From an uncultured Pelagibacteraceae bacterium (GTDB taxonomy: Bacteria > Pseudomonadota > Alphaproteobacteria > Pelagibacterales > Pelagibacteraceae): a stretch of 53,104 bases of DNA. Of the stretch, positions 1-53,104 are shown piece after piece. The notes under the pieces were generated by a model. The model saw only the letters and a list, made by a program, of their open reading frames with translations. It made no database searches and had not been told where the DNA came from. The stretch lies in NCBI GenBank assembly GCA_902629695.1, contig CACORY010000007.1, positions 1 to 53,104 of the forward strand, given 5' to 3'. Numbering within the stretch: position 1 is the first letter of the stretch; the number at the start of each line of letters is the position of its first letter. Made by a program: the position numbers and the translations under genes.

Positions 1-519
1 TTCAGAACACTCACTAATTTAAAATTTCCATTAGAAAAAGTTGTTTTTGGAGTAAACAATGAGCTAGTTGAAGCAAAATTTAAAGGGATGTTTGTTACAG
101 CTGTTTTTGGCAAATTAAACATAAAAACAGGTGAATTAGTTTTTATAAACGCAGGTCATGAAAGTATTCTAACTTTTGATCAAAATAAAAACTATGAATA
201 TATTAAATCAGATATGCCACCTATTGGGATTGTAAAATATTTTACAGAGTCGATGGTAAAATCAAACACTATTAATTTAAAAGACAAAACTTTTGTAGTT
301 TATACGGATGGTGTAACAGAGGGTTATCTTAAAAATGGTGAGGAATTAGGTGCAGAAGGAGTACAAAAAATCATAGATGGTATGTCAGAGGTAACGCCAA
401 AAACTATTGTGGAGTCTATTGAAAAAGAACTTAATTGGGGTGCTGAAAAGCTAAGAGATGATATTACTTGTATGGCAATAAATATTGCTAACACAGAAAT
501 AATTAAAAAGGCGAAATAA
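1..519 (+). CDS. SpoIIE-type PP2C serine phosphatase, 3' part only
   Basis: The reading frame is open from the first base, so this is the C-terminal part of a gene that begins outside the window. The visible 172 residues match the end of the SpoIIE/PP2C-like phosphatase domain. NAGHESIL corresponds to the family's NAGHxP segment, and VVYTDGVTEGY followed by GEELGAEG corresponds to the YTDGVTEA...GExFG segment with its metal-binding aspartate. The domain ends in DDITCMAI, the usual DD(I/V)T motif that also binds metal. Such proteins dephosphorylate serine on anti-sigma antagonists or act as output domains of sensor proteins; the missing N-terminus would say which. The first ATG in the window (88) lies inside the domain and is unlikely to be the true start. 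Confidence 0.85.
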   Translation, partial: FRTLTNLKFPLEKVVFGVNNELVEAKFKGMFVTAVFGKLNIKTGELVFINAGHESILTFDQNKNYEYIKSDMPPIGIVKYFTESMVKSNTINLKDKTFVVYTDGVTEGYLKNGEELGAEGVQKIIDGMSEVTPKTIVESIEKELNWGAEKLRDDITCMAINIANTEIIKKAK

Positions 520-592
520 CTCATTTTTTTGAACCTATTATGAGTACATACTTGTACTAATTAATTTATTTTTATGTAAAAAATATATTTTT

Positions 593-2938
593 ATGAAAAA
601 TTTAATTAAAATTAGGCAAAGTGTATTCAAAGGTGTAATTAAGCCTAAAATATTTTTAATTTTATTTGCATTTATCTTTTCATCTCTAGCTTTTGCAGCA
701 ACTTTGACGGTCACTTGGTTAGATGGAAGAATACCAGGAGGTAATGCTAATTGTAAAAGTTTTGATAACGAAACAATGGATCAAGACAGCACCGAAGACC
801 CAATGGACGTTGCTTTTAGCACAGATGGTTTAATGGTTTTTTCTGGTAACTTAAGACAAGACAATGATCGAGGTATTGGTAATTTATCTATGAACAGATT
901 AGGTACAGCTTTCGATATGACTACAGTAAAAAATAGTGATTGTAATGACCTTGATGCATTTAGGATTAATCTTGCATCAGGCGGTGAACTTGGAGGAGAT
1001 ATTGAGAATATTCAGATAGTAGATGATGGTAAAAAATTTTTCATTATGGATCGATCTGGAGAACTTGGAAGATTTGATTTATCTACACCTAATGAATTTG
1101 AAACATTTACATATGTTGGAAAACTTTCATTTTCAAATGAAAAAGATTCTTTTGCAATAAGCAGAGATGGTACAAAAGTTTTTACTTTAAACTCTACTAA
1201 TAATGCTCCTACTGTCACCACTTTTTCACTTCCAGGTCCTTACGATGTTTCTTCAAAATCAGAAACGCATCAAGTCAATTTAACAACTCTTGGTCTTGAA
1301 TTAAATGATGGGTCTGATGACAATGGAAGTGATATTGAATTTAATAATACAGGAAGTGCGATGTTTGTTTTAATGAAAAATGACACTTTCGATGGCTCAA
1401 AATTACCATTTAGTTTTATTCATCAATTTAAATTAGGAAAAAACTTTGATGTATCAACTGCTGAGTATGTTGGAAAATATCAAGTTGCCGACTTTGGTAA
1501 TGTGCATTCATCTAGAGAGGGGACAGGGAAGCCAAGAGGTTTTACTTTTTCACCAGATGGGATGAAAATATTTATTGTAGAAATTCAAGGAAATTTTGGT
1601 GGCGCCAATTCAGTAGATCAAATTAACTCGTTTCAATTAGAATGTCCTTATGGTCTAGTTGCTTGTGTGTCAGAACCAAATGCAATTATTGGTTCTCAAG
1701 TTGAATTAGCTAAACAAAATATTGCTTTAAATATTTCTACAATTTTTAAAAGATTTGAATGGATTAAAAGAAATAGAGATCAAGAAGATCTTACGAGCCA
1801 TAACATAAATTTAAATTATCCTAACCCTTTATTAGAGGCTCTAGCAATGAACCTTGAACCAAAAGCAAAAAAAACTATTGCATCTCTGGTGAGTAAAAAT
1901 CAAAAAAATAAGAAAAAATCTAAATGGTCCTCATGGAGTTTAGGAGATATTTATATTGGTAACTTTGAAAAATTAGGATTTGAAAAAGCAAAAAGCATTA
2001 AGGCAAAAGGACTTACAATAGGTGCCGATAGAAAACTTGGAGAAAATAAATTTTTTGGCTGGGCTATACGATATGGAGATAATAAATCAAATATTTATAC
2101 CTCTCAACAAAATACAGAAATGGAGTCGTTAACATTTAATTTATATGGAATTACGCCAACTAAAGATAACAAATATATAAATGCAGTGGTAGGTTTAAGT
2201 GCATTAAGAATTGATAGTATTTACTTAGGAAAGATATCTGGACGTAGAAATGGTAAGCAAGCTTTTTCAACAATAAATTTCAGAACAAAAAATCATTATG
2301 GCAAATTAAATATTACTCCATCTGGAAAACTCACTTACGGGATTACAAGACTATCTGATTATACTGACTTTATAAGTATGACAATAAACCCATCTACAAC
2401 TGATGTAATATATGACTCAGATACTTTTGAAAGTGGAGAGTTAGCAGCAGGTATATTATTTGAAACAGAGGAATTTAAAACTGAGTGGGGTACTATCCGT
2501 CCAATGGGAGCAATAGATTTTATTTATGACTTTACTTCTGATATTCATTACAATTATTCCTATTCAGGCTCCAGTGAAGTGAATCAAGATACTATTACCG
2601 GTGCTTATTCTAAAAGAAACTTAAGAACTACCATTGGTTTTGAGGCTATATACATTGATGGTTATACTCTTTCTCCTATTTACGAAAAAGTTTCTAAAAT
2701 AGAAGAAGGGAAGATTAGAGAAACTATTTCAGAGACGTTTATTATAAAGTTAAGTCGCACAAAAGAGGAAAACAATAGTAGTTTTGCATTAAATTTTGAT
2801 CCATTTTCAGATAAGCCTGCTAATTTAAGTTATACAAAAAAAATTAATGGTTTAGATATTAAATTAAATTCAAATTATTTTGGATTTAACAATAGTGTTG
2901 ATTATTTTACAAATTTTGAAATCTCAGGAACTTTTTAG
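593..2938 (+). CDS. Secreted beta-propeller-like protein with autotransporter-like C-terminal barrel
   Basis: Protein of 781 residues. Residues 1-35 form a long basic n-region, a hydrophobic core and an AFA|A signal-peptidase site. Residues 36 to about 360 contain repeated blade-like units of the type AFSTDGLMVF, AISRDGTKVF and FSPDGMKIFI, as in WD40/LVIVD-type beta-propellers. A short Cys-containing linker follows (CPYGLVAC). The last 290 or so residues alternate polar and hydrophobic positions (IYIGNFEKLG, KGLTIGADRKLG, GWAIRYGDN) and end in an aromatic residue (EISGTF), as expected for an outer-membrane autotransporter barrel. It is likely a surface-exposed or secreted protein; its ligand is unknown. 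Its 3' end overlaps the convergent glutaredoxin gene by 15 bp. The class is well supported; the function is not. Confidence 0.7.
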   Translation: MKNLIKIRQSVFKGVIKPKIFLILFAFIFSSLAFAATLTVTWLDGRIPGGNANCKSFDNETMDQDSTEDPMDVAFSTDGLMVFSGNLRQDNDRGIGNLSMNRLGTAFDMTTVKNSDCNDLDAFRINLASGGELGGDIENIQIVDDGKKFFIMDRSGELGRFDLSTPNEFETFTYVGKLSFSNEKDSFAISRDGTKVFTLNSTNNAPTVTTFSLPGPYDVSSKSETHQVNLTTLGLELNDGSDDNGSDIEFNNTGSAMFVLMKNDTFDGSKLPFSFIHQFKLGKNFDVSTAEYVGKYQVADFGNVHSSREGTGKPRGFTFSPDGMKIFIVEIQGNFGGANSVDQINSFQLECPYGLVACVSEPNAIIGSQVELAKQNIALNISTIFKRFEWIKRNRDQEDLTSHNINLNYPNPLLEALAMNLEPKAKKTIASLVSKNQKNKKKSKWSSWSLGDIYIGNFEKLGFEKAKSIKAKGLTIGADRKLGENKFFGWAIRYGDNKSNIYTSQQNTEMESLTFNLYGITPTKDNKYINAVVGLSALRIDSIYLGKISGRRNGKQAFSTINFRTKNHYGKLNITPSGKLTYGITRLSDYTDFISMTINPSTTDVIYDSDTFESGELAAGILFETEEFKTEWGTIRPMGAIDFIYDFTSDIHYNYSYSGSSEVNQDTITGAYSKRNLRTTIGFEAIYIDGYTLSPIYEKVSKIEEGKIRETISETFIIKLSRTKEENNSSFALNFDPFSDKPANLSYTKKINGLDIKLNSNYFGFNNSVDYFTNFEISGTF

Positions 2939-3184
2939 TAAATCTTGAAGTTTATTTTCTTTTTCTAACGCTCTAACTTCATCATAACCACCAATGTGTT
3001 GATCATCAAAAAATATTTGTGGAATAGTTCTTTTACCGTTTGCTTTTTTAATCATTTCATCCATAGCCCCATCAACTGTTGCAATATTAATTTCATTGTA
3101 GCTTGCGTTGTTCCTAGTTAATAATCTTTTTGCAGCATCACAATAATTACAAAACGGACCTGTGTAGATTGTAATTTTTTTCAT
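2924..3184 (-). CDS. grxC: Glutaredoxin 3 family (GrxC)
   Basis: An 86-residue thioredoxin-fold protein, the usual length for class I dithiol glutaredoxins. The active site is CNYC (C12/C15) just after the first beta strand. The cis-proline segment RTIPQIFF and the glutathione-binding GGYDE segment are both present. It reduces protein and mixed glutathione disulfides in the cytoplasm. The stop codon overlaps the end of the convergent autotransporter-like gene by 15 bp. The gene is downstream of the DUF2805 gene with only 3 bp between them, so the two are probably co-transcribed. Confidence 0.93.
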   Translation of the reverse strand: MKKITIYTGPFCNYCDAAKRLLTRNNASYNEINIATVDGAMDEMIKKANGKRTIPQIFFDDQHIGGYDEVRALEKENKLQDLLKSS

Positions 3185-3187
3185 ATT

Positions 3188-3484
3188 TTATAAGTAATCA
3201 CTTTTTTTTAATTTACTAGATAATTGTTTTCGAGAATATTCAAATTTTTTTCTGTGTTTAATACTTTTTTCATGAACTCTTTTTCTCCATAATCTAAATG
3301 ATGAGGGTTTAAGGGATCGTCTCATAATTTTTATAACAGCAGATTCTGAGTAGCCAGTCTTTTTTTTGATTTCCTCAAAAGTAATCCGATCAGCCCAAGC
3401 TGCCCATATGACCCAATCTGGACTTTCCAGGTTTGGCTCTGGATTTTTGACTTTGGTAATTGGCCTGTGACCTTTTTTTTTCAT
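3188..3484 (-). CDS. DUF2805/TIGR03643-family small protein
   Basis: A basic protein of about 98 residues. The core DWVIWAAWADRITFEEI followed by TGYSESAVIKIMRRSLKPSS and RLWRKRV is the signature I associate with the TIGR03643/DUF2805 family of unknown function. The central part looks like a helix-turn-helix. I place the start at the ATG at 3484, because it has AAGGA four bases upstream and the nine residues of the longer frame (from 3511) look like leader. It lies directly upstream of grxC. Nucleic-acid binding is plausible from the charge and the HTH look, but it is inference. Confidence 0.78.
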   Translation of the reverse strand: MKKKGHRPITKVKNPEPNLESPDWVIWAAWADRITFEEIKKKTGYSESAVIKIMRRSLKPSSFRLWRKRVHEKSIKHRKKFEYSRKQLSSKLKKSDYL

Positions 3485-3548
3485 AAATCCTTTATATTTG
3501 AAAAAAATCAATAATGCATTTTTTTTAGGATCTGATATATTAGAATCT

Positions 3549-3604
3549 GATAGTCCTTCTTAGCCATCTTTAGCTCCCGGTTTTTAAGGACTATCTTTTT
3601 TTTT
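3549..3604 (+). promoter_or_regulatory. Leader hairpin with U-tract covering the putative SD of the LysE gene
   Basis: A perfect 10-bp inverted repeat, GATAGTCCTT (3549-3558) and AAGGACTATC (3586-3595), encloses a 27-nt loop and is followed by nine T residues ending at 3604. The ATG of the LysE-family gene is the next base. The only Shine-Dalgarno-like sequence, AAGGA (3586-3590), is inside the 3' arm. The element therefore resembles an intrinsic terminator and could also hide the ribosome site. A terminator for upstream + strand transcription is unlikely to be needed here, as both upstream neighbours run on the - strand. A cis-regulatory leader or small RNA are the main options. Confidence 0.6.
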
Positions 3605-4219
3605 ATGCTCCCCTTAGATTTTTTCCTTTTTTTGCAGATTATAATCTTTTTATTTATCACACCCGGAACTCCTCGAGTTGTCATTGTATCTTACTCAATG
3701 AATTATGGTGTTAAAAATTGTATTTGGACTGCTTTAGGAGACATTACTGCAAATTTATTTCAAGCAACTTTAGTAATTTTTGTTATTGGAAATTTTTTGT
3801 CAGATAATCCTGGATTTTTAAATTTATTTAAATGGTTAGGAGTGTTGTATTTAGTTTATTTAGCTTATGATGTGTACAAATCTTCACCTAAAGATGTAAA
3901 TTCAAAAAAAATTACAACAAAAAGTATTTTTTCTTTTTTTAAAGATGGTTTCTTAGTTGCAGGCACAAGTCCAAAGGCATGGTTGTTTTTTCCGTTAATA
4001 TTTCCTCAATTTATTGACTTCAACACCAACTATGTGGTGCAATTTTTTATTTTGATTACTACGTATGTTGTTTTAGATTTTATCTCTTTAATTGGTTATG
4101 CATTACTCGCACAAAAACTTATTACGTGGATTAAAGCAAATCCTAAAACAATTAATACAATCTCAGCGAGTGTTTTAGTTATAATAGCTTTAATTATTAT
4201 TGTAACACAACAATATTAA
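3605..4219 (+). CDS. LysE/RhtB-family amino-acid exporter
   Basis: 204 residues with about six hydrophobic segments. The N-terminal FITPGTPR corresponds to the family's TPGP motif near residue 20, and FKWLGVLYLVYLAYD matches the conserved third-helix region (LKxxGaxYLxyLa). A second family landmark, GTSPKAWLFF, corresponds to NPKxxLFF. Members export amino acids or related metabolites. The third residue of the usual PGP signature is changed (PGTP). The start at 3605 gives the normal distance to the TPG motif, so it is trusted even though its only SD-like sequence is buried in the preceding hairpin. The substrate cannot be inferred. Confidence 0.85.
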   Translation: MLPLDFFLFLQIIIFLFITPGTPRVVIVSYSMNYGVKNCIWTALGDITANLFQATLVIFVIGNFLSDNPGFLNLFKWLGVLYLVYLAYDVYKSSPKDVNSKKITTKSIFSFFKDGFLVAGTSPKAWLFFPLIFPQFIDFNTNYVVQFFILITTYVVLDFISLIGYALLAQKLITWIKANPKTINTISASVLVIIALIIIVTQQY

Positions 4220-4245
4220 TGCATGCCCAAAGTAGTTTTTGCCTC

Positions 4246-4274
4246 TTGCAATAGATTAAAATTATTTATTTAAT
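4246..4274 (+). promoter_or_regulatory. Possible sigma-70 promoter for livJ-1
   Basis: TTGCAA (4246-4251), a 17-bp spacer and TTTAAT (4269-4274) precede the binding-protein gene. The rest of the leader is an AT-rich run of TTAATTAA-like repeats followed by an AGAAGGA ribosome site just before the ATG at 4310. In DNA this AT-rich such matches are common, so support is only moderate. Confidence 0.35.
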
Positions 4275-4309
4275 TAAGAATTAATTAATTAATAACAGAA
4301 GGAAATAAA

Positions 4310-5548
4310 ATGAAAATCAATAAGATAATCTTGAGTTTTATTTCTGCAGTAGCAATTTTACTTTCAACTTCAGTTGTTTCTTTTGCAAAAGTAGTTGGTG
4401 ATAAAATTGTTTTAGGTGCTGCTATTTCATTAACTGGAAAATATTCATCTAATGGTGTTCATACACAAAACGGTTATAACATGGCTGTTGATAGAATTAA
4501 TAGCATGGGTGGTGTTAAAGTTGGTGGAAAAACTTATAAGTTTGAAATCATTTATTATGATGATGAATCAAACCCAAAAAGAGCAGCTCAGTTAGCAGAA
4601 AGATTAATCTCACAAGATGGTGTTGAGTTTATGCTTGGGCCATATAGTTCAGGTTTAACAAAAGCAATTGCTCCTGTAACAGAAAAGTATGGTGTGCCAA
4701 TGGTTGAAGCAAATGGTGCTTCTAGATCTTTATTTACAAAAGGTTATAAATATCTATTTGCAGTGTTAGCTCCAGCAAACTTATATCTTGATGTTGCTAT
4801 TAGAACAGCAGTTGAGTTAAATGGTGGAAAAGGTGTAAGAATTGCACAAGCATTTGAACAAGATGCATTTTCACAAGACGTTAGATTAGGTATTTTAGAT
4901 GCAGCAAAAGACACTGGATCTGAAATTATAATCGATGATAAGCTTCCAAAAGAGCTTAACGATATGGCTGCAACATTAGTTAAAGTAAAACAAATGAAGC
5001 CAGACGTACTTGTTGTATCAGGACACACAAAAGGTGCATTAACTGCAATCAGACAAATTGCTGAAATGAAAGTTGATGTTCCAATGTTAGCAATGACACA
5101 CTGTGATGCTGCGAAATTATCAAAACAACATGGTAAAAATTCTCAGTACGCTTTATGTGCTTCTCAATGGCATAAAACACTAACATATAAAGATAACTTC
5201 TTTAAAGATGGTATGACTTATGCGGCAGATTTCCAAAAAGAATTTGGATATGATCCGCCGTACCAATCAGCAGAGTCTTCTGCAGCATTGTTAGTTTTTA
5301 AAGATGCATTTGAGAGAGCGAATTCTTTCGATCAAAAGAAAGTAAGAGACGCTCTTGCAGCGACTAATATGCAGACATTCTATGGAAATATTAAATTTGC
5401 ACCGGGTGGTCAAAATGTTGACAAGCCTATGGTACTTTTCCAAGTAATGTGTGATAGCTCTGGGAAATGTGAAAATAAAGTTGTAGCTCCACTTAAGTGG
5501 GCATCAGCTAAATTGATTCACCCAATTCCTAAGTGGTCTAAAAGATAA
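4310..5548 (+). CDS. livJ: Branched-chain amino-acid-type ABC periplasmic binding protein (first cluster)
   Basis: 412 residues with a signal peptide (about residues 1-26, cleaved after SFA). The mature part starts KIVLGAAISLTGKYSSNG, the typical type I periplasmic-binding fold of LivJ/UrtA proteins, followed by EIIYYDDESNPKRAAQLAE and LISQDGVEFMLGPYSSG. It delivers ligand to the permease and ATPase encoded just downstream. A strong AGAAGGA ribosome site precedes the start, and an intrinsic terminator follows before livH, which suggests that the binding protein is made in excess. Amino acids are the family default; urea, amides or glutarate-related acids cannot be excluded. The nearby azlCD and glaH genes would fit amino-acid or dicarboxylate ligands. 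Confidence 0.9.
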   Translation: MKINKIILSFISAVAILLSTSVVSFAKVVGDKIVLGAAISLTGKYSSNGVHTQNGYNMAVDRINSMGGVKVGGKTYKFEIIYYDDESNPKRAAQLAERLISQDGVEFMLGPYSSGLTKAIAPVTEKYGVPMVEANGASRSLFTKGYKYLFAVLAPANLYLDVAIRTAVELNGGKGVRIAQAFEQDAFSQDVRLGILDAAKDTGSEIIIDDKLPKELNDMAATLVKVKQMKPDVLVVSGHTKGALTAIRQIAEMKVDVPMLAMTHCDAAKLSKQHGKNSQYALCASQWHKTLTYKDNFFKDGMTYAADFQKEFGYDPPYQSAESSAALLVFKDAFERANSFDQKKVRDALAATNMQTFYGNIKFAPGGQNVDKPMVLFQVMCDSSGKCENKVVAPLKWASAKLIHPIPKWSKR

Positions 5549-5560
5549 TAACTAATCTAT

Positions 5561-5595
5561 AAATACCCCCTAAATTTTAGGGGGTATTTTTTTTT
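5561..5595 (+). terminator. Intrinsic terminator/attenuator between livJ-1 and livH-1
   Basis: A perfect 13-bp stem, AAATACCCCCTAA (5561-5573) and TTAGGGGGTATTT (5577-5589), with a 3-nt loop and nine T residues (5587-5595). It begins 12 bp after the livJ stop and ends 11 bp before the livH start, inside the operon. Partial read-through would give a high binding-protein to permease ratio. Confidence 0.92.
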
Positions 5596-5606
5596 AAGGG
5601 CATTTT

Positions 5607-6500
5607 ATGGATTTCATGGTTTTCCAATATCCGATGATAACTGTTCAAGCTTGTTTGGATGGAATTCTGCTTGGCATTTTATTTGCATTGATTGCTTATG
5701 GTATGGCTTTGCAATGGGGTGTTATGAATATCATTAATATTGCCCAAGGTGATTTGGTTATTCTTGGAGGGTACATTGCTTACTTTATGTATCTCTATGG
5801 AATTCATCCTGCTTGGGGTGTGATTGTATCACCAATTATAATGTATTTTGTTGGAGTCGGAATTTATAAATTAGTAATAAATAAAGTTGTAGATCGAGAT
5901 TTATTTATCTCAATCCTTGCAACTTTTGGAATAAGTATTCTTTTCATGCAGCTAATGAACTTTGCATTTGGTGCAGATGTTGTTTTAGCTAACTCGGGTT
6001 ATGGAACTACATTTTTATTTGATAATGCAGTAGTTTTACCAAATTCAAAAATATTTTCTGCTTTTATAAGTATTGTATTTGCCATTTGTTTAGTAATTTA
6101 TATGAAAAAATCTAAACTTGGCCGTGCAATAAGAGCAACTGCACAAAACGCTAGAGCTGCAAAGATTTTAGGAGTTGATACTGAAAAAGTTTATGCTGCT
6201 ACTTTTGGTATTAATGCTGCACTTTGTGGTGTTGCTGGAGCATTAATATCAATAACTTTCACAATTCATCCTTATATGGGGTTACCTTATACAATTCGAT
6301 CATTTATGATTGTAATTGTTGCAGGATTAGGAAATTTACCTGGTGTTGCAATGTCAGGTATGGGACTTGGTGTATTTGAAGAGTTTGCTGATTATATATT
6401 GGGCACGGAATTTAGAATAGGTTCTGTGTTTTTACTATTAGTTTTAATTCTTGTTTATAGAAGATTTAAATTATCAAGAAAAAGAGAATACCTGAAATAA
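5607..6500 (+). CDS. livH: Branched-chain-type ABC permease LivH (first cluster)
   Basis: 297 residues, about eight membrane segments. The family landmarks are clear: GILFALIAYGMALQWGVMNIINIAQGD near the N-terminus (the LivH GxxxxLxGxxxxINxAxGd region), GRAIRATAQNARAAKILGV in the cytoplasmic coupling loop, and GALISI followed by GLGNLPG near the C-terminus. It forms the transmembrane channel with LivM. An AAGGG ribosome site sits just after the terminator T-tract. The stop overlaps the livM start by one base. Confidence 0.93.
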   Translation: MDFMVFQYPMITVQACLDGILLGILFALIAYGMALQWGVMNIINIAQGDLVILGGYIAYFMYLYGIHPAWGVIVSPIIMYFVGVGIYKLVINKVVDRDLFISILATFGISILFMQLMNFAFGADVVLANSGYGTTFLFDNAVVLPNSKIFSAFISIVFAICLVIYMKKSKLGRAIRATAQNARAAKILGVDTEKVYAATFGINAALCGVAGALISITFTIHPYMGLPYTIRSFMIVIVAGLGNLPGVAMSGMGLGVFEEFADYILGTEFRIGSVFLLLVLILVYRRFKLSRKREYLK

Positions 6501-7549
6501 TGAATAAAAATGTAATATTATACGCAGCAATATTAATATTTGGATTAGTTGCACCTTATGTTTTTCCAGCATTTAAAGTTCAATTGTCTATTCTTTGTGT
6601 ACTGATTGTTTTAGCTACTACATGGAATATTCAAGGGGGTGAAATGGGTTATAACACTTTTGGAAATATTCTATTTTATGGTCTAGGAATGTATTTATGT
6701 GCTTCTGTCCAAGTTGGAATGTTTTTTCCATTAGCAGAATGGACTGAAAGTGGAGGAGAAAAAACTTTTGTTCACACACCTTCTCAATTTTTTCAAGGAA
6801 TGGCAGTTGGTTTAGTGGTTGCAGCAGTAGTTCCAACAATTGTTGCTGGACTCATTGGTTATGCGATCCTAGGATTAAGAGGACATTATTTTGCAATTTG
6901 TACTTTGGGTTTAGGAGTGGCTGCGGGAGAAATTTCTGGAGGAATAGAAATTATTGGAGCAGGACAAGGTTTTACCACTCCACCTTTTCCAAACGTTGGT
7001 GGATTAGAGGCAAGAGGAGAATTCTTTTATTTTTTAAGTTTTGGTGCACTTGTCCTTACTTTCATAGCAGTGAGATCGATTTACTCAACAAGATTTAGAT
7101 TAATTCTTAATGCGATCAGGGATAATGAAGATAAAGCTGAGGCGATGGGAATTGAAACAATGAAATATAAAATAATTGGCTGGATGGTATCAGCCTTTTT
7201 CTGTGGTTTAGCCGGAGGTATTATGGGTGGACTTGTAGGTTACATCGACTCAACCGATGTAGCATTTGATGGAAGAGAAATGGGAGTCTTTATGGTTCTG
7301 ATGGCAATCTTAGGTGGTAAGGGAACTTTGTGGGGACCAGTAATTGGAGCAACTGTATTCCATATTTTCAAAGAAGGATTTTGGACATTCTTTTTAGGAT
7401 GGCAGTATGTGGCTTTAGGAGTTTTAATCGTTGTGATTGTTATTTATTTCCCAGAGGGAATAATGGGATGGTTAAGAGAAAAATACCCAGAGAGATTTGG
7501 TGAAGTAGTAGATGAAAAAGATCGAAAAGCACAGGTAGAATTAAAATGA
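6500..7549 (+). CDS. livM: Branched-chain-type ABC permease LivM (first cluster)
   Basis: 349 residues, about nine to ten hydrophobic segments. Recognisable LivM elements are WNIQGGEMGYNTFGN near residue 45, LGLRGHYFAICTLGLG before the coupling helix, LILNAIRDNEDKAEAMGI (EAA-like coupling loop) and GGKGTLWGPVIGA near the end. It pairs with LivH. The end overlaps the LivG start by 4 bp, indicating translational coupling. The family assignment is firm; the substrate is not determined. Confidence 0.93.
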   Translation: MNKNVILYAAILIFGLVAPYVFPAFKVQLSILCVLIVLATTWNIQGGEMGYNTFGNILFYGLGMYLCASVQVGMFFPLAEWTESGGEKTFVHTPSQFFQGMAVGLVVAAVVPTIVAGLIGYAILGLRGHYFAICTLGLGVAAGEISGGIEIIGAGQGFTTPPFPNVGGLEARGEFFYFLSFGALVLTFIAVRSIYSTRFRLILNAIRDNEDKAEAMGIETMKYKIIGWMVSAFFCGLAGGIMGGLVGYIDSTDVAFDGREMGVFMVLMAILGGKGTLWGPVIGATVFHIFKEGFWTFFLGWQYVALGVLIVVIVIYFPEGIMGWLREKYPERFGEVVDEKDRKAQVELK

Positions 7550-8286
7550 GTATTTTAGAAGTTAATAATGTTAGTAAATCTTTTGGTGGTGTTAAAGCTA
7601 ATGTTGACATTTCAATGACGGTTGAAAAAGGAAAAATATTTGGATTAATTGGTCCAAACGGTTCAGGAAAAACAACTTTATTCAACTCAATAGTTGGAAC
7701 TTATCCTATAGACAATGGTTCTATCAAATTTAATGGCAAAGAAGTTTCTGAATTACCTGTGCCAGTAATTGCTAAACTTGGATTATTAAGAACATTTCAG
7801 CAAACAAGAATTTACGGAAAATTAAATTGTGTAGATAATATGCTTATTAGTCACAAAGGAAGTGATGAAAGTATATTAAAAATATTTTCTAAAATTCCAA
7901 AAGACCTAACTGAAAAGGCAGAAAATTTATTGAACTTTGTTGGACTTTATCAAAAAAGAAAATTAAGAGCTGGTGATTTATCGTTTGGTCAACAAAAACT
8001 TTTAGAATTAGCAATGGCATTAATGAATGAGCCAGAAATGCTTTTATTAGATGAACCAACTGCTGGTATTAACCCAACATTGATCAATGGAATTATTGAT
8101 CGGTTGATTAAAGTAAATCAAGATTTTGGAATAACTCTTTTAGTTATTGAACATAATATGAGAGTTATTATGCAATTAGCAGAAAGTATTTACTGTTTAG
8201 CTCATGGCAAAATGCTTGCAAAAGGCACACCAGATGAAATTAAAAATGATAAACGTGTTATCGATGCGTATTTGGGAGCTCAATAA
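7546..8286 (+). CDS. livG: ABC transporter ATPase LivG (first cluster)
   Basis: 246 residues. Walker A is GPNGSGKTT (about 37-45), the LivG-specific LLRTFQQTRIY follows, the ABC signature appears as DLSFGQQKLLELAMAL (LSFGQ rather than LSGGQ), Walker B is MLLLDEPTAGI, and the switch histidine is in VIEHNM. It powers the LivHM channel together with LivF. It overlaps livM by 4 bp and livF by 1 bp. Confidence 0.94.
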   Translation: MSILEVNNVSKSFGGVKANVDISMTVEKGKIFGLIGPNGSGKTTLFNSIVGTYPIDNGSIKFNGKEVSELPVPVIAKLGLLRTFQQTRIYGKLNCVDNMLISHKGSDESILKIFSKIPKDLTEKAENLLNFVGLYQKRKLRAGDLSFGQQKLLELAMALMNEPEMLLLDEPTAGINPTLINGIIDRLIKVNQDFGITLLVIEHNMRVIMQLAESIYCLAHGKMLAKGTPDEIKNDKRVIDAYLGAQ

Positions 8287-9071
8287 TGTCTAATCAATAT
8301 GAAGTTTTAGGAAAAGCCCCAGACGCAGAAGATTTAAAGAAACTTTCACCTGATAATATTCATCTGACAATTAAGAATATGAATGCTGGTTACGGAAAAA
8401 TGGAGATATTACATAACTTTGATCTTTTCGTAAGCAAAGCTCAATCTCTGTGTTTAATAGGTCCTAATGGTGCTGGTAAATCAACAATACTGCACTCTAT
8501 TTATGGTTTTACAAATATATTTTCTGGTCAGATAGAAATAGATGGCAAAGAGATTACAAATCTTTCACCAGCTGAAAAACTTAAATCAGTTGGGATAGCT
8601 TATATTCTTCAAGATAATTCGGTATTTCCAGATATGACAGTAGAAGAAAATTTATTAATGGGTGGATTTATTAAAGATAAAACCCAAGACTCTTACGAAG
8701 AAGCTGAAAGAATTTTTGAAAAGTATGAGAGACTAAGAAATAGAAGAAACCAGCCAGCTAAAGTTTTATCAGGTGGTGAAAGAAGGTTATTAGAAATTTC
8801 TAGAGCATTAGTAATGAAGCCTTCAGTTTTACTTGTTGATGAACCATCAATTGGTTTGGAACCAAGATATATTGATATGGTATTTGAAATTTTAAGAGAT
8901 CTTCAGGAGAATGAAAAAAAAACAATCATCTTAGTTGAGCAAAATGCAAAAAAAGGACTTGAGTTTGCTGATATTGGTTATGTTTTAGTTTCAGGTCAAA
9001 CAGCAATTGCGGGTAAAGGTGACGACCTTTTGAGCAATCCAGATGTAGGCCGCCTGTTCTTAGGTGGTTAA
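8286..9071 (+). CDS. livF: ABC transporter ATPase LivF (first cluster)
   Basis: 261 residues. The nucleotide-binding domain has Walker A GPNGAGKST, a Q-loop at ILQDNSVFPDMTVEENL, ABC signature LSGGERRLLEISRAL, Walker B VLLVDEPSIGL and a switch region in which the usual histidine is glutamine (VEQNA), as normal in LivF. The N-terminus is about 25 residues longer than standard LivF. The stop overlaps the AzlC start by one base, so the importer and AzlCD are likely one transcription unit. Confidence 0.93.
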   Translation: MSNQYEVLGKAPDAEDLKKLSPDNIHLTIKNMNAGYGKMEILHNFDLFVSKAQSLCLIGPNGAGKSTILHSIYGFTNIFSGQIEIDGKEITNLSPAEKLKSVGIAYILQDNSVFPDMTVEENLLMGGFIKDKTQDSYEEAERIFEKYERLRNRRNQPAKVLSGGERRLLEISRALVMKPSVLLVDEPSIGLEPRYIDMVFEILRDLQENEKKTIILVEQNAKKGLEFADIGYVLVSGQTAIAGKGDDLLSNPDVGRLFLGG

Positions 9072-9775
9072 TGATCAGTTCAAAATTTTTCTTTAAGGGC
9101 TTTAAATCTATCCAAGGTGCAGGAAGCCCTGCGATTGCTCTTGGGGCAAGTTTTATTGCAATTGGTGCACTATTAAAAAATTTAGGTTTTTCAGTACAAG
9201 AAAGTATTTTTTCTACCTTTATGATTTATGCATTGCCAGGTTCACTTGTAATGGCTGAGTCAATGTTGATAGGCGCATCACTGGTAAATATTTTTCTAGC
9301 CGTCTGGTTAGTTAATGCCAGATTATATCCTATGACGGTAGCCTTAATGCCATTATTAATGCATAAAGATCAACCAAGGTGGAAGTATTATTTGTCGTGT
9401 CATTTCATTGCAGTTTCATCTTGGCTGATTGTCAAAGATAATTACGAGTTAATTGAAAAAGAAAATAGAATTGATTTTTGGATAGGTATTGGAACTGCGA
9501 CTTGGTCAGTTGCAATTATCTCTACAGTGATTGGTTATATTGCATCGGATTTTCTTAATAAAGATATCCTTATTGGTTTAGCAATTATCAATCCAATTTA
9601 TTTTACATGTATGATGTTGGGAGCAATGAAAACTATTCAAATAAGTTTATCAGTGATATTAGGAGCTATATTGGGTCCAGCATTTTATTTTTTTTCACCT
9701 GAATGGTGTATTTTATTTGGAGGCTTTATTGCAGGCACCGTTGCGTTTTTGATAGGAGAAAGAAATGACCAATAA
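9071..9775 (+). CDS. azlC: AzlC-family amino-acid permease subunit
   Basis: 234 residues, strongly hydrophobic. The N-terminal ALGASFIAIGALLKNLGFS, followed by FMIYALPGSLVMAESML and NARLYPMTVALMPLL, matches AzlC family landmarks (GxxaGxla...s..vfaG..Q and N.R.vlM). AzlC and AzlD form a two-subunit exporter best known for branched-chain amino acids and azaleucine resistance. It overlaps livF by 1 bp and azlD by 11 bp. An exporter embedded in an importer operon suggests control of the intracellular pool of the imported compound. Confidence 0.85.
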   Translation: MISSKFFFKGFKSIQGAGSPAIALGASFIAIGALLKNLGFSVQESIFSTFMIYALPGSLVMAESMLIGASLVNIFLAVWLVNARLYPMTVALMPLLMHKDQPRWKYYLSCHFIAVSSWLIVKDNYELIEKENRIDFWIGIGTATWSVAIISTVIGYIASDFLNKDILIGLAIINPIYFTCMMLGAMKTIQISLSVILGAILGPAFYFFSPEWCILFGGFIAGTVAFLIGERNDQ

Positions 9776-10088
9776 TATTTTAATTGTAATTTTAGTCACT
9801 TCTTTTGCAACATATCTCTCAAGATTTTTAGGTGTGGTGAGTGCAGAAAAAATTAAAGAAACATCTAAAATGTTTAGATGGTTTAATTGTCTCGCTTACT
9901 CTACTTTAGCTGCTCTAATTGCAAGAATTGTGATTTTTCCATCAGGATCTTTAAACGAAATAGACTATTCAATAAGATTCATAGTGGTTGTTTTATCTAT
10001 AGCTATCTTTTTTATTACAAAAAAAAATTTAGTTTACCCAACTCTTTTCTCTGCTATCATACTATCAGTTTTTAGTAGTTACTTATGA
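9765..10088 (+). CDS. azlD: AzlD-family small membrane subunit
   Basis: 107 residues, four hydrophobic segments, directly downstream of and overlapping azlC by 11 bp. The N-terminal ILVTSFATYLSRFLGV fits the family's conserved TyxxRxxp segment, and the small size is right for AzlD. It is the partner of AzlC in the export complex. The stop overlaps the glaH start by 4 bp. The identification rests on weak motif resemblance plus strong context. Confidence 0.82.
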   Translation: MTNNILIVILVTSFATYLSRFLGVVSAEKIKETSKMFRWFNCLAYSTLAALIARIVIFPSGSLNEIDYSIRFIVVVLSIAIFFITKKNLVYPTLFSAIILSVFSSYL

Positions 10089-10999
10089 TAGAAAAAATTG
10101 AAGGGTTTGACATTAACATAAATGATCAATCTTCACGGATAATTAATATAGATATAAGCGATGAAGTTTTAAATAAACTTATTTTTCCCTTTAATAAATT
10201 TGATCTTACAGCTCTAGAATATAAACCTTTTACTAGGTTTACAATTGCTAAAAGTTTAGATGATTTAAGTAAAAATAAATTGTCTAAATTAGTAAATAAG
10301 ATTGTTCGAGATAGAAACACAGGTTGTTTTATAATTAAGCCAAAAAATTTAATTTCTAAAATTGATAATAATTTTTTAGTTAAACTTTCTACGGCAGTGG
10401 CTCATTTAATTGGTATACCAAACCATGATGCAATGGCTGGAAAATATTATGCAAGATTTCATGTCAAACATGAGGATAAAAGCGACTCTTATTTAAGAAA
10501 AGCTTATACAAATATGGATCTACATACAGATGGAACTTATGTAAAAGAAAAAACGGATTGGTTATTAATGTCGAAGTTAGAGGAAAAGAATGTTGAAGGT
10601 GGAGAAACTGCAATGTTACATCTTGATGATTGGGAACATTGTGATGAATTATTTAATGACCCGACAGCTAAAGAAGATTTTATTTGGGGGTCTCCAAAAA
10701 GTAAAAATATAGATTATAAAGTTGAACATCCCGTATTCTCGTCTGATGAAAAAGGCAAACCTCAAATTTCATATATAGATCAATTTCCAGAGCCTAAAAA
10801 TATGAAGCAAGGAGCATTTTTACAAAAATTATCTGATAGTCTGGAGGAGAGTAAAAATAAGATTATAACTAAGCTTCCTGTTGGTTCAGCCGTTGTTGCA
10901 AACAATTATTTTTGGCTGCATGGAAGAAAACCATTTAAGGAAAATAAAGATTTAAGTAGAGAGTTATTAAGAATAAGAGGTTCTTTTTTTATTAATTGA
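10085..10999 (+). CDS. glaH: Glutarate 2-hydroxylase (GlaH/CsiD family, Fe(II)/2-oxoglutarate dioxygenase)
   Basis: 304 residues, close to E. coli CsiD/GlaH in length and visibly collinear with it: LEYKPFTRF, STAVAHLIGIPNHDAM, YYARFHVKHEDKSDSYLR, LHTDGTYV, MLHLDDWEH, YIDQF and NNYFWLHGR. The iron ligands are H147, D149 and H279, and arginines in SRELLRIRG (292-298) would bind 2-oxoglutarate. The known reaction is glutarate + 2-oxoglutarate + O2 to L-2-hydroxyglutarate + succinate + CO2, a step of lysine/cadaverine catabolism. No lhgO or gabDT gene is adjacent, unlike in E. coli. The 4-bp overlap with azlD places it in the importer operon. The substrate is inferred from the family. Confidence 0.87.
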   Translation: MIEKIEGFDININDQSSRIINIDISDEVLNKLIFPFNKFDLTALEYKPFTRFTIAKSLDDLSKNKLSKLVNKIVRDRNTGCFIIKPKNLISKIDNNFLVKLSTAVAHLIGIPNHDAMAGKYYARFHVKHEDKSDSYLRKAYTNMDLHTDGTYVKEKTDWLLMSKLEEKNVEGGETAMLHLDDWEHCDELFNDPTAKEDFIWGSPKSKNIDYKVEHPVFSSDEKGKPQISYIDQFPEPKNMKQGAFLQKLSDSLEESKNKIITKLPVGSAVVANNYFWLHGRKPFKENKDLSRELLRIRGSFFIN

Positions 11000-11028
11000 T
11001 ATAAATTATCTTTTATAACGTATTTATT

Positions 11029-11796
11029 ATGAAATTAGGTTTTATAGGAACAGGAAAAATAGCTTCTTCAGTTATAACTGGAATTTGTAGATCATCTATT
11101 AGATATAGCAAAATATATATATCTTCTCGAAACAGTAAAATTGCCAAAAATTTAAAAAAAAAATTTAAAAGAATTTATATTGAAAAGGACAATCAAAGAA
11201 TAATTGATAATTGCAATTGGATTTTTTTAGCAGTTACACCAACCGTTGGTGAAAGAATAATCAAAAATTTAAGATTTAAATCTAATCAAACAATTATTAG
11301 TTTTATTTCAACAATTACAATTCCTCAATTAAAAAAAACTATAAAAGTAAAAGCAGATATTGTTAGAGCAATTCCTTTACCTCCTATTTCACTTAAAAAA
11401 GGACCAGTTCCAATTTGTCCACCCAATAAGAAGGTAAAAAATTTTTTTGATAAAATTGGCTCCACCGTTGAAATAAAAAATGAAAAATTGTCTATTAATT
11501 TTTGGACTACATCAGGCATGATGGCTTCTTATTATGAAATATTAAATGTAATGAGTGGTTGGTTAGTTAAAAGAGGTATTAAAAGACCAGACGCCCAAAA
11601 ATATATTACTTCTTTATTTTTAGCTTTATCTGAAGATGCTGTTGCTAATTCTAAAAAAGATTTAAAATATTTAGTAAAAGAATCTCAAACACCTAGAGGA
11701 TTAAATGAGCAAGGCTTAAAAGAAATGAGTAAAAAAGGTGCTTACAAATCTGTAATAAAAACACTAAATAGTATTCATAAAAGATTAAATAAATAA
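11029..11796 (+). CDS. Pyrroline-5-carboxylate reductase-like oxidoreductase
   Basis: 255 residues. The N-terminal GFIGTGKIASSVITG is the Rossmann GxGxMxxA motif of ProC proteins, and IFLAVTPTVGERII and RAIPLPPISLKKGP correspond to the VKPxxV and RxMPNxPxxxGxG regions. The C-terminal TPRGLNEQGL sits where ProC has the SPGGTT motif, and the usual N in MPN is L here. It is therefore a divergent member that may reduce a different imine or keto substrate. It lies between glaH and the second liv set, only 3 bp before livG-2. The ProC-family fold is well supported; true proline synthesis is not. Confidence 0.72.
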   Translation: MKLGFIGTGKIASSVITGICRSSIRYSKIYISSRNSKIAKNLKKKFKRIYIEKDNQRIIDNCNWIFLAVTPTVGERIIKNLRFKSNQTIISFISTITIPQLKKTIKVKADIVRAIPLPPISLKKGPVPICPPNKKVKNFFDKIGSTVEIKNEKLSINFWTTSGMMASYYEILNVMSGWLVKRGIKRPDAQKYITSLFLALSEDAVANSKKDLKYLVKESQTPRGLNEQGLKEMSKKGAYKSVIKTLNSIHKRLNK

Positions 11797-11799
11797 TTA

Positions 11800-12585
11800 A
11801 TGTCTGAAAATATTTTAGAAATTAATAATTTATCAAAATATTTTGGGGGGCTAGCAGCAGTTTCTGATTGTTCACTTAAAGTTAAAAAAGGAACTATAAC
11901 GGGTATAATTGGTCCCAATGGTTCTGGTAAAACAACTTTATTTAATTTAATAGCCGGTAATCTAAAATCTTCGTCTGGTAACGTTGTATTTAATAATGAG
12001 AATATCACCGATACTCCATCCTATGAATTGTTTTCTAAAGGGTTGCTTAGAACATTTCAAATAGCTCATGAATTTACAAATCTATCTGTATTAGAAAACT
12101 TAATGATGGTGCCTGGCAATCAATCTGGTGAAAAATTAATGAACGCTTTATTTAAACCCTCGTTAATAACTAAAGAAGAGAATTTAATAAAAGAAAAAGC
12201 AATGGAAGTAGTTGAGTTTTTAAACTTAAGTCATTTAAAAAATGAATTAGCTGGAAATCTATCAGGAGGACAAAAAAAACTCTTAGAACTAGGAAGGACT
12301 ATGATGGTGGATGCTAAATTAGTTTTATTAGATGAGGTTGGTGCAGGTGTTAATAGAACTTTGTTGAAAGATCTTGGAACTGCAATTGAGAAGTTAAATA
12401 AAGAAAAAGGTTATACTTTTTGTATGATTGAGCATGATATGGATTTTATAGGAAGATTATGTGATCCAGTAATTGTCATGGCTGAGGGTTCAGTTCTTTT
12501 TGAGGGGACTGCAGAAGATGCAAAAAGAGATGAAAAAGTAATCGAAAGTTATCTAGGTAGAGGTTCAAAATTAAAGGATAATTAA
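11800..12585 (+). CDS. livG: ABC transporter ATPase LivG (second cluster)
   Basis: 261 residues. Walker A GPNGSGKTT, the LivG element LLRTFQIAHEFTNLSVLENL, ABC signature LSGGQKKLLELGRTM, Walker B LVLLDEVGAGV (the usual EP is EV here) and switch histidine in MIEHDMDFI. It is an energising subunit for the LivHM-2 permease. The gene begins 3 bp after the ProC-like gene and ends 2 bp before livF-2. It differs clearly from the first-cluster LivG, so the two importers are not a recent duplication. Confidence 0.93.
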   Translation: MSENILEINNLSKYFGGLAAVSDCSLKVKKGTITGIIGPNGSGKTTLFNLIAGNLKSSSGNVVFNNENITDTPSYELFSKGLLRTFQIAHEFTNLSVLENLMMVPGNQSGEKLMNALFKPSLITKEENLIKEKAMEVVEFLNLSHLKNELAGNLSGGQKKLLELGRTMMVDAKLVLLDEVGAGVNRTLLKDLGTAIEKLNKEKGYTFCMIEHDMDFIGRLCDPVIVMAEGSVLFEGTAEDAKRDEKVIESYLGRGSKLKDN

Positions 12586-12587
12586 CA

Positions 12588-13295
12588 ATGGCTTTTTTTG
12601 AAGGAAATAACATGACTGGTGGATATGGAAATGGTCCCGACATTATTACTTCTTGTTCTGTTAATGTTGAAAGAGGAGAAATAGTTTCAATACTTGGACC
12701 TAATGGTGCTGGAAAATCAACAGCAATGAAAGCTATGCTGGGATTGTTGGATTTAAAATCAGGATCTGTAATTATTAATGGAAAAGATATTTCAAATCTT
12801 TCACCTCAAGATCGAGTGAAGGAGGGTATTTCATTTGTGCCCCAAACTAAAAATGTTTTTGCGGGCATGACTGTTGAAGAAAATTTAGAGATGGGAGCTT
12901 TTTTAATTAATAACAAATATAGTACAGTGATAGATGAGATATATGATTTGTTTCCAATATTAAGAGAAAAAAGAACCCAGTTAGTTGGTGAACTATCAGG
13001 TGGACAAAGACAACAAGTAGCTCTTGGAAGAGCATTAATGATTAAACCATCTGTTTTAATGTTGGACGAACCAACAGCTGGTGTTTCACCTTTAGTGATG
13101 GATGAATTATTTGATCACATAATTAAAGTAAAGCGAACTAATGTTGCAATTTTGATGGTTGAACAAAATGCAAAACAAGCATTAAGTATTTCTGATAGAG
13201 GTTATGTTTTGGTTACAGGTGAGAATCGACACTCTGGTACAGGAAAAGAATTATTAGAGGATCCAACAGTAAGAAGTTCTTTTCTAGGTGGTTGA
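12588..13295 (+). CDS. livF: ABC transporter ATPase LivF (second cluster)
   Basis: 235 residues, normal LivF length. Walker A GPNGAGKST, Q-loop FVPQTKNVFAGMTVEENL, signature LSGGQRQQVALGRAL, Walker B VLMLDEPTAGV, and the LivF-type switch VEQNA. The C-terminus DPTVRSSFLGG is the standard LivF ending. It overlaps livH-2 by 8 bp, which suggests coupled translation. Confidence 0.94.
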   Translation: MAFFEGNNMTGGYGNGPDIITSCSVNVERGEIVSILGPNGAGKSTAMKAMLGLLDLKSGSVIINGKDISNLSPQDRVKEGISFVPQTKNVFAGMTVEENLEMGAFLINNKYSTVIDEIYDLFPILREKRTQLVGELSGGQRQQVALGRALMIKPSVLMLDEPTAGVSPLVMDELFDHIIKVKRTNVAILMVEQNAKQALSISDRGYVLVTGENRHSGTGKELLEDPTVRSSFLGG

Positions 13296-14307
13296 TATGG
13301 ATTTTGTAAATGCACTAATACTTTTATTAAATTATATTTTCGTACCAGCTTTAGCATATGGATCTCAATTAGCACTTGGTGCAATTTTTGTAACATTAAT
13401 TTACGGAATTTTAAGATTTGCTAACTTTGCTACAGGAGACATGATGGCTTTTGGAACAATGTTTACAGTTTTATTCACCTGGTACTTTCAGTCTGTTGGA
13501 ATTAGCTTTGGAGTTCTGCCTACAGCCCTTTTAGCCATTCCTTTTGCAATTGTTTTTATGATTGGTTACATGCTTGTGATTGATAAATTTGTTTTCAAAT
13601 ATTATAGAGTAAAAAAAAGTCCCCCTGTGCAATTAGCAATGGTAAGTATTGGAGTAATGTTTGTTACCCAGGCAGTGGTTCGAATAATTATTGGTCCATC
13701 AGATAGAAGATTTTTTGATGGAGAGAAATTTTTAATTAAAGCAGGTGAATTTAAAGAAATGACAGGATTAAATGAAGGTCTTGCAATTAAATCTACTCAA
13801 GTAATTACAATTATTGTTACATTAATTTTAGTTTCAACTTTGTTTTGGTTCTTAAATAAAACTAAGACAGGAAAAAGTATGAGAGCATATTCTGATAACG
13901 AAGATTTGGCATTGTTATCTGGCATTGATCCAAAAAAAATTATCATGATCACTTGGATTATAGCAGCAATCCTTGCTACAATCGGTGGTACTTTATATGG
14001 TTTAGACAAAAGTTTTAAACCATTTACATATTTTAATAATATGCTGCCAATATTTGCAGCAGCTATTGTGGGTGGAATAGGTAATCCATTTGGAGCCTTT
14101 TTAGGAGGATTTGTGATTGCTTTTTCAGAAATATTATTAACTTATGCTTATAGAAAATTTTTTATGTATGTATTACCTGAAAGTATGGAACCAGATGGTT
14201 TAGTTCAATTGCTTTCTACTGATTACAAATTTGCAGTATCTTTTTCAATACTAGTCATTGTGTTGCTATATCGACCATCGGGGATATTTAAAGGGAAGGT
14301 ATTATGA
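13288..14307 (+). CDS. livH: Branched-chain-type ABC permease LivH (second cluster)
   Basis: 339 residues, about eight membrane segments. GSQLALGAIFVTLIYGILRF followed by NFATGDMMAFG is the LivH N-terminal signature. MRAYSDNEDLALLSGID is the coupling loop and AAIVGGIGNPFGAFLGG the conserved C-terminal segment. It begins MVDMDF; a start at the third residue (13294) is also possible. It overlaps both livF-2 (8 bp) and livM-2 (4 bp). Confidence 0.92.
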   Translation: MVDMDFVNALILLLNYIFVPALAYGSQLALGAIFVTLIYGILRFANFATGDMMAFGTMFTVLFTWYFQSVGISFGVLPTALLAIPFAIVFMIGYMLVIDKFVFKYYRVKKSPPVQLAMVSIGVMFVTQAVVRIIIGPSDRRFFDGEKFLIKAGEFKEMTGLNEGLAIKSTQVITIIVTLILVSTLFWFLNKTKTGKSMRAYSDNEDLALLSGIDPKKIIMITWIIAAILATIGGTLYGLDKSFKPFTYFNNMLPIFAAAIVGGIGNPFGAFLGGFVIAFSEILLTYAYRKFFMYVLPESMEPDGLVQLLSTDYKFAVSFSILVIVLLYRPSGIFKGKVL

Positions 14308-15674
14308 GAAAAAATTTAAATGTAATTGCAGCTTACAGTATAATGATGGGCTTAATCATTCTGGTAGGTATATTTCAGTCTTGGAATATTGCTCTATCAA
14401 TATTCAATCTTTGTTTAATTTCAGCTGTAATGACAATGGGCGCTAATATTCAATGGGGTTATGCAGGTCTTATAAACTTTGGAATAATGGGTTTTACGGC
14501 TTTAGGTGGTTTAGCAGCAGTTTTAATTTCAGTCGATCCAGTACAAGAAGCCTGGAGTGCAGGTGGATCTAATATCTTATTAAGCCTTTTTCTTTTAATA
14601 GGAGTAGTTCTGGCCGTTAAATATGTTTTAAAAAATTATAAGAAATCAAAAAGCAGAACCTACGTTATTGCCACGATTATAATTTTAGGCATTATTATCA
14701 TTAGATTTATTTCAGAGCCTGGAATAGAGGCAATTGAGGAGATAAATCCAGCTAAAACCGGTTTTCTTGGAGGCTTAGGCCTTCCAATTATTTTTTCTTG
14801 GATTGTGGGAGCTTTGTTTGCTGGTGGGTTAGCTTTTGTTATTGGAAAAGTAGCACTAGGTTTAAGAGCTGATTATTTAGCAATAGCAACTTTACTAATA
14901 TCAGAAATTGTTATTGCAATTATAAAACATGAAGATTGGTTAACGAGAGGTGTAAAGAATGTAATTGGATTAAAAAGACCAGCACCTTACGAGGTAAATT
15001 TACAACAAACAGATTGGTTTATAAATCTTGTTGAAAAATTTAATTTAAATAAATTAAATATGATTCCTGACTTAGCTGAAAGACAAGCTGCTTTAAATCA
15101 ATTTGTTATTGAGGGATCTTCGATTTTTGTGAAACTCTGCTACTCTGGATTATTTTTAGTTGTAGTAATTATTTTATTAATATTAACCCAAAAAGCACTT
15201 TATTCTCCTTGGGGAAGAATGATGAGAGCAATTAGGGACAATGAAGAAGCAGCAAATGCAATGGGAAAAAATGTTGTCAAACAACATTTATTAATCTTTG
15301 TTTTGGGATCAGCTATTGTTGGTATTGCAGGAGCAATGTTGGTTACACAAGATGGATTATTTACTCCAGGAAGTTATAGACCTTTAAGATATACTTTTTT
15401 AATTTGGGTAATGGTTATTGTAGGCGGTAGTGGAAATAATTTTGGTGCAATTCTTGGAGGCTTTGTAGTTTGGTTCTTATGGATCGAATCAGCACCGATC
15501 GGATTATATCTGGTCAATTTAACAACTGCAGGTTTAGATGATACTCATTTTTTAAAAGTTCATTTAATTGAAAGTGTTCCTTATTTCAGATTTTTAATGA
15601 TGGGAATAGGTTTATTATTAATTATGAGGTATAGACCAAAGGGTATACTTCCTGAAAAAATAGAAATAAAATAA
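14304..15674 (+). CDS. livM: Branched-chain-type ABC permease LivM (second cluster), enlarged
   Basis: 456 residues, about 100 longer than the first-cluster LivM. Family landmarks are NIQWGYAGLINFGIMGF, LGLRADYLAIATLLISEI, MMRAIRDNEEAANAMGK and VGGSGNNFGAILGGFVVW. The extra length lies in a region near residues 90-150 with two more hydrophobic stretches and in a loop around residues 215-270 before the coupling helix. It is the last clear gene of the long + strand run. Its binding protein is encoded separately on the other strand at 17.6-18.8 kb. Confidence 0.91.
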   Translation: MRKNLNVIAAYSIMMGLIILVGIFQSWNIALSIFNLCLISAVMTMGANIQWGYAGLINFGIMGFTALGGLAAVLISVDPVQEAWSAGGSNILLSLFLLIGVVLAVKYVLKNYKKSKSRTYVIATIIILGIIIIRFISEPGIEAIEEINPAKTGFLGGLGLPIIFSWIVGALFAGGLAFVIGKVALGLRADYLAIATLLISEIVIAIIKHEDWLTRGVKNVIGLKRPAPYEVNLQQTDWFINLVEKFNLNKLNMIPDLAERQAALNQFVIEGSSIFVKLCYSGLFLVVVIILLILTQKALYSPWGRMMRAIRDNEEAANAMGKNVVKQHLLIFVLGSAIVGIAGAMLVTQDGLFTPGSYRPLRYTFLIWVMVIVGGSGNNFGAILGGFVVWFLWIESAPIGLYLVNLTTAGLDDTHFLKVHLIESVPYFRFLMMGIGLLLIMRYRPKGILPEKIEIK

Positions 15675-15678
15675 GCTT

Positions 15679-15750
15679 ATGAAATATATTATTACAGGTG
15701 CTGCAATAGCTTGGGCTTTATATATGGCAGATAAATATTTATTTTTTTAA
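15679..15750 (+). CDS. Possible 23-residue membrane peptide
   Basis: A tiny ORF, MKYIITGAAIAWALYMADKY plus three residues, starts 4 bp after the livM-2 stop. It is hydrophobic in the middle like a single transmembrane helix, has no clear ribosome site, and its last 12 bp overlap the end of the convergent 55-residue ORF. It could be a coupled membrane micro-protein of the transporter operon or chance. Comparison with the same gap in related genomes would decide. Confidence 0.3.
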   Translation: MKYIITGAAIAWALYMADKYLFF

Positions 15751-15906
15751 AGTCCAGCCATTCTTTATTAATGCTTTAATTAAATTTTCTTTCATTTCGT
15801 CTCTAGAGGTATTTTTATCACCTATTTTTTCAAAGAATACAGGCTCTAAACCTTTATCCTTTTTTGATTTAAAGTAGTTTTTAATTGATTGTATTTTTAG
15901 TTTCAT
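15739..15906 (-). CDS. Small basic hypothetical protein (55 aa)
   Basis: A 55-residue ORF rich in lysine, beginning MKLKIQSIKNYFKSKKDKG and ending NGWTLKK. It has the best ribosome site in this gap, AAAGGAG five bases upstream of the ATG. Its start overlaps the stop of the 26-residue ORF (ATGA), so it is probably translated in tandem from the same - strand message as the zinc-module nuclease. I do not recognise a family. Confidence 0.55.
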   Translation of the reverse strand: MKLKIQSIKNYFKSKKDKGLEPVFFEKIGDKNTSRDEMKENLIKALIKNGWTLKK

Positions 15907-15983
15907 TTTTCTCCTTTAGCGTTGTGTTTAAAGTCCCAGCAAGTAGAGTTATTTTCTAAATCAGGACAATATAAACTTATCAT
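15903..15983 (-). CDS. Possible 26-residue ORF coupled to the nuclease gene
   Basis: The frame MISLYCPDLENNSTCWDFKH plus six residues starts at the base directly after the stop codon of the 499-residue nuclease gene (TAAATG) and ends in an ATGA overlap with the 55-residue ORF. The tight junctions on both sides are the main support. Two cysteines are present. It may be a real micro-protein or only a translational bridge. Confidence 0.38.
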   Translation of the reverse strand: MISLYCPDLENNSTCWDFKHNAKGEK

Positions 15984-17483
15984 TTATTTACATTTTTGAC
16001 ACCAGGTATTTTGATATTTGACATCATTCGGTGTTGAGTAAAATATGTGGTTATTCTTACAAATCCATTTAAGCTTCGTTTTTGTATTAGAGTATTTTTC
16101 AGATAAACAGTCCCCTCCTTTTGACAAGGCTATTTTCCTCATTTCATCTAAAGTTAATTGTTTAGATCCTCCACATTCAGGGCACCAGGTTCCGGTTAAA
16201 ATATTATAAACTCTTGCATTCCAGGTATGACCCTTTGAGCATCTCCATTTTAATGAAGTTGCGGTGTTTATGTAATTTTTTGATAAACATACACCACCTC
16301 TTTCTTTTGCAACATCCTGCATTTTCGAAATTCCTAATCGTCTTTTAAAACCCATTGATTTAGCCGCACATTTTCTGCACCACTTTTTCTGATTTTTTAT
16401 TGAGGCAGGTGTGGCATACCAAGTATGCCCTTCTGAACATTGCCATTTTAACTTTTGATTTGCATTAATATATTTTTTAGACAAACATTTTCCACCTCTA
16501 TCTTTGGCAATTTTTTGCATGGTTTTGATATTGATGACATGTTGGTAGACTTTATTAAAATCAATCTTCTTGGAAAAATCGATATTCTTAATATTAAAAT
16601 TTGAGTTTTCTAATTTTTTTTTAATTAAATTTGGAAGTTCTAAGAGATTATCTTTATATGAAAAAATTAATAAATATACGCCGTTTTTTTTGCATAATCT
16701 TAATTTCTCTTTATCATCATCTATTCTTTTAAATAAATTTTTTTTTGTAGAATAAAAAAATCCAGTTTTATAATGTTGAGGACCATTATACTCAAAACCT
16801 AATTTTATTTCTGAGCAATAACCGTCTAACTCCATTTTTTGATAATTGTAATTAATTAACCATTCTGGATAACTTCTAGGGAACTTTTTATTAAATAGTT
16901 GCTCCATAGTAGTTCTGCATAACGCTTCAGAATAATAAAATACACATTCAGGACACCATTGTCCTTTATTCTTAATACCTCGAGTTGTTGCATCCCATAT
17001 ATGGCCATTAGAACATTGCCATCGCATTTTAGTTTGACTGTTTTTATATTTTTTAGATAATAATTTTCCGCCCCTTTTTTTGGCTAATTCTTGTAATTGT
17101 TCAATTTCTAATTTTTTGCTTCCTCCACAATCAGGACACCAGGAACCTTGTTGAACACTGCTCGGAGTGGTCTCAAATTTATGACCCAATTCGCATAGCC
17201 ATAAAACCTTACTTTTTGCACGTATTATTTTTTTTGATAACAATTTTCCATTGTTTTTTTTTGCTAATAATTTGCACTCTTCAATAGTAACTTTAGATTT
17301 CCCAGAACATTTCGCACAAAAAGAATTTCTATGAATCAATCCTGTTGCTGTTTTAAAAAAAATATGACCATTTTTGCATTTAAATTTGTATTTAGTTTTA
17401 GAATTTATATATTTTGTTGATAAACAGATCCCACCAAAATTTTTTGCCTTTGTTTTAATTTTTTCAATGCCAATTAAACTCAT
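15984..17483 (-). CDS. Zinc-module repeat protein with restriction-endonuclease-like core
   Basis: 499 residues in three parts. Residues 1-184 are three repeats of about 60 residues, each with a GGxxLS..Y...T segment and a CxxGH...C-x2-C set (C36/H40/C56/C59; C97/H101/C116/C119; C157/H161/C177/C180). Residues 185 to about 310 form a core with ELDGYCSEIKLGFEYNGPQH and, 18 residues on, DDDKEKLRLCKKNGVYLLIF, a pattern like Vsr/DUF559-type PD-(D/E)xK nucleases (D220, E231, H237). Three more zinc repeats follow. The repeats resemble the probable zinc-ribbon DUF4379 family known from phages and giant viruses. I infer a DNA-binding nuclease, perhaps mobile. It lies between livJ-2 and livM-2, apparently splitting the importer genes. 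Confidence 0.75.
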   Translation of the reverse strand: MSLIGIEKIKTKAKNFGGICLSTKYINSKTKYKFKCKNGHIFFKTATGLIHRNSFCAKCSGKSKVTIEECKLLAKKNNGKLLSKKIIRAKSKVLWLCELGHKFETTPSSVQQGSWCPDCGGSKKLEIEQLQELAKKRGGKLLSKKYKNSQTKMRWQCSNGHIWDATTRGIKNKGQWCPECVFYYSEALCRTTMEQLFNKKFPRSYPEWLINYNYQKMELDGYCSEIKLGFEYNGPQHYKTGFFYSTKKNLFKRIDDDKEKLRLCKKNGVYLLIFSYKDNLLELPNLIKKKLENSNFNIKNIDFSKKIDFNKVYQHVINIKTMQKIAKDRGGKCLSKKYINANQKLKWQCSEGHTWYATPASIKNQKKWCRKCAAKSMGFKRRLGISKMQDVAKERGGVCLSKNYINTATSLKWRCSKGHTWNARVYNILTGTWCPECGGSKQLTLDEMRKIALSKGGDCLSEKYSNTKTKLKWICKNNHIFYSTPNDVKYQNTWCQKCK

Positions 17484-17489
17484 GGCTTT

Positions 17490-17518
17490 ATTTTATCAGT
17501 GGACAGTCAGCAGACCAA
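17490..17518 (-). promoter_or_regulatory. Probable promoter of the zinc-module nuclease gene
   Basis: Read on the - strand: TTGGTC (17518-17513), a 17-bp spacer, and TAAAAT (17495-17490). Transcription would start about seven bases on, at or very near the A of the ATG at 17483, so the message may be leaderless. No ribosome site is visible before that ATG, which fits. Confidence 0.45.
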
Positions 17519-17526
17519 TATTTATT

Positions 17527-17564
17527 TATAAAAAAAACCCCCAACAAATTAATGCTGGGGGTTT
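17527..17564 (-). terminator. Intrinsic terminator after livJ-2
   Basis: On the - strand AAACCCCCA (17564-17556) pairs with TGGGGGTTT (17543-17535), with a 12-nt loop and a run of T residues after it (17537-17531). It separates the livJ-2 message from the nuclease gene that follows on the same strand. Confidence 0.88.
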
Positions 17565-17579
17565 AAATCTTAAGATAAA

Positions 17580-18770
17580 TTATCTTTGTTTTTTAGTTTT
17601 GAATTTTCCGCCTTTAACTTCTTGTTCTAAGAAAGAACCTTCAGCTTCACCGACGCTAGTAAAAGTAACTCCAGTTGCACCTTCGTAGTCAACTTTTTTA
17701 CCTTTAGCTAATAAATCTAAACCTTTTTTAAGTTCACCTGGATAAATTTTAGTTCCAGGGCCATTAGCAACGTCCATTACATTTTTTGCAATTGATGCTC
17801 TATCTGTAGAACCACCTGCTTGCATAGCTAAAACAATTAACGCTGCAGCATCATAAGATTCTCCTGTGTAAGGCCCTGAGCTATCTATCCCACCAGCACT
17901 CGCTACTTTAGCAAATACACCAGCACCTTTTCCAGTCGATCCTGGCATTGAACCAAAAGATTTTCTTAAATCTTTTCCAAACGCATCAACTAAAGATTGA
18001 CCGATCATACCATCAGATAAAATAAATTTATCAAATGCACCAGAGTCTAAAGATGCTTGGATAATTCCTTTACCACCTTGGTCAAGATATCCAATTACAG
18101 CAACTGCATCTCCACCCGCAGAAGCAAGAGTAGCTACTTCAGAAGAGTAGTCTGCTTTTCCATCCTCATGAGCTGTTACTGTCGTAACTTTAATACCGTG
18201 AGCTTCTACAGCTGCTTTGTAAACATCTGCTAAGCCTTTTCCATAGTCATTATTAGTATAAGTTATTGCAACACTTTTTACTTTTCTATCTTTAGTAATA
18301 TCAGCTAAAATTTGACCACCTCTTGCATCTGATGGGGCAGTTCGAAAAAAATATCCTTTGTCATCAAGAGTTGTTAATCCTGGTGATGTTGCTGATGGTG
18401 ATATCATAACTACACCATTTGGTACTGCAACATTTGAAGCAATTGCTCCAGTCACACCTGAACAGTCAGCACCCATAATAGCAGCAACTCCTTGTGCAAT
18501 TACCCCTTCTGCAGCGGCAGTCGCTGCTGCTGAGTCTACACATGTTGAGTCTGCTCTAATTACCGTGATATATTTTCCACCTAGTAGTGAACCTGAGTCA
18601 GATGCCTCTTTAAAAGCAAGTTCTGCTGAAGCAGCCATCGCTGGTGTAAGAGATTCTATCGGGCCCGTAAATCCCAAAATGACTCCCATTTTTATTCCGT
18701 GTCCATCTGCAGATACATTTGATGTAAAAGATAATATAAATGTAAATACAGCAATTAGTAATTTTCTCAT
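17580..18770 (-). CDS. livJ: Branched-chain amino-acid-type ABC periplasmic binding protein (second cluster)
   Basis: 396 residues with a signal peptide cleaved about after residue 21 (NVSA|DG). The mature part has IKMGVILGFTGPIESLTPAM, GVAAIMGADCSGVTGAI and YTNNDYGKGLADVYKAAVE, all typical of the type I periplasmic-binding fold of LivJ. An AGAAGGA ribosome site precedes the ATG. It is most likely the receptor for the livGFHM-2 set encoded on the opposite strand 2 kb away. It has its own terminator and is divergent from the EutA-like gene. Amino acids are the likely ligands; sequence alone does not decide. Confidence 0.9.
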   Translation of the reverse strand: MRKLLIAVFTFILSFTSNVSADGHGIKMGVILGFTGPIESLTPAMAASAELAFKEASDSGSLLGGKYITVIRADSTCVDSAAATAAAEGVIAQGVAAIMGADCSGVTGAIASNVAVPNGVVMISPSATSPGLTTLDDKGYFFRTAPSDARGGQILADITKDRKVKSVAITYTNNDYGKGLADVYKAAVEAHGIKVTTVTAHEDGKADYSSEVATLASAGGDAVAVIGYLDQGGKGIIQASLDSGAFDKFILSDGMIGQSLVDAFGKDLRKSFGSMPGSTGKGAGVFAKVASAGGIDSSGPYTGESYDAAALIVLAMQAGGSTDRASIAKNVMDVANGPGTKIYPGELKKGLDLLAKGKKVDYEGATGVTFTSVGEAEGSFLEQEVKGGKFKTKKQR

Positions 18771-18887
18771 TATAATCCTTCTAATTTAATTAAATATTAA
18801 TTTATATAATTAGAAATTAAATCTGATTTACAAAAATTTTCAACAAGCAAATTAACTAAATTTGTAGTAGCTTTGGCTAATTTAATT

Positions 18888-19634
18888 ATGAAATCAAACA
18901 AAATAGAGCCAAAATTTATTACAAAACATAATCCTAGAGTTGGATTAATCGCTTTAGCAACTGACTTTATGATCGAAAAGGATTTTATTAATGTGATTAA
19001 AAATAAAGAAATAGATTTTTTTGTAAATAGAATTGAATGTTTCAACCCACTTACAAAAGAAAATCTAATAAAAATGTCTGAAAAAGTTACAGAAGTAACA
19101 AATAATATTTTACCAAATGAAAATATTGATTGTATTGTATATGGTTGCACATCTGGAACAATAGCAGCTGGTTTTGAGTCAATTGAAAAGAAAGTTAAAG
19201 CAGCAAAACCGAAAGCAAAACTTACAACACCTAGCTCCGCAGCTATTAAGGCGTTAAAAAAATTAAATGTTAAAAAATTAGCAATTTTTACTCCGTACAG
19301 TAAAAAATTAAATGATCAAATTACAAACTATTTTTCCGAAGAAAAATTTGATGTTGTATCAAACTCATATTTAGATATTGCAGCGGATTATGATATTGGA
19401 AAAGTTGATCAAGATTTTTTATTTGAGATATTATCAAATATGAATATTGCTGATGCAGATGCATTGTTTATTTCTTGCACAGCTTTACCAGTGTTAAATA
19501 TAATTGAAAAATTAGAAAAAAAAATTAACAAACCTGTTCTATCAAGTAATCAAACTTTAATTTGGAACACTCTAGAGGAAATTGGCAAAAATACAGATAT
19601 TAAAGGATTTGGAAGATTATTTCTAAAAAATTAA
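18888..19634 (+). CDS. eutA: Asp/Glu racemase-superfamily protein, EutA/maleate isomerase-like
   Basis: 248 residues from the ATG at 18888; an extension to a TTG at 18873 is less likely. Two catalytic-type cysteines lie in symmetric positions, C87 in IVYGCTSGT and C197 in FISCTALP, as in maleate cis-trans isomerase, arylmalonate decarboxylase and the EutA protein of ectoine-utilisation operons. RVGLIALATDFMIEKDF is the N-terminal fold signature of this group. The gene ends 2 bp before a DoeA-like ectoine hydrolase, which is the reason for preferring EutA. The substrate is inferred; the superfamily is secure. Confidence 0.75.
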   Translation: MKSNKIEPKFITKHNPRVGLIALATDFMIEKDFINVIKNKEIDFFVNRIECFNPLTKENLIKMSEKVTEVTNNILPNENIDCIVYGCTSGTIAAGFESIEKKVKAAKPKAKLTTPSSAAIKALKKLNVKKLAIFTPYSKKLNDQITNYFSEEKFDVVSNSYLDIAADYDIGKVDQDFLFEILSNMNIADADALFISCTALPVLNIIEKLEKKINKPVLSSNQTLIWNTLEEIGKNTDIKGFGRLFLKN

Positions 19635-19636
19635 TT

Positions 19637-20806
19637 ATGCATTTTGCAAAAGAAGAATACAAACAAAGACTTTTAAAAGTTCAAAAAATGATGCAAGAGA
19701 AAGGTCTTGAACTTTTAATTTCACATGACACTAACAATATAAACTATTTGACTGGTTATGATGCATGGTCTTTTTATTATGCGCAATGTACAATAGTTCA
19801 TATTAATGCTGATGAACCTATATGTTTTGTAAGAGATCAAGATGCTGGAGGGGCTTATATAAAAACTTATCTCAAAAAAGAAAATATAATTGTTTATGAT
19901 GAACATTATATTCATACATGGCCAAAACATCCTTATGATTATCTTGTCAAAGTTATAAAAGAAAAAAAATGGGATAAACTCTCTATAGGTTTAGAAATGG
20001 ACGCACATTATTTTACAGCATTCTGTTATGAAAAAATTAAAAAAGGCTTACCTGATGCGAAGATAAAAGATTCAGATAGATTGGTAAATTGGGCAAGATT
20101 GGTAAAGTCTAATGCTGAGATAAATTTAATGAAATCTGCTGCAAAGATTTCTGAACTAGGGATGAAAAAAGCATTTGAAGTAATTAACCCAGGTGTAAGA
20201 CAATGCGATGCTGTTGGGGAAATTCAAAAAGCATTATTTTATGGAACTCCTGAGTTTGGTGGTGAGTATTCAAGTATTGCAACGCTATTACCAACAGGCA
20301 AAGGGACATCTGCTTCACATTTGACAGCAACGCAAGATGAATTTCTTGAGGGTGAAGCAACAATTATTGAGCTATCTGGAGTATATAAAAGATATCATGC
20401 ACCAATGGCTCGAACAGTATTTCTTGGAAAACCTGACAAATTGAAAATAGAGACAATGAAAAAAACTATTGAAGCATTGCAAGCTGGAATAGATGTAACG
20501 AAACCTGGAAATACTGTTAATGATATTGCGCAAGCATTTTGGAAAGTATTGGATAAATATGGAATACAAAAAAAATCAAGAACTGGTTACTCTATAGGTA
20601 TAGGTTATCCACCTGATTGGGGCGAACATACTTTAAATATTTATAAAGGTGACATGACTCTTTTAGAACCCAACATATGTTTTCATATGATTGCTGTAAT
20701 GCAATTTGGAGATTGGGGTGTGGAAGCCTCTGAAGCAATTAGAGTAACTGATAAAGGAGCAGAACTTTTTTGCAATTTATCAAAAGAACTTCACGTTAAA
20801 AGCTAA
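19637..20806 (+). CDS. doeA: M24-fold hydrolase, ectoine hydrolase DoeA/EutD-like
   Basis: 389 residues with the creatinase N-terminal domain (about 1-140) and a pita-bread C-terminal domain. The metal-binding aspartates of M24 peptidases are absent: the segment is IIELSGVYKRYHAPMARTVF where peptidases have DxGxxY...SDxTRT. This argues for a metal-free hydrolase of the creatinase/DoeA type. GYSIGIGYPPDWGEH and FHMIAVMQFGDWGVEASEA match the C-terminal features I recall for DoeA. DoeA opens the ectoine ring to N-acetyl-diaminobutyrate. The rest of that pathway (DoeB, DoeC, DoeD) is not seen nearby, so related cyclic amidines or amides remain possible. Confidence 0.78.
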   Translation: MHFAKEEYKQRLLKVQKMMQEKGLELLISHDTNNINYLTGYDAWSFYYAQCTIVHINADEPICFVRDQDAGGAYIKTYLKKENIIVYDEHYIHTWPKHPYDYLVKVIKEKKWDKLSIGLEMDAHYFTAFCYEKIKKGLPDAKIKDSDRLVNWARLVKSNAEINLMKSAAKISELGMKKAFEVINPGVRQCDAVGEIQKALFYGTPEFGGEYSSIATLLPTGKGTSASHLTATQDEFLEGEATIIELSGVYKRYHAPMARTVFLGKPDKLKIETMKKTIEALQAGIDVTKPGNTVNDIAQAFWKVLDKYGIQKKSRTGYSIGIGYPPDWGEHTLNIYKGDMTLLEPNICFHMIAVMQFGDWGVEASEAIRVTDKGAELFCNLSKELHVKS

Positions 20807-20816
20807 TTATTTATGG

Positions 20817-20847
20817 TTGATATTTGTTTATACAAATGTTTTATATT
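20817..20847 (+). promoter_or_regulatory. Possible promoter and operator before potA
   Basis: TTGATA (20817-20822) and TATATT (20842-20847) are separated by 19 bp (18 bp if TTATAT is used). Between them lies the palindrome ATTTGTTTATACAAAT (20822-20837), two 6-bp arms with a 4-bp centre. A regulator bound there would block the promoter. No regulator gene is adjacent. Confidence 0.38.
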
Positions 20848-20858
20848 CATTTTAATTT

Positions 20859-21944
20859 ATGTCAGTAAATAAAGAATTCGTAAAATTTGAAAATGTGGAT
20901 AAAAGCTACGATGGTAAAGTCTTAGTTGTTAAAGATCTGCAACTAGATATAGCTGAGGGTGAATTTATAACGATGTTAGGACCATCTGGTTCAGGAAAAA
21001 CGACTTGTTTAATGATGTTAGCAGGTTTTGAAACACCAACAAATGGTGAAATCTATTTAGGGGGAAAAGCTATCTCAAGTATTCCTCCTCATAAAAGAGG
21101 AATTGGAATGGTATTTCAAAATTATGCTTTGTTCCCTCACATGACAGTTTATGAAAATTTAGCATTTCCTTTAAGAGTAAGAAAGATTCCAAAAGATGAA
21201 GCAGATAAAAAAATTGATAAAGCGTTATCAATGGTATCACTTCAGGGTTTTGCAGCTAGAATGCCAGGTCAATTATCAGGAGGTCAACAACAAAGGGTAG
21301 CAGTAGCTCGATCTTTGGTGTTTGATCCACAATTAGTTTTAATGGATGAACCTTTGGGGGCTTTAGATAAAAATTTAAGAGAGAGTATGCAATATGAAAT
21401 TAAGCATATTCATGAAAGCATTGGAGTGACAGTAGTTTATGTTACTCACGATCAAAGTGAAGCTTTAACAATGTCAAATCGTATTGCAGTATTCAATGAT
21501 GGTAAAGTTCAACAACTTTCAAGCCCCGATGAATTGTATGAGAAACCTGTAAATTCGTTTGTAGCGGAATTTATTGGTGAAAATAATACATTCACGGGAG
21601 AAGTGTCAGACATATCAAGTGGCAAATGCAAAGTTAAACTTGCAAACGCAGAAATAGTAGCAAACCCAATATCTGTTAAATCAAAAGGTGAAAGAACAAA
21701 AGTATCACTGAGACCTGAGAGAGCTTTAATTAATCCTAAAGATAACATGGATAATCTTCATAATGGTAAAATCGAAGAAGTTATTTATCATGGCGATCAT
21801 ACCAGAGTTAGGATTAATCTTTTAGGAAACCCTGAATTTATTTTGAAAGTTCCAAATAGTTCTGCTAATCTTGATATTAAATTAGGGAATGAAATTAAAA
21901 TCGGCTGGAATAGTGAAGACGCTAGGGCCCTAGATCCAAAATAA
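20859..21944 (+). CDS. potA: Spermidine/putrescine-type ABC transporter ATPase PotA
   Basis: 361 residues. Walker A GPSGSGKTT, Q-loop MVFQNYALFPHMTVYENL, signature LSGGQQQRVAVARSL, Walker B LVLMDEPLGALD and switch VTHDQSEAL. The C-terminal 120 residues form the TOBE-type regulatory domain (KVSLRPERALI) typical of PotA. It energises the PotBC permease. It is the first gene of the importer set and is separated from potD by 100 bp with its own promoter-like sequence. Confidence 0.93.
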   Translation: MSVNKEFVKFENVDKSYDGKVLVVKDLQLDIAEGEFITMLGPSGSGKTTCLMMLAGFETPTNGEIYLGGKAISSIPPHKRGIGMVFQNYALFPHMTVYENLAFPLRVRKIPKDEADKKIDKALSMVSLQGFAARMPGQLSGGQQQRVAVARSLVFDPQLVLMDEPLGALDKNLRESMQYEIKHIHESIGVTVVYVTHDQSEALTMSNRIAVFNDGKVQQLSSPDELYEKPVNSFVAEFIGENNTFTGEVSDISSGKCKVKLANAEIVANPISVKSKGERTKVSLRPERALINPKDNMDNLHNGKIEEVIYHGDHTRVRINLLGNPEFILKVPNSSANLDIKLGNEIKIGWNSEDARALDPK

Positions 21945-22044
21945 ACATCTTAAAATTATTATATAATCAGTTAAAAAGGGCTGTTGACTCTCTGTCCTGA
22001 AGTTGTTTTAATTTGGTTTATAAAAACGTTTAAACGGAGGAAAA
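21945..22044 (+). promoter_or_regulatory. potD leader with -10 box, palindrome and strong ribosome site
   Basis: The 100-bp gap holds TATAAT (21962-21967), a more GC-rich stretch about 21977-22003 unlike the surrounding AT-rich DNA, the 10-bp palindrome CGTTTAAACG (22027-22036), and GGAGGA (22036-22041) three bases before the ATG. It suggests separate control of the binding protein and perhaps a structured RNA leader. No riboswitch class was recognised by eye. Confidence 0.4.
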
Positions 22045-23172
22045 ATGAAAAAACTAAGTAAAATATTACTAGCTATTTCTTTTGTACTTTCACTAACTAC
22101 TTCAGCATTTGCAACTACTGTTACTGCAGTGTCTTGGGGTGGGGCTTATACTGAGTCTCAAAAGTTAGGTTATGGTGATCCTACTGCAAAAAAACTAGGC
22201 ATTAACATTGCTTGGGTTGATTATTCAGGTGGTTTATCAGAAATCAAAGCACAAAAAGAAGCTGGTAAAATCACGTGGGATATAATCGACGTGTTTGCAA
22301 TGGATACTATCACAGGATGTGACGAAGGTTTATTTGTTGAATTTGATTTTGACAAAGACTTCCCACCTGCTCCAGATGGAACTCCAGCAAGTAAAGATTT
22401 CTTTACTGCAATGCCAAGTAAGTGTGCTGTAGGAAATATTTTATATTCTTGGAACTACGCTTATAACACTAACAATGTTAAAGGTACTCCAAAGACTATC
22501 AAAGATTTCTTTAACACAAAGAAATTCCCTGGAAAAAGAGCTATCTACAAAAGCGCTCTAACTAATTTAGAGATCGCTTTAGCTGCAGATGGTATCAAGC
22601 CAGGTAAAGGCGGAGCAAAAATCTACAAAGCTTTAGAAACAGAAAAAGGTGTTGAAAGAGCAATGAACAAGATCAAAAAACTTTGTACAGACCCTAATGG
22701 TGGATGTGTATTTTGGTCTGCAGGTGCTCAACCACCAGAACTGTTAGTATCAGGTGAAGTAGTAATGGCTACTGGTTGGAATGGTAGATTCTTCAATGCT
22801 GAAATTGGAGAAGGTGCACCAATTAAACAAGTTTGGGATGGCCAAGGTCTTGACTACGAATATTTCGTACAAGTTAAAGGTGGACCGAACGATGCTAATG
22901 GTATGGCTAAAAAAGCTTTAGCTATGATGACTAGTTCTGAAATGTTAGCAGGAAGTGCTAAATACATTGCATATGCTCCTTGGAGAAAATCTTCAATTGG
23001 TATTATGGAAAAAGGTGAGCCTTGGTATAAAGATGGTAAGACTAATATGGTACCACAAATGCCAACTGCACCGGCTAACACTAAAAACTACTTCCTAGTA
23101 GATCCAATTTTCTGGGCTGATAACGGAACAGAGCTTGGTGAAAAATGGGAAGCTATGAAAGCTGGTCTATAA
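22045..23172 (+). CDS. potD: Polyamine-type ABC periplasmic binding protein PotD
   Basis: 375 residues with a signal peptide cleaved about after residue 23 (SAFA|TT). The mature N-terminus VTAVSWGGAYTESQKLGYGD is typical of PotD/PotF-like and related opine or polyamine binding proteins. The strong ribosome site and the terminator directly downstream predict high expression. It feeds the PotBC permease. Polyamines are the default ligand; the neighbouring EutA-like and DoeA-like genes leave ectoine or other cationic compounds possible. Confidence 0.88.
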   Translation: MKKLSKILLAISFVLSLTTSAFATTVTAVSWGGAYTESQKLGYGDPTAKKLGINIAWVDYSGGLSEIKAQKEAGKITWDIIDVFAMDTITGCDEGLFVEFDFDKDFPPAPDGTPASKDFFTAMPSKCAVGNILYSWNYAYNTNNVKGTPKTIKDFFNTKKFPGKRAIYKSALTNLEIALAADGIKPGKGGAKIYKALETEKGVERAMNKIKKLCTDPNGGCVFWSAGAQPPELLVSGEVVMATGWNGRFFNAEIGEGAPIKQVWDGQGLDYEYFVQVKGGPNDANGMAKKALAMMTSSEMLAGSAKYIAYAPWRKSSIGIMEKGEPWYKDGKTNMVPQMPTAPANTKNYFLVDPIFWADNGTELGEKWEAMKAGL

Positions 23173-23209
23173 TTTAAGTTTTAAAGAACTTAATTATATA
23201 TTATAATTT

Positions 23210-23238
23210 AAGGGCGGTTATTTATAACCGCCCTTTTT
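23210..23238 (+). terminator. Intrinsic terminator/attenuator between potD and potB
   Basis: A perfect 11-bp stem, AAGGGCGGTTA (23210-23220) and TAACCGCCCTT (23225-23235), with a TTTA loop and a T-run to 23238. It ends 4 bp before the potB start, so only read-through transcripts would reach potB and potC unless potB has its own promoter. Confidence 0.92.
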
Positions 23239-23242
23239 ATTT

Positions 23243-24496
23243 ATGAGCTCAGAAACAAAACAAATTTTAACTACAGACGGAATACCCTTAGAGGTTAGTC
23301 TAAAAAAAGCAGAAAGAAAAAATAAGATCAAAGCTTTCTTGTTAGTTGCTCCTTTATTATTTTTTTTGATTATTACCTATGTATTTCCAATAGGAGACAT
23401 GTTGTTCAGAAGTGTTGATGATAAAATGGTAACACAAATGCTTCCAAAAACTTTTAAAGCAATGGAAAATTGGGATGGACAAGAGTTGCCAGATGAGGAA
23501 GTTTTCGCAGCTTTTCATGAGGACTTTATAAAACTAGTTGAAGATAAACGAGAAGGTAAACTATCTACTCAATTAAATTACACAAAGAATGGATTTAAAA
23601 GTATTATTAAAAAATTAAGAAGAGCATCTAAAAAATTTGAAGAGGGAAATTATAAAGAACAAATAATGTCAGTACATAAAAGATGGGCTGATGTTGAGTA
23701 CTGGAGAGCAATTCAAAGAAGGGCCCCTGAATTTACAGGTCAAAAATATCTAAAAGGAATGGATATGTATGTAAATGAGGAAGGGAAAATAGTAAGTGTA
23801 GAGGAAGATAGACGAATTCATAGAGTGTTGTGGTTAAGAACTTTGGAGATTGCATTTTTTGTAACGGTCTTTTGTTTTTTGATGGCTTACCCAATTGCTC
23901 ATTTATTAGCTACTCTGCCCATGAAGTATAGTAACTTATTAATGATCTGTGTGCTTTTACCGTTTTGGACTTCATTACTTGTAAGAACTGCAAGTTGGAT
24001 GATTTTGTTGCAACAACAAGGAATCGTAAATGATTTCTTTGTTGGAATAGGATTGGTAGCCGATGATAATAGACCCGAGATGATGTACAACAAGACTGGA
24101 AGTTACGTTGCAATGACACAAATATTGCTGCCATTTATGGTTTTGCCACTTTATAGTGTTATGAAAACTATCTCGCCAAGTTTAATGAGAGCTGGAAAAT
24201 CACTAGGTGGAACGCCATTTATAGCATTTTGGAAAGTTTATTTCCCACTTACAATTCCTGGAATAGGTGCAGGTTGCCTACTAGTTTTTATTTTAGCAAT
24301 TGGTTATTATATTACTCCAGCCTTAGTTGGTGGTGCATCCGGGACTTTAATTAGTAACCAGATTGCCTTTCATATGAAAAGTACCCTTGACTGGAGTTTT
24401 GCATCTGCAATGGGATTAATGTTATTGAGTGGAGTGTTGGTGATTTATTGGCTTTATAACAAAATAGTTGGAATAGATAACATTAAATTAGGATAA
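23243..24496 (+). CDS. potB: Polyamine-type ABC permease PotB with long periplasmic insertion
   Basis: 417 residues, about 130 more than E. coli PotB. A first membrane helix (residues 32-52) is followed by a hydrophilic, Lys/Glu-rich, probably helical insertion (about 56-195) before the next helix. The C-terminal half is a normal permease with SLMRAGKSLGGTPFIAFWKV, the EAA coupling loop. Enlarged PotB proteins are known in alphaproteobacteria as far as I recall. The start ATG lies 4 bp after the attenuator and has no ribosome site outside the hairpin. Confidence 0.88.
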   Translation: MSSETKQILTTDGIPLEVSLKKAERKNKIKAFLLVAPLLFFLIITYVFPIGDMLFRSVDDKMVTQMLPKTFKAMENWDGQELPDEEVFAAFHEDFIKLVEDKREGKLSTQLNYTKNGFKSIIKKLRRASKKFEEGNYKEQIMSVHKRWADVEYWRAIQRRAPEFTGQKYLKGMDMYVNEEGKIVSVEEDRRIHRVLWLRTLEIAFFVTVFCFLMAYPIAHLLATLPMKYSNLLMICVLLPFWTSLLVRTASWMILLQQQGIVNDFFVGIGLVADDNRPEMMYNKTGSYVAMTQILLPFMVLPLYSVMKTISPSLMRAGKSLGGTPFIAFWKVYFPLTIPGIGAGCLLVFILAIGYYITPALVGGASGTLISNQIAFHMKSTLDWSFASAMGLMLLSGVLVIYWLYNKIVGIDNIKLG

Positions 24497-24501
24497 TCAG
24501 G

Positions 24502-25356
24502 ATGGCATTACCAAAATATACTGAACCACATTATAGGATTTGGCATTATATTTATTTAACAATTTGTGGTGCTGTTTTCTTTTTTCTTATTGCACCTTTA
24601 TTTGTAATCTTCCCCTTATCATTTAATGCAGAAGAATTTTTAAGTTTTTCTGATGGTATGAAAAGTCTTGATCCTGATGCTTTTTCTTTAAGATGGTATA
24701 AAGATATGATTTATGGAACTAAAAATCCTTGGGGATTAGCTGCCAAGAATAGTTTTATAATTGCAATTTTTGCTACTATTGGTTCAGTGATACTAGGAAC
24801 GGTAGCTGCTCTAGGGTTAAGTAGCAGACATATGCCTTACAAAGGTTTAATAATGGCTGTTCTAATTTCTCCTATGATTGTTCCTTTAATCATTTCTGGA
24901 GTTGCAATATTTTTCTTTATGGCAAAAGCTGGTTTAGCAGCTACGCATACGGGTATTGTTCTTGCACATATAATTTTAGGAACACCATTTGTTGTTATCA
25001 CAGTTACTGCTACACTGTCAGGATTTGATCACAGCGTAACAAGGGCTGCAGCAAGTTTGGGTAGTGATCCAGTAAATACTTTTATGAAAATTACTTTACC
25101 ACTAATTTTACCTGGAGTTATTTCAGGTGGATTATTTGCATTTGTAACTTCCTTTGATGAAGTTGTAGTAGTTCTATTTTTAGCTGGATTAGAAAATACG
25201 ACTATTCCGATACAAATGTGGACAGGTTTAAGAGAACAGTTAAGTCCAACAATTCTAGCAGTTGCGACTTGTCTAATAATACTATCGACATTAATATTAG
25301 TAACCGCTGAGCTTTTAAGAAGACGATCTGAGAGGCTTAGAGGAATCAATCGATAG
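24502..25356 (+). CDS. potC: Polyamine-type ABC permease PotC
   Basis: 284 residues, six membrane segments, as is usual. The coupling loop TRAAASLGSDPVNTFMKITL and the PL(I/V)xPGVxSG segment (PLILPGVISG) that follows are typical. SFDEVVVVLFLAG is the conserved PotC element. It pairs with PotB, which ends 5 bp upstream. The gene ends 12 bp before the fused dehydrogenase, suggesting co-transcription with catabolic functions. Confidence 0.92.
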   Translation: MALPKYTEPHYRIWHYIYLTICGAVFFFLIAPLFVIFPLSFNAEEFLSFSDGMKSLDPDAFSLRWYKDMIYGTKNPWGLAAKNSFIIAIFATIGSVILGTVAALGLSSRHMPYKGLIMAVLISPMIVPLIISGVAIFFFMAKAGLAATHTGIVLAHIILGTPFVVITVTATLSGFDHSVTRAAASLGSDPVNTFMKITLPLILPGVISGGLFAFVTSFDEVVVVLFLAGLENTTIPIQMWTGLREQLSPTILAVATCLIILSTLILVTAELLRRRSERLRGINR

Positions 25357-25368
25357 TAAAATAATTAA

Positions 25369-27591
25369 ATGAAAATTAAGAATGTAGTAGTTATTGGATC
25401 AGGTACCATGGGTAGCGGTATAGCTGCTCATCTTTGCAATGCTAATGTCCCTGTCACACTTTTAGATTTAAAAACCGAGATAAGTCAAAATGCTAGAGAA
25501 CGAATTCATAAATCAAGACCACCTTTATTAATTGATAAAACAAAAATTGATAATATTAAAGTTGGAAATATATCTGATGATTTCGATGTAGTAAAAGATG
25601 CTGATTGGATTGTCGAGGCAGTGGTTGAGAGAATTGATATTAAACATCAAATTTATGGTAAAATTTTTAAAAGTAGGAAAGATGGAGCAATAGTTTCATC
25701 AAACACTTCATCAATACCAATTAAAGTTTTATCTCAAAATTTAAATAAAGATCAAAAAAAAGATTTTTGCATTACCCATTTTTTTAATCCAGTTAGATAC
25801 ATGGGTCTTCTAGAAATAGTAAAGAATGAAGACAATGATTTGAATAAGATAAATCAATTAAAAGAATTTTGTGAAGTTGAATTAGGTAAAGGAGCAATTG
25901 TTTGTAATGATACCCCAGGTTTTTTAGGAAACAGGGTAGGTGTGTACGCAATGCAAATTGCAATGACTGAAGCGTTTAAGATGAAACTTTCTGTTGAAGA
26001 AGCAGATGCAATCTTTGGAAGACCTATGGGTATACCTAAAACAGGAGTTTTTGGATTATATGATTTGATTGGAATAGATTTAATGGCGGATGTTTTAAAA
26101 AGTTTTATCAAAGAACTTCCAAAATCTGATGAGTTCCATGAAGTTGCTAAAGAAATTCCTTTAGTAAAAAAATTGATTGAAACTGGATATACAGGCAGAA
26201 AAGGTAAAGGCGGCTTCTACAGAATGAAGAAGACTAATAGAGGAAAAATTATGGAAGCTATTAATCTTGAAACTGGAGAGTATTCAACAAGTCAAAAAAT
26301 AGATATTAAGTCGGATAAAGTAGATTTAAAGGCTCTAATTAATAGAAAGGACAAGTATGGAGATTATGCTTGGTCAGTGCTATCCAAGATAATAAAATAT
26401 GCTTCATCACTAGTTCCTGGGATTACCAAAGAATTTAATGACATAGACGAAGCTATGAGACTTGGATTTAATTGGGCAAAAGGACCTTTTGAGATGTTAG
26501 AAGAAATCGGTGTTAAAAATTTCTTTAACAAAGTTGATGAATATACAGGTAATAATTTTTTAGAAAATTTATCTAATTCTAAAGATGAAAATTTTTATGG
26601 TGAAAGGCAAAAGTACACATCGATTGAAACTTTAGGTAAGATTAAGAAAACTGCCTCAAGTGTTGATGGCAATAGTTCAGCTTCAATTTATAGATTTAAT
26701 GATTTTAATATTGTTGAGTTCACGACTAAAGCTAATGCGCTAGACTATGATTCAATGGATGCACTTAAGAAAGCAACTGATAAACCTTTAATAATAATTA
26801 ATGAAAGCATGCAATTTTCTGCTGGTGTTAACCTGACCTACACAATGGAATTTGCAAATAAAAATGATTTTCAATCTATAGAAAAATTTATTAAATATTT
26901 TCAAGAAACTTGTAAACATCTTAAGTATTCTAAATACCCAGTTATATCTGCTCCATCAGGCCTAACTTTAGGTGGAGGTTTTGAAGTTTTAGTTCAAAGT
27001 AATTTCGTAGCCTCACACACAAATATTGTAATCGGATTAGTAGAAACTATTGTTGGATTGATTCCAGCTGGAGGTGGATGTAAAGAAATGCTGGCCAGAT
27101 GGTTAAATACTGAAGAGGCTAAGCATGATCCAAAATATGCACCTTTGAAAGTATTTGATATAATTGGCTATGGTAGAACAGCCACGTCTCCAGTTGAGGC
27201 AGAACCTTTGAAATACCTATTACCTGAAAATAAAAGAATTATGAATAGAAATAGTTTGCTTGAAGTATCGAAAAAAATTTTAAATGAAAACAAGGACTTT
27301 AAAGCACCAAATGAGCTTTCATTTAATTTACCTGGCAAAGCAGTTATTGATGATATGAACAAAATTTTAGAAAAACTTTATAATGATAAAGTTATATTGG
27401 ATCATGGTTTGACTGTAGCAAAAGAATTAGCTCATGTATTAAGTGGTGGTGAAACTACCAAAGACAAGACTCTTACAGAGGATGATTTGTTTAAATTGGA
27501 ACTCGATGCTTTTATGAGATTAATCGAAACTAAACAAACTCAAGATAGAATTAAACATACTCTTGCTACTGGAAAACCTTTAGTTAATTAA
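25369..27591 (+). CDS. Fused 3-hydroxyacyl-CoA dehydrogenase / enoyl-CoA hydratase
   Basis: 740 residues. The N-terminal part is a 3-hydroxyacyl-CoA dehydrogenase: VVIGSGTMGSGIAAHL (NAD-binding), SSNTSSIP, and THFFNPVRYMGLLEIV with the catalytic histidine. The C-terminal part from about residue 440 carries a crotonase fold (SAGVNLTYTME; SGLTLGGGFEVLVQS). This order, dehydrogenase first, is that of Bacillus FadN rather than of E. coli FadB/FadJ. It would carry out two steps of beta-oxidation of an acyl-CoA. Its position behind potADBC hints at a CoA-dependent branch of the imported compound's breakdown, but it may be a general beta-oxidation enzyme. Confidence 0.88.
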   Translation: MKIKNVVVIGSGTMGSGIAAHLCNANVPVTLLDLKTEISQNARERIHKSRPPLLIDKTKIDNIKVGNISDDFDVVKDADWIVEAVVERIDIKHQIYGKIFKSRKDGAIVSSNTSSIPIKVLSQNLNKDQKKDFCITHFFNPVRYMGLLEIVKNEDNDLNKINQLKEFCEVELGKGAIVCNDTPGFLGNRVGVYAMQIAMTEAFKMKLSVEEADAIFGRPMGIPKTGVFGLYDLIGIDLMADVLKSFIKELPKSDEFHEVAKEIPLVKKLIETGYTGRKGKGGFYRMKKTNRGKIMEAINLETGEYSTSQKIDIKSDKVDLKALINRKDKYGDYAWSVLSKIIKYASSLVPGITKEFNDIDEAMRLGFNWAKGPFEMLEEIGVKNFFNKVDEYTGNNFLENLSNSKDENFYGERQKYTSIETLGKIKKTASSVDGNSSASIYRFNDFNIVEFTTKANALDYDSMDALKKATDKPLIIINESMQFSAGVNLTYTMEFANKNDFQSIEKFIKYFQETCKHLKYSKYPVISAPSGLTLGGGFEVLVQSNFVASHTNIVIGLVETIVGLIPAGGGCKEMLARWLNTEEAKHDPKYAPLKVFDIIGYGRTATSPVEAEPLKYLLPENKRIMNRNSLLEVSKKILNENKDFKAPNELSFNLPGKAVIDDMNKILEKLYNDKVILDHGLTVAKELAHVLSGGETTKDKTLTEDDLFKLELDAFMRLIETKQTQDRIKHTLATGKPLVN

Positions 27592-28228
27592 ACAATCTAA
27601 GAGTATTTATAAAGTCAGGCCTTAAAACATATTCAGATTTATTTAAGTGTTTAATTTTTTCTAGAGCTTCTAAGCCAAATATTACTTTTCCAATTGGTGT
27701 GTATTCACCCTCATATAAAGGTTCATCCTGGAGAATTATAAAAAATTGACTATCTTCAGTATCATATTTTAAAGATCGAGCTAATCCCACGCTCCCTTTA
27801 GTGTATTCAAAATCTTTATCAACTTCAGATTTGATTGTGCCTAGACCAGATTTTCCAGTTCCAATTTTTCCATAATCAATGTTTCCTTTCTTTCCAAATT
27901 CTAAATCACCAGTTTGTACAAGTTTATCTTTTATGACCCTATGAAATGCTACATCATCATAGGCATTCAACTCGATTAATGCTTTAAATCTTTCTACTCC
28001 ATTAGGAGATATATCTGGATATAACTCTATAATCACATTTCCACATTCTACGTTTAGAATTGCTATGTTATTCGGATTTTCAAAATTAATTTTATCTGGG
28101 TCGTAATTTTTAACAAATAAACATTTATCTTTTAGTAAAATAAAAGAGGTAACTGAAAATAAACCTAAAATTACAACAAATATAAAAATTATTTTTTCAG
28201 ATTTTGATGCTTCTATCTTTTCAATCAT
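27584..28228 (-). CDS. Membrane-anchored cyclophilin-type peptidyl-prolyl isomerase
   Basis: 214 residues. A single N-terminal hydrophobic segment (about 14-32) is followed by a cyclophilin domain of bacterial type: GNVIIELYPDISPNGVERF, YDDVAFHRVIKDKLVQTGD, GSVGLARS and DSQFFIILQDEPLYEGEYTP. It catalyses cis-trans isomerisation at proline and probably assists folding in the periplasm. The gene overlaps the end of the convergent fused dehydrogenase by 8 bp and the upstream HExxH gene by 4 bp. Confidence 0.88.
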   Translation of the reverse strand: MIEKIEASKSEKIIFIFVVILGLFSVTSFILLKDKCLFVKNYDPDKINFENPNNIAILNVECGNVIIELYPDISPNGVERFKALIELNAYDDVAFHRVIKDKLVQTGDLEFGKKGNIDYGKIGTGKSGLGTIKSEVDKDFEYTKGSVGLARSLKYDTEDSQFFIILQDEPLYEGEYTPIGKVIFGLEALEKIKHLNKSEYVLRPDFINTLRLFN

Positions 28229-28947
28229 AAAATAAAACTTTCATCAATTTTTAAGAGCCCTTTTTTGATGAATTCTATCTTTTTTTTAAGAATAGGATCT
28301 ACCGTCTCTGGTAAATTTCCATACATTAAATGAGAAAATACCTCAGCCATATCCTCAGATGCGGTGGATCGCGAGTATTCAGTAATAAAACCAGTTGTTT
28401 TAGAATATGTTTCTAAGCCTATTTTTTTAGTACATGTCGAACATTCTGCATAATTGAACTCTTTGGGATTAAAACTAGACCAAATTTGTTCATTAAATAT
28501 ATCTTTAAAACTATCATTTATTATGTGGAACACTTCATGATGTAACACTCTTTCAAAATATCTATCATTAAATTTTATATCTACAATTAAAGTTTTCATT
28601 ACATTATCAGGTACTCCAGCAGTGTTAATACCCGAGATTGATAAGTCTTCACACATAACAATGTATTTTAAATTTATTTTTTTTAAAAAGTTTTGAGAAT
28701 ATTTATTGAGATTTTTTTCAATAATCTTATATTTTTTATCTAGGTCTTGCTTTGATGATCTAAAACAATTGATATTATTATCAATACCTATTGTAAATGC
28801 TTGTTTAGCATTCAAGTATCTTAATTTGTTTTCAGTTTTAAGATTATAAATCTCCAGGTTTGGAATTTTTATTAATTCGTAAATTGTATCCGCTTGTACT
28901 GAGGAAATTAAAAATAAATACAATAAAATGAGCTTTAATAATTTCAT
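28225..28947 (-). CDS. Secreted zincin-like putative metallopeptidase
   Basis: 240 residues with a short signal peptide (cleaved after about residue 19, SVQA|D). The motif HHEVFHI gives a zincin HExxH site (H137, E138, H141), and ASEDMAEVF about 60 residues on offers a glutamate third ligand (E198 or E202), as in gluzincins. Between them is a CSTC pair (169-172). I know no precise family for it. The 4-bp overlap with the cyclophilin gene suggests joint work in periplasmic protein quality control, which is inference. Confidence 0.7.
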   Translation of the reverse strand: MKLLKLILLYLFLISSVQADTIYELIKIPNLEIYNLKTENKLRYLNAKQAFTIGIDNNINCFRSSKQDLDKKYKIIEKNLNKYSQNFLKKINLKYIVMCEDLSISGINTAGVPDNVMKTLIVDIKFNDRYFERVLHHEVFHIINDSFKDIFNEQIWSSFNPKEFNYAECSTCTKKIGLETYSKTTGFITEYSRSTASEDMAEVFSHLMYGNLPETVDPILKKKIEFIKKGLLKIDESFIL

Positions 28948-29001
28948 AATTAGTATTATTGAAGATATTCCAATTTGTTAGAATGTGATAGAGTTTTTGT
29001 G

Positions 29002-29961
29002 ATGAAAAAAAAAAGAACCAAAGAACCCATTCAACCAGTGAGTGGCACAAAGGTTCCAAGATTTGCCGGCCCATCAACTTTTGCTAGACTACCAGAATTA
29101 AGAGATGTTGAGTACTGCGATGTTGCAATAGTCGGGATACCATTCGATGCAGGCACAAGTTACAGGCCCGGGGCAAGATTTGGTCCTCAAAGTATCAGAC
29201 AAGCTTCAAGACATTTAAGAACAAATTATCATCCAAATTATGACGTTGAGCCCTTTAAAGTTCAACAAGTTGCTGATGCAGGTGATATTACTTGCAATCC
29301 ATTTAATATAGATGAAGCAATTAAGCAAATTGAGGAAGGAGCATTGGATCTTCTTAAAAAAACCGGTGGTATAATTAGTTTAGGCGGAGATCATACAATT
29401 GCGTTTCCTTTATTAAAAGCAGTAAATAAAATTAATAATGGTCCTGTTGCTTTAGTTCATTTCGATGCTCATCTTGATACTTGGGACACTTATTTTGGAG
29501 CGCCTTATACACATGGAACACCTTTTAGAAGAGCACGAGAAGAAAATTTATTTATGGATGATGCTTCAATGCATGTTGGTATCAGAGGTCCATTGTATAG
29601 CAGAGAAGATCTTAAAAATGATGAAAGTTTTGGATTTAAAATAATTCATTGTGATGAGTTTCAAACTGAAGGCACCGATAAAATTGCTGAAAGAATAAAA
29701 AAAAGAGTAGGAAACAATCCATTATATTTATCAATTGATATTGATGTTTTAGATCCTGCTTTTGCACCTGGCACAGGTACACCTGAAATTGCTGGTATGA
29801 CGTCTAGAGAAATGGTTAATGTAATTCGTGGACTTTCAGGTTTAAATCTTATTTCTGCAGACGTGGTGGAGGTCTCACCAGCCTATGATCACGCGGAAGT
29901 TACCTCACTTGCAGCAGCCACTATTGTCTATGAATTAACAAATTTGTTTGCAAAAAAATAA
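29002..29961 (+). CDS. speB: Agmatinase/ureohydrolase family protein SpeB
   Basis: 319 residues from the ATG at 29002; a TTG at 28975 would add nine unlikely residues. The binuclear manganese ligands are all present: H131 in SLGGDHT, D155, H157 and D159 in HFDAHLDTWD, and D246 and D248 in SIDIDVLDPAF. Members cleave the guanidino group of agmatine, guanidinobutyrate, guanidinopropionate or related compounds, releasing urea. The aldehyde dehydrogenase gene 20 bp downstream suggests a guanidino or amine compound oxidised through an aldehyde. The exact substrate is open. Confidence 0.9.
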   Translation: MKKKRTKEPIQPVSGTKVPRFAGPSTFARLPELRDVEYCDVAIVGIPFDAGTSYRPGARFGPQSIRQASRHLRTNYHPNYDVEPFKVQQVADAGDITCNPFNIDEAIKQIEEGALDLLKKTGGIISLGGDHTIAFPLLKAVNKINNGPVALVHFDAHLDTWDTYFGAPYTHGTPFRRAREENLFMDDASMHVGIRGPLYSREDLKNDESFGFKIIHCDEFQTEGTDKIAERIKKRVGNNPLYLSIDIDVLDPAFAPGTGTPEIAGMTSREMVNVIRGLSGLNLISADVVEVSPAYDHAEVTSLAAATIVYELTNLFAKK

Positions 29962-29981
29962 GGAAAGGTTAGGAGTCACAT

Positions 29982-31418
29982 ATGGAAAATAAAAAAAATT
30001 TTTATATTGATGGAAAATGGGTCACACCAAAAAGTAAAGAGGAAATCAAAGTAATAAACCCAGCAACGGAGGAAAGTTGTGCAGTAATTTCTCTAGGAAA
30101 CAAGGAGGATGTTGATTTTGCCGTAAGTTCGGCAAAAAAAGCATACAGTTCATGGTCATTTTCAGCAAAAGAGGAAAGAATAAATTTATTAGAAAAACTA
30201 TATGAAAATTATAAAAAAAGATGGACAGATATTGCAGAGGCAATTACTACAGAAATGGGCGCACCAAAAGATTTTGCTACAAAACTACAAGCTGGTACGG
30301 GAGCAGCACATTTAAAATCTTTTATAAGATACTTGAAAAATTTTAAATTTGAAAAACCTCTAGGGGAGCATGCTCCAAATCAAAGACTAATTTATGAGCC
30401 AAAGGGAGTTTGTGCATTAATTACACCCTGGAATTGGCCAATGAATCAAGTTTGTTTAAAGGTGATGCCAGCAATAGCATCTGGGTGTACAATGGTATTG
30501 AAACCATCAGAGCTTGCACCATTGTCCTCAATGATTTTGGCTGAACTTATTGATGAAACAAAATTTCCGGCTGGTGTTTTTAATTTAATTAATGGAGATG
30601 GTGCTATTACTGGAGATGCTCTAACTAGTCATCCTGATATAAATATGATTTCATTTACTGGTTCAACTAGAGCTGGAGCTTTAATTTCACAAAATGCAGC
30701 TAAAGATTTTAAAAGAGTGAGTTTAGAATTAGGAGGCAAAGGTGCAAATATAATATTTAAAGATGCAGACTCTGATGCTATTGAAAGAGGTGCACTAAGA
30801 TGTTTTAGAAATTCAGGTCAATCATGTAATGCTCCTACTAGAATGCTCGTTGAAAAATCAATGTACAATGAAGCTATCGAAAGATTAAAAAGATATACTG
30901 AAAATTTCGAGGTAGGTGACCCTAAAAAAGAAGGAGAACATATAGGTCCAGTCATTTCTGAGACTCAATATGATAAAATTCAAACTTTAATTAAAAAAGG
31001 GATAGATGAGGGTGCAAAATTAGTTGCAGGAGGCCCAGGTAAACCCGAAGGCTACGAAAAAGGATATTTCGTAAAACCCACAGTTTTTGCCGATGTTAAT
31101 AATGATATGGATATTGCCAGAACAGAAATTTTTGGGCCTGTATTGTCTGTTATGCCTTTCGAAACTGAGGAAGAAGCAATTAAAATAGCTAATGATACTC
31201 CATATGGTTTAACAAATTACATTCAAACCCAAGATAAAGAAAAAGTTAAAAGGGTTGCAAGAAAGCTTAGATCAGGAATGGTAGATGTTAATGGAGCCGG
31301 TATAGCAGTTGATGCTCCTTTTGGGGGCTTTAAACACTCGGGGATAGGTAGAGAGGCTGGAGAACATGGACTCGAAGAGTTCTTGGAAGTCAAAGCTGTT
31401 GGTGGTTGGAATAATTAA
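29982..31418 (+). CDS. NAD(P)-dependent aldehyde dehydrogenase
   Basis: 478 residues, standard length. The catalytic cysteine is C282 in NSGQSCNAPTR and the general-base glutamate is E249 in LELGGKGANI. TPWNWPMNQ and FTGSTRAG are the usual cofactor-binding elements. A GGAG ribosome site lies before the start. Together with the ureohydrolase upstream it could oxidise 4-aminobutanal, 4-guanidinobutanal or 3-aminopropanal from polyamine breakdown; this is inference from context. Confidence 0.92.
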   Translation: MENKKNFYIDGKWVTPKSKEEIKVINPATEESCAVISLGNKEDVDFAVSSAKKAYSSWSFSAKEERINLLEKLYENYKKRWTDIAEAITTEMGAPKDFATKLQAGTGAAHLKSFIRYLKNFKFEKPLGEHAPNQRLIYEPKGVCALITPWNWPMNQVCLKVMPAIASGCTMVLKPSELAPLSSMILAELIDETKFPAGVFNLINGDGAITGDALTSHPDINMISFTGSTRAGALISQNAAKDFKRVSLELGGKGANIIFKDADSDAIERGALRCFRNSGQSCNAPTRMLVEKSMYNEAIERLKRYTENFEVGDPKKEGEHIGPVISETQYDKIQTLIKKGIDEGAKLVAGGPGKPEGYEKGYFVKPTVFADVNNDMDIARTEIFGPVLSVMPFETEEEAIKIANDTPYGLTNYIQTQDKEKVKRVARKLRSGMVDVNGAGIAVDAPFGGFKHSGIGREAGEHGLEEFLEVKAVGGWNN

Positions 31419-31599
31419 TTTTATACTTTTTCGAAGTGTTCATTTTAGGCTTACATTAATAAATCATTGATAGTCAATACTTACAGAGCATCAATTTGAA
31501 ATCATTTGTTTGTATTTAATATAGAAATGAATACGCTAACGGAAATTAACGTTGTGTAAATTTAATTAGTTATAACTCGCAACACACAGAGGAGAAAAT
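31419..31599 (+). promoter_or_regulatory. Leader region of the NCS1 permease gene
   Basis: A 181-bp gap, long for this genome. It ends with GAGGAGA six bases before the ATG. TTGAAA (31496-31501) with AT-rich -10-like sequence around 31516-31524 could be a promoter. I see no long hairpin and no recognised riboswitch. Confidence 0.3.
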
Positions 31600-33054
31600 A
31601 TGAGTAGATCAAAATCGCTCTATAATGCAGATTTAGCACCAACTCCATCAAATAAAAAAAATTGGGGATGGTTCGAAATCTTTAACGTATGGGCAAATGA
31701 TGTTCAAAGTTTGTTTGGATATACTTTGGCAGCATCACTATTTATAGCTTCAGGATTAAATGGTTGGGCAGTATTTTTAGCTTTAATACTCGCTGGCTTT
31801 TTTATAATGTGGTTAGTAAATTTATCAGGTAAACCAAGTGTTAAACATGGTATTCCTTATCCAGTATTCGCTCGAGTGAGTATGGGTGTATTTGGTGCAA
31901 ACTTTCCTGCAATGGCAAGAGGGCTTGTTGCAATGTTCTGGTATGGAGCACAAACATATGCAGCATCAACTGCTGTGGCACTTCTAATTACAGCTATTAC
32001 TGGCAATCCTGGAACCGAAATGTTTTTAGGAATGACAGGAGTAATGTGGGTATCATTTATATTTGTGTCAGGATTCCAAGTTTACTTATTCTGGCAAGGA
32101 ATAGATCTAGTAAAAAGATTCTTGAACTTTGCAGGACCAGCAGTTTATGTTGTGATGGTTCTATTAATGCTAGTAATTTGGTTTAAAGCTGGAGGAAGCC
32201 TTTTATCAGAGGTTGGAGAAATATTTTCAGGTGGAGCACGTTCAGGTGGGTTTGAAGGATTAGGTTCATTTGGAGCTTTCTTGGCAGTATTTTCAATTAT
32301 GGTTGGATACTTTGCAGCTGTAGTAATTAATTTTGGTGATTTCGCTAGATTTGTTAAAAATGAAGATGAGATGAAAAAAGGTAACTTATGGGGATTAGTA
32401 GGTAATGTCGTTTTCTTCTCATTTATTACTTTAATGATCACTGGTGGAACGATTGCTATCTTTGGAGAGTACGTAGCAAGTCCAACAGATATGGTAGCTA
32501 AGGTAGACAATATTGTATTAACTATTGTTGCAGCATTTGCATTTTTTGCAGCAACAGTTGGTATTAATATGGTTGCAAACTTTATACCTCCTGCATATGA
32601 CCTTGCAAACTTAATACCAAGCAAAATCAATTTTAGAATTGGTGGTTTAATAACTGCTGGTTTTGGTTTTGTAATTGGTGGTTTGTGGGTTGCAGTAATC
32701 ACTCAAATGGGAATGTTTCCATTTGTAAACACTTTGGGTGCAATTTTAGCTCCTGTATTTGGTATCATGATTACTGATTACTATATAATTAAAAAACAAA
32801 GATTAGATGTCGATGATCTTTTTAGTGACTCACCTAATGGTAAGTATCACTATAATGGTGGTTTCAATGGAAAAGGAATGTTAGCTTGGGTATTATCAGG
32901 ATATATAGCCGTTGGTACAGTATGGCCTAACATTTTATTCATGGGACTGGATGATTTCTTTGCTAACTTAGGTGGTGGCGGAGGATATGCTTGGATAATT
33001 GGAGCAGCATTAGGTGCTTTAATTCACTTAGCAATATCATCATCAAGAAAATAA
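31600..33054 (+). CDS. NCS1-family nucleobase/allantoin/hydantoin permease
   Basis: 484 residues, about twelve membrane segments. HGIPYPVFARVSMGVFGANF and MARGLVAMFWYGAQTYAAST are the characteristic N-terminal NCS1 motifs (as in Mhp1, PucI, cytosine permease), and VINFGDFARFVKNEDEMKKG is the conserved mid-protein segment. It imports a nucleobase-like compound with a cation. The convergent allantoin-degradation genes that follow make allantoin or a purine the best guess. A good ribosome site and an own terminator suggest a single-gene transcript. Confidence 0.88.
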   Translation: MSRSKSLYNADLAPTPSNKKNWGWFEIFNVWANDVQSLFGYTLAASLFIASGLNGWAVFLALILAGFFIMWLVNLSGKPSVKHGIPYPVFARVSMGVFGANFPAMARGLVAMFWYGAQTYAASTAVALLITAITGNPGTEMFLGMTGVMWVSFIFVSGFQVYLFWQGIDLVKRFLNFAGPAVYVVMVLLMLVIWFKAGGSLLSEVGEIFSGGARSGGFEGLGSFGAFLAVFSIMVGYFAAVVINFGDFARFVKNEDEMKKGNLWGLVGNVVFFSFITLMITGGTIAIFGEYVASPTDMVAKVDNIVLTIVAAFAFFAATVGINMVANFIPPAYDLANLIPSKINFRIGGLITAGFGFVIGGLWVAVITQMGMFPFVNTLGAILAPVFGIMITDYYIIKKQRLDVDDLFSDSPNGKYHYNGGFNGKGMLAWVLSGYIAVGTVWPNILFMGLDDFFANLGGGGGYAWIIGAALGALIHLAISSSRK

Positions 33055-33069
33055 TAAAGTTTATAATTA

Positions 33070-33103
33070 AAGCCCATCAATTTTAATTGGTGGGCTTTTT
33101 TTT
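33070..33103 (+). terminator. Intrinsic terminator after the NCS1 permease
   Basis: AAGCCCATCAATT (33070-33082) pairs with AATTGGTGGGCTT (33085-33097) through 13 positions including one U-G wobble, followed by T residues to 33103. The wobble is tolerated only in the + strand RNA. It touches the end of the convergent allA gene. Confidence 0.88.
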
Positions 33104-33605
33104 ATATTTGAAATTCTAAAGTAATATTATCTTTGTTTAAGTCATGAAGAACTAAATTGTCTCCATCTCCCAATCTATCTATAACTAAAAAATTCATATC
33201 TTCTGTTGAGATTAATGGGAAGTGCCAAACACCAGGATTATAATTAATACCTATCCCTCTGGGAATTACGAATGACTCAATTCTATTTAAGTCAGGTTTA
33301 TCTCCTTCCGGAGCAACAAAGGCTAAAAAAGTTGTTTCTTTCATAGGGATGAAAGCTTGGCTTCCAAGTGGATGTTTTTCCATCATATCAACTTTCATTG
33401 GAAATGATCTTTTAAGAGCTGAAAAAATACTTATGGTTGACTCTCCGTTATTTTTTTTTGTATTTAAATTTGCAATACCATCATATCTTTTTGCATAGCC
33501 ATTATTAATTTCGATGGGTTTGATATCTGCAGTTGTTATCATATCTCCAAATTTTTTAAAATTTTCTTTTGTGATAGGCTTTGGTTTTATAATTAAATCT
33601 GTCAT
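33102..33605 (-). CDS. allA: Ureidoglycolate lyase AllA
   Basis: 167 residues, the usual AllA size. ENFKKFGDMI, SIFSALKRSFPMKVDMMEKH, GSQAFIPM, and NPGVWHFPLI are recognisable AllA elements of the small cupin-like fold. The enzyme splits ureidoglycolate into glyoxylate and urea, the last step of allantoate breakdown by the allantoicase route. It overlaps the upstream allantoicase gene by 4 bp, so both are co-translated. Confidence 0.92.
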   Translation of the reverse strand: MTDLIIKPKPITKENFKKFGDMITTADIKPIEINNGYAKRYDGIANLNTKKNNGESTISIFSALKRSFPMKVDMMEKHPLGSQAFIPMKETTFLAFVAPEGDKPDLNRIESFVIPRGIGINYNPGVWHFPLISTEDMNFLVIDRLGDGDNLVLHDLNKDNITLEFQI

Positions 33606-34585
33606 ATCTTATAACCAAAAATTCTAAATCTCGAGATACCACCATCAGGGAATATATTAATTTTTATGTAATTAATTTTTTCTTTTTTCATTAAAGAATT
33701 TCTAAATATATGCGTTTTGTTTGCAGATAATTTTGAATTTTTTAATAAATATCTCCATTTATTTGAAGAACTAACTATTTGCTTAGAATTTTTTGTTGGT
33801 AGATAAGTTGCCTGTAAAGAACAGTAACTAGGAAAGTTTCCTTTAAAATGATGAGTTGAAATTTCTATTTTATCAATAGAATTTCCATCGATAGAATTTA
33901 AAATTAACCAATCGTTTCCTTTACCCCTTCTTCTTCTAGTCTCCCAGCCATCACCCATATTTTTTGCTTTGCCTGGAGCTAAAATATTTTCAGCTTTACC
34001 AAAATGCTCATTATTACATGCAATTATTGAAGCACCATCTAATAATGAAGCTAAATTTATTTTTTTATTTATATTCTTTTTTGATTTTGTAATAGATCCA
34101 TATAATCTTAATCTAGCAACACCACCATCAGGAAAAATGTTAAATTTAATGTGAGTAAATACTTTACTGTTTTTAACTGAAAAAAAATGATGTGAATTAG
34201 CTTTTACTTTCTTTTTTGAAAGGATTGGAATCCATTTAAATTGTTTTATTTTATTTGAATTAGAATAAGCTCCTTCAATTGAGACCATTGAAGGTTGATT
34301 ACCATTAAAATAAGATGTATCCACGTCAATCTTAGAAATTTTTCCTGGTTTACCTAATTTTAAAACGATGAAGTCATATCCTGAAGTTCTTTTTCTTCTA
34401 GACTCCCATCCATCCATCCATTTTCCGTGTTTATCAAAGATACCTTCCTTAAATATAGGAATGGTTGGGCTAATAATTCTATTAGCAGATGCAAAAAAAT
34501 CATCAGTTTTATAAATGACTTTTGTACCTAATCTAGGTTGAGCTAAATCAATTAGTCCGTCATTAAATACTATTTTTTCTTTCAT
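33602..34585 (-). CDS. alc: Allantoicase
   Basis: 327 residues from the ATG at 34585, one base after the puuE stop; a longer frame from 34663 would overlap puuE and adds atypical residues. Two homologous halves are visible: DGWESRRKRTSGYDFIVLKLG followed by FPDGGVARLRLYG, and DGWETRRRRGKGNDWLILN followed by FPDGGISRFRIFG. This internal duplication is diagnostic of allantoicase. It hydrolyses allantoate to ureidoglycolate and urea. Confidence 0.94.
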   Translation of the reverse strand: MKEKIVFNDGLIDLAQPRLGTKVIYKTDDFFASANRIISPTIPIFKEGIFDKHGKWMDGWESRRKRTSGYDFIVLKLGKPGKISKIDVDTSYFNGNQPSMVSIEGAYSNSNKIKQFKWIPILSKKKVKANSHHFFSVKNSKVFTHIKFNIFPDGGVARLRLYGSITKSKKNINKKINLASLLDGASIIACNNEHFGKAENILAPGKAKNMGDGWETRRRRGKGNDWLILNSIDGNSIDKIEISTHHFKGNFPSYCSLQATYLPTKNSKQIVSSSNKWRYLLKNSKLSANKTHIFRNSLMKKEKINYIKINIFPDGGISRFRIFGYKI

Positions 34586-34586
34586 A

Positions 34587-35492
34587 TTATGAGTAGTTTT
34601 TAATCCAATGTTTAGCAATATCAATTCTTTTACAAATCCATATATCTTCAAATTTAAGAACATAGTCTAGAAATTTTTTTAAAGACTGAATTCTACCAGG
34701 TCTACCTATTAATCTACAATGCAATCCTACAGACATCATTTTAGGATTTGTTTTTCCTTCCTCATATAAAACATCAAAACTATCTTTAAGATAATTGTAA
34801 AAATGATCACCAGTATTAAATCCTTGGTTTGTTGCAAATCTCATATCGTTATTATCTAAAGTGTAAGGAATAATTAGTTGTTTTTTTTTTCCTTTGTATT
34901 CCCAATATGGCAAGTCATCACTATAACTATCACTATCATATAAAAAACCACCATCATCAAAAACTAAATCTCTAGTATTTGGACTACATCGACCTGTGTA
35001 CCAGCCTTGTGGTCTTGAACCAAAAATATCTTTAATTGTTTTGATAGCTAGTTGCATATGTTTTTTTTCAACAGATTTTTTTACATTCTGATAGTCTATC
35101 CATCTATAACCATGAGCTGCAATTTCATAATTACCATTTCTAATTGCATCACATATTTCTGGATTTTGCCTTAATGCAATTCCCACTCCAAAGATAGTTA
35201 TTGGTATTTTTTTTTCTTTAAACAATTTGTCTAAACGCCAAAATCCTGACCTAGATCCATATTCATAAATACTTTCCATGCTTATATGTCTGCCTTTAAT
35301 TGCTTTAGCACCAATTATTTCTGATAGAAAAGTTTCAGAATATTTATCTCCATTTAGTGGGGAATTTTCTCCTCCTTCTTCATAATTTAAAACTATTTGA
35401 AGAGCTAATTTTGCATTGTTAGGCCACGAAATTTTTTTTCCTTTACTACCATAGCCCACAAGATCTCTTGAATTTTTTTTAACCATGTACAA
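34587..35492 (-). CDS. puuE: Allantoinase PuuE (polysaccharide-deacetylase fold)
   Basis: 301 residues of the NodB-like deacetylase fold. NYEEGGENS, YGSRSGFWRL, EIAAHGYRWIDYQ, and the C-terminal IGRPGRIQSLKKFLDYV plus WICKRIDIAKHW match the cofactor-independent PuuE allantoinases rather than sugar deacetylases. It opens allantoin to allantoate. The start may be residue 1 (35492) or residue 3 (35486). With alc and allA it completes allantoin to glyoxylate plus two urea. Confidence 0.92.
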   Translation of the reverse strand: MYMVKKNSRDLVGYGSKGKKISWPNNAKLALQIVLNYEEGGENSPLNGDKYSETFLSEIIGAKAIKGRHISMESIYEYGSRSGFWRLDKLFKEKKIPITIFGVGIALRQNPEICDAIRNGNYEIAAHGYRWIDYQNVKKSVEKKHMQLAIKTIKDIFGSRPQGWYTGRCSPNTRDLVFDDGGFLYDSDSYSDDLPYWEYKGKKKQLIIPYTLDNNDMRFATNQGFNTGDHFYNYLKDSFDVLYEEGKTNPKMMSVGLHCRLIGRPGRIQSLKKFLDYVLKFEDIWICKRIDIAKHWIKNYS

Positions 35493-35524
35493 ATATAATT
35501 TAATTTAGATTTCTTAACAATTTA

Positions 35525-36715
35525 TTAATTTGAAATAGATTTTGATTTTATACCATTTAGAAAATTTATGCATTTCTTTAATTCATTAAGTTCAATAAAT
35601 TCATCTACTTTATGAGCTTGCTCAATAGAGCCTGGGCCACAAACAACTGTGCTGATACCTATTTCTTGAAATAGTCCTGCTTCAGTTCCAAAAGATACAA
35701 CTTCTCTGGAATTATCACCATTTAAACTTGAGACCAATTCACATGCCTCTGAGTTATCTACACGATCGAAACCTGTAACTTCACCTATGATTTCTTTAGT
35801 TATTTTCGAACTAGAAAAAACTTTTTTCATTTCTGGTAATAAAACTTCATTAGCATATTTATCTATTTGTTGATTTAGAAAGATACCATCTTCTTTAACA
35901 ACTGGTCTTGTTTCCCATTCAACTCGACATTTGTCAGCTATCACATTATGAGCTATCCCTCCAAATATACCTCCAACTTGCAATGTTGAAAAAGGAGGAT
36001 CAAATATTGAATCTTTAGGAACTCTTTTTTTTAATTCTTCCCTAAGTTCTATTAATTTATTTGCATATTTTGATGCAAATTCAACGGCACTCACACCCTT
36101 GTGGGGCATTGAGCTGTGTCCAGCTAAGCCCTCAAAATAAGTAGTATATTCGTAACAACCTTTATGTGCATCTATAATTTTCATTTTAGTAGGTTCACCA
36201 ACAATACAAATTCCATCTTGAATTTTTCTTTTTTTAAGTTCTTTGATTAATATCGGAGCACCTAAGCATGCAGTTTCCTCATCAAATGTAAAAGAAAAAT
36301 GAATATCTCTATTTAGATCAACTTTTGAGAAAATTGGAGCAAATGCTAGAGTGCATGCTATAAATCCCTTCATATCACAAGAACCTCTTCCATAAAGTTT
36401 ATCATCTTTAATTGTTGCTTTGAAAGGGTCTGTACTCCAACTTTTTGAAACAGGGACAGTATCAGTATGGCCAGATAAAATTATTGGTTTAACTCCGTTT
36501 GATTTTTTTGCTTTGATTGTTGCAAAAAGATTTACTCTTTTTTTCTCATCATCATATGTTTTAAATGATGTTGCACCTAAGTTATTGAGGTACTTTTCAC
36601 AATAATTAATTAAATCATTGTTATCTTCCCCAGAAATAGTTTTAAATTCAATTAAATCAGACAAAATCTTAATAGAATTTTCGTATAATTTCTCTAAATT
36701 TACTTCTGTACTCAT
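35525..36715 (-). CDS. argE: M20-family deacylase, acetylornithine deacetylase ArgE-like
   Basis: 396 residues with an M20 di-zinc core: LSGHTDTVPV (first metal histidine), LYGRGSCDMKGFIA, TFDEETACLGA (catalytic and metal glutamates), GEPTKMKIIDAHKG, and a C-terminal GPGSIEQAHKVDEFI histidine. The dimerisation domain (AGHSSMPHKGVSAVEFA) matches ArgE. ArgE removes the acetyl group from N-acetylornithine. It is upstream of puuE by 32 bp on the same strand, so a role on an N-carbamoyl or N-acyl compound from purine breakdown is conceivable. Confidence 0.85.
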   Translation of the reverse strand: MSTEVNLEKLYENSIKILSDLIEFKTISGEDNNDLINYCEKYLNNLGATSFKTYDDEKKRVNLFATIKAKKSNGVKPIILSGHTDTVPVSKSWSTDPFKATIKDDKLYGRGSCDMKGFIACTLAFAPIFSKVDLNRDIHFSFTFDEETACLGAPILIKELKKRKIQDGICIVGEPTKMKIIDAHKGCYEYTTYFEGLAGHSSMPHKGVSAVEFASKYANKLIELREELKKRVPKDSIFDPPFSTLQVGGIFGGIAHNVIADKCRVEWETRPVVKEDGIFLNQQIDKYANEVLLPEMKKVFSSSKITKEIIGEVTGFDRVDNSEACELVSSLNGDNSREVVSFGTEAGLFQEIGISTVVCGPGSIEQAHKVDEFIELNELKKCINFLNGIKSKSISN

Positions 36716-36744
36716 TAGTAATAATTAATATAAATATCACATTT

Positions 36745-37086
36745 ATGAAAGAACAAATTACTTACGACATATTTGAAAAAATAGACATCAGACTTGGAAC
36801 AGTACTGTCAGTTAAAAAGAATGAAAAAGCTAGAAAACCATCTTTAGTTGTTAAAGTCAATTTTGGAAAAGAAATAGGTGTAAAAACATCTTCTGCTCAA
36901 ATTACTCATTTTTACAATGAAGAAAATTTAGTTGGCAAACAAGTGATTGGTGTTTGTAATTTTCCAGAAAAAAATATTGCAGGTGTAAAATCTCAATTTT
37001 TGCTTTTAGGCTCAATTGATCCAGAAGGAAAGGTAACATTAGTACATCCCTCACAAAAAGCAGATAATGGTTTACCTATAGCATAA
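36745..37086 (+). CDS. csaA: tRNA-binding-domain protein CsaA
   Basis: 113 residues, the normal CsaA length, consisting of one OB-fold of the EMAP-II/Trbp111 type. FEKIDIRLGTVLSVKKNEKARKP-like N-terminus, then GVKTSSAQITHFY, GKQVIGVCNFPEKNIAGVKSQ and FLLLG are standard. It binds tRNA and has been described as a secretion-related chaperone in Bacillus. Divergent from argE with only 29 bp between the starts. It ends 2 bp before a LysE-type gene. Confidence 0.92.
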   Translation: MKEQITYDIFEKIDIRLGTVLSVKKNEKARKPSLVVKVNFGKEIGVKTSSAQITHFYNEENLVGKQVIGVCNFPEKNIAGVKSQFLLLGSIDPEGKVTLVHPSQKADNGLPIA

Positions 37087-37088
37087 AT

Positions 37089-37679
37089 ATGCATCCAGAA
37101 TTTTTATCTATGGCACTTTTTTGGATTGTGGCTGCTTATACACCAGGACCAAATAATGTTGTTGCATCTTATTCTGGTTTTAATTTTGGAATAAAAAAAA
37201 CAATCCCACACATTTTTGGTGTCACTTTTGGATTTACCTCAGTGGTATTTGCTTTAACAATTGGTTTAGTAAATGTTTTTAAATTATTCCCAGTAATCCA
37301 AACTATTTTGAAATATTTAGGGAGTTTATTCTTAATATACCTTGCTTATAAAATTAGTTTTTCAAATCCTTCTAATGAGAAAAAAGATGAAAATCCAATC
37401 TCTTTTTTAGATACTTTTATCTTTCAATTTTTGAACCCAAAAGGTGTTTTGATTGGAATAATTATAGTTTCAACATATGTTGAATATGGAGAAAATTATC
37501 TCAATTATGCGACTCAAGTCGTTTTATTTGCCTTTGTGGTGTCTCTATCAAGCATCACTTTCTGGACCTTTGTTGGCAAATATCTGAGAAAATTTGCGAC
37601 AAATGAGAAATTTATTAAATACTTTAATTATGTTATGTCAGGACTTCTTCTTTTGAGCATAATTACATTCTATATATAA
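37089..37679 (+). CDS. LysE/RhtB-family exporter (second)
   Basis: 196 residues, about six membrane segments. AAYTPGPNNVVASYSGFNFG contains the TPGPN signature in full, unlike the first LysE-type gene in the window. LKYLGSLFLIYLAYKI and FQFLNPKGVLIGI are the other family landmarks. It exports an amino acid or related compound. It is closely spaced with csaA (2 bp) and aconitase (3 bp), giving a probable operon with no clear functional theme. Confidence 0.88.
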   Translation: MHPEFLSMALFWIVAAYTPGPNNVVASYSGFNFGIKKTIPHIFGVTFGFTSVVFALTIGLVNVFKLFPVIQTILKYLGSLFLIYLAYKISFSNPSNEKKDENPISFLDTFIFQFLNPKGVLIGIIIVSTYVEYGENYLNYATQVVLFAFVVSLSSITFWTFVGKYLRKFATNEKFIKYFNYVMSGLLLLSIITFYI

Positions 37680-37682
37680 GAT

Positions 37683-40352
37683 ATGAAGCCAGGAAACAAA
37701 AATTCATATAAATCATTATCTGACTTAGAGGTTAATGATAAAAATTATAAATATTACTCATTAAAAAAAGCTGAATTAAATGGTTTAAAAGGTATTTCAA
37801 AATTACCAAAGTCGTTAAAAGTTTTATTAGAAAATTTACTCAGATATGAGGATGATATATCAGTTAATAAAAATCAAATAGAAGCAGTCAAAAACTGGCT
37901 CGATATAAAAAAATCAAAAACTGAAATAGCTTACAGACCAGCTAGGGTTTTACTTCAAGATTATACAGGAATCCCAGCAGTAGCTGATTTAGCTGCAATG
38001 AGGGAAGCTGTTAAAGAGAAAAATAAAGACCCAAATACAATTAACCCTCTGTCTGCAGTTGACTTAGTCATTGATCATTCTGTTCAAGTTGATCAATCAG
38101 CCAAAAAAGACTCATTTGAGAAGAATGTAGATATTGAATTTAAAAGAAATGGTGAAAGATATTCTTTTTTAAAATGGGGTCAAAGTGCTTTTAACAATTT
38201 TAGGATTGTTCCTCCAGGAACTGGTATTTGTCATCAGGTTAATTTAGAATATTTATCAAAAGTAGTGTGGTCAGAGGAATACAAAGGGGAAAAATATTTG
38301 TTCCCTGATACTCTTGTTGGAACAGATAGTCATACAACAATGGTCAACGCTTTATCAGTTTTAGGATGGGGTGTTGGTGGAATTGAAGCTGAGGCAGGAA
38401 TGTTAGGTCAACCTATTTCAATGTTAATCCCCGAAGTTATTGGATTTGAGGTTACTAAAAAAATGCCAGAGGGTACAACTGCTACGGATTTAGTTTTAAC
38501 AGTTGTAAAAATGCTTAGGGACAAAGGTGTGGTTGGAAAATTTGTTGAATTTTATGGTGAGGGATTAAAAAATTTAACTCTAGCTGATAGAGCGACAATT
38601 GCTAATATGGCTCCTGAGTATGGAGCTACTTGTGGATTCTTCCCAATTGACGAAGAAACTTTAAATTATTTAGAATTTTCTGGACGAGATAAAGAAACAG
38701 TCGCAATTGTCGAAAAGTATGCAAAGGAACAAGGATTATGGTCAAGTACAGATATTGAATTTACTGATAAAATTTCTTTAGACATGTCCACCGTAGTTCC
38801 AACCATTTCAGGCCCTAAAAGACCACAAGATAAGGTTCTTTTAACAAACGCATCAAATGATTTTAAAAAAGTTTTTAGAGAGGCTACAGATAAAAAGGAT
38901 TATAAAATTTCTAAAGTAAAAGATACAGATTATGAAATTAAGGATGGTTCAATATTAATTGCAGCAATTACATCATGTACTAATACCTCAAATCCAAATG
39001 TTTTGATTGGAGCTGGATTATTAGCTAAAAAATCTGTTGATTTAGGATTAAACGTTAAACCATGGGTTAAAACATCGTTAGCTCCTGGATCACAAGTAGT
39101 AACTGATTACCTAGAGAAAGCTGGTCTTAATACTTACTTAGATCAACTAGGATTTAATTTGGTTGGATATGGTTGTACAACTTGTATTGGTAATTCAGGT
39201 CCATTAGCAAAAAATATAGTCGATGCTATTCAAAAAGAAAATTTATATGCAGTTTCTGTTTTGTCTGGCAACAGAAACTTTGAGGGAAGAATTTCTCCTC
39301 ATATTAAAGCAAATTATCTGGCTTCTCCTCCACTTGTTGTAGCTTATGCACTTGCAGGTCATATGGAATTTGACTTATTTAAAGACTCATTTGGAAAAGA
39401 TAAAAATGGTAAAGATATATTTTTAAAAGATATCTGGCCCTCAAATAAAGAAATAGAGGATACTTTGAAGGACTCTCTGAATGCAGATATGTTTGTTAAA
39501 AGATACTCAAATGTTTCAGAGGGACCAAAACAATGGCAAGAAATCAAAACAGAAAAAAGCAGTATTTATAACTGGGATGAAGGCTCTACATATGTAAAAA
39601 AACCTCCTTTTTTTGACAATTTACCTGACAAGCCAGAAGGATTTAAATCAATCAAAGATGCAAGACCACTTTTAATATTAGGAGATATGGTTACAACAGA
39701 TCACATATCTCCTGCTGGAAATATTCAAAAGGATAGTCCAACCGGGGATTATTTTATGAAAAATCAAATTCAACAGAAAGATTTTAATTCTTATGGATCT
39801 AGGAGAGGAAATCATGAGGTCATGATGAGAGGAACATTCGCTAATATTAGAATTAGAAATGAAATGGCTCCTAGTACAGAAGGTGGATATACCAAATTAT
39901 ATCCTGAAGGAAAAGTGATGACAGTTTATGATGCTGTTGTTGAATATAAAAAAAGAGGAACAGATTTAATTGTAATTGGCGGTAAAGAATATGGAACTGG
40001 CTCCTCGAGAGATTGGGCAGCAAAGGGAACAAAATTATTAGGTATTAAAGTTGTTTTGGCAGAAAGCTTTGAGAGGATACACAGATCTAATTTAATAGGA
40101 ATGGGAATTTTGCCTTTACAATTTTTAGGAGATATGAATAGGAAAAATTTAAATTTAAGTGGCTCTGAATTATTAAGTGTTATTGATATAGAAAAAGGAA
40201 TAAATCCCTCAGATAAAGTTAAGTTGGAAATTAAATACTCATCAGGCGATATAAAAATAATAGAAACTTTATGCAGAATAGATACAAAAAATGAATTAGA
40301 GTATTATAAGAACGGGGGCATATTACAATATGTGCTTAGAAATATGATCTAA
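37683..40352 (+). CDS. acnA: Aconitate hydratase AcnA
   Basis: 889 residues, the full AcnA/IRP1-type length. The iron-sulfur cluster cysteines are C432 (ITSCTNTSNP) and C498 and C501 (GYGCTTCIGNSG). DHSVQVDQS, GTDSHTTMVNALSVLGWGVG and the swivel-domain GKEYGTGSSRDWAAKG with its catalytic serine are present. It interconverts citrate and isocitrate in the TCA cycle. It ends 1 bp before the YfgM-like gene. Confidence 0.96.
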   Translation: MKPGNKNSYKSLSDLEVNDKNYKYYSLKKAELNGLKGISKLPKSLKVLLENLLRYEDDISVNKNQIEAVKNWLDIKKSKTEIAYRPARVLLQDYTGIPAVADLAAMREAVKEKNKDPNTINPLSAVDLVIDHSVQVDQSAKKDSFEKNVDIEFKRNGERYSFLKWGQSAFNNFRIVPPGTGICHQVNLEYLSKVVWSEEYKGEKYLFPDTLVGTDSHTTMVNALSVLGWGVGGIEAEAGMLGQPISMLIPEVIGFEVTKKMPEGTTATDLVLTVVKMLRDKGVVGKFVEFYGEGLKNLTLADRATIANMAPEYGATCGFFPIDEETLNYLEFSGRDKETVAIVEKYAKEQGLWSSTDIEFTDKISLDMSTVVPTISGPKRPQDKVLLTNASNDFKKVFREATDKKDYKISKVKDTDYEIKDGSILIAAITSCTNTSNPNVLIGAGLLAKKSVDLGLNVKPWVKTSLAPGSQVVTDYLEKAGLNTYLDQLGFNLVGYGCTTCIGNSGPLAKNIVDAIQKENLYAVSVLSGNRNFEGRISPHIKANYLASPPLVVAYALAGHMEFDLFKDSFGKDKNGKDIFLKDIWPSNKEIEDTLKDSLNADMFVKRYSNVSEGPKQWQEIKTEKSSIYNWDEGSTYVKKPPFFDNLPDKPEGFKSIKDARPLLILGDMVTTDHISPAGNIQKDSPTGDYFMKNQIQQKDFNSYGSRRGNHEVMMRGTFANIRIRNEMAPSTEGGYTKLYPEGKVMTVYDAVVEYKKRGTDLIVIGGKEYGTGSSRDWAAKGTKLLGIKVVLAESFERIHRSNLIGMGILPLQFLGDMNRKNLNLSGSELLSVIDIEKGINPSDKVKLEIKYSSGDIKIIETLCRIDTKNELEYYKNGGILQYVLRNMI

Positions 40353-40353
40353 A

Positions 40354-40998
40354 ATGGATGAAGATTTTACTATAATAAATTCAAATACTAGAAAAGAAAA
40401 AATTAAAAATTTTTTAATTACAAATAAAAAAATAATATCATATTTTTTAATCTTCATATTAATTTTGATATTTATCTTTTTTGGGTATCAAAGTTATAAC
40501 AAGTCAAAAATAAAAAATATATCTGATGAATACAACTCTGCTATTATGGAGTATTCTCAAAATAATAAAGGTAAAACAACAGACATATTAGTTAATATTG
40601 TAAATAAAAAAAATCCAACTTATTCTCCACTCTCATTATATTTTATTATAGATAATAAATTAATTGAAAACAAAAACGATATTAATGGCTTATTTGATAT
40701 TCTAATTGATAAAACGTCACTTGATGATGAAATAAGATATTTAATTATTTACAAAAAAAGCCTTTTGAATGCTGATAGTAGTTCTGAAAATGAATTATTG
40801 AAAATGTTAGATCCGATAATTAAATCAAATAGTATTTGGAAGTCTCATGCTTTATACTTAATGGCTGAGTTTTTTTATGATAAAAAACAAAATCAAAAAG
40901 CAAAAGAATTTTTTGAAAAAATAATAGTTCTTGAAAATTCAAATATAGACATATTAAGAGAAACTCAAGTAAGACTTAATAGAGATTTAAGTGATTAA
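40354..40998 (+). CDS. YfgM-like membrane protein with tetratricopeptide-like domain
   Basis: 214 residues: a cytoplasmic N-terminus of about 20 residues, one membrane helix (about 24-45), and a helical C-terminal domain (for example LYLMAEFFYDKKQNQKAKEFFEKII) typical of tetratricopeptide folds. The arrangement and the BamB-like gene that overlaps it by 8 bp match the YfgM-BamB pair of other proteobacteria, where the protein works as a periplasmic chaperone at the Sec translocon. The primary sequence is divergent. Confidence 0.75.
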   Translation: MDEDFTIINSNTRKEKIKNFLITNKKIISYFLIFILILIFIFFGYQSYNKSKIKNISDEYNSAIMEYSQNNKGKTTDILVNIVNKKNPTYSPLSLYFIIDNKLIENKNDINGLFDILIDKTSLDDEIRYLIIYKKSLLNADSSSENELLKMLDPIIKSNSIWKSHALYLMAEFFYDKKQNQKAKEFFEKIIVLENSNIDILRETQVRLNRDLSD

Positions 40999-42283
40999 GT
41001 ATATTTTTTTAATTTTATTGGTATCTATTAATCATTGTTCATTCAATTCAAATTCAAAATTTTGGACAAAAGAAAAAAAAGTGGAACAGTTATCTAAAAA
41101 TGTTAAAAGAATATTTGAGGATGAAAAAGTAATTGGTAAAGAATTAAATGAGAATATAACAGTAAAGATACCCAAAAATATTTCAAATAATTTTAATCAA
41201 TTATCCAATAATTTAGAAATTAAAGATTTAAACTTTGATATAAAAAAAACATCAAAATTTAAATTTTCAAAAATTGAAAATTTCAATTATTTTGAACCAG
41301 AGTTAGTTTTTGACGGAAACAATTTTATTTATTTTGATGACAAGGGAAATATACTTAAATTTGGAAGAGATTTTAAAATTATTTGGAAAAAAAATTTTTA
41401 TTCTAAACAAGAAAAAAAGAACAAACCAATTTTATCTTTTGCTGTTGCAAATAATACTTTGATTATTTTTGACAATCTCTCAAAACTTTACGCAGTAGAC
41501 TTAGTAACTGGTAATTTGATTTGGTCAAAAAAAAATAAAAATCCGTTCAATTCTCAAATAAAAGTTTTTGATAAAAAAATTTACGCAATTGATATGAGCA
41601 ATATTTTAAGATGTTATTCTTTGTTAGATGGATCTGAATTGTGGCAATTTAAAAGTGAGGATACTTTTTTAAAATCAACAAAAAGAAACTCTTTAATAAT
41701 TAGAAATGAAAAAATCTTCTTTAATAATTCAATGGGAGATATAACTGCAGTTGATGCAAAAAATGGTTCATTATTATGGCAAATTCCAACTCAAAGTAGT
41801 CTAATTTACGAAAATGCATTTAGTTTAGTCATGTCTGATTTGGTCTCAGATAATAAAAATATTATATTTTCAAACAATCGAAATGAGTTTTACTCTTTGA
41901 ATCTGGTTAACGGTTTTATGAATTGGAAACAGAAGATAAACTCGAGTGTTAGACCAATTTTTTATGATCAATTAATATTTACAATCTCTGATGAAGGATA
42001 TTTTTTTATAATAGATGGTAAAACTGGAAATGTGATAAGAATTACAAATATATTTAGTATTTTTGGAAAAAATAAAAAAGAAAATATTAAACCAATTGGT
42101 TTTGTTGCAACATTAAATAAGTTAATATTATCCACAAGTAATGGTCGAGTTATCGTGATAGATATTAAAAGTGGCAAAGTAGACTCAATTTTTAAAATAG
42201 ATAATGAAAAGATTTCTAGACCTTTTATTTTTGATAATAAGATTATTTTAGTTAAAAATGACTCAATTATTAGATTAAATTAA
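40991..42283 (+). CDS. bamB: BamB-like PQQ-repeat beta-propeller (outer-membrane assembly)
   Basis: 430 residues. A short hydrophobic N-terminus ends in a possible weak lipobox (INHC at 13-16). The rest holds repeated PQQ-like blades such as YAVDLVTGNLIWSKKN, RCYSLLDGSELWQFK, TAVDAKNGSLLWQIP and YSLNLVNGFMNWKQK, giving a seven- or eight-bladed propeller. BamB is the accessory lipoprotein of the BAM complex that inserts outer-membrane barrels. The gene order after YfgM supports it; the der GTPase gene often found next is absent and a cupin gene follows instead. Confidence 0.8.
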   Translation: MIKYIFLILLVSINHCSFNSNSKFWTKEKKVEQLSKNVKRIFEDEKVIGKELNENITVKIPKNISNNFNQLSNNLEIKDLNFDIKKTSKFKFSKIENFNYFEPELVFDGNNFIYFDDKGNILKFGRDFKIIWKKNFYSKQEKKNKPILSFAVANNTLIIFDNLSKLYAVDLVTGNLIWSKKNKNPFNSQIKVFDKKIYAIDMSNILRCYSLLDGSELWQFKSEDTFLKSTKRNSLIIRNEKIFFNNSMGDITAVDAKNGSLLWQIPTQSSLIYENAFSLVMSDLVSDNKNIIFSNNRNEFYSLNLVNGFMNWKQKINSSVRPIFYDQLIFTISDEGYFFIIDGKTGNVIRITNIFSIFGKNKKENIKPIGFVATLNKLILSTSNGRVIVIDIKSGKVDSIFKIDNEKISRPFIFDNKIILVKNDSIIRLN

Positions 42284-42715
42284 ATGATACTCAAATTTTT
42301 GGAAAAAATGGGAAGAAAAAAGGTTGTTTTAGATAGAGGTCCTTCACACCCAAAGTTTGATCAAGCAAAACCTTGGATGAATCGTTACTATGTTTTGTTC
42401 AGACATAGACCAAAGTGGTTTCCTTTTAATATCTTAATACATGAAATGTTAGCTGACGATCATGGAGAAGGTGTTCATAATCATACATTTCCTTATATGA
42501 CTATAATTTTAAGAGGAGGATACTGGGAAACTTTGAGTTCAGGTAAATATTGGCGAGCTCCAGGATATATAGGATTTAGATCAGCAAATAATCTTCATAG
42601 AGTTGATCTCAAACCAGGCACCAAACCTATGACACTTTTCATAGCTGGCCCATTTGGTCTTAGAAAAGGACCAAGGTCAGAATATGGTATTGATTTTAAA
42701 ACAAAAAATAATTGA
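42284..42715 (+). CDS. Cupin-fold hypothetical protein
   Basis: 143 residues. HNHTFPYMTIILRGGYWE and, 35 residues later, NNLHRVDL resemble the two conserved cupin motifs with histidines that could bind a metal. I do not recognise the family; similar proteins occur as short stand-alone cupins in alphaproteobacteria and phages. The start is directly after the BamB-like stop, and the stop TGA overlaps the ATG of zapE, so it is part of this operon. Confidence 0.7.
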   Translation: MILKFLEKMGRKKVVLDRGPSHPKFDQAKPWMNRYYVLFRHRPKWFPFNILIHEMLADDHGEGVHNHTFPYMTIILRGGYWETLSSGKYWRAPGYIGFRSANNLHRVDLKPGTKPMTLFIAGPFGLRKGPRSEYGIDFKTKNN

Positions 42716-43770
42716 TGGCCAAAAATCTTGAAGGAAAATTCAAACTTTATTGCAATAGTGAAAATCTAGAAATTAATCAAAATCAAATAATAGTTATTAA
42801 AAAATTACAAGATTATTTAAATGAAAATTTTAAAAAATCTTTTTTTAATTTCTTTTCAAAACAAGACTCCAAAAAAGCTTTTTATATATTTGGTGATGTA
42901 GGAGTTGGAAAAACAATGATTTTGGATTTTTTTTATAATTCTTTAAATGAAAAAAAAAAGAGAAATCATTTCAATGAATTCATGTTAAATTTCCATAATT
43001 TTGCTCACGATAATAAAGACAAAGGTGATGAAAATATTATAGATTTATTTGTAAAAAACTTAAAATCAAAGTTTTCATTAATTTACTTTGATGAGTTTCA
43101 AGTAACAAATATTGTTGATGCAATGATATTAGGAAGATTGTTTCAAAAAATATTTGATGAAAACTTAAAGATCATTGTCACTTCTAATACTAAAATATCA
43201 GAGTTATATAAAGATGGCCTTCAAAGAGATCAATTTAAACCTTTTGTAAGAATTATGGAAAAAAATTCAATTGAACATGAGCTTATAATTAGTGACGATT
43301 ATCGCAAAACTTCAGAAAATAAGCTACAAAGATATTTTTTTCCATTGAACCAGGAAACAAATTTTAGAATAAATAAATTTTTTAGAATTATTACTAGAAA
43401 TAAAAAAAAGATTAATAAAACCTTAAACATAAAAGGAAGAGATTTTGAAATTAAGAATTATTATGAAGGAATTTCTAGATTTGATTTTAAAGATTTATGT
43501 GATCAAAATTTAGGTGCAGAGGATTATTTAGAAATTACAAAAGCTTCAGAATTTATTGTCATTGAAAATGTACCTCAATTTAATGATATTAATTCAAATC
43601 AACAACACAGATTTATTACATTACTTGATGTTATATACGATAAAGATATACCAATAGCAGTCACGGCTAATCAAAATTTAAGTCAATTTACTTCGTCTCA
43701 ATCTTTAGAAAGTCAATTTAAACGTACCATAAGCCGTTTACATGAGCTAACATCCATTAGTTATAAGTAA
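42715..43770 (+). CDS. zapE: ZapE/AFG1-family ATPase
   Basis: 351 residues from the ATG at 42715; a TTG at 42712 is possible but unnecessary. Walker A is GDVGVGKTM (about 60-68), followed by HFNEFMLNFH and Walker B LIYFDEFQVTNIVDAMILGRL, the AFG1/ZapE signature. The C-terminal region has ENVPQFNDINSNQQHRFITL. The family includes mitochondrial AFG1/LACE1 and bacterial ZapE, which acts on the Z-ring. The stop overlaps the next start by one base. Confidence 0.92.
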   Translation: MAKNLEGKFKLYCNSENLEINQNQIIVIKKLQDYLNENFKKSFFNFFSKQDSKKAFYIFGDVGVGKTMILDFFYNSLNEKKKRNHFNEFMLNFHNFAHDNKDKGDENIIDLFVKNLKSKFSLIYFDEFQVTNIVDAMILGRLFQKIFDENLKIIVTSNTKISELYKDGLQRDQFKPFVRIMEKNSIEHELIISDDYRKTSENKLQRYFFPLNQETNFRINKFFRIITRNKKKINKTLNIKGRDFEIKNYYEGISRFDFKDLCDQNLGAEDYLEITKASEFIVIENVPQFNDINSNQQHRFITLLDVIYDKDIPIAVTANQNLSQFTSSQSLESQFKRTISRLHELTSISYK

Positions 43771-44192
43771 TGATTCAAGAATTTCATAATCTTCAAATTA
43801 ACACAAATGGACAGAAATTGTATGAATTTACCAATGAAACAATTAAATGGATAAGAAAAAAAAAATTTAAGGACGGTATACTAAATTTAAGTATCCAACA
43901 CACTAGCGCATCTCTAATTGTACAAGAAAACGCGGACCCCGATGTTCAGACTGATTTATTAAATTATTTTGATAACTTGGCTCCTATGAACAATAAATTG
44001 TATACTCACACAGCTGAAGGAAAAGATGATATGCCTGCTCACATAAAATCAGCACTAACAAATAATCAAATTTCTTTAAGTATTAAAAATTGTGAATTAT
44101 TACTTGGAACTTGGCAAGGAATATATCTTTTTGAACATAGATTAAATCCACAAACAAGAACAGTTATTCATCACTTTTTAGGTGTATCATAG
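43770..44192 (+). CDS. YjbQ-family protein (UPF0047)
   Basis: 140 residues, normal YjbQ length. GILNLSIQHTSASLIVQENADPDV is the hallmark motif with the conserved histidine. HTAEGKDDMPAHIKSAL and LGTWQGIYLFEHR complete the family pattern. Some members show weak thiamine-phosphate synthase activity; the physiological role is uncertain. It overlaps zapE by one base. Confidence 0.93.
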   Translation: MIQEFHNLQINTNGQKLYEFTNETIKWIRKKKFKDGILNLSIQHTSASLIVQENADPDVQTDLLNYFDNLAPMNNKLYTHTAEGKDDMPAHIKSALTNNQISLSIKNCELLLGTWQGIYLFEHRLNPQTRTVIHHFLGVS

Positions 44193-44242
44193 TTAATTAC
44201 AATCATTCTAAAAGATATTTTTTCTTTTCCTACAAAAAAACT

Positions 44243-44261
44243 GTGAATGATAATCATTTAC
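44243..44261 (+). promoter_or_regulatory. Fur-box-like palindrome
   Basis: GTGAATGATAATCATTTAC agrees with the 19-bp consensus Fur box (GATAATGATAATCATTATC) at 15 of 19 positions, including the central 13. The right end runs into TTTACA, a possible -35 box. It lies 45 bp upstream of the small eight-cysteine protein gene and 50 bp after yjbQ, so it most likely controls the former. Confidence 0.6.
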
Positions 44262-44306
44262 AATAAATTTAATTGTTTATGTTTTCTTATCAGTTAATTT
44301 ATTTTA

Positions 44307-44489
44307 ATGGAAACACAAAACTATAGTTGTAAAAAATGCGGATTAACAATTACGTCAGTATGTTCGAAGTGTGATAAAATTGTTGATGTTAAACTTCTTG
44401 ATAATGGATGTATAGTGCAACAAACTAAATGTAATGATTGTGCAAATGTACCTGTTATAAAAGACGTTTGCTCACAACAAAAAGAGTAA
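44307..44489 (+). CDS. Small eight-cysteine putative metal-binding protein
   Basis: 60 residues with eight cysteines, six of them in CxxC pairs (C8/C11, C19/C22, C42/C45) and single C35 and C55. The pattern CKKCG...CSKC...CNDC suggests a zinc-ribbon-like or other metal-binding small protein. I do not recognise a family. No strong ribosome site is visible. The Fur-box-like sequence upstream suggests control by iron or another metal. Convergent to the photolyase gene, whose stop lies 28 bp away. Confidence 0.6.
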   Translation: METQNYSCKKCGLTITSVCSKCDKIVDVKLLDNGCIVQQTKCNDCANVPVIKDVCSQQKE

Positions 44490-44517
44490 ATAATTCGTAT
44501 TAAAAAATATTAATCTT

Positions 44518-45939
44518 TTATTTGTTTTTTAAGCTTTGAAAAGCTTTTAAAGCTGAAGCTCTTGCTTCTTCATGTATTACAATTGGTTTCGGATAATCTT
44601 TTCCAATTAAAGTATTTATTGCTTGCTGATATTTGAATTCCATTTCCCAAGGTTTATGAATAAATTTTGAGGGTACTTTGTTTAGTTCTGGCACCCATCT
44701 TTTAACATATGAGCCTTCTCTATCAAATTTTTCACCCTGAAGAATTGGATTGAATATTCTAAAATAAGGAGCGGCATCAGCACCACAACCAGCAACCCAT
44801 TGCCATTGTGCTATGTTATTTGCTTTATTGAAATCTAATAAACAATTTCTAAAATGTTTTTCTCCTTCATTCCAATTAATTCTTAGATGTTTAACTAAAA
44901 AAGATCCTACAACCATTCTTATTCTATTATGCATCCACCCAGTTTCATAAAGTTCTCTCATGCCAGCATCAACTATTGGATAACCTGTCATTCCATTTTT
45001 CCAAGCCTTAAGAAATTTTTCATTTTTTACCCAAGGAAATCTATCAAATTCTTTTCGGAAATTACCTTTTAGAAATTCTGGGAAATAATTGATTAAACTA
45101 TGAGAAAATTCTCTCCATCCTAACTCATTTATATATTTACGATAACCAATACCTTTTGATTTAATTTCATTACACTTTTTCCATATTGTTCCAACATGTA
45201 TTTGACCAAATTTTATATAAGGTGATAATTTTGAAGTTCCCTCTACTGATGGAATATCTCTTGAAGTACCATAATTTTTAATTTTATTATCAATTAAATT
45301 TTTAAGTATTTTTTTTGAGTTATTTTCGGAAACTATCCAATAATTTTCAAATTTTTTATGCCAATTTTCTTTTGGTAGTATGTCGTTTGGATTAATACAA
45401 TTTTTAAAAAATGATTTAATCTGAGATTGTTTCTTAACAATATAGTTTTTTGAAGGAGGAAGACCTAAATAAATCCTTTCAGCTGTTCTCCAAAAAGGAG
45501 TGAAAACTTTGAATGGAGTTTTATCATTTTTAGTTACTTCTTGAAATTCATTTAAAATATTCCCCTTAAAGTATTTAAAATTAATATTATTTTTAATAAA
45601 TAGATCTCTTATTTTTTTACCTTTTGAAATAACGTCAGGTTCATAAATCTTATTCCAGTATATCGATACATTGTCATTTTTTTTTATTTTTGAAAAAATT
45701 TCTAACTCATCTCCTTTTTTGATTTGAAGATTAATTTTATAATTAGATAAATCTTTTTTAAAATTCTCTAAAGATTTTGACAACCACCACTTCTGAGCTT
45801 CTCTTTTATTGTCGTAATCATTATTGTTATAAATATAAAAAGCTATTACATTTTTGTGATTTTGTGTTGCATATGATAGAGCAGCATTATTCTCTATTCT
45901 AAAATCTTCTCTTATCCAAACTAAACCGATATCTGACAT
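44518..45939 (-). CDS. phrB: Deoxyribodipyrimidine photolyase (class I, cryptochrome family)
   Basis: 473 residues. The N-terminal antenna domain starts IGLVWIREDFRIENNAAL, matching the photolyase WFR(R/E)DLR start. The C-terminal FAD domain has YGTSRDIPSVEGTSKLSPYIKFG, GWREFSHSLINYFPEF, GYPIVDAGMRELYETGWMHN and WQWVAGCGADAAPYFRIFNP. It repairs UV-made cyclobutane dimers with blue light. It starts 3 bp after dpaL on the same strand and is probably the last gene of that unit. Confidence 0.94.
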   Translation of the reverse strand: MSDIGLVWIREDFRIENNAALSYATQNHKNVIAFYIYNNNDYDNKREAQKWWLSKSLENFKKDLSNYKINLQIKKGDELEIFSKIKKNDNVSIYWNKIYEPDVISKGKKIRDLFIKNNINFKYFKGNILNEFQEVTKNDKTPFKVFTPFWRTAERIYLGLPPSKNYIVKKQSQIKSFFKNCINPNDILPKENWHKKFENYWIVSENNSKKILKNLIDNKIKNYGTSRDIPSVEGTSKLSPYIKFGQIHVGTIWKKCNEIKSKGIGYRKYINELGWREFSHSLINYFPEFLKGNFRKEFDRFPWVKNEKFLKAWKNGMTGYPIVDAGMRELYETGWMHNRIRMVVGSFLVKHLRINWNEGEKHFRNCLLDFNKANNIAQWQWVAGCGADAAPYFRIFNPILQGEKFDREGSYVKRWVPELNKVPSKFIHKPWEMEFKYQQAINTLIGKDYPKPIVIHEEARASALKAFQSLKNK

Positions 45940-45942
45940 AAT

Positions 45943-47073
45943 TTATATTTGATTAACTAACTTTTTATACATTTCTTTATCGGTATCACCCTCACATCCA
46001 ATAACCAAAACGTTTGAATTTGAATTTAGATTAAGTTCCTTTTTAATCTTTTGATCTTCACAACTGGCAATTAAGCTAATAACTCCAGGTGCAGAATTTT
46101 CCCCTGCTATAATTTTTTTATTACTAAAGCTTCCGTTTCCAAGAAATTTCATAGTTGTTGCAATATCATCATCAGGTAAACTAATACAATATTTAACTGA
46201 ATTTTTAAGAATTTCCCATGGGACTAATGATACTTCTCCACAAGACATACCACCCATCAAACTTTCTCTTTTTATGTCAATTTTTTCTATCTTTCCTGAT
46301 CTGATACTTTCTAAAACACAAGCAGCGCTATCTGGTTCCACTACAATTGTTATTGGTATACATCTCAAATATCTTGCAATACCAGCAATTAATGCTCCAG
46401 CCATTCCTCCAACTCCAGCTTGTAAGATTATATGAGTGATTTCATTATTATTTAACTGATCAACTATTTCTTTCATCATTACTGAATATCCAGCCATGGT
46501 ATATTTTGGAACTGATAAATAGTTATCCCAGGCAACATCCTGAACTATTTGCCATCCATTTTTTGTCGATTGTTTGATACATTCAATCAGTGAGTTTTCA
46601 TAATTTCCTTTAACTTTTATTACTTCAGCTCCTAGATTTACCATTGCTTGTCCTCTAGCATCACTTACAAATTCACTAATAAAAATTTTACATTTAAGAC
46701 CAAGTCTTTTTGCACCCCAAGCAACTGATCTTCCATGATTACCAGCAGTTGCTGTTGAAACTATAATGTCCTTGTTCCCTTTTGATATTTTTTCTACCGC
46801 GTATGCACCCCCTAAAGCTTTAAAAGATTTTAAATCAAATCTTTTACTTTCATCTTTATAAAATATATTTTTTAAATTCAATTCTTTTGAAAGTTTGTTT
46901 AAATTTACTAAAGGAGTAGGAGAATATCCTTTCCACTTTTTTATTTTTGAGTAGGCATCATCAATTTCTTTTTTTGATAATGATTTAAAAATTTGCTCCT
47001 TTTTGAATGAATAATTTTTATTAACAATGAATTCGGAATATTTCCAAAGATGACCATTAGATAATATTGTCAT
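45943..47073 (-). CDS. dpaL: Diaminopropionate ammonia-lyase-like PLP enzyme DpaL
   Basis: 376 residues of fold-type II PLP family. The cofactor lysine is K85 in DLKSFKALGGA, ATAGNHGRSVAWGAKRLG binds the phosphate, and LQAGVGGMAGALIAG and GGMSCGEVSLVPWEIL follow, the latter being typical of DpaL rather than threonine dehydratase. It would convert 2,3-diaminopropionate (or serine/threonine-like amino acids) to a 2-oxo acid and ammonia. It starts 3 bp after glnT, so ammonia release is linked to the adjacent nitrogen genes. Confidence 0.86.
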   Translation of the reverse strand: MTILSNGHLWKYSEFIVNKNYSFKKEQIFKSLSKKEIDDAYSKIKKWKGYSPTPLVNLNKLSKELNLKNIFYKDESKRFDLKSFKALGGAYAVEKISKGNKDIIVSTATAGNHGRSVAWGAKRLGLKCKIFISEFVSDARGQAMVNLGAEVIKVKGNYENSLIECIKQSTKNGWQIVQDVAWDNYLSVPKYTMAGYSVMMKEIVDQLNNNEITHIILQAGVGGMAGALIAGIARYLRCIPITIVVEPDSAACVLESIRSGKIEKIDIKRESLMGGMSCGEVSLVPWEILKNSVKYCISLPDDDIATTMKFLGNGSFSNKKIIAGENSAPGVISLIASCEDQKIKKELNLNSNSNVLVIGCEGDTDKEMYKKLVNQI

Positions 47074-47076
47074 AAT

Positions 47077-48402
47077 CTAACAGTCTAACGTATTATCTCT
47101 TTCCCACCTAGTAATAGACTTTGTTTTATCGAAACTTTCTTTTTGATTAAATTCTTTAATTTCAGAAGTTCTTAATTTTATGTAGCTATTCACAACATTT
47201 TGTCCAAATGCTTCGTTCATATCCTCATTATTTTGAAGTTGTTTAAGAGATTGTGAAAGTTCATCAGGCAATTTAGCAAGATCTGGATATTTTTCATAAT
47301 CTTCGTACATGTTACAACTAAGGGGTTTTCCAGGATTAGTTTTATTTTTTAAACCGTGTAAACCTGCAGCTAATACACTTGCTTGTAATAAATAGGGATT
47401 TGCAGACCCATCCATTAATCTCAATTCGAACCTTCCAGGGTCAGGAATTCTGATCATATGAGTTCTATTATTTCCAGTATAAGAAATGCTACTTGGTGAC
47501 CATGAAGCTCCAGATTTAGTTGGAGGAGCATTTATTCGTCTATAACTATTTATAGTTGGATTAAAAAAAGCTGATAACGAAGATGCATTTTTAATAACTC
47601 CACCTAAAAAATTATATGCCATTTTACTTAAGCCTAAATCATCAGATTTATCTAAAAACTTATTTTTTTTACCTTCCCATACGGAGATGTGTGCATGACA
47701 TCCATTACCTGTTAAGTTTTCGAAAGGCTTAGGCATAAACGTAGCTCTTAATCCATGTTTTTCTGCTATTGTTTTAACCATAAATTTAAAAAAAGTATGT
47801 CTATCTGCAGTTACTAAGCAATCTGCATAATCCCAATTCATTTCAAACTGACCATTAGCATCTTCATGATCATTTTGATAAGGGCCCCATCCCATTTCGA
47901 TCATGCAATCGCAAATTTCTTTAATTAAATCGTATCTTCGCATTAAAGCTGATTGATCATAGCAAGGTTTTGATTGAGTATCTCTTGGATCTGCAATTGA
48001 ATTTCCATCAGGAGAAATTAGAAAATATTCACATTCAACACCTGATTTCATATTTAAACCTTTTTTCTCAAGTTTTTTAATTTGTTTCTTAAGCATTACT
48101 CTTGGAGATGCATCAACAGGTTTCCCATTCATATATAAATCTGATGCTAACCAACCAACTTCTTTATTCCAGGGTATTTGAATTAAACTATTTGGATCTG
48201 GAATACCAAACATATCAGCATCAGCTGGAGTCATGTCTAACCATGCTGCAAATCCAGCAAAGCCAGCACCTGCATCTTGCATTTCTTTTATCGCATGAGC
48301 TGGAACTAACTTTGATCTAAGTACCCCAAATAAATCAACAAAACTTATTAAGAAATATTTAATCTTTTTTTCTTTAGCTATTTTGAATAAATTATTTGAC
48401 AT
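47077..48402 (-). CDS. glnT: GlnT-type glutamine synthetase-like ligase (possible gamma-glutamylmethylamide synthetase)
   Basis: 441 residues of the glutamine-synthetase fold. GVECEYFLISPDG (metal-binding Glu), NDHEDANGQFEMNWDYAD, and GNGCHAHISVWEG are the family motifs; HMIRIPDPGRFELRLMDGSANPY closes the active site. It groups by eye with short GlnT/GMAS proteins rather than GlnA, which is slightly longer and has the adenylylation-site tyrosine segment, not seen here. GMAS makes gamma-glutamylmethylamide from methylamine and glutamate. The nearby glxCD and amt genes make methylamine assimilation attractive, though ammonia is possible. Confidence 0.85.
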   Translation of the reverse strand: MSNNLFKIAKEKKIKYFLISFVDLFGVLRSKLVPAHAIKEMQDAGAGFAGFAAWLDMTPADADMFGIPDPNSLIQIPWNKEVGWLASDLYMNGKPVDASPRVMLKKQIKKLEKKGLNMKSGVECEYFLISPDGNSIADPRDTQSKPCYDQSALMRRYDLIKEICDCMIEMGWGPYQNDHEDANGQFEMNWDYADCLVTADRHTFFKFMVKTIAEKHGLRATFMPKPFENLTGNGCHAHISVWEGKKNKFLDKSDDLGLSKMAYNFLGGVIKNASSLSAFFNPTINSYRRINAPPTKSGASWSPSSISYTGNNRTHMIRIPDPGRFELRLMDGSANPYLLQASVLAAGLHGLKNKTNPGKPLSCNMYEDYEKYPDLAKLPDELSQSLKQLQNNEDMNEAFGQNVVNSYIKLRTSEIKEFNQKESFDKTKSITRWERDNTLDC

Positions 48403-48419
48403 AAGTTAGGTTAACATAG

Positions 48420-48572
48420 TTATTTGAAAAATGAAAAAATTGTTTCTTTGTAATAAATTAGGTTGACTAAAATTATTACTATTACTGCAAGTATGACTCC
48501 ATATTTTGCTTTTGGGAAAGCAACACCTCGCATTTTGCTTGGTCTTAGTTCTTCATTATCATTTTCAGACAT
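48420..48572 (-). CDS. Small single-span membrane protein (50 aa)
   Basis: A 50-residue ORF missed by length filters: an acidic N-terminus (MSENDNEELRPSKMRG) followed by a single hydrophobic helix (about residues 25-40) and a short basic/aromatic tail. No ribosome site precedes it. It lies between the terminator-like hairpin after the 76-residue gene and the glnT gene. The amphipathic order of acidic head, positive patch and membrane helix is that of a real small membrane protein. Confidence 0.5.
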   Translation of the reverse strand: MSENDNEELRPSKMRGVAFPKAKYGVILAVIVIILVNLIYYKETIFSFFK

Positions 48573-48592
48573 TTTATAATTAAGTAAAAAAA

Positions 48593-48616
48593 GGGCGCCA
48601 CAATTAAGTAGCGCCC
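48593..48616 (-). terminator. Terminator-like hairpin after the Amt unit
   Basis: On the - strand GGGCGC (48616-48611) and GCGCCC (48598-48593) form a 6-bp all-GC stem with a 12-nt loop, followed by seven T residues (48592-48586). It lies 19 bp after the stop of the 76-residue gene and 21 bp before the start of the 50-residue ORF. Confidence 0.7.
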
Positions 48617-48634
48617 CAAATTTTTATTTTTTAA

Positions 48635-48865
48635 TTACCACTCTGCAATATTGCTTTTATGGTCATTAGCTCCATGTCTTTTTCTCGATAATCTTTCAAG
48701 TTCCTCACTTTCAGATTTAGAAGTTAAAACATGCCAACCTACCCATAAAATAATAGCGAGTATAACTAGTAGACCTTCGCTAGATCCAGCACCAGGATAA
48801 ACAGCTCCCGCAACTTGTTCTGCAGGTTTGTTTAAGTGATCGATCCAGTTTGTAACTGTAGCCAT
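48635..48865 (-). CDS. Small membrane protein downstream of Amt (76 aa)
   Basis: 76 residues: a soluble N-terminus, one membrane helix (about residues 31-47, LLVILAIILWVGWHV), and a charged C-terminus (SKSESEELERLSRKRHG). An AAGGAGA ribosome site precedes the start, 12 bp after the amt stop. I know no family. The tight spacing with amt suggests an accessory subunit or regulator of the ammonium channel in place of GlnK, which is inference. Confidence 0.7.
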   Translation of the reverse strand: MATVTNWIDHLNKPAEQVAGAVYPGAGSSEGLLVILAIILWVGWHVLTSKSESEELERLSRKRHGANDHKSNIAEW

Positions 48866-48877
48866 ATTATTTCTCCT

Positions 48878-50278
48878 TTACCTGGTTGCAGATGAAACTG
48901 CTCTTTCATCTCTTTTAGCAGACTCCATTATTTCATAGTCAAGTCCAGCTATTTCTACATCACGAGGGATTCTAAGTTTACCCATTCCATGAAGTACTTT
49001 AGCTATAACATAACCTGGTATTAGTCCAAGAACTACGAACATTATTAGTGCTCCCAAGAACTGTCCTAACGGGTTAATTGTAGCATAAGTTGTTCCGTCC
49101 CACATTGCACCAACACTGTAACCAGATGATGGATAGCCATTAAGAACAAAACCACATATTATTAGACCAATAAATCCAGCATAACCATGTACTGCAACTG
49201 CACCTACTGCATCATCAATTTTGAACTTACGCTCAACCCAATAATGTAGTTTGTACGATAGTACAACTCCGATCATACCAATGATCATTGCTTGAATTGG
49301 ATGATATAAATCATTTCCAGCCGAAGCACATATGATACCAGCTAGTCCACTCGAGTATGTCCAGAAAGGATCACCTTTTGCAATCCAGTATCCAGCTAAT
49401 AAGCCTCCTGATAAAGACATCAAGAAGTTAAAAGTAATACCACTAAGTGTAGTTGGAGTTACATAAATGTTTGTAGCTGTCCAATATGTTATACCTTCCA
49501 TACCGTATTCAGGCCCAAGATCAAATATTGGAATATTGCAAGCCGCATAAAATCCCCAGAAACCAGTATAAATTAGAAACAATCCAATTGTTACTAACCA
49601 AGGATTTCTTGGTCCTATGTTTCTTGGCTCACCACTTGATGAGAATTTTCCAATTCTTGGTCCTAAAACCATTAGTACACCTAAGGCAAATCCACCAGCG
49701 ATTGCGTGAATTACCCCTGAAGCGTAAGCATCATGGTAACCTAATAGTTTAAGCATCCAACCATCAAAGTGCCATCCCCAAGCAGCATCTATTACCCAGA
49801 AAACAGAACCAATTGCAATTGCTAAAATTCCGAATGCAAAAGTAGTAATTCTTTCGATGATTGCTCCTGAGACTATTGAAGCAGCAGTCCAAGAAAATAA
49901 AAGGAACGCAGCCCAAAAGACACCAGAAATGTGGTCACCTAAGTTAACAGCCATTAATTGGCTTGTTGCAGTATAGAATTTGGCACTGAATGCCGAGTCA
50001 TCGGTAATTAATGCAGTGCTTTCATTCATTATTGATGGCGCTAATCCCGGTCCTGTTGGGAAAGCCCAATAAATCCACCAACCAAACAAAAACCAGGTTA
50101 CTGTTACCAAAGGTATCAGCATCGTGTTTTTCATTAGAGTATGTTGGTGATGTTTGTATCGCGAAGCTCCAACCTCATACATACAGAAACCGACGTGAAT
50201 TAAAAACATCAGTACTACTGTTACCCAGTAGTAAAATTCTGTAAATATAGTAGTAAGAGCCGCTAACTGATCAGTCAT
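48878..50278 (-). CDS. amt: Ammonium transporter Amt
   Basis: 466 residues, about eleven membrane segments. The twin pore histidines are H191 (SGVIHAIAGG) and H364 (AVAVHGYAGF). The Amt landmark FGWWIYWAFPTG and the segments GFWGFYAACN and IICASAGNDLYHP are present. The N-terminal helix lacks an obvious signal peptide. An AGGAGATAAG-like ribosome site precedes the start. It imports ammonium or methylammonium. No glnK lies beside it, which is unusual for amt genes. Confidence 0.93.
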   Translation of the reverse strand: MTDQLAALTTIFTEFYYWVTVVLMFLIHVGFCMYEVGASRYKHHQHTLMKNTMLIPLVTVTWFLFGWWIYWAFPTGPGLAPSIMNESTALITDDSAFSAKFYTATSQLMAVNLGDHISGVFWAAFLLFSWTAASIVSGAIIERITTFAFGILAIAIGSVFWVIDAAWGWHFDGWMLKLLGYHDAYASGVIHAIAGGFALGVLMVLGPRIGKFSSSGEPRNIGPRNPWLVTIGLFLIYTGFWGFYAACNIPIFDLGPEYGMEGITYWTATNIYVTPTTLSGITFNFLMSLSGGLLAGYWIAKGDPFWTYSSGLAGIICASAGNDLYHPIQAMIIGMIGVVLSYKLHYWVERKFKIDDAVGAVAVHGYAGFIGLIICGFVLNGYPSSGYSVGAMWDGTTYATINPLGQFLGALIMFVVLGLIPGYVIAKVLHGMGKLRIPRDVEIAGLDYEIMESAKRDERAVSSATR

Positions 50279-50402
50279 ATCTTATCTCCATATTAGTTTT
50301 TAAAACCCTATAAAATTTCTCTAGGTGTGACAAATGAAACAATAAAATAAAACCTAATATTGACAATAGATTTTAAAATAAAATCAACTTTAGATTGTGT
50401 AA

Positions 50403-50819
50403 CTAAAATTTTAGGTAAGCTTTTTTTAGATCAACAAGAGGATGTTTTGGAGACATTTGAAATTTTACTAAAAGCTCTCTTGCTATCATATCTCTATCTT
50501 GTTGATTGTTAGGTAATTTAATTGATTTTGGAATTGTAACCCAACCATTAGCATTTCTACAAAATACTGCTGGTCTTCCTTCTTCATAACCCATATGTAC
50601 ATCTTCTAACCAATTAAGATCATCCCAGCCCATCGCTTCGATATATTTTTTTAAAAAAGGAGTGATCTTTTTATAGTCTGGAAGAAGATTTACGTCATAT
50701 CTATAACCGATAGATTGACCAATCATTTTTTCTCTGGCTGTTTCTTTTTTCTTACCTAACTGTTGGTCTTTGACGGCTACTGATTTTATAACTTTGTTTT
50801 TATTCTTTTTTTTAACCAT
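50403..50819 (-). CDS. Hypothetical protein between glxD and amt
   Basis: 138 residues from the ATG at 50819, chosen because AAGGTAA lies just upstream and a longer frame from 50855 would overlap glxD. The N-terminus is very lysine-rich (MVKKKNKNKVIKSVAVKD); the rest is a compact soluble domain with GYRYDVNLLPDYKKI, IEAMGWDDLNWLEDVHMGYE and VTIPKSIKLPN. I do not recognise a family. Its position directly after glxD (7 bp) suggests a subunit or partner of the GlxCD enzyme. Confidence 0.72.
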   Translation of the reverse strand: MVKKKNKNKVIKSVAVKDQQLGKKKETAREKMIGQSIGYRYDVNLLPDYKKITPFLKKYIEAMGWDDLNWLEDVHMGYEEGRPAVFCRNANGWVTIPKSIKLPNNQQDRDMIARELLVKFQMSPKHPLVDLKKAYLKF

Positions 50820-50826
50820 AGTTACC

Positions 50827-52245
50827 TTAAATTTTATGGAAGTTATCAACCCCAACAGTATAATTAGTACCTGCCAAAGGGACTTTTGCTAAAGCAGATG
50901 CTTCAGAAGTAAGTGCTGCCAAATCTTCAGGCTCAAGAGAATGAATATTAGTTTTACCACATGCTCTAGCTAATAATTGTGCTTCAAGAGTCATTGAGTG
51001 AAGATAATTATAAACTCTTAGAGCAGCATCATCAGGATTTAATCTAGCTCTAAGTTTTGGATCTTGAGTAGCTACACCTACTGGACATCTTCCAGTATGG
51101 CAATGGTAACACTCACCAGCTTTTACACCCATCTCTTTTTCAAAATTTGCTTCTGGAATATCTTTATTGCAATTTAGTGCGATCATTGAACCTGTTCCAA
51201 TAGCTATTGCATCTGCACCCAAAGCTAATGCTTTAGCCATGTCAGCGCCATCTCTTACACCACCAGCATAAATTAAAGTTACTTTCCCAGTTTTACCTAC
51301 ATCATCTAACGCTCTTCGAGCCTCTCTGATTGCAGCAATACCTGGAATACCTGTATTAGCTGCTGCGATGTGCGGACCAGCTCCTGTTGATCCTTCCATA
51401 CCATCTAGGTATATAGAGTCAGGATCACATTTCGCTGCCATACGTACATCATCATAAACTTTTGATGCACCTAATTTTAATTGAATTGGAACTTTATTTT
51501 TTGTCAGTTGCCTTAATTCTTCTACTTTTAAAGCTAAATCATCTGGACCCAACCAATCAGGATGTCTTGCTGGAGATCTTTGATCAATGCCAGATGGCAA
51601 TGATCTCATCTCAGCAACTTGGTCAGTTACTTTTTGACCCATTAAGTGTCCACCCATCCCAACTTTTTGTCCTTGCCCAATAAATACTTCTATACCATCT
51701 GCAAGTTGCGCATGATGTGGGTTAAATCCATATCTTGATTGAATACACTGATAGAACCATTTTTCTGAATATCTTCTTTCATCAGGTATCATTCCACCTT
51801 CACCTGAACATGTTGCACTACCAGCCATTGTTGCTCCTCTTGCAAGAGCTGTTTTAGCCTCGTATGATAATGCTCCAAAACTCATACCAGTGATGTAAAC
51901 TGGGATATCCAACTCAATTGGATTTTCACATCTTGGACCAATTACAGTCTTTGTCTCACATTTTTCTCTATAACCTTCAATTACAAATCTAGTAAGAGTA
52001 CCTGGCAGGAAAACTAAATCATCAAAAGTAGGAATCTTTTTCATTAATGCCATTCCACGCATTCTGTATCTTCCTAATTGAGACTTTATATGAATATCAT
52101 CTATTACTTCTGGAGTAAAAATTGCATTATGACCAAGTAGACTTTTATTTCTTGATCCATTACTACTTAAATGAACGTCAGCTTTTCCGCCAACATTCCC
52201 ATTAGTTTTTAATTTACCGTTTTTTTTCTTTATTTTCTTTGGCAT
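50827..52245 (-). CDS. glxD: Glutamate synthase-like FMN subunit GlxD (MgsC-like)
   Basis: 472 residues corresponding to the FMN-binding synthase domain of glutamate synthase. KLGASKVYDDVRMAAKCDPD and GADAIAIGTG shape the FMN barrel, and CYHCHTGRCPVG holds the cysteines of the 3Fe-4S cluster. In the N-methylglutamate pathway the homologous MgsC makes N-methylglutamate from methylamine. It overlaps glxC by one base. Whether ammonia or methylamine is used cannot be read from sequence. Confidence 0.92.
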   Translation of the reverse strand: MPKKIKKKNGKLKTNGNVGGKADVHLSSNGSRNKSLLGHNAIFTPEVIDDIHIKSQLGRYRMRGMALMKKIPTFDDLVFLPGTLTRFVIEGYREKCETKTVIGPRCENPIELDIPVYITGMSFGALSYEAKTALARGATMAGSATCSGEGGMIPDERRYSEKWFYQCIQSRYGFNPHHAQLADGIEVFIGQGQKVGMGGHLMGQKVTDQVAEMRSLPSGIDQRSPARHPDWLGPDDLALKVEELRQLTKNKVPIQLKLGASKVYDDVRMAAKCDPDSIYLDGMEGSTGAGPHIAAANTGIPGIAAIREARRALDDVGKTGKVTLIYAGGVRDGADMAKALALGADAIAIGTGSMIALNCNKDIPEANFEKEMGVKAGECYHCHTGRCPVGVATQDPKLRARLNPDDAALRVYNYLHSMTLEAQLLARACGKTNIHSLEPEDLAALTSEASALAKVPLAGTNYTVGVDNFHKI

Positions 52246-53099
52246 TAAATTGCTCCTTTTTTCTCAGTAGGTTCTAAGTTATCGTAGTTCCATAATTTTT
52301 TACCAGCTACAATTTTTTTCATTTTGCTCACATCAAAATTTTCACCAATTTCAGCAACCTTCAATTTTCTTTTTAACCAATCTTGATCACTTTTAGTTAA
52401 TTCAGCGTCTACTGCATCACTACCATAAGAACCAATTTCTCCACCTACGAAAATTGTCCCATCATACATTGAATCACCTAAATTTATCCCTACGTTACCC
52501 AAGATAATTATTCTTCCTCTTTGCATCATAAAGCCTGTAAAAGCACCAGCGTCTCCACCAATAATTATAGTTCCACCCTTCATATCAATACCAGTTCTAG
52601 CACCAACGCTGCCTTTACATATTAAATCTCCACCTCTAATGGCTGCTCCAAAACAAGATCCAGCATTTTTTTCAATAACCACCTTACCAGCCATTAAATT
52701 TTCAGCACAAGACCATCCAACTCTTCCGTTGATTCGCACTATAGGTCCATCGCAAGAACCTATTCCAAAGTAACCTAAACTACCCTCAAAAATTAAATTT
52801 AGTTTATTTAAAATTCCAACACCAATACTGTGTTTACCTTGTGGATTCTTAATAACTATAGTTCCATAGCCTTGGCTCATTAAATTATCAATTTCTTTAT
52901 TGGCATCAGCAGCAGTCATATCCATTACATCAAGATCTGTTCTTTTATTGAAATCTACGTCGTACGTTCCAAAATAATAAAAATTTTCAGCCTCATCAGG
53001 ATTAAAAAATTTTTGTTGCGTTCTACCAGTTAAAACTTCAGTATGCATACCCATAGCTTGGGCCTTGGTTTTTTTTGTGACATTTTTTAAATTTGCCAT
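52245..53099 (-). CDS. glxC: Glutamate synthase-like GXGXG subunit GlxC (MgsB-like)
   Basis: 284 residues. The right-handed beta-helix GXGXG repeats run through the C-terminal half (GSLGYFGIGSCDG, GSVGARTGIDMKGG, IIGGDAGAFTGFMMQRG, GNVGINLGDSMYDG). It corresponds to the C-terminal domain of large glutamate synthase and to MgsB. AAGG precedes the ATG at the window edge. A glutamine-amidotransferase subunit (GlxB/MgsA) would be expected just upstream, outside this window. Confidence 0.92.
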   Translation of the reverse strand: MANLKNVTKKTKAQAMGMHTEVLTGRTQQKFFNPDEAENFYYFGTYDVDFNKRTDLDVMDMTAADANKEIDNLMSQGYGTIVIKNPQGKHSIGVGILNKLNLIFEGSLGYFGIGSCDGPIVRINGRVGWSCAENLMAGKVVIEKNAGSCFGAAIRGGDLICKGSVGARTGIDMKGGTIIIGGDAGAFTGFMMQRGRIIILGNVGINLGDSMYDGTIFVGGEIGSYGSDAVDAELTKSDQDWLKRKLKVAEIGENFDVSKMKKIVAGKKLWNYDNLEPTEKKGAI

Positions 53100-53104
53100 A
53101 CCTT

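Follow-up and report, generated by a model that had tools for sequence, protein, structure and literature searches.

The stretch of DNA analysed here (the window, 53,104 nucleotides from an uncultured Pelagibacteraceae bacterium) contains, between livM and livJ, what is probably a free-standing gene for a site-specific DNA endonuclease of the CapR/DUF4379-EDxHD(Vsr) homing kind, displaying selfish mobile behaviour. This interpretation draws on the intact ORF, its zinc modules, a modelled nuclease fold, near-invariant Glu, Asp, His and Asp residues, the signature of purifying selection and the absence of the gene from relatives. It is also suggested by the occurrence of the same junction with a small cassette but without the nuclease, and by a 91% identical copy of the gene beside a cassette of another lineage. 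A limited literature search on Pelagibacter and homing endonucleases brought up no paper that, judged by its listing, treats such a nuclease.

Architecture of the endonuclease

The ORF is intact, starts with ATG and encodes 499 amino acids. The first-pass annotation had described six zinc repeats around a Vsr-like core, and this description is borne out: the C-x3-H...C-x2-C ligands are intact in all six modules (residues 36-59, 97-119, 157-180, 349-372, 415-437 and 475-498), each of which is ~56-61 residues long. The components of the gene are as follows.

15984..17483, minus strand: endonuclease ORF, 499 aa, central Vsr/EDxHD-like core and six DUF4379/CapR-type zinc modules
17493..17518, minus strand: putative promoter region of the nuclease gene, recognised by eye, with a degenerate TGGTCCAC-type direct repeat
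17304..17474, minus strand: zinc module 1, residues 4-60 (C36, H40, C56, C59)
17124..17291, minus strand: zinc module 2, residues 65-120 (C97, H101, C116, C119)
16941..17111, minus strand: zinc module 3, residues 125-181 (C157, H161, C177, C180)
16584..16937, minus strand: nuclease core, residues 183-300, modelled Vsr/EDxHD-like fold (E186, D220, H237, D257)
16365..16547, minus strand: zinc module 4, residues 313-373 (C349, H353, C369, C372)
16170..16349, minus strand: zinc module 5, residues 379-438 (C415, H419, C434, C437)
15987..16154, minus strand: zinc module 6, residues 444-499 (C475, H479, C495, C498), missing in the L070 relative

Pfam returned DUF4379 (E 2e-22, five stretches) and CapR (E 1.6e-9, three stretches) for the protein, values at which the zinc-module assignment is not due to chance. 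No Pfam family matched core residues 183-300, the core alone found nothing significant among PDB sequences (best E 1.1), and a whole-protein profile gave only weak matches to solved structures (best E 0.044), one of which was to a DUF4379 mitoribosomal protein (E 0.77). The phage profile phrog_559, named 'HNH endonuclease', matched residues 8-324, within which the core lies (E 4.6e-62), and a second phage nuclease profile, phrog_681, matched at E 5.5e-50. An AlphaFold2 model built from 25 aligned sequences had a mean pLDDT of 84.8, with ten-residue blocks of the core at 75-97; at a pTM of 0.44 the relative placement of the zinc modules is not predicted. The modelled core (183-297) superimposed on E. 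coli Vsr (PDB 1cw0; Z 9.2, rmsd 3.1, 106 residues, 12% identity) and on the catalytic domain of I-Bth0305I (PDB 3r3p; Z 9.2, rmsd 2.8, 95 of 97 residues, 18% identity). A mitoribosomal chain of T. gondii scored about as well (Z 8.7), ahead of another Vsr entry (Z 8.3). Foldseek alone ranked Vsr first (E 0.059) and gave no match at E <= 0.001. The modelled zinc modules weakly resembled DUF4379-type mitoribosomal proteins (Z about 4). With Z at only 9.2, the model points with moderate strength to a Vsr/I-Bth0305I-like nuclease fold. Vsr, the very short patch repair endonuclease, thus shares the core fold, but it is a small mismatch-repair enzyme without zinc arrays. I-Bth0305I, an EDxHD enzyme, shares both the fold of the catalytic domain and the E-D-x-H-D order of residues; it is not known to bind DNA through an array of six zinc modules.

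An alignment of 115 core domains, with counts taken from ungapped rows, shows near-complete retention of E186 (104/104), D220 (112/113), H237 (112/112) and D257 (110/112), and also of E231 (112/113), K260 (111/113) and C264 (113/113). It should be emphasized that many homologues were fetched by peptide patterns containing LDGY or FEY-G-Q; as D220 and E231 lie inside these patterns their conservation was partly selected for, while E186, H237 and D257 lie outside them. The conserved residues follow the order E-D-x-H-D. Vsr uses E25, D51, H69 and D97. By family logic the catalytic set would be E186, D220, H237 and D257. Of the two residues initially proposed for mutation, D220 is therefore a good catalytic candidate, whereas E231, although so widely kept, would occupy the 'x' position.

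The closest published enzymes, described in 2025 as an outgroup of the EDxHD/Vsr homing endonucleases, are intron-encoded homing endonucleases in which three to five ~60-residue domains distantly related to CapR, DUF4379 and DUF723 accompany a C-terminal EDxHD/Vsr-like domain, and which have thousands of UniProt matches (accessible part of PMC12350094). The window's protein has in common with them the array of ~60-residue CapR/DUF4379-like zinc modules, an EDxHD/Vsr-like nuclease domain with conserved acidic and His residues (the fold match being moderate, Z 9.2) and mobility. In contrast with their order of modules followed by a C-terminal nuclease, the core here occupies residues 183-300 of 499 with modules on both sides, three of them after it, although that order is given in the same part of PMC12350094 as a description and is perhaps no requirement. 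The published enzymes are found in phage group I/II introns (PMC12350094, same part), whereas the window's gene is free-standing in a bacterial chromosome; by Rfam, no intron family reached gathering score in the window or in 17 homologue loci. T5orf172 (GIY-YIG) homing endonucleases with CapR/DUF723 repeats also possess repeated CapR-type zinc modules, which vary in number by recombination, but they contain another nuclease domain and hold their DNA-binding and nuclease parts at opposite termini; DNA binding by CapR zinc modules has been demonstrated in other proteins (all from the accessible part of PMC10448857).

We surveyed 111 ORFs whose core scored 60 bits or more, taken from window, plasmid, genome and viral loci with near-identical loci counted apart. 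Modules were detected on both sides of the core in 53, only before it in 28, only after it in three and nowhere in 27; the detection profile derives from the modules of the window protein itself and may overlook divergent ones. Three modules on each side were found in 10 of the 111, namely the window protein, five ORFs from Bacillota-labelled records (L074, L078, L082, L084 and the plasmid L011), a Pseudomonas-labelled record (L075), a Chitinophaga-labelled MAG (L099) and two viral contigs (L138 and L140). A central nuclease is thus, on these sequences, a common variant, and 3+3 symmetry is no rule. The three-plus-three layout was correctly read for the window protein, but it extends neither to the nearest relative, which is 3+2, nor to the family, and symmetry as a design principle is not supported, given the varying module numbers. 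The published kind covers the domains; the present case contributes an array on either side of the nuclease, a free-standing location in a chromosome and a position at the edge of a cassette.

A side observation from the homologue search concerns a Micrarchaeota-labelled record (L072) with two nuclease homologues, in which the first part of a tRNA gene (about 7784-7896, minus strand) is interrupted by roughly 50 bp, possibly an archaeal-type tRNA intron.

The livM-livJ junction and its dispersed cassette

livM and livJ are convergent, and the nuclease gene lies in the gap between them with no gene broken, which qualifies the earlier statement that it splits the second liv locus. The surrounding features are these.

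15679..15750, plus strand: 23-aa hydrophobic ORF directly after livM, the pre-existing end of the livM side (MKYIITGAAIAWALYMADKYLFF)
15739-15967, minus strand: cassette (leader and 55-aa ORF) adjoining the 3' end of the nuclease gene
15739..15906, minus strand: basic 55-aa ORF of the dispersed cassette
15907..15967, minus strand: cassette leader, SAM-II (SAM_alpha)-like (match spanning 15895-15977), candidate landing or target region
17516..17525, minus strand: ATAAATATTG, 10-bp microhomology at the livJ-side junction, read from the flanking sequences

Across the genus the nuclease was present in 3 of 399 genomes (E <= 1e-10): the window's own, G119 (38% identical) and G363, which by its coordinates is the genome of the second copy, L070. 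Among 397 family genomes it was found in the window's own and in one from another genus. The junction itself was compared in the best 30 of the 240 genus genomes with a livJ match. One of these was the window's own, and two of the 29 relatives (L043 and L044) lacked a readable livM, leaving 27 readable junctions. The gap was empty (129-136 bp) in 15, contained the cassette alone (gap about 380 bp) in two, a 389-aa transporter-like ORF in nine and three small ORFs in one (the last two classes being L024, L030, L032-L037, L041 and L042, with the small ORFs in L030). The 23-aa ORF recurs in relatives' junctions with small changes. The nuclease was missing from all 27, tblastn matching only the window's own loci. 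As gap contents differ among relatives, the junction is a variable site, and sporadic presence combined with alleles of the same site that lack the gene is how a homing gene behaves. Two findings had been named in advance as fatal to the first-pass annotation, universal conservation of the gene at this place with vertical phylogeny and a predicted structure lacking a nuclease fold; neither holds, given the modelled fold, the sporadic presence and the alleles without the gene.

The cassette was identified in 57 of 300 genus genomes at E < 1e-9, at many loci; the looser threshold of E <= 1e-3 gave 120, with many short matches. Many cassette-only alleles have a TATAAT-like box just upstream of the cassette, and the L070 version of the 55-aa protein had no Pfam match above cut-off. 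The leader runs GTCCTGATTTAG...GGGACTTTAAACACAACGCTAAAGGAG. Against the Rfam SAM_alpha model, for which the cut-off is 36 bits, it scored 20.1 bits in the window (E 0.019, a match that appeared only when a short stretch was searched) and 27.4 bits in L070 (E 1e-4); in a longer search SAM_alpha was listed at E <= 1 for three of five cassette loci, L045 and L048 being the exceptions. From its sequence, the leader loop could pair with the ribosome-binding stretch as an H-type pseudoknot. Pelagibacter is known to have SAM-II and SAM-V riboswitches (accessible parts of PMC5069961 and PMC2704228). No compensatory changes were seen on reading 25 leaders (L046 left out), which vary so little that covariation cannot support a riboswitch. 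The sole Rfam family at gathering score in the window is the rhtB sRNA (RF01814; 3531-3613, plus strand, 79.3 bits).

Two insertions beside apparently resident cassettes

The second copy, in Pelagibacteraceae record AH-326-O04 (L070), is 91% identical to the window's gene, has 3+2 modules and occupies another locus, a tRNA-Met island, beside a cassette of another lineage. In both genomes the nuclease lies on the 5' side of the leader, its stop codon 16 bp (window) or 10 bp (L070) from GTCCTGATTTAG, and the degenerate TGGTCCAC-type repeat of the window is akin to an intact repeat in front of the L070 gene. A dN/dS of 0.21 between the two genes (0.059/0.276, 437 codons) implies purifying selection. 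Synonymous divergence is uneven, affecting 22 of 116 codons in modules 1 and 5 and 9 of 179 in the core and module 4 (Fisher p 0.0003, a post hoc contrast), which suggests module exchange.

While the nuclease genes are 91% identical, the two cassettes share 85.9% identity. In a FastTree phylogeny of 26 sequences the window cassette groups with six livM-livJ cassettes (99.1-94.4% identical; support 0.971), a clade that also takes in L052 from another locus. The L070 cassette groups with the nuclease-free L055 and L060 beside the same tRNA-Met (96.2-96.6% identical; support 0.968), while three other tRNA-Met cassettes (L057, L061 and L067) fall outside its clade; judged from the tree, the match of lineage to locus is imperfect, owing to these three and L052. 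As each lineage has nuclease-free relatives at its own site, it seems that the nuclease entered two cassettes already in place and did not move together with either, a pattern that fits homing to a cassette-linked target. Moreover, ATAAATATTG is present both in the cassette-only allele L048, which represents the pre-insertion flank, and in the upstream flank of the L070 copy, indicative of a repair-type junction. In the L070 genome livJ is flanked differently, which makes the livM-livJ site unreadable there, and the window's assembly (79.75% complete) yielded no counterpart of the L070 tRNA-Met region. With only two close copies in the searched data and both reciprocal sites unreadable, the homing target is one that we infer.

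In the mechanism we propose, the zinc arrays on both sides would grip a long DNA site flanking the cut, and the Vsr-like core would cut or nick alleles without the gene at or near the 5' edge of the cassette. The break would then be repaired from a gene-bearing copy, using cassette homology at one end and the 10-bp microhomology at the other, and repair would install the nuclease gene without harm to the liv genes or the cassette.

Passengers, defence and other roles

It could be argued that the nuclease is not self-driven. The dispersed cassette, which some genomes carry inside small tRNA-anchored islands, would then act as a handle by which ordinary recombination moves whatever gene lies on its 5' side between loci, the nuclease being one cargo among several. 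We regard this as possible, if on the unlikely side. L047, at livM-livJ, and L053, at another locus, have in common 447 bp directly 5' of their cassettes (84% identical) with a 122-aa ORF unrelated to the nuclease (82% identical as protein), and L056 has the same ORF about 290 bp from its cassette. Other genes can thus occupy the cassette edge. This counts against homing, as another process may place genes there and the nuclease may simply be carried along. When Pfam was run on 10 ORFs 5' of cassettes, four exceeded the cut-off, two gave sub-cut-off matches and four gave none. The four comprised a helicase-associated domain (L060), an HNH endonuclease (L067, 505-1470; PF01844, E 6e-10), which ends about 30 bp 5' of the cassette, a dksA/traR zinc finger (L063) and a SinI restriction enzyme (L058); the first two are further cargo candidates.

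The islands also lend weight to passage as cargo. At three of the six tRNA-Met cassette loci an exact 63-nt copy of the 5' part of tRNA-Met lies across the cassette from the intact tRNA gene; no partial copy was seen in L055, L060 or L061 within the stretch fetched. The mini-islands with the copy are the following.

L070, 3868-5792: nuclease-bearing island, 63-nt copy at 3868-3930, intact tRNA-Met at 5716-5792
L067, 370-2697: tRNA-Met mini-island with 63-nt partial copy
L057, 691-2403: tRNA-Met mini-island with 63-nt partial copy

The flanks of the L070 island are thus tycheposon-like. Tycheposons with tRNA-Met are known from Methylophilaceae and carry a tyrosine recombinase (accessible part of PMC10872708), whereas no recombinase was seen among the ORFs of the L070 island (ATG start, at least 40 aa), which are the nuclease and the 55-aa ORF only. 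Close to each end of this island is an 11-bp direct repeat, TGGTCCACTGG, and the other tRNA-Met loci have related repeats; by sequence these are features resembling integrase arm sites. Of 151 genus genomes, 3 contain the exact 20-bp form of the repeat, always at most about 1.1 kb from a cassette match. L101, which encodes a 38% identical homologue, has two stacked segments (1227-5639) marked out by partial 3' copies, 54 and 45 nt long, of another tRNA-Met(CAT). A T5orf172-type GIY-YIG protein is encoded in one of them; the other contains the nuclease homologue and an ORF weakly like nucleotidyltransferases (below cut-off). The window copy is not tRNA-anchored in this way, as no tRNA reached gathering score in the window. 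A tRNA gene was present in 8 of 43 homologue loci, for which a baseline is lacking, and we claim no general tRNA linkage of the family.

Carriage as cargo is, however, at odds with the cassette-only alleles at both loci, which show that nuclease and cassette are separable, and one-sided homology does not explain the initiating break. The domain set, moreover, is known from homing endonucleases (PMC12350094, accessible part).

The first-pass annotation had left the choice between a selfish and a defence element open, and of the two a selfish, homing-type gene fits better. A nuclease that cuts phage or competing islands, with specificity supplied by its two arrays, is improbable. One cassette neighbourhood does contain the SinI-type restriction enzyme (L058), and HEG-type nucleases with related domains act in phage-satellite conflict (PMC10448857, accessible part). 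PADLOC, however, returned for the nuclease protein only PtuA, an ATPase model (17.7 bits, E 3.6e-4), and by eye no modification, immunity or partner gene was recognised beside the nuclease in the window or L070. Homologues do occur in viral contigs, one locus being found by a single-protein scan and 43 by an alignment-based scan, and tblastn matched 260 phage records with the whole protein but four with the core alone, so that the zinc modules may account for many of the whole-protein matches. Searches of viral contigs for the exact cassette and repeat patterns gave no match and hence revealed no phage vehicle. That the protein is a domesticated DNA-binding or repair factor which does not home is highly improbable. 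The repair role of Vsr, of the same fold, might point that way, but a conserved housekeeping function fits poorly with the patchy distribution of the gene, its varying number of modules and its mobile setting.

Few known genomes are as streamlined as those of SAR11. It is conceivable, but quite unlikely, that the nuclease is the mobility engine of small, recombinase-less, tRNA-anchored SAR11 islands, reading the cassette or tRNA, breaking alleles free of the island or gene and spreading cassettes and cargo by repair, with a SAM-sensing cassette as a genus-wide landing pad. Free-standing HEGs exist in other families, and homing to the cassette remains the reading we prefer. By comparing alleles that bear and lack the gene, this study connects a homing-type nuclease, flanked on both sides by zinc arrays, with a candidate landing site. 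If cleavage does occur at the cassette edge, it would explain how genes move among far-apart loci of a streamlined genome. It would also provide a natural zinc-array nuclease with a testable target.
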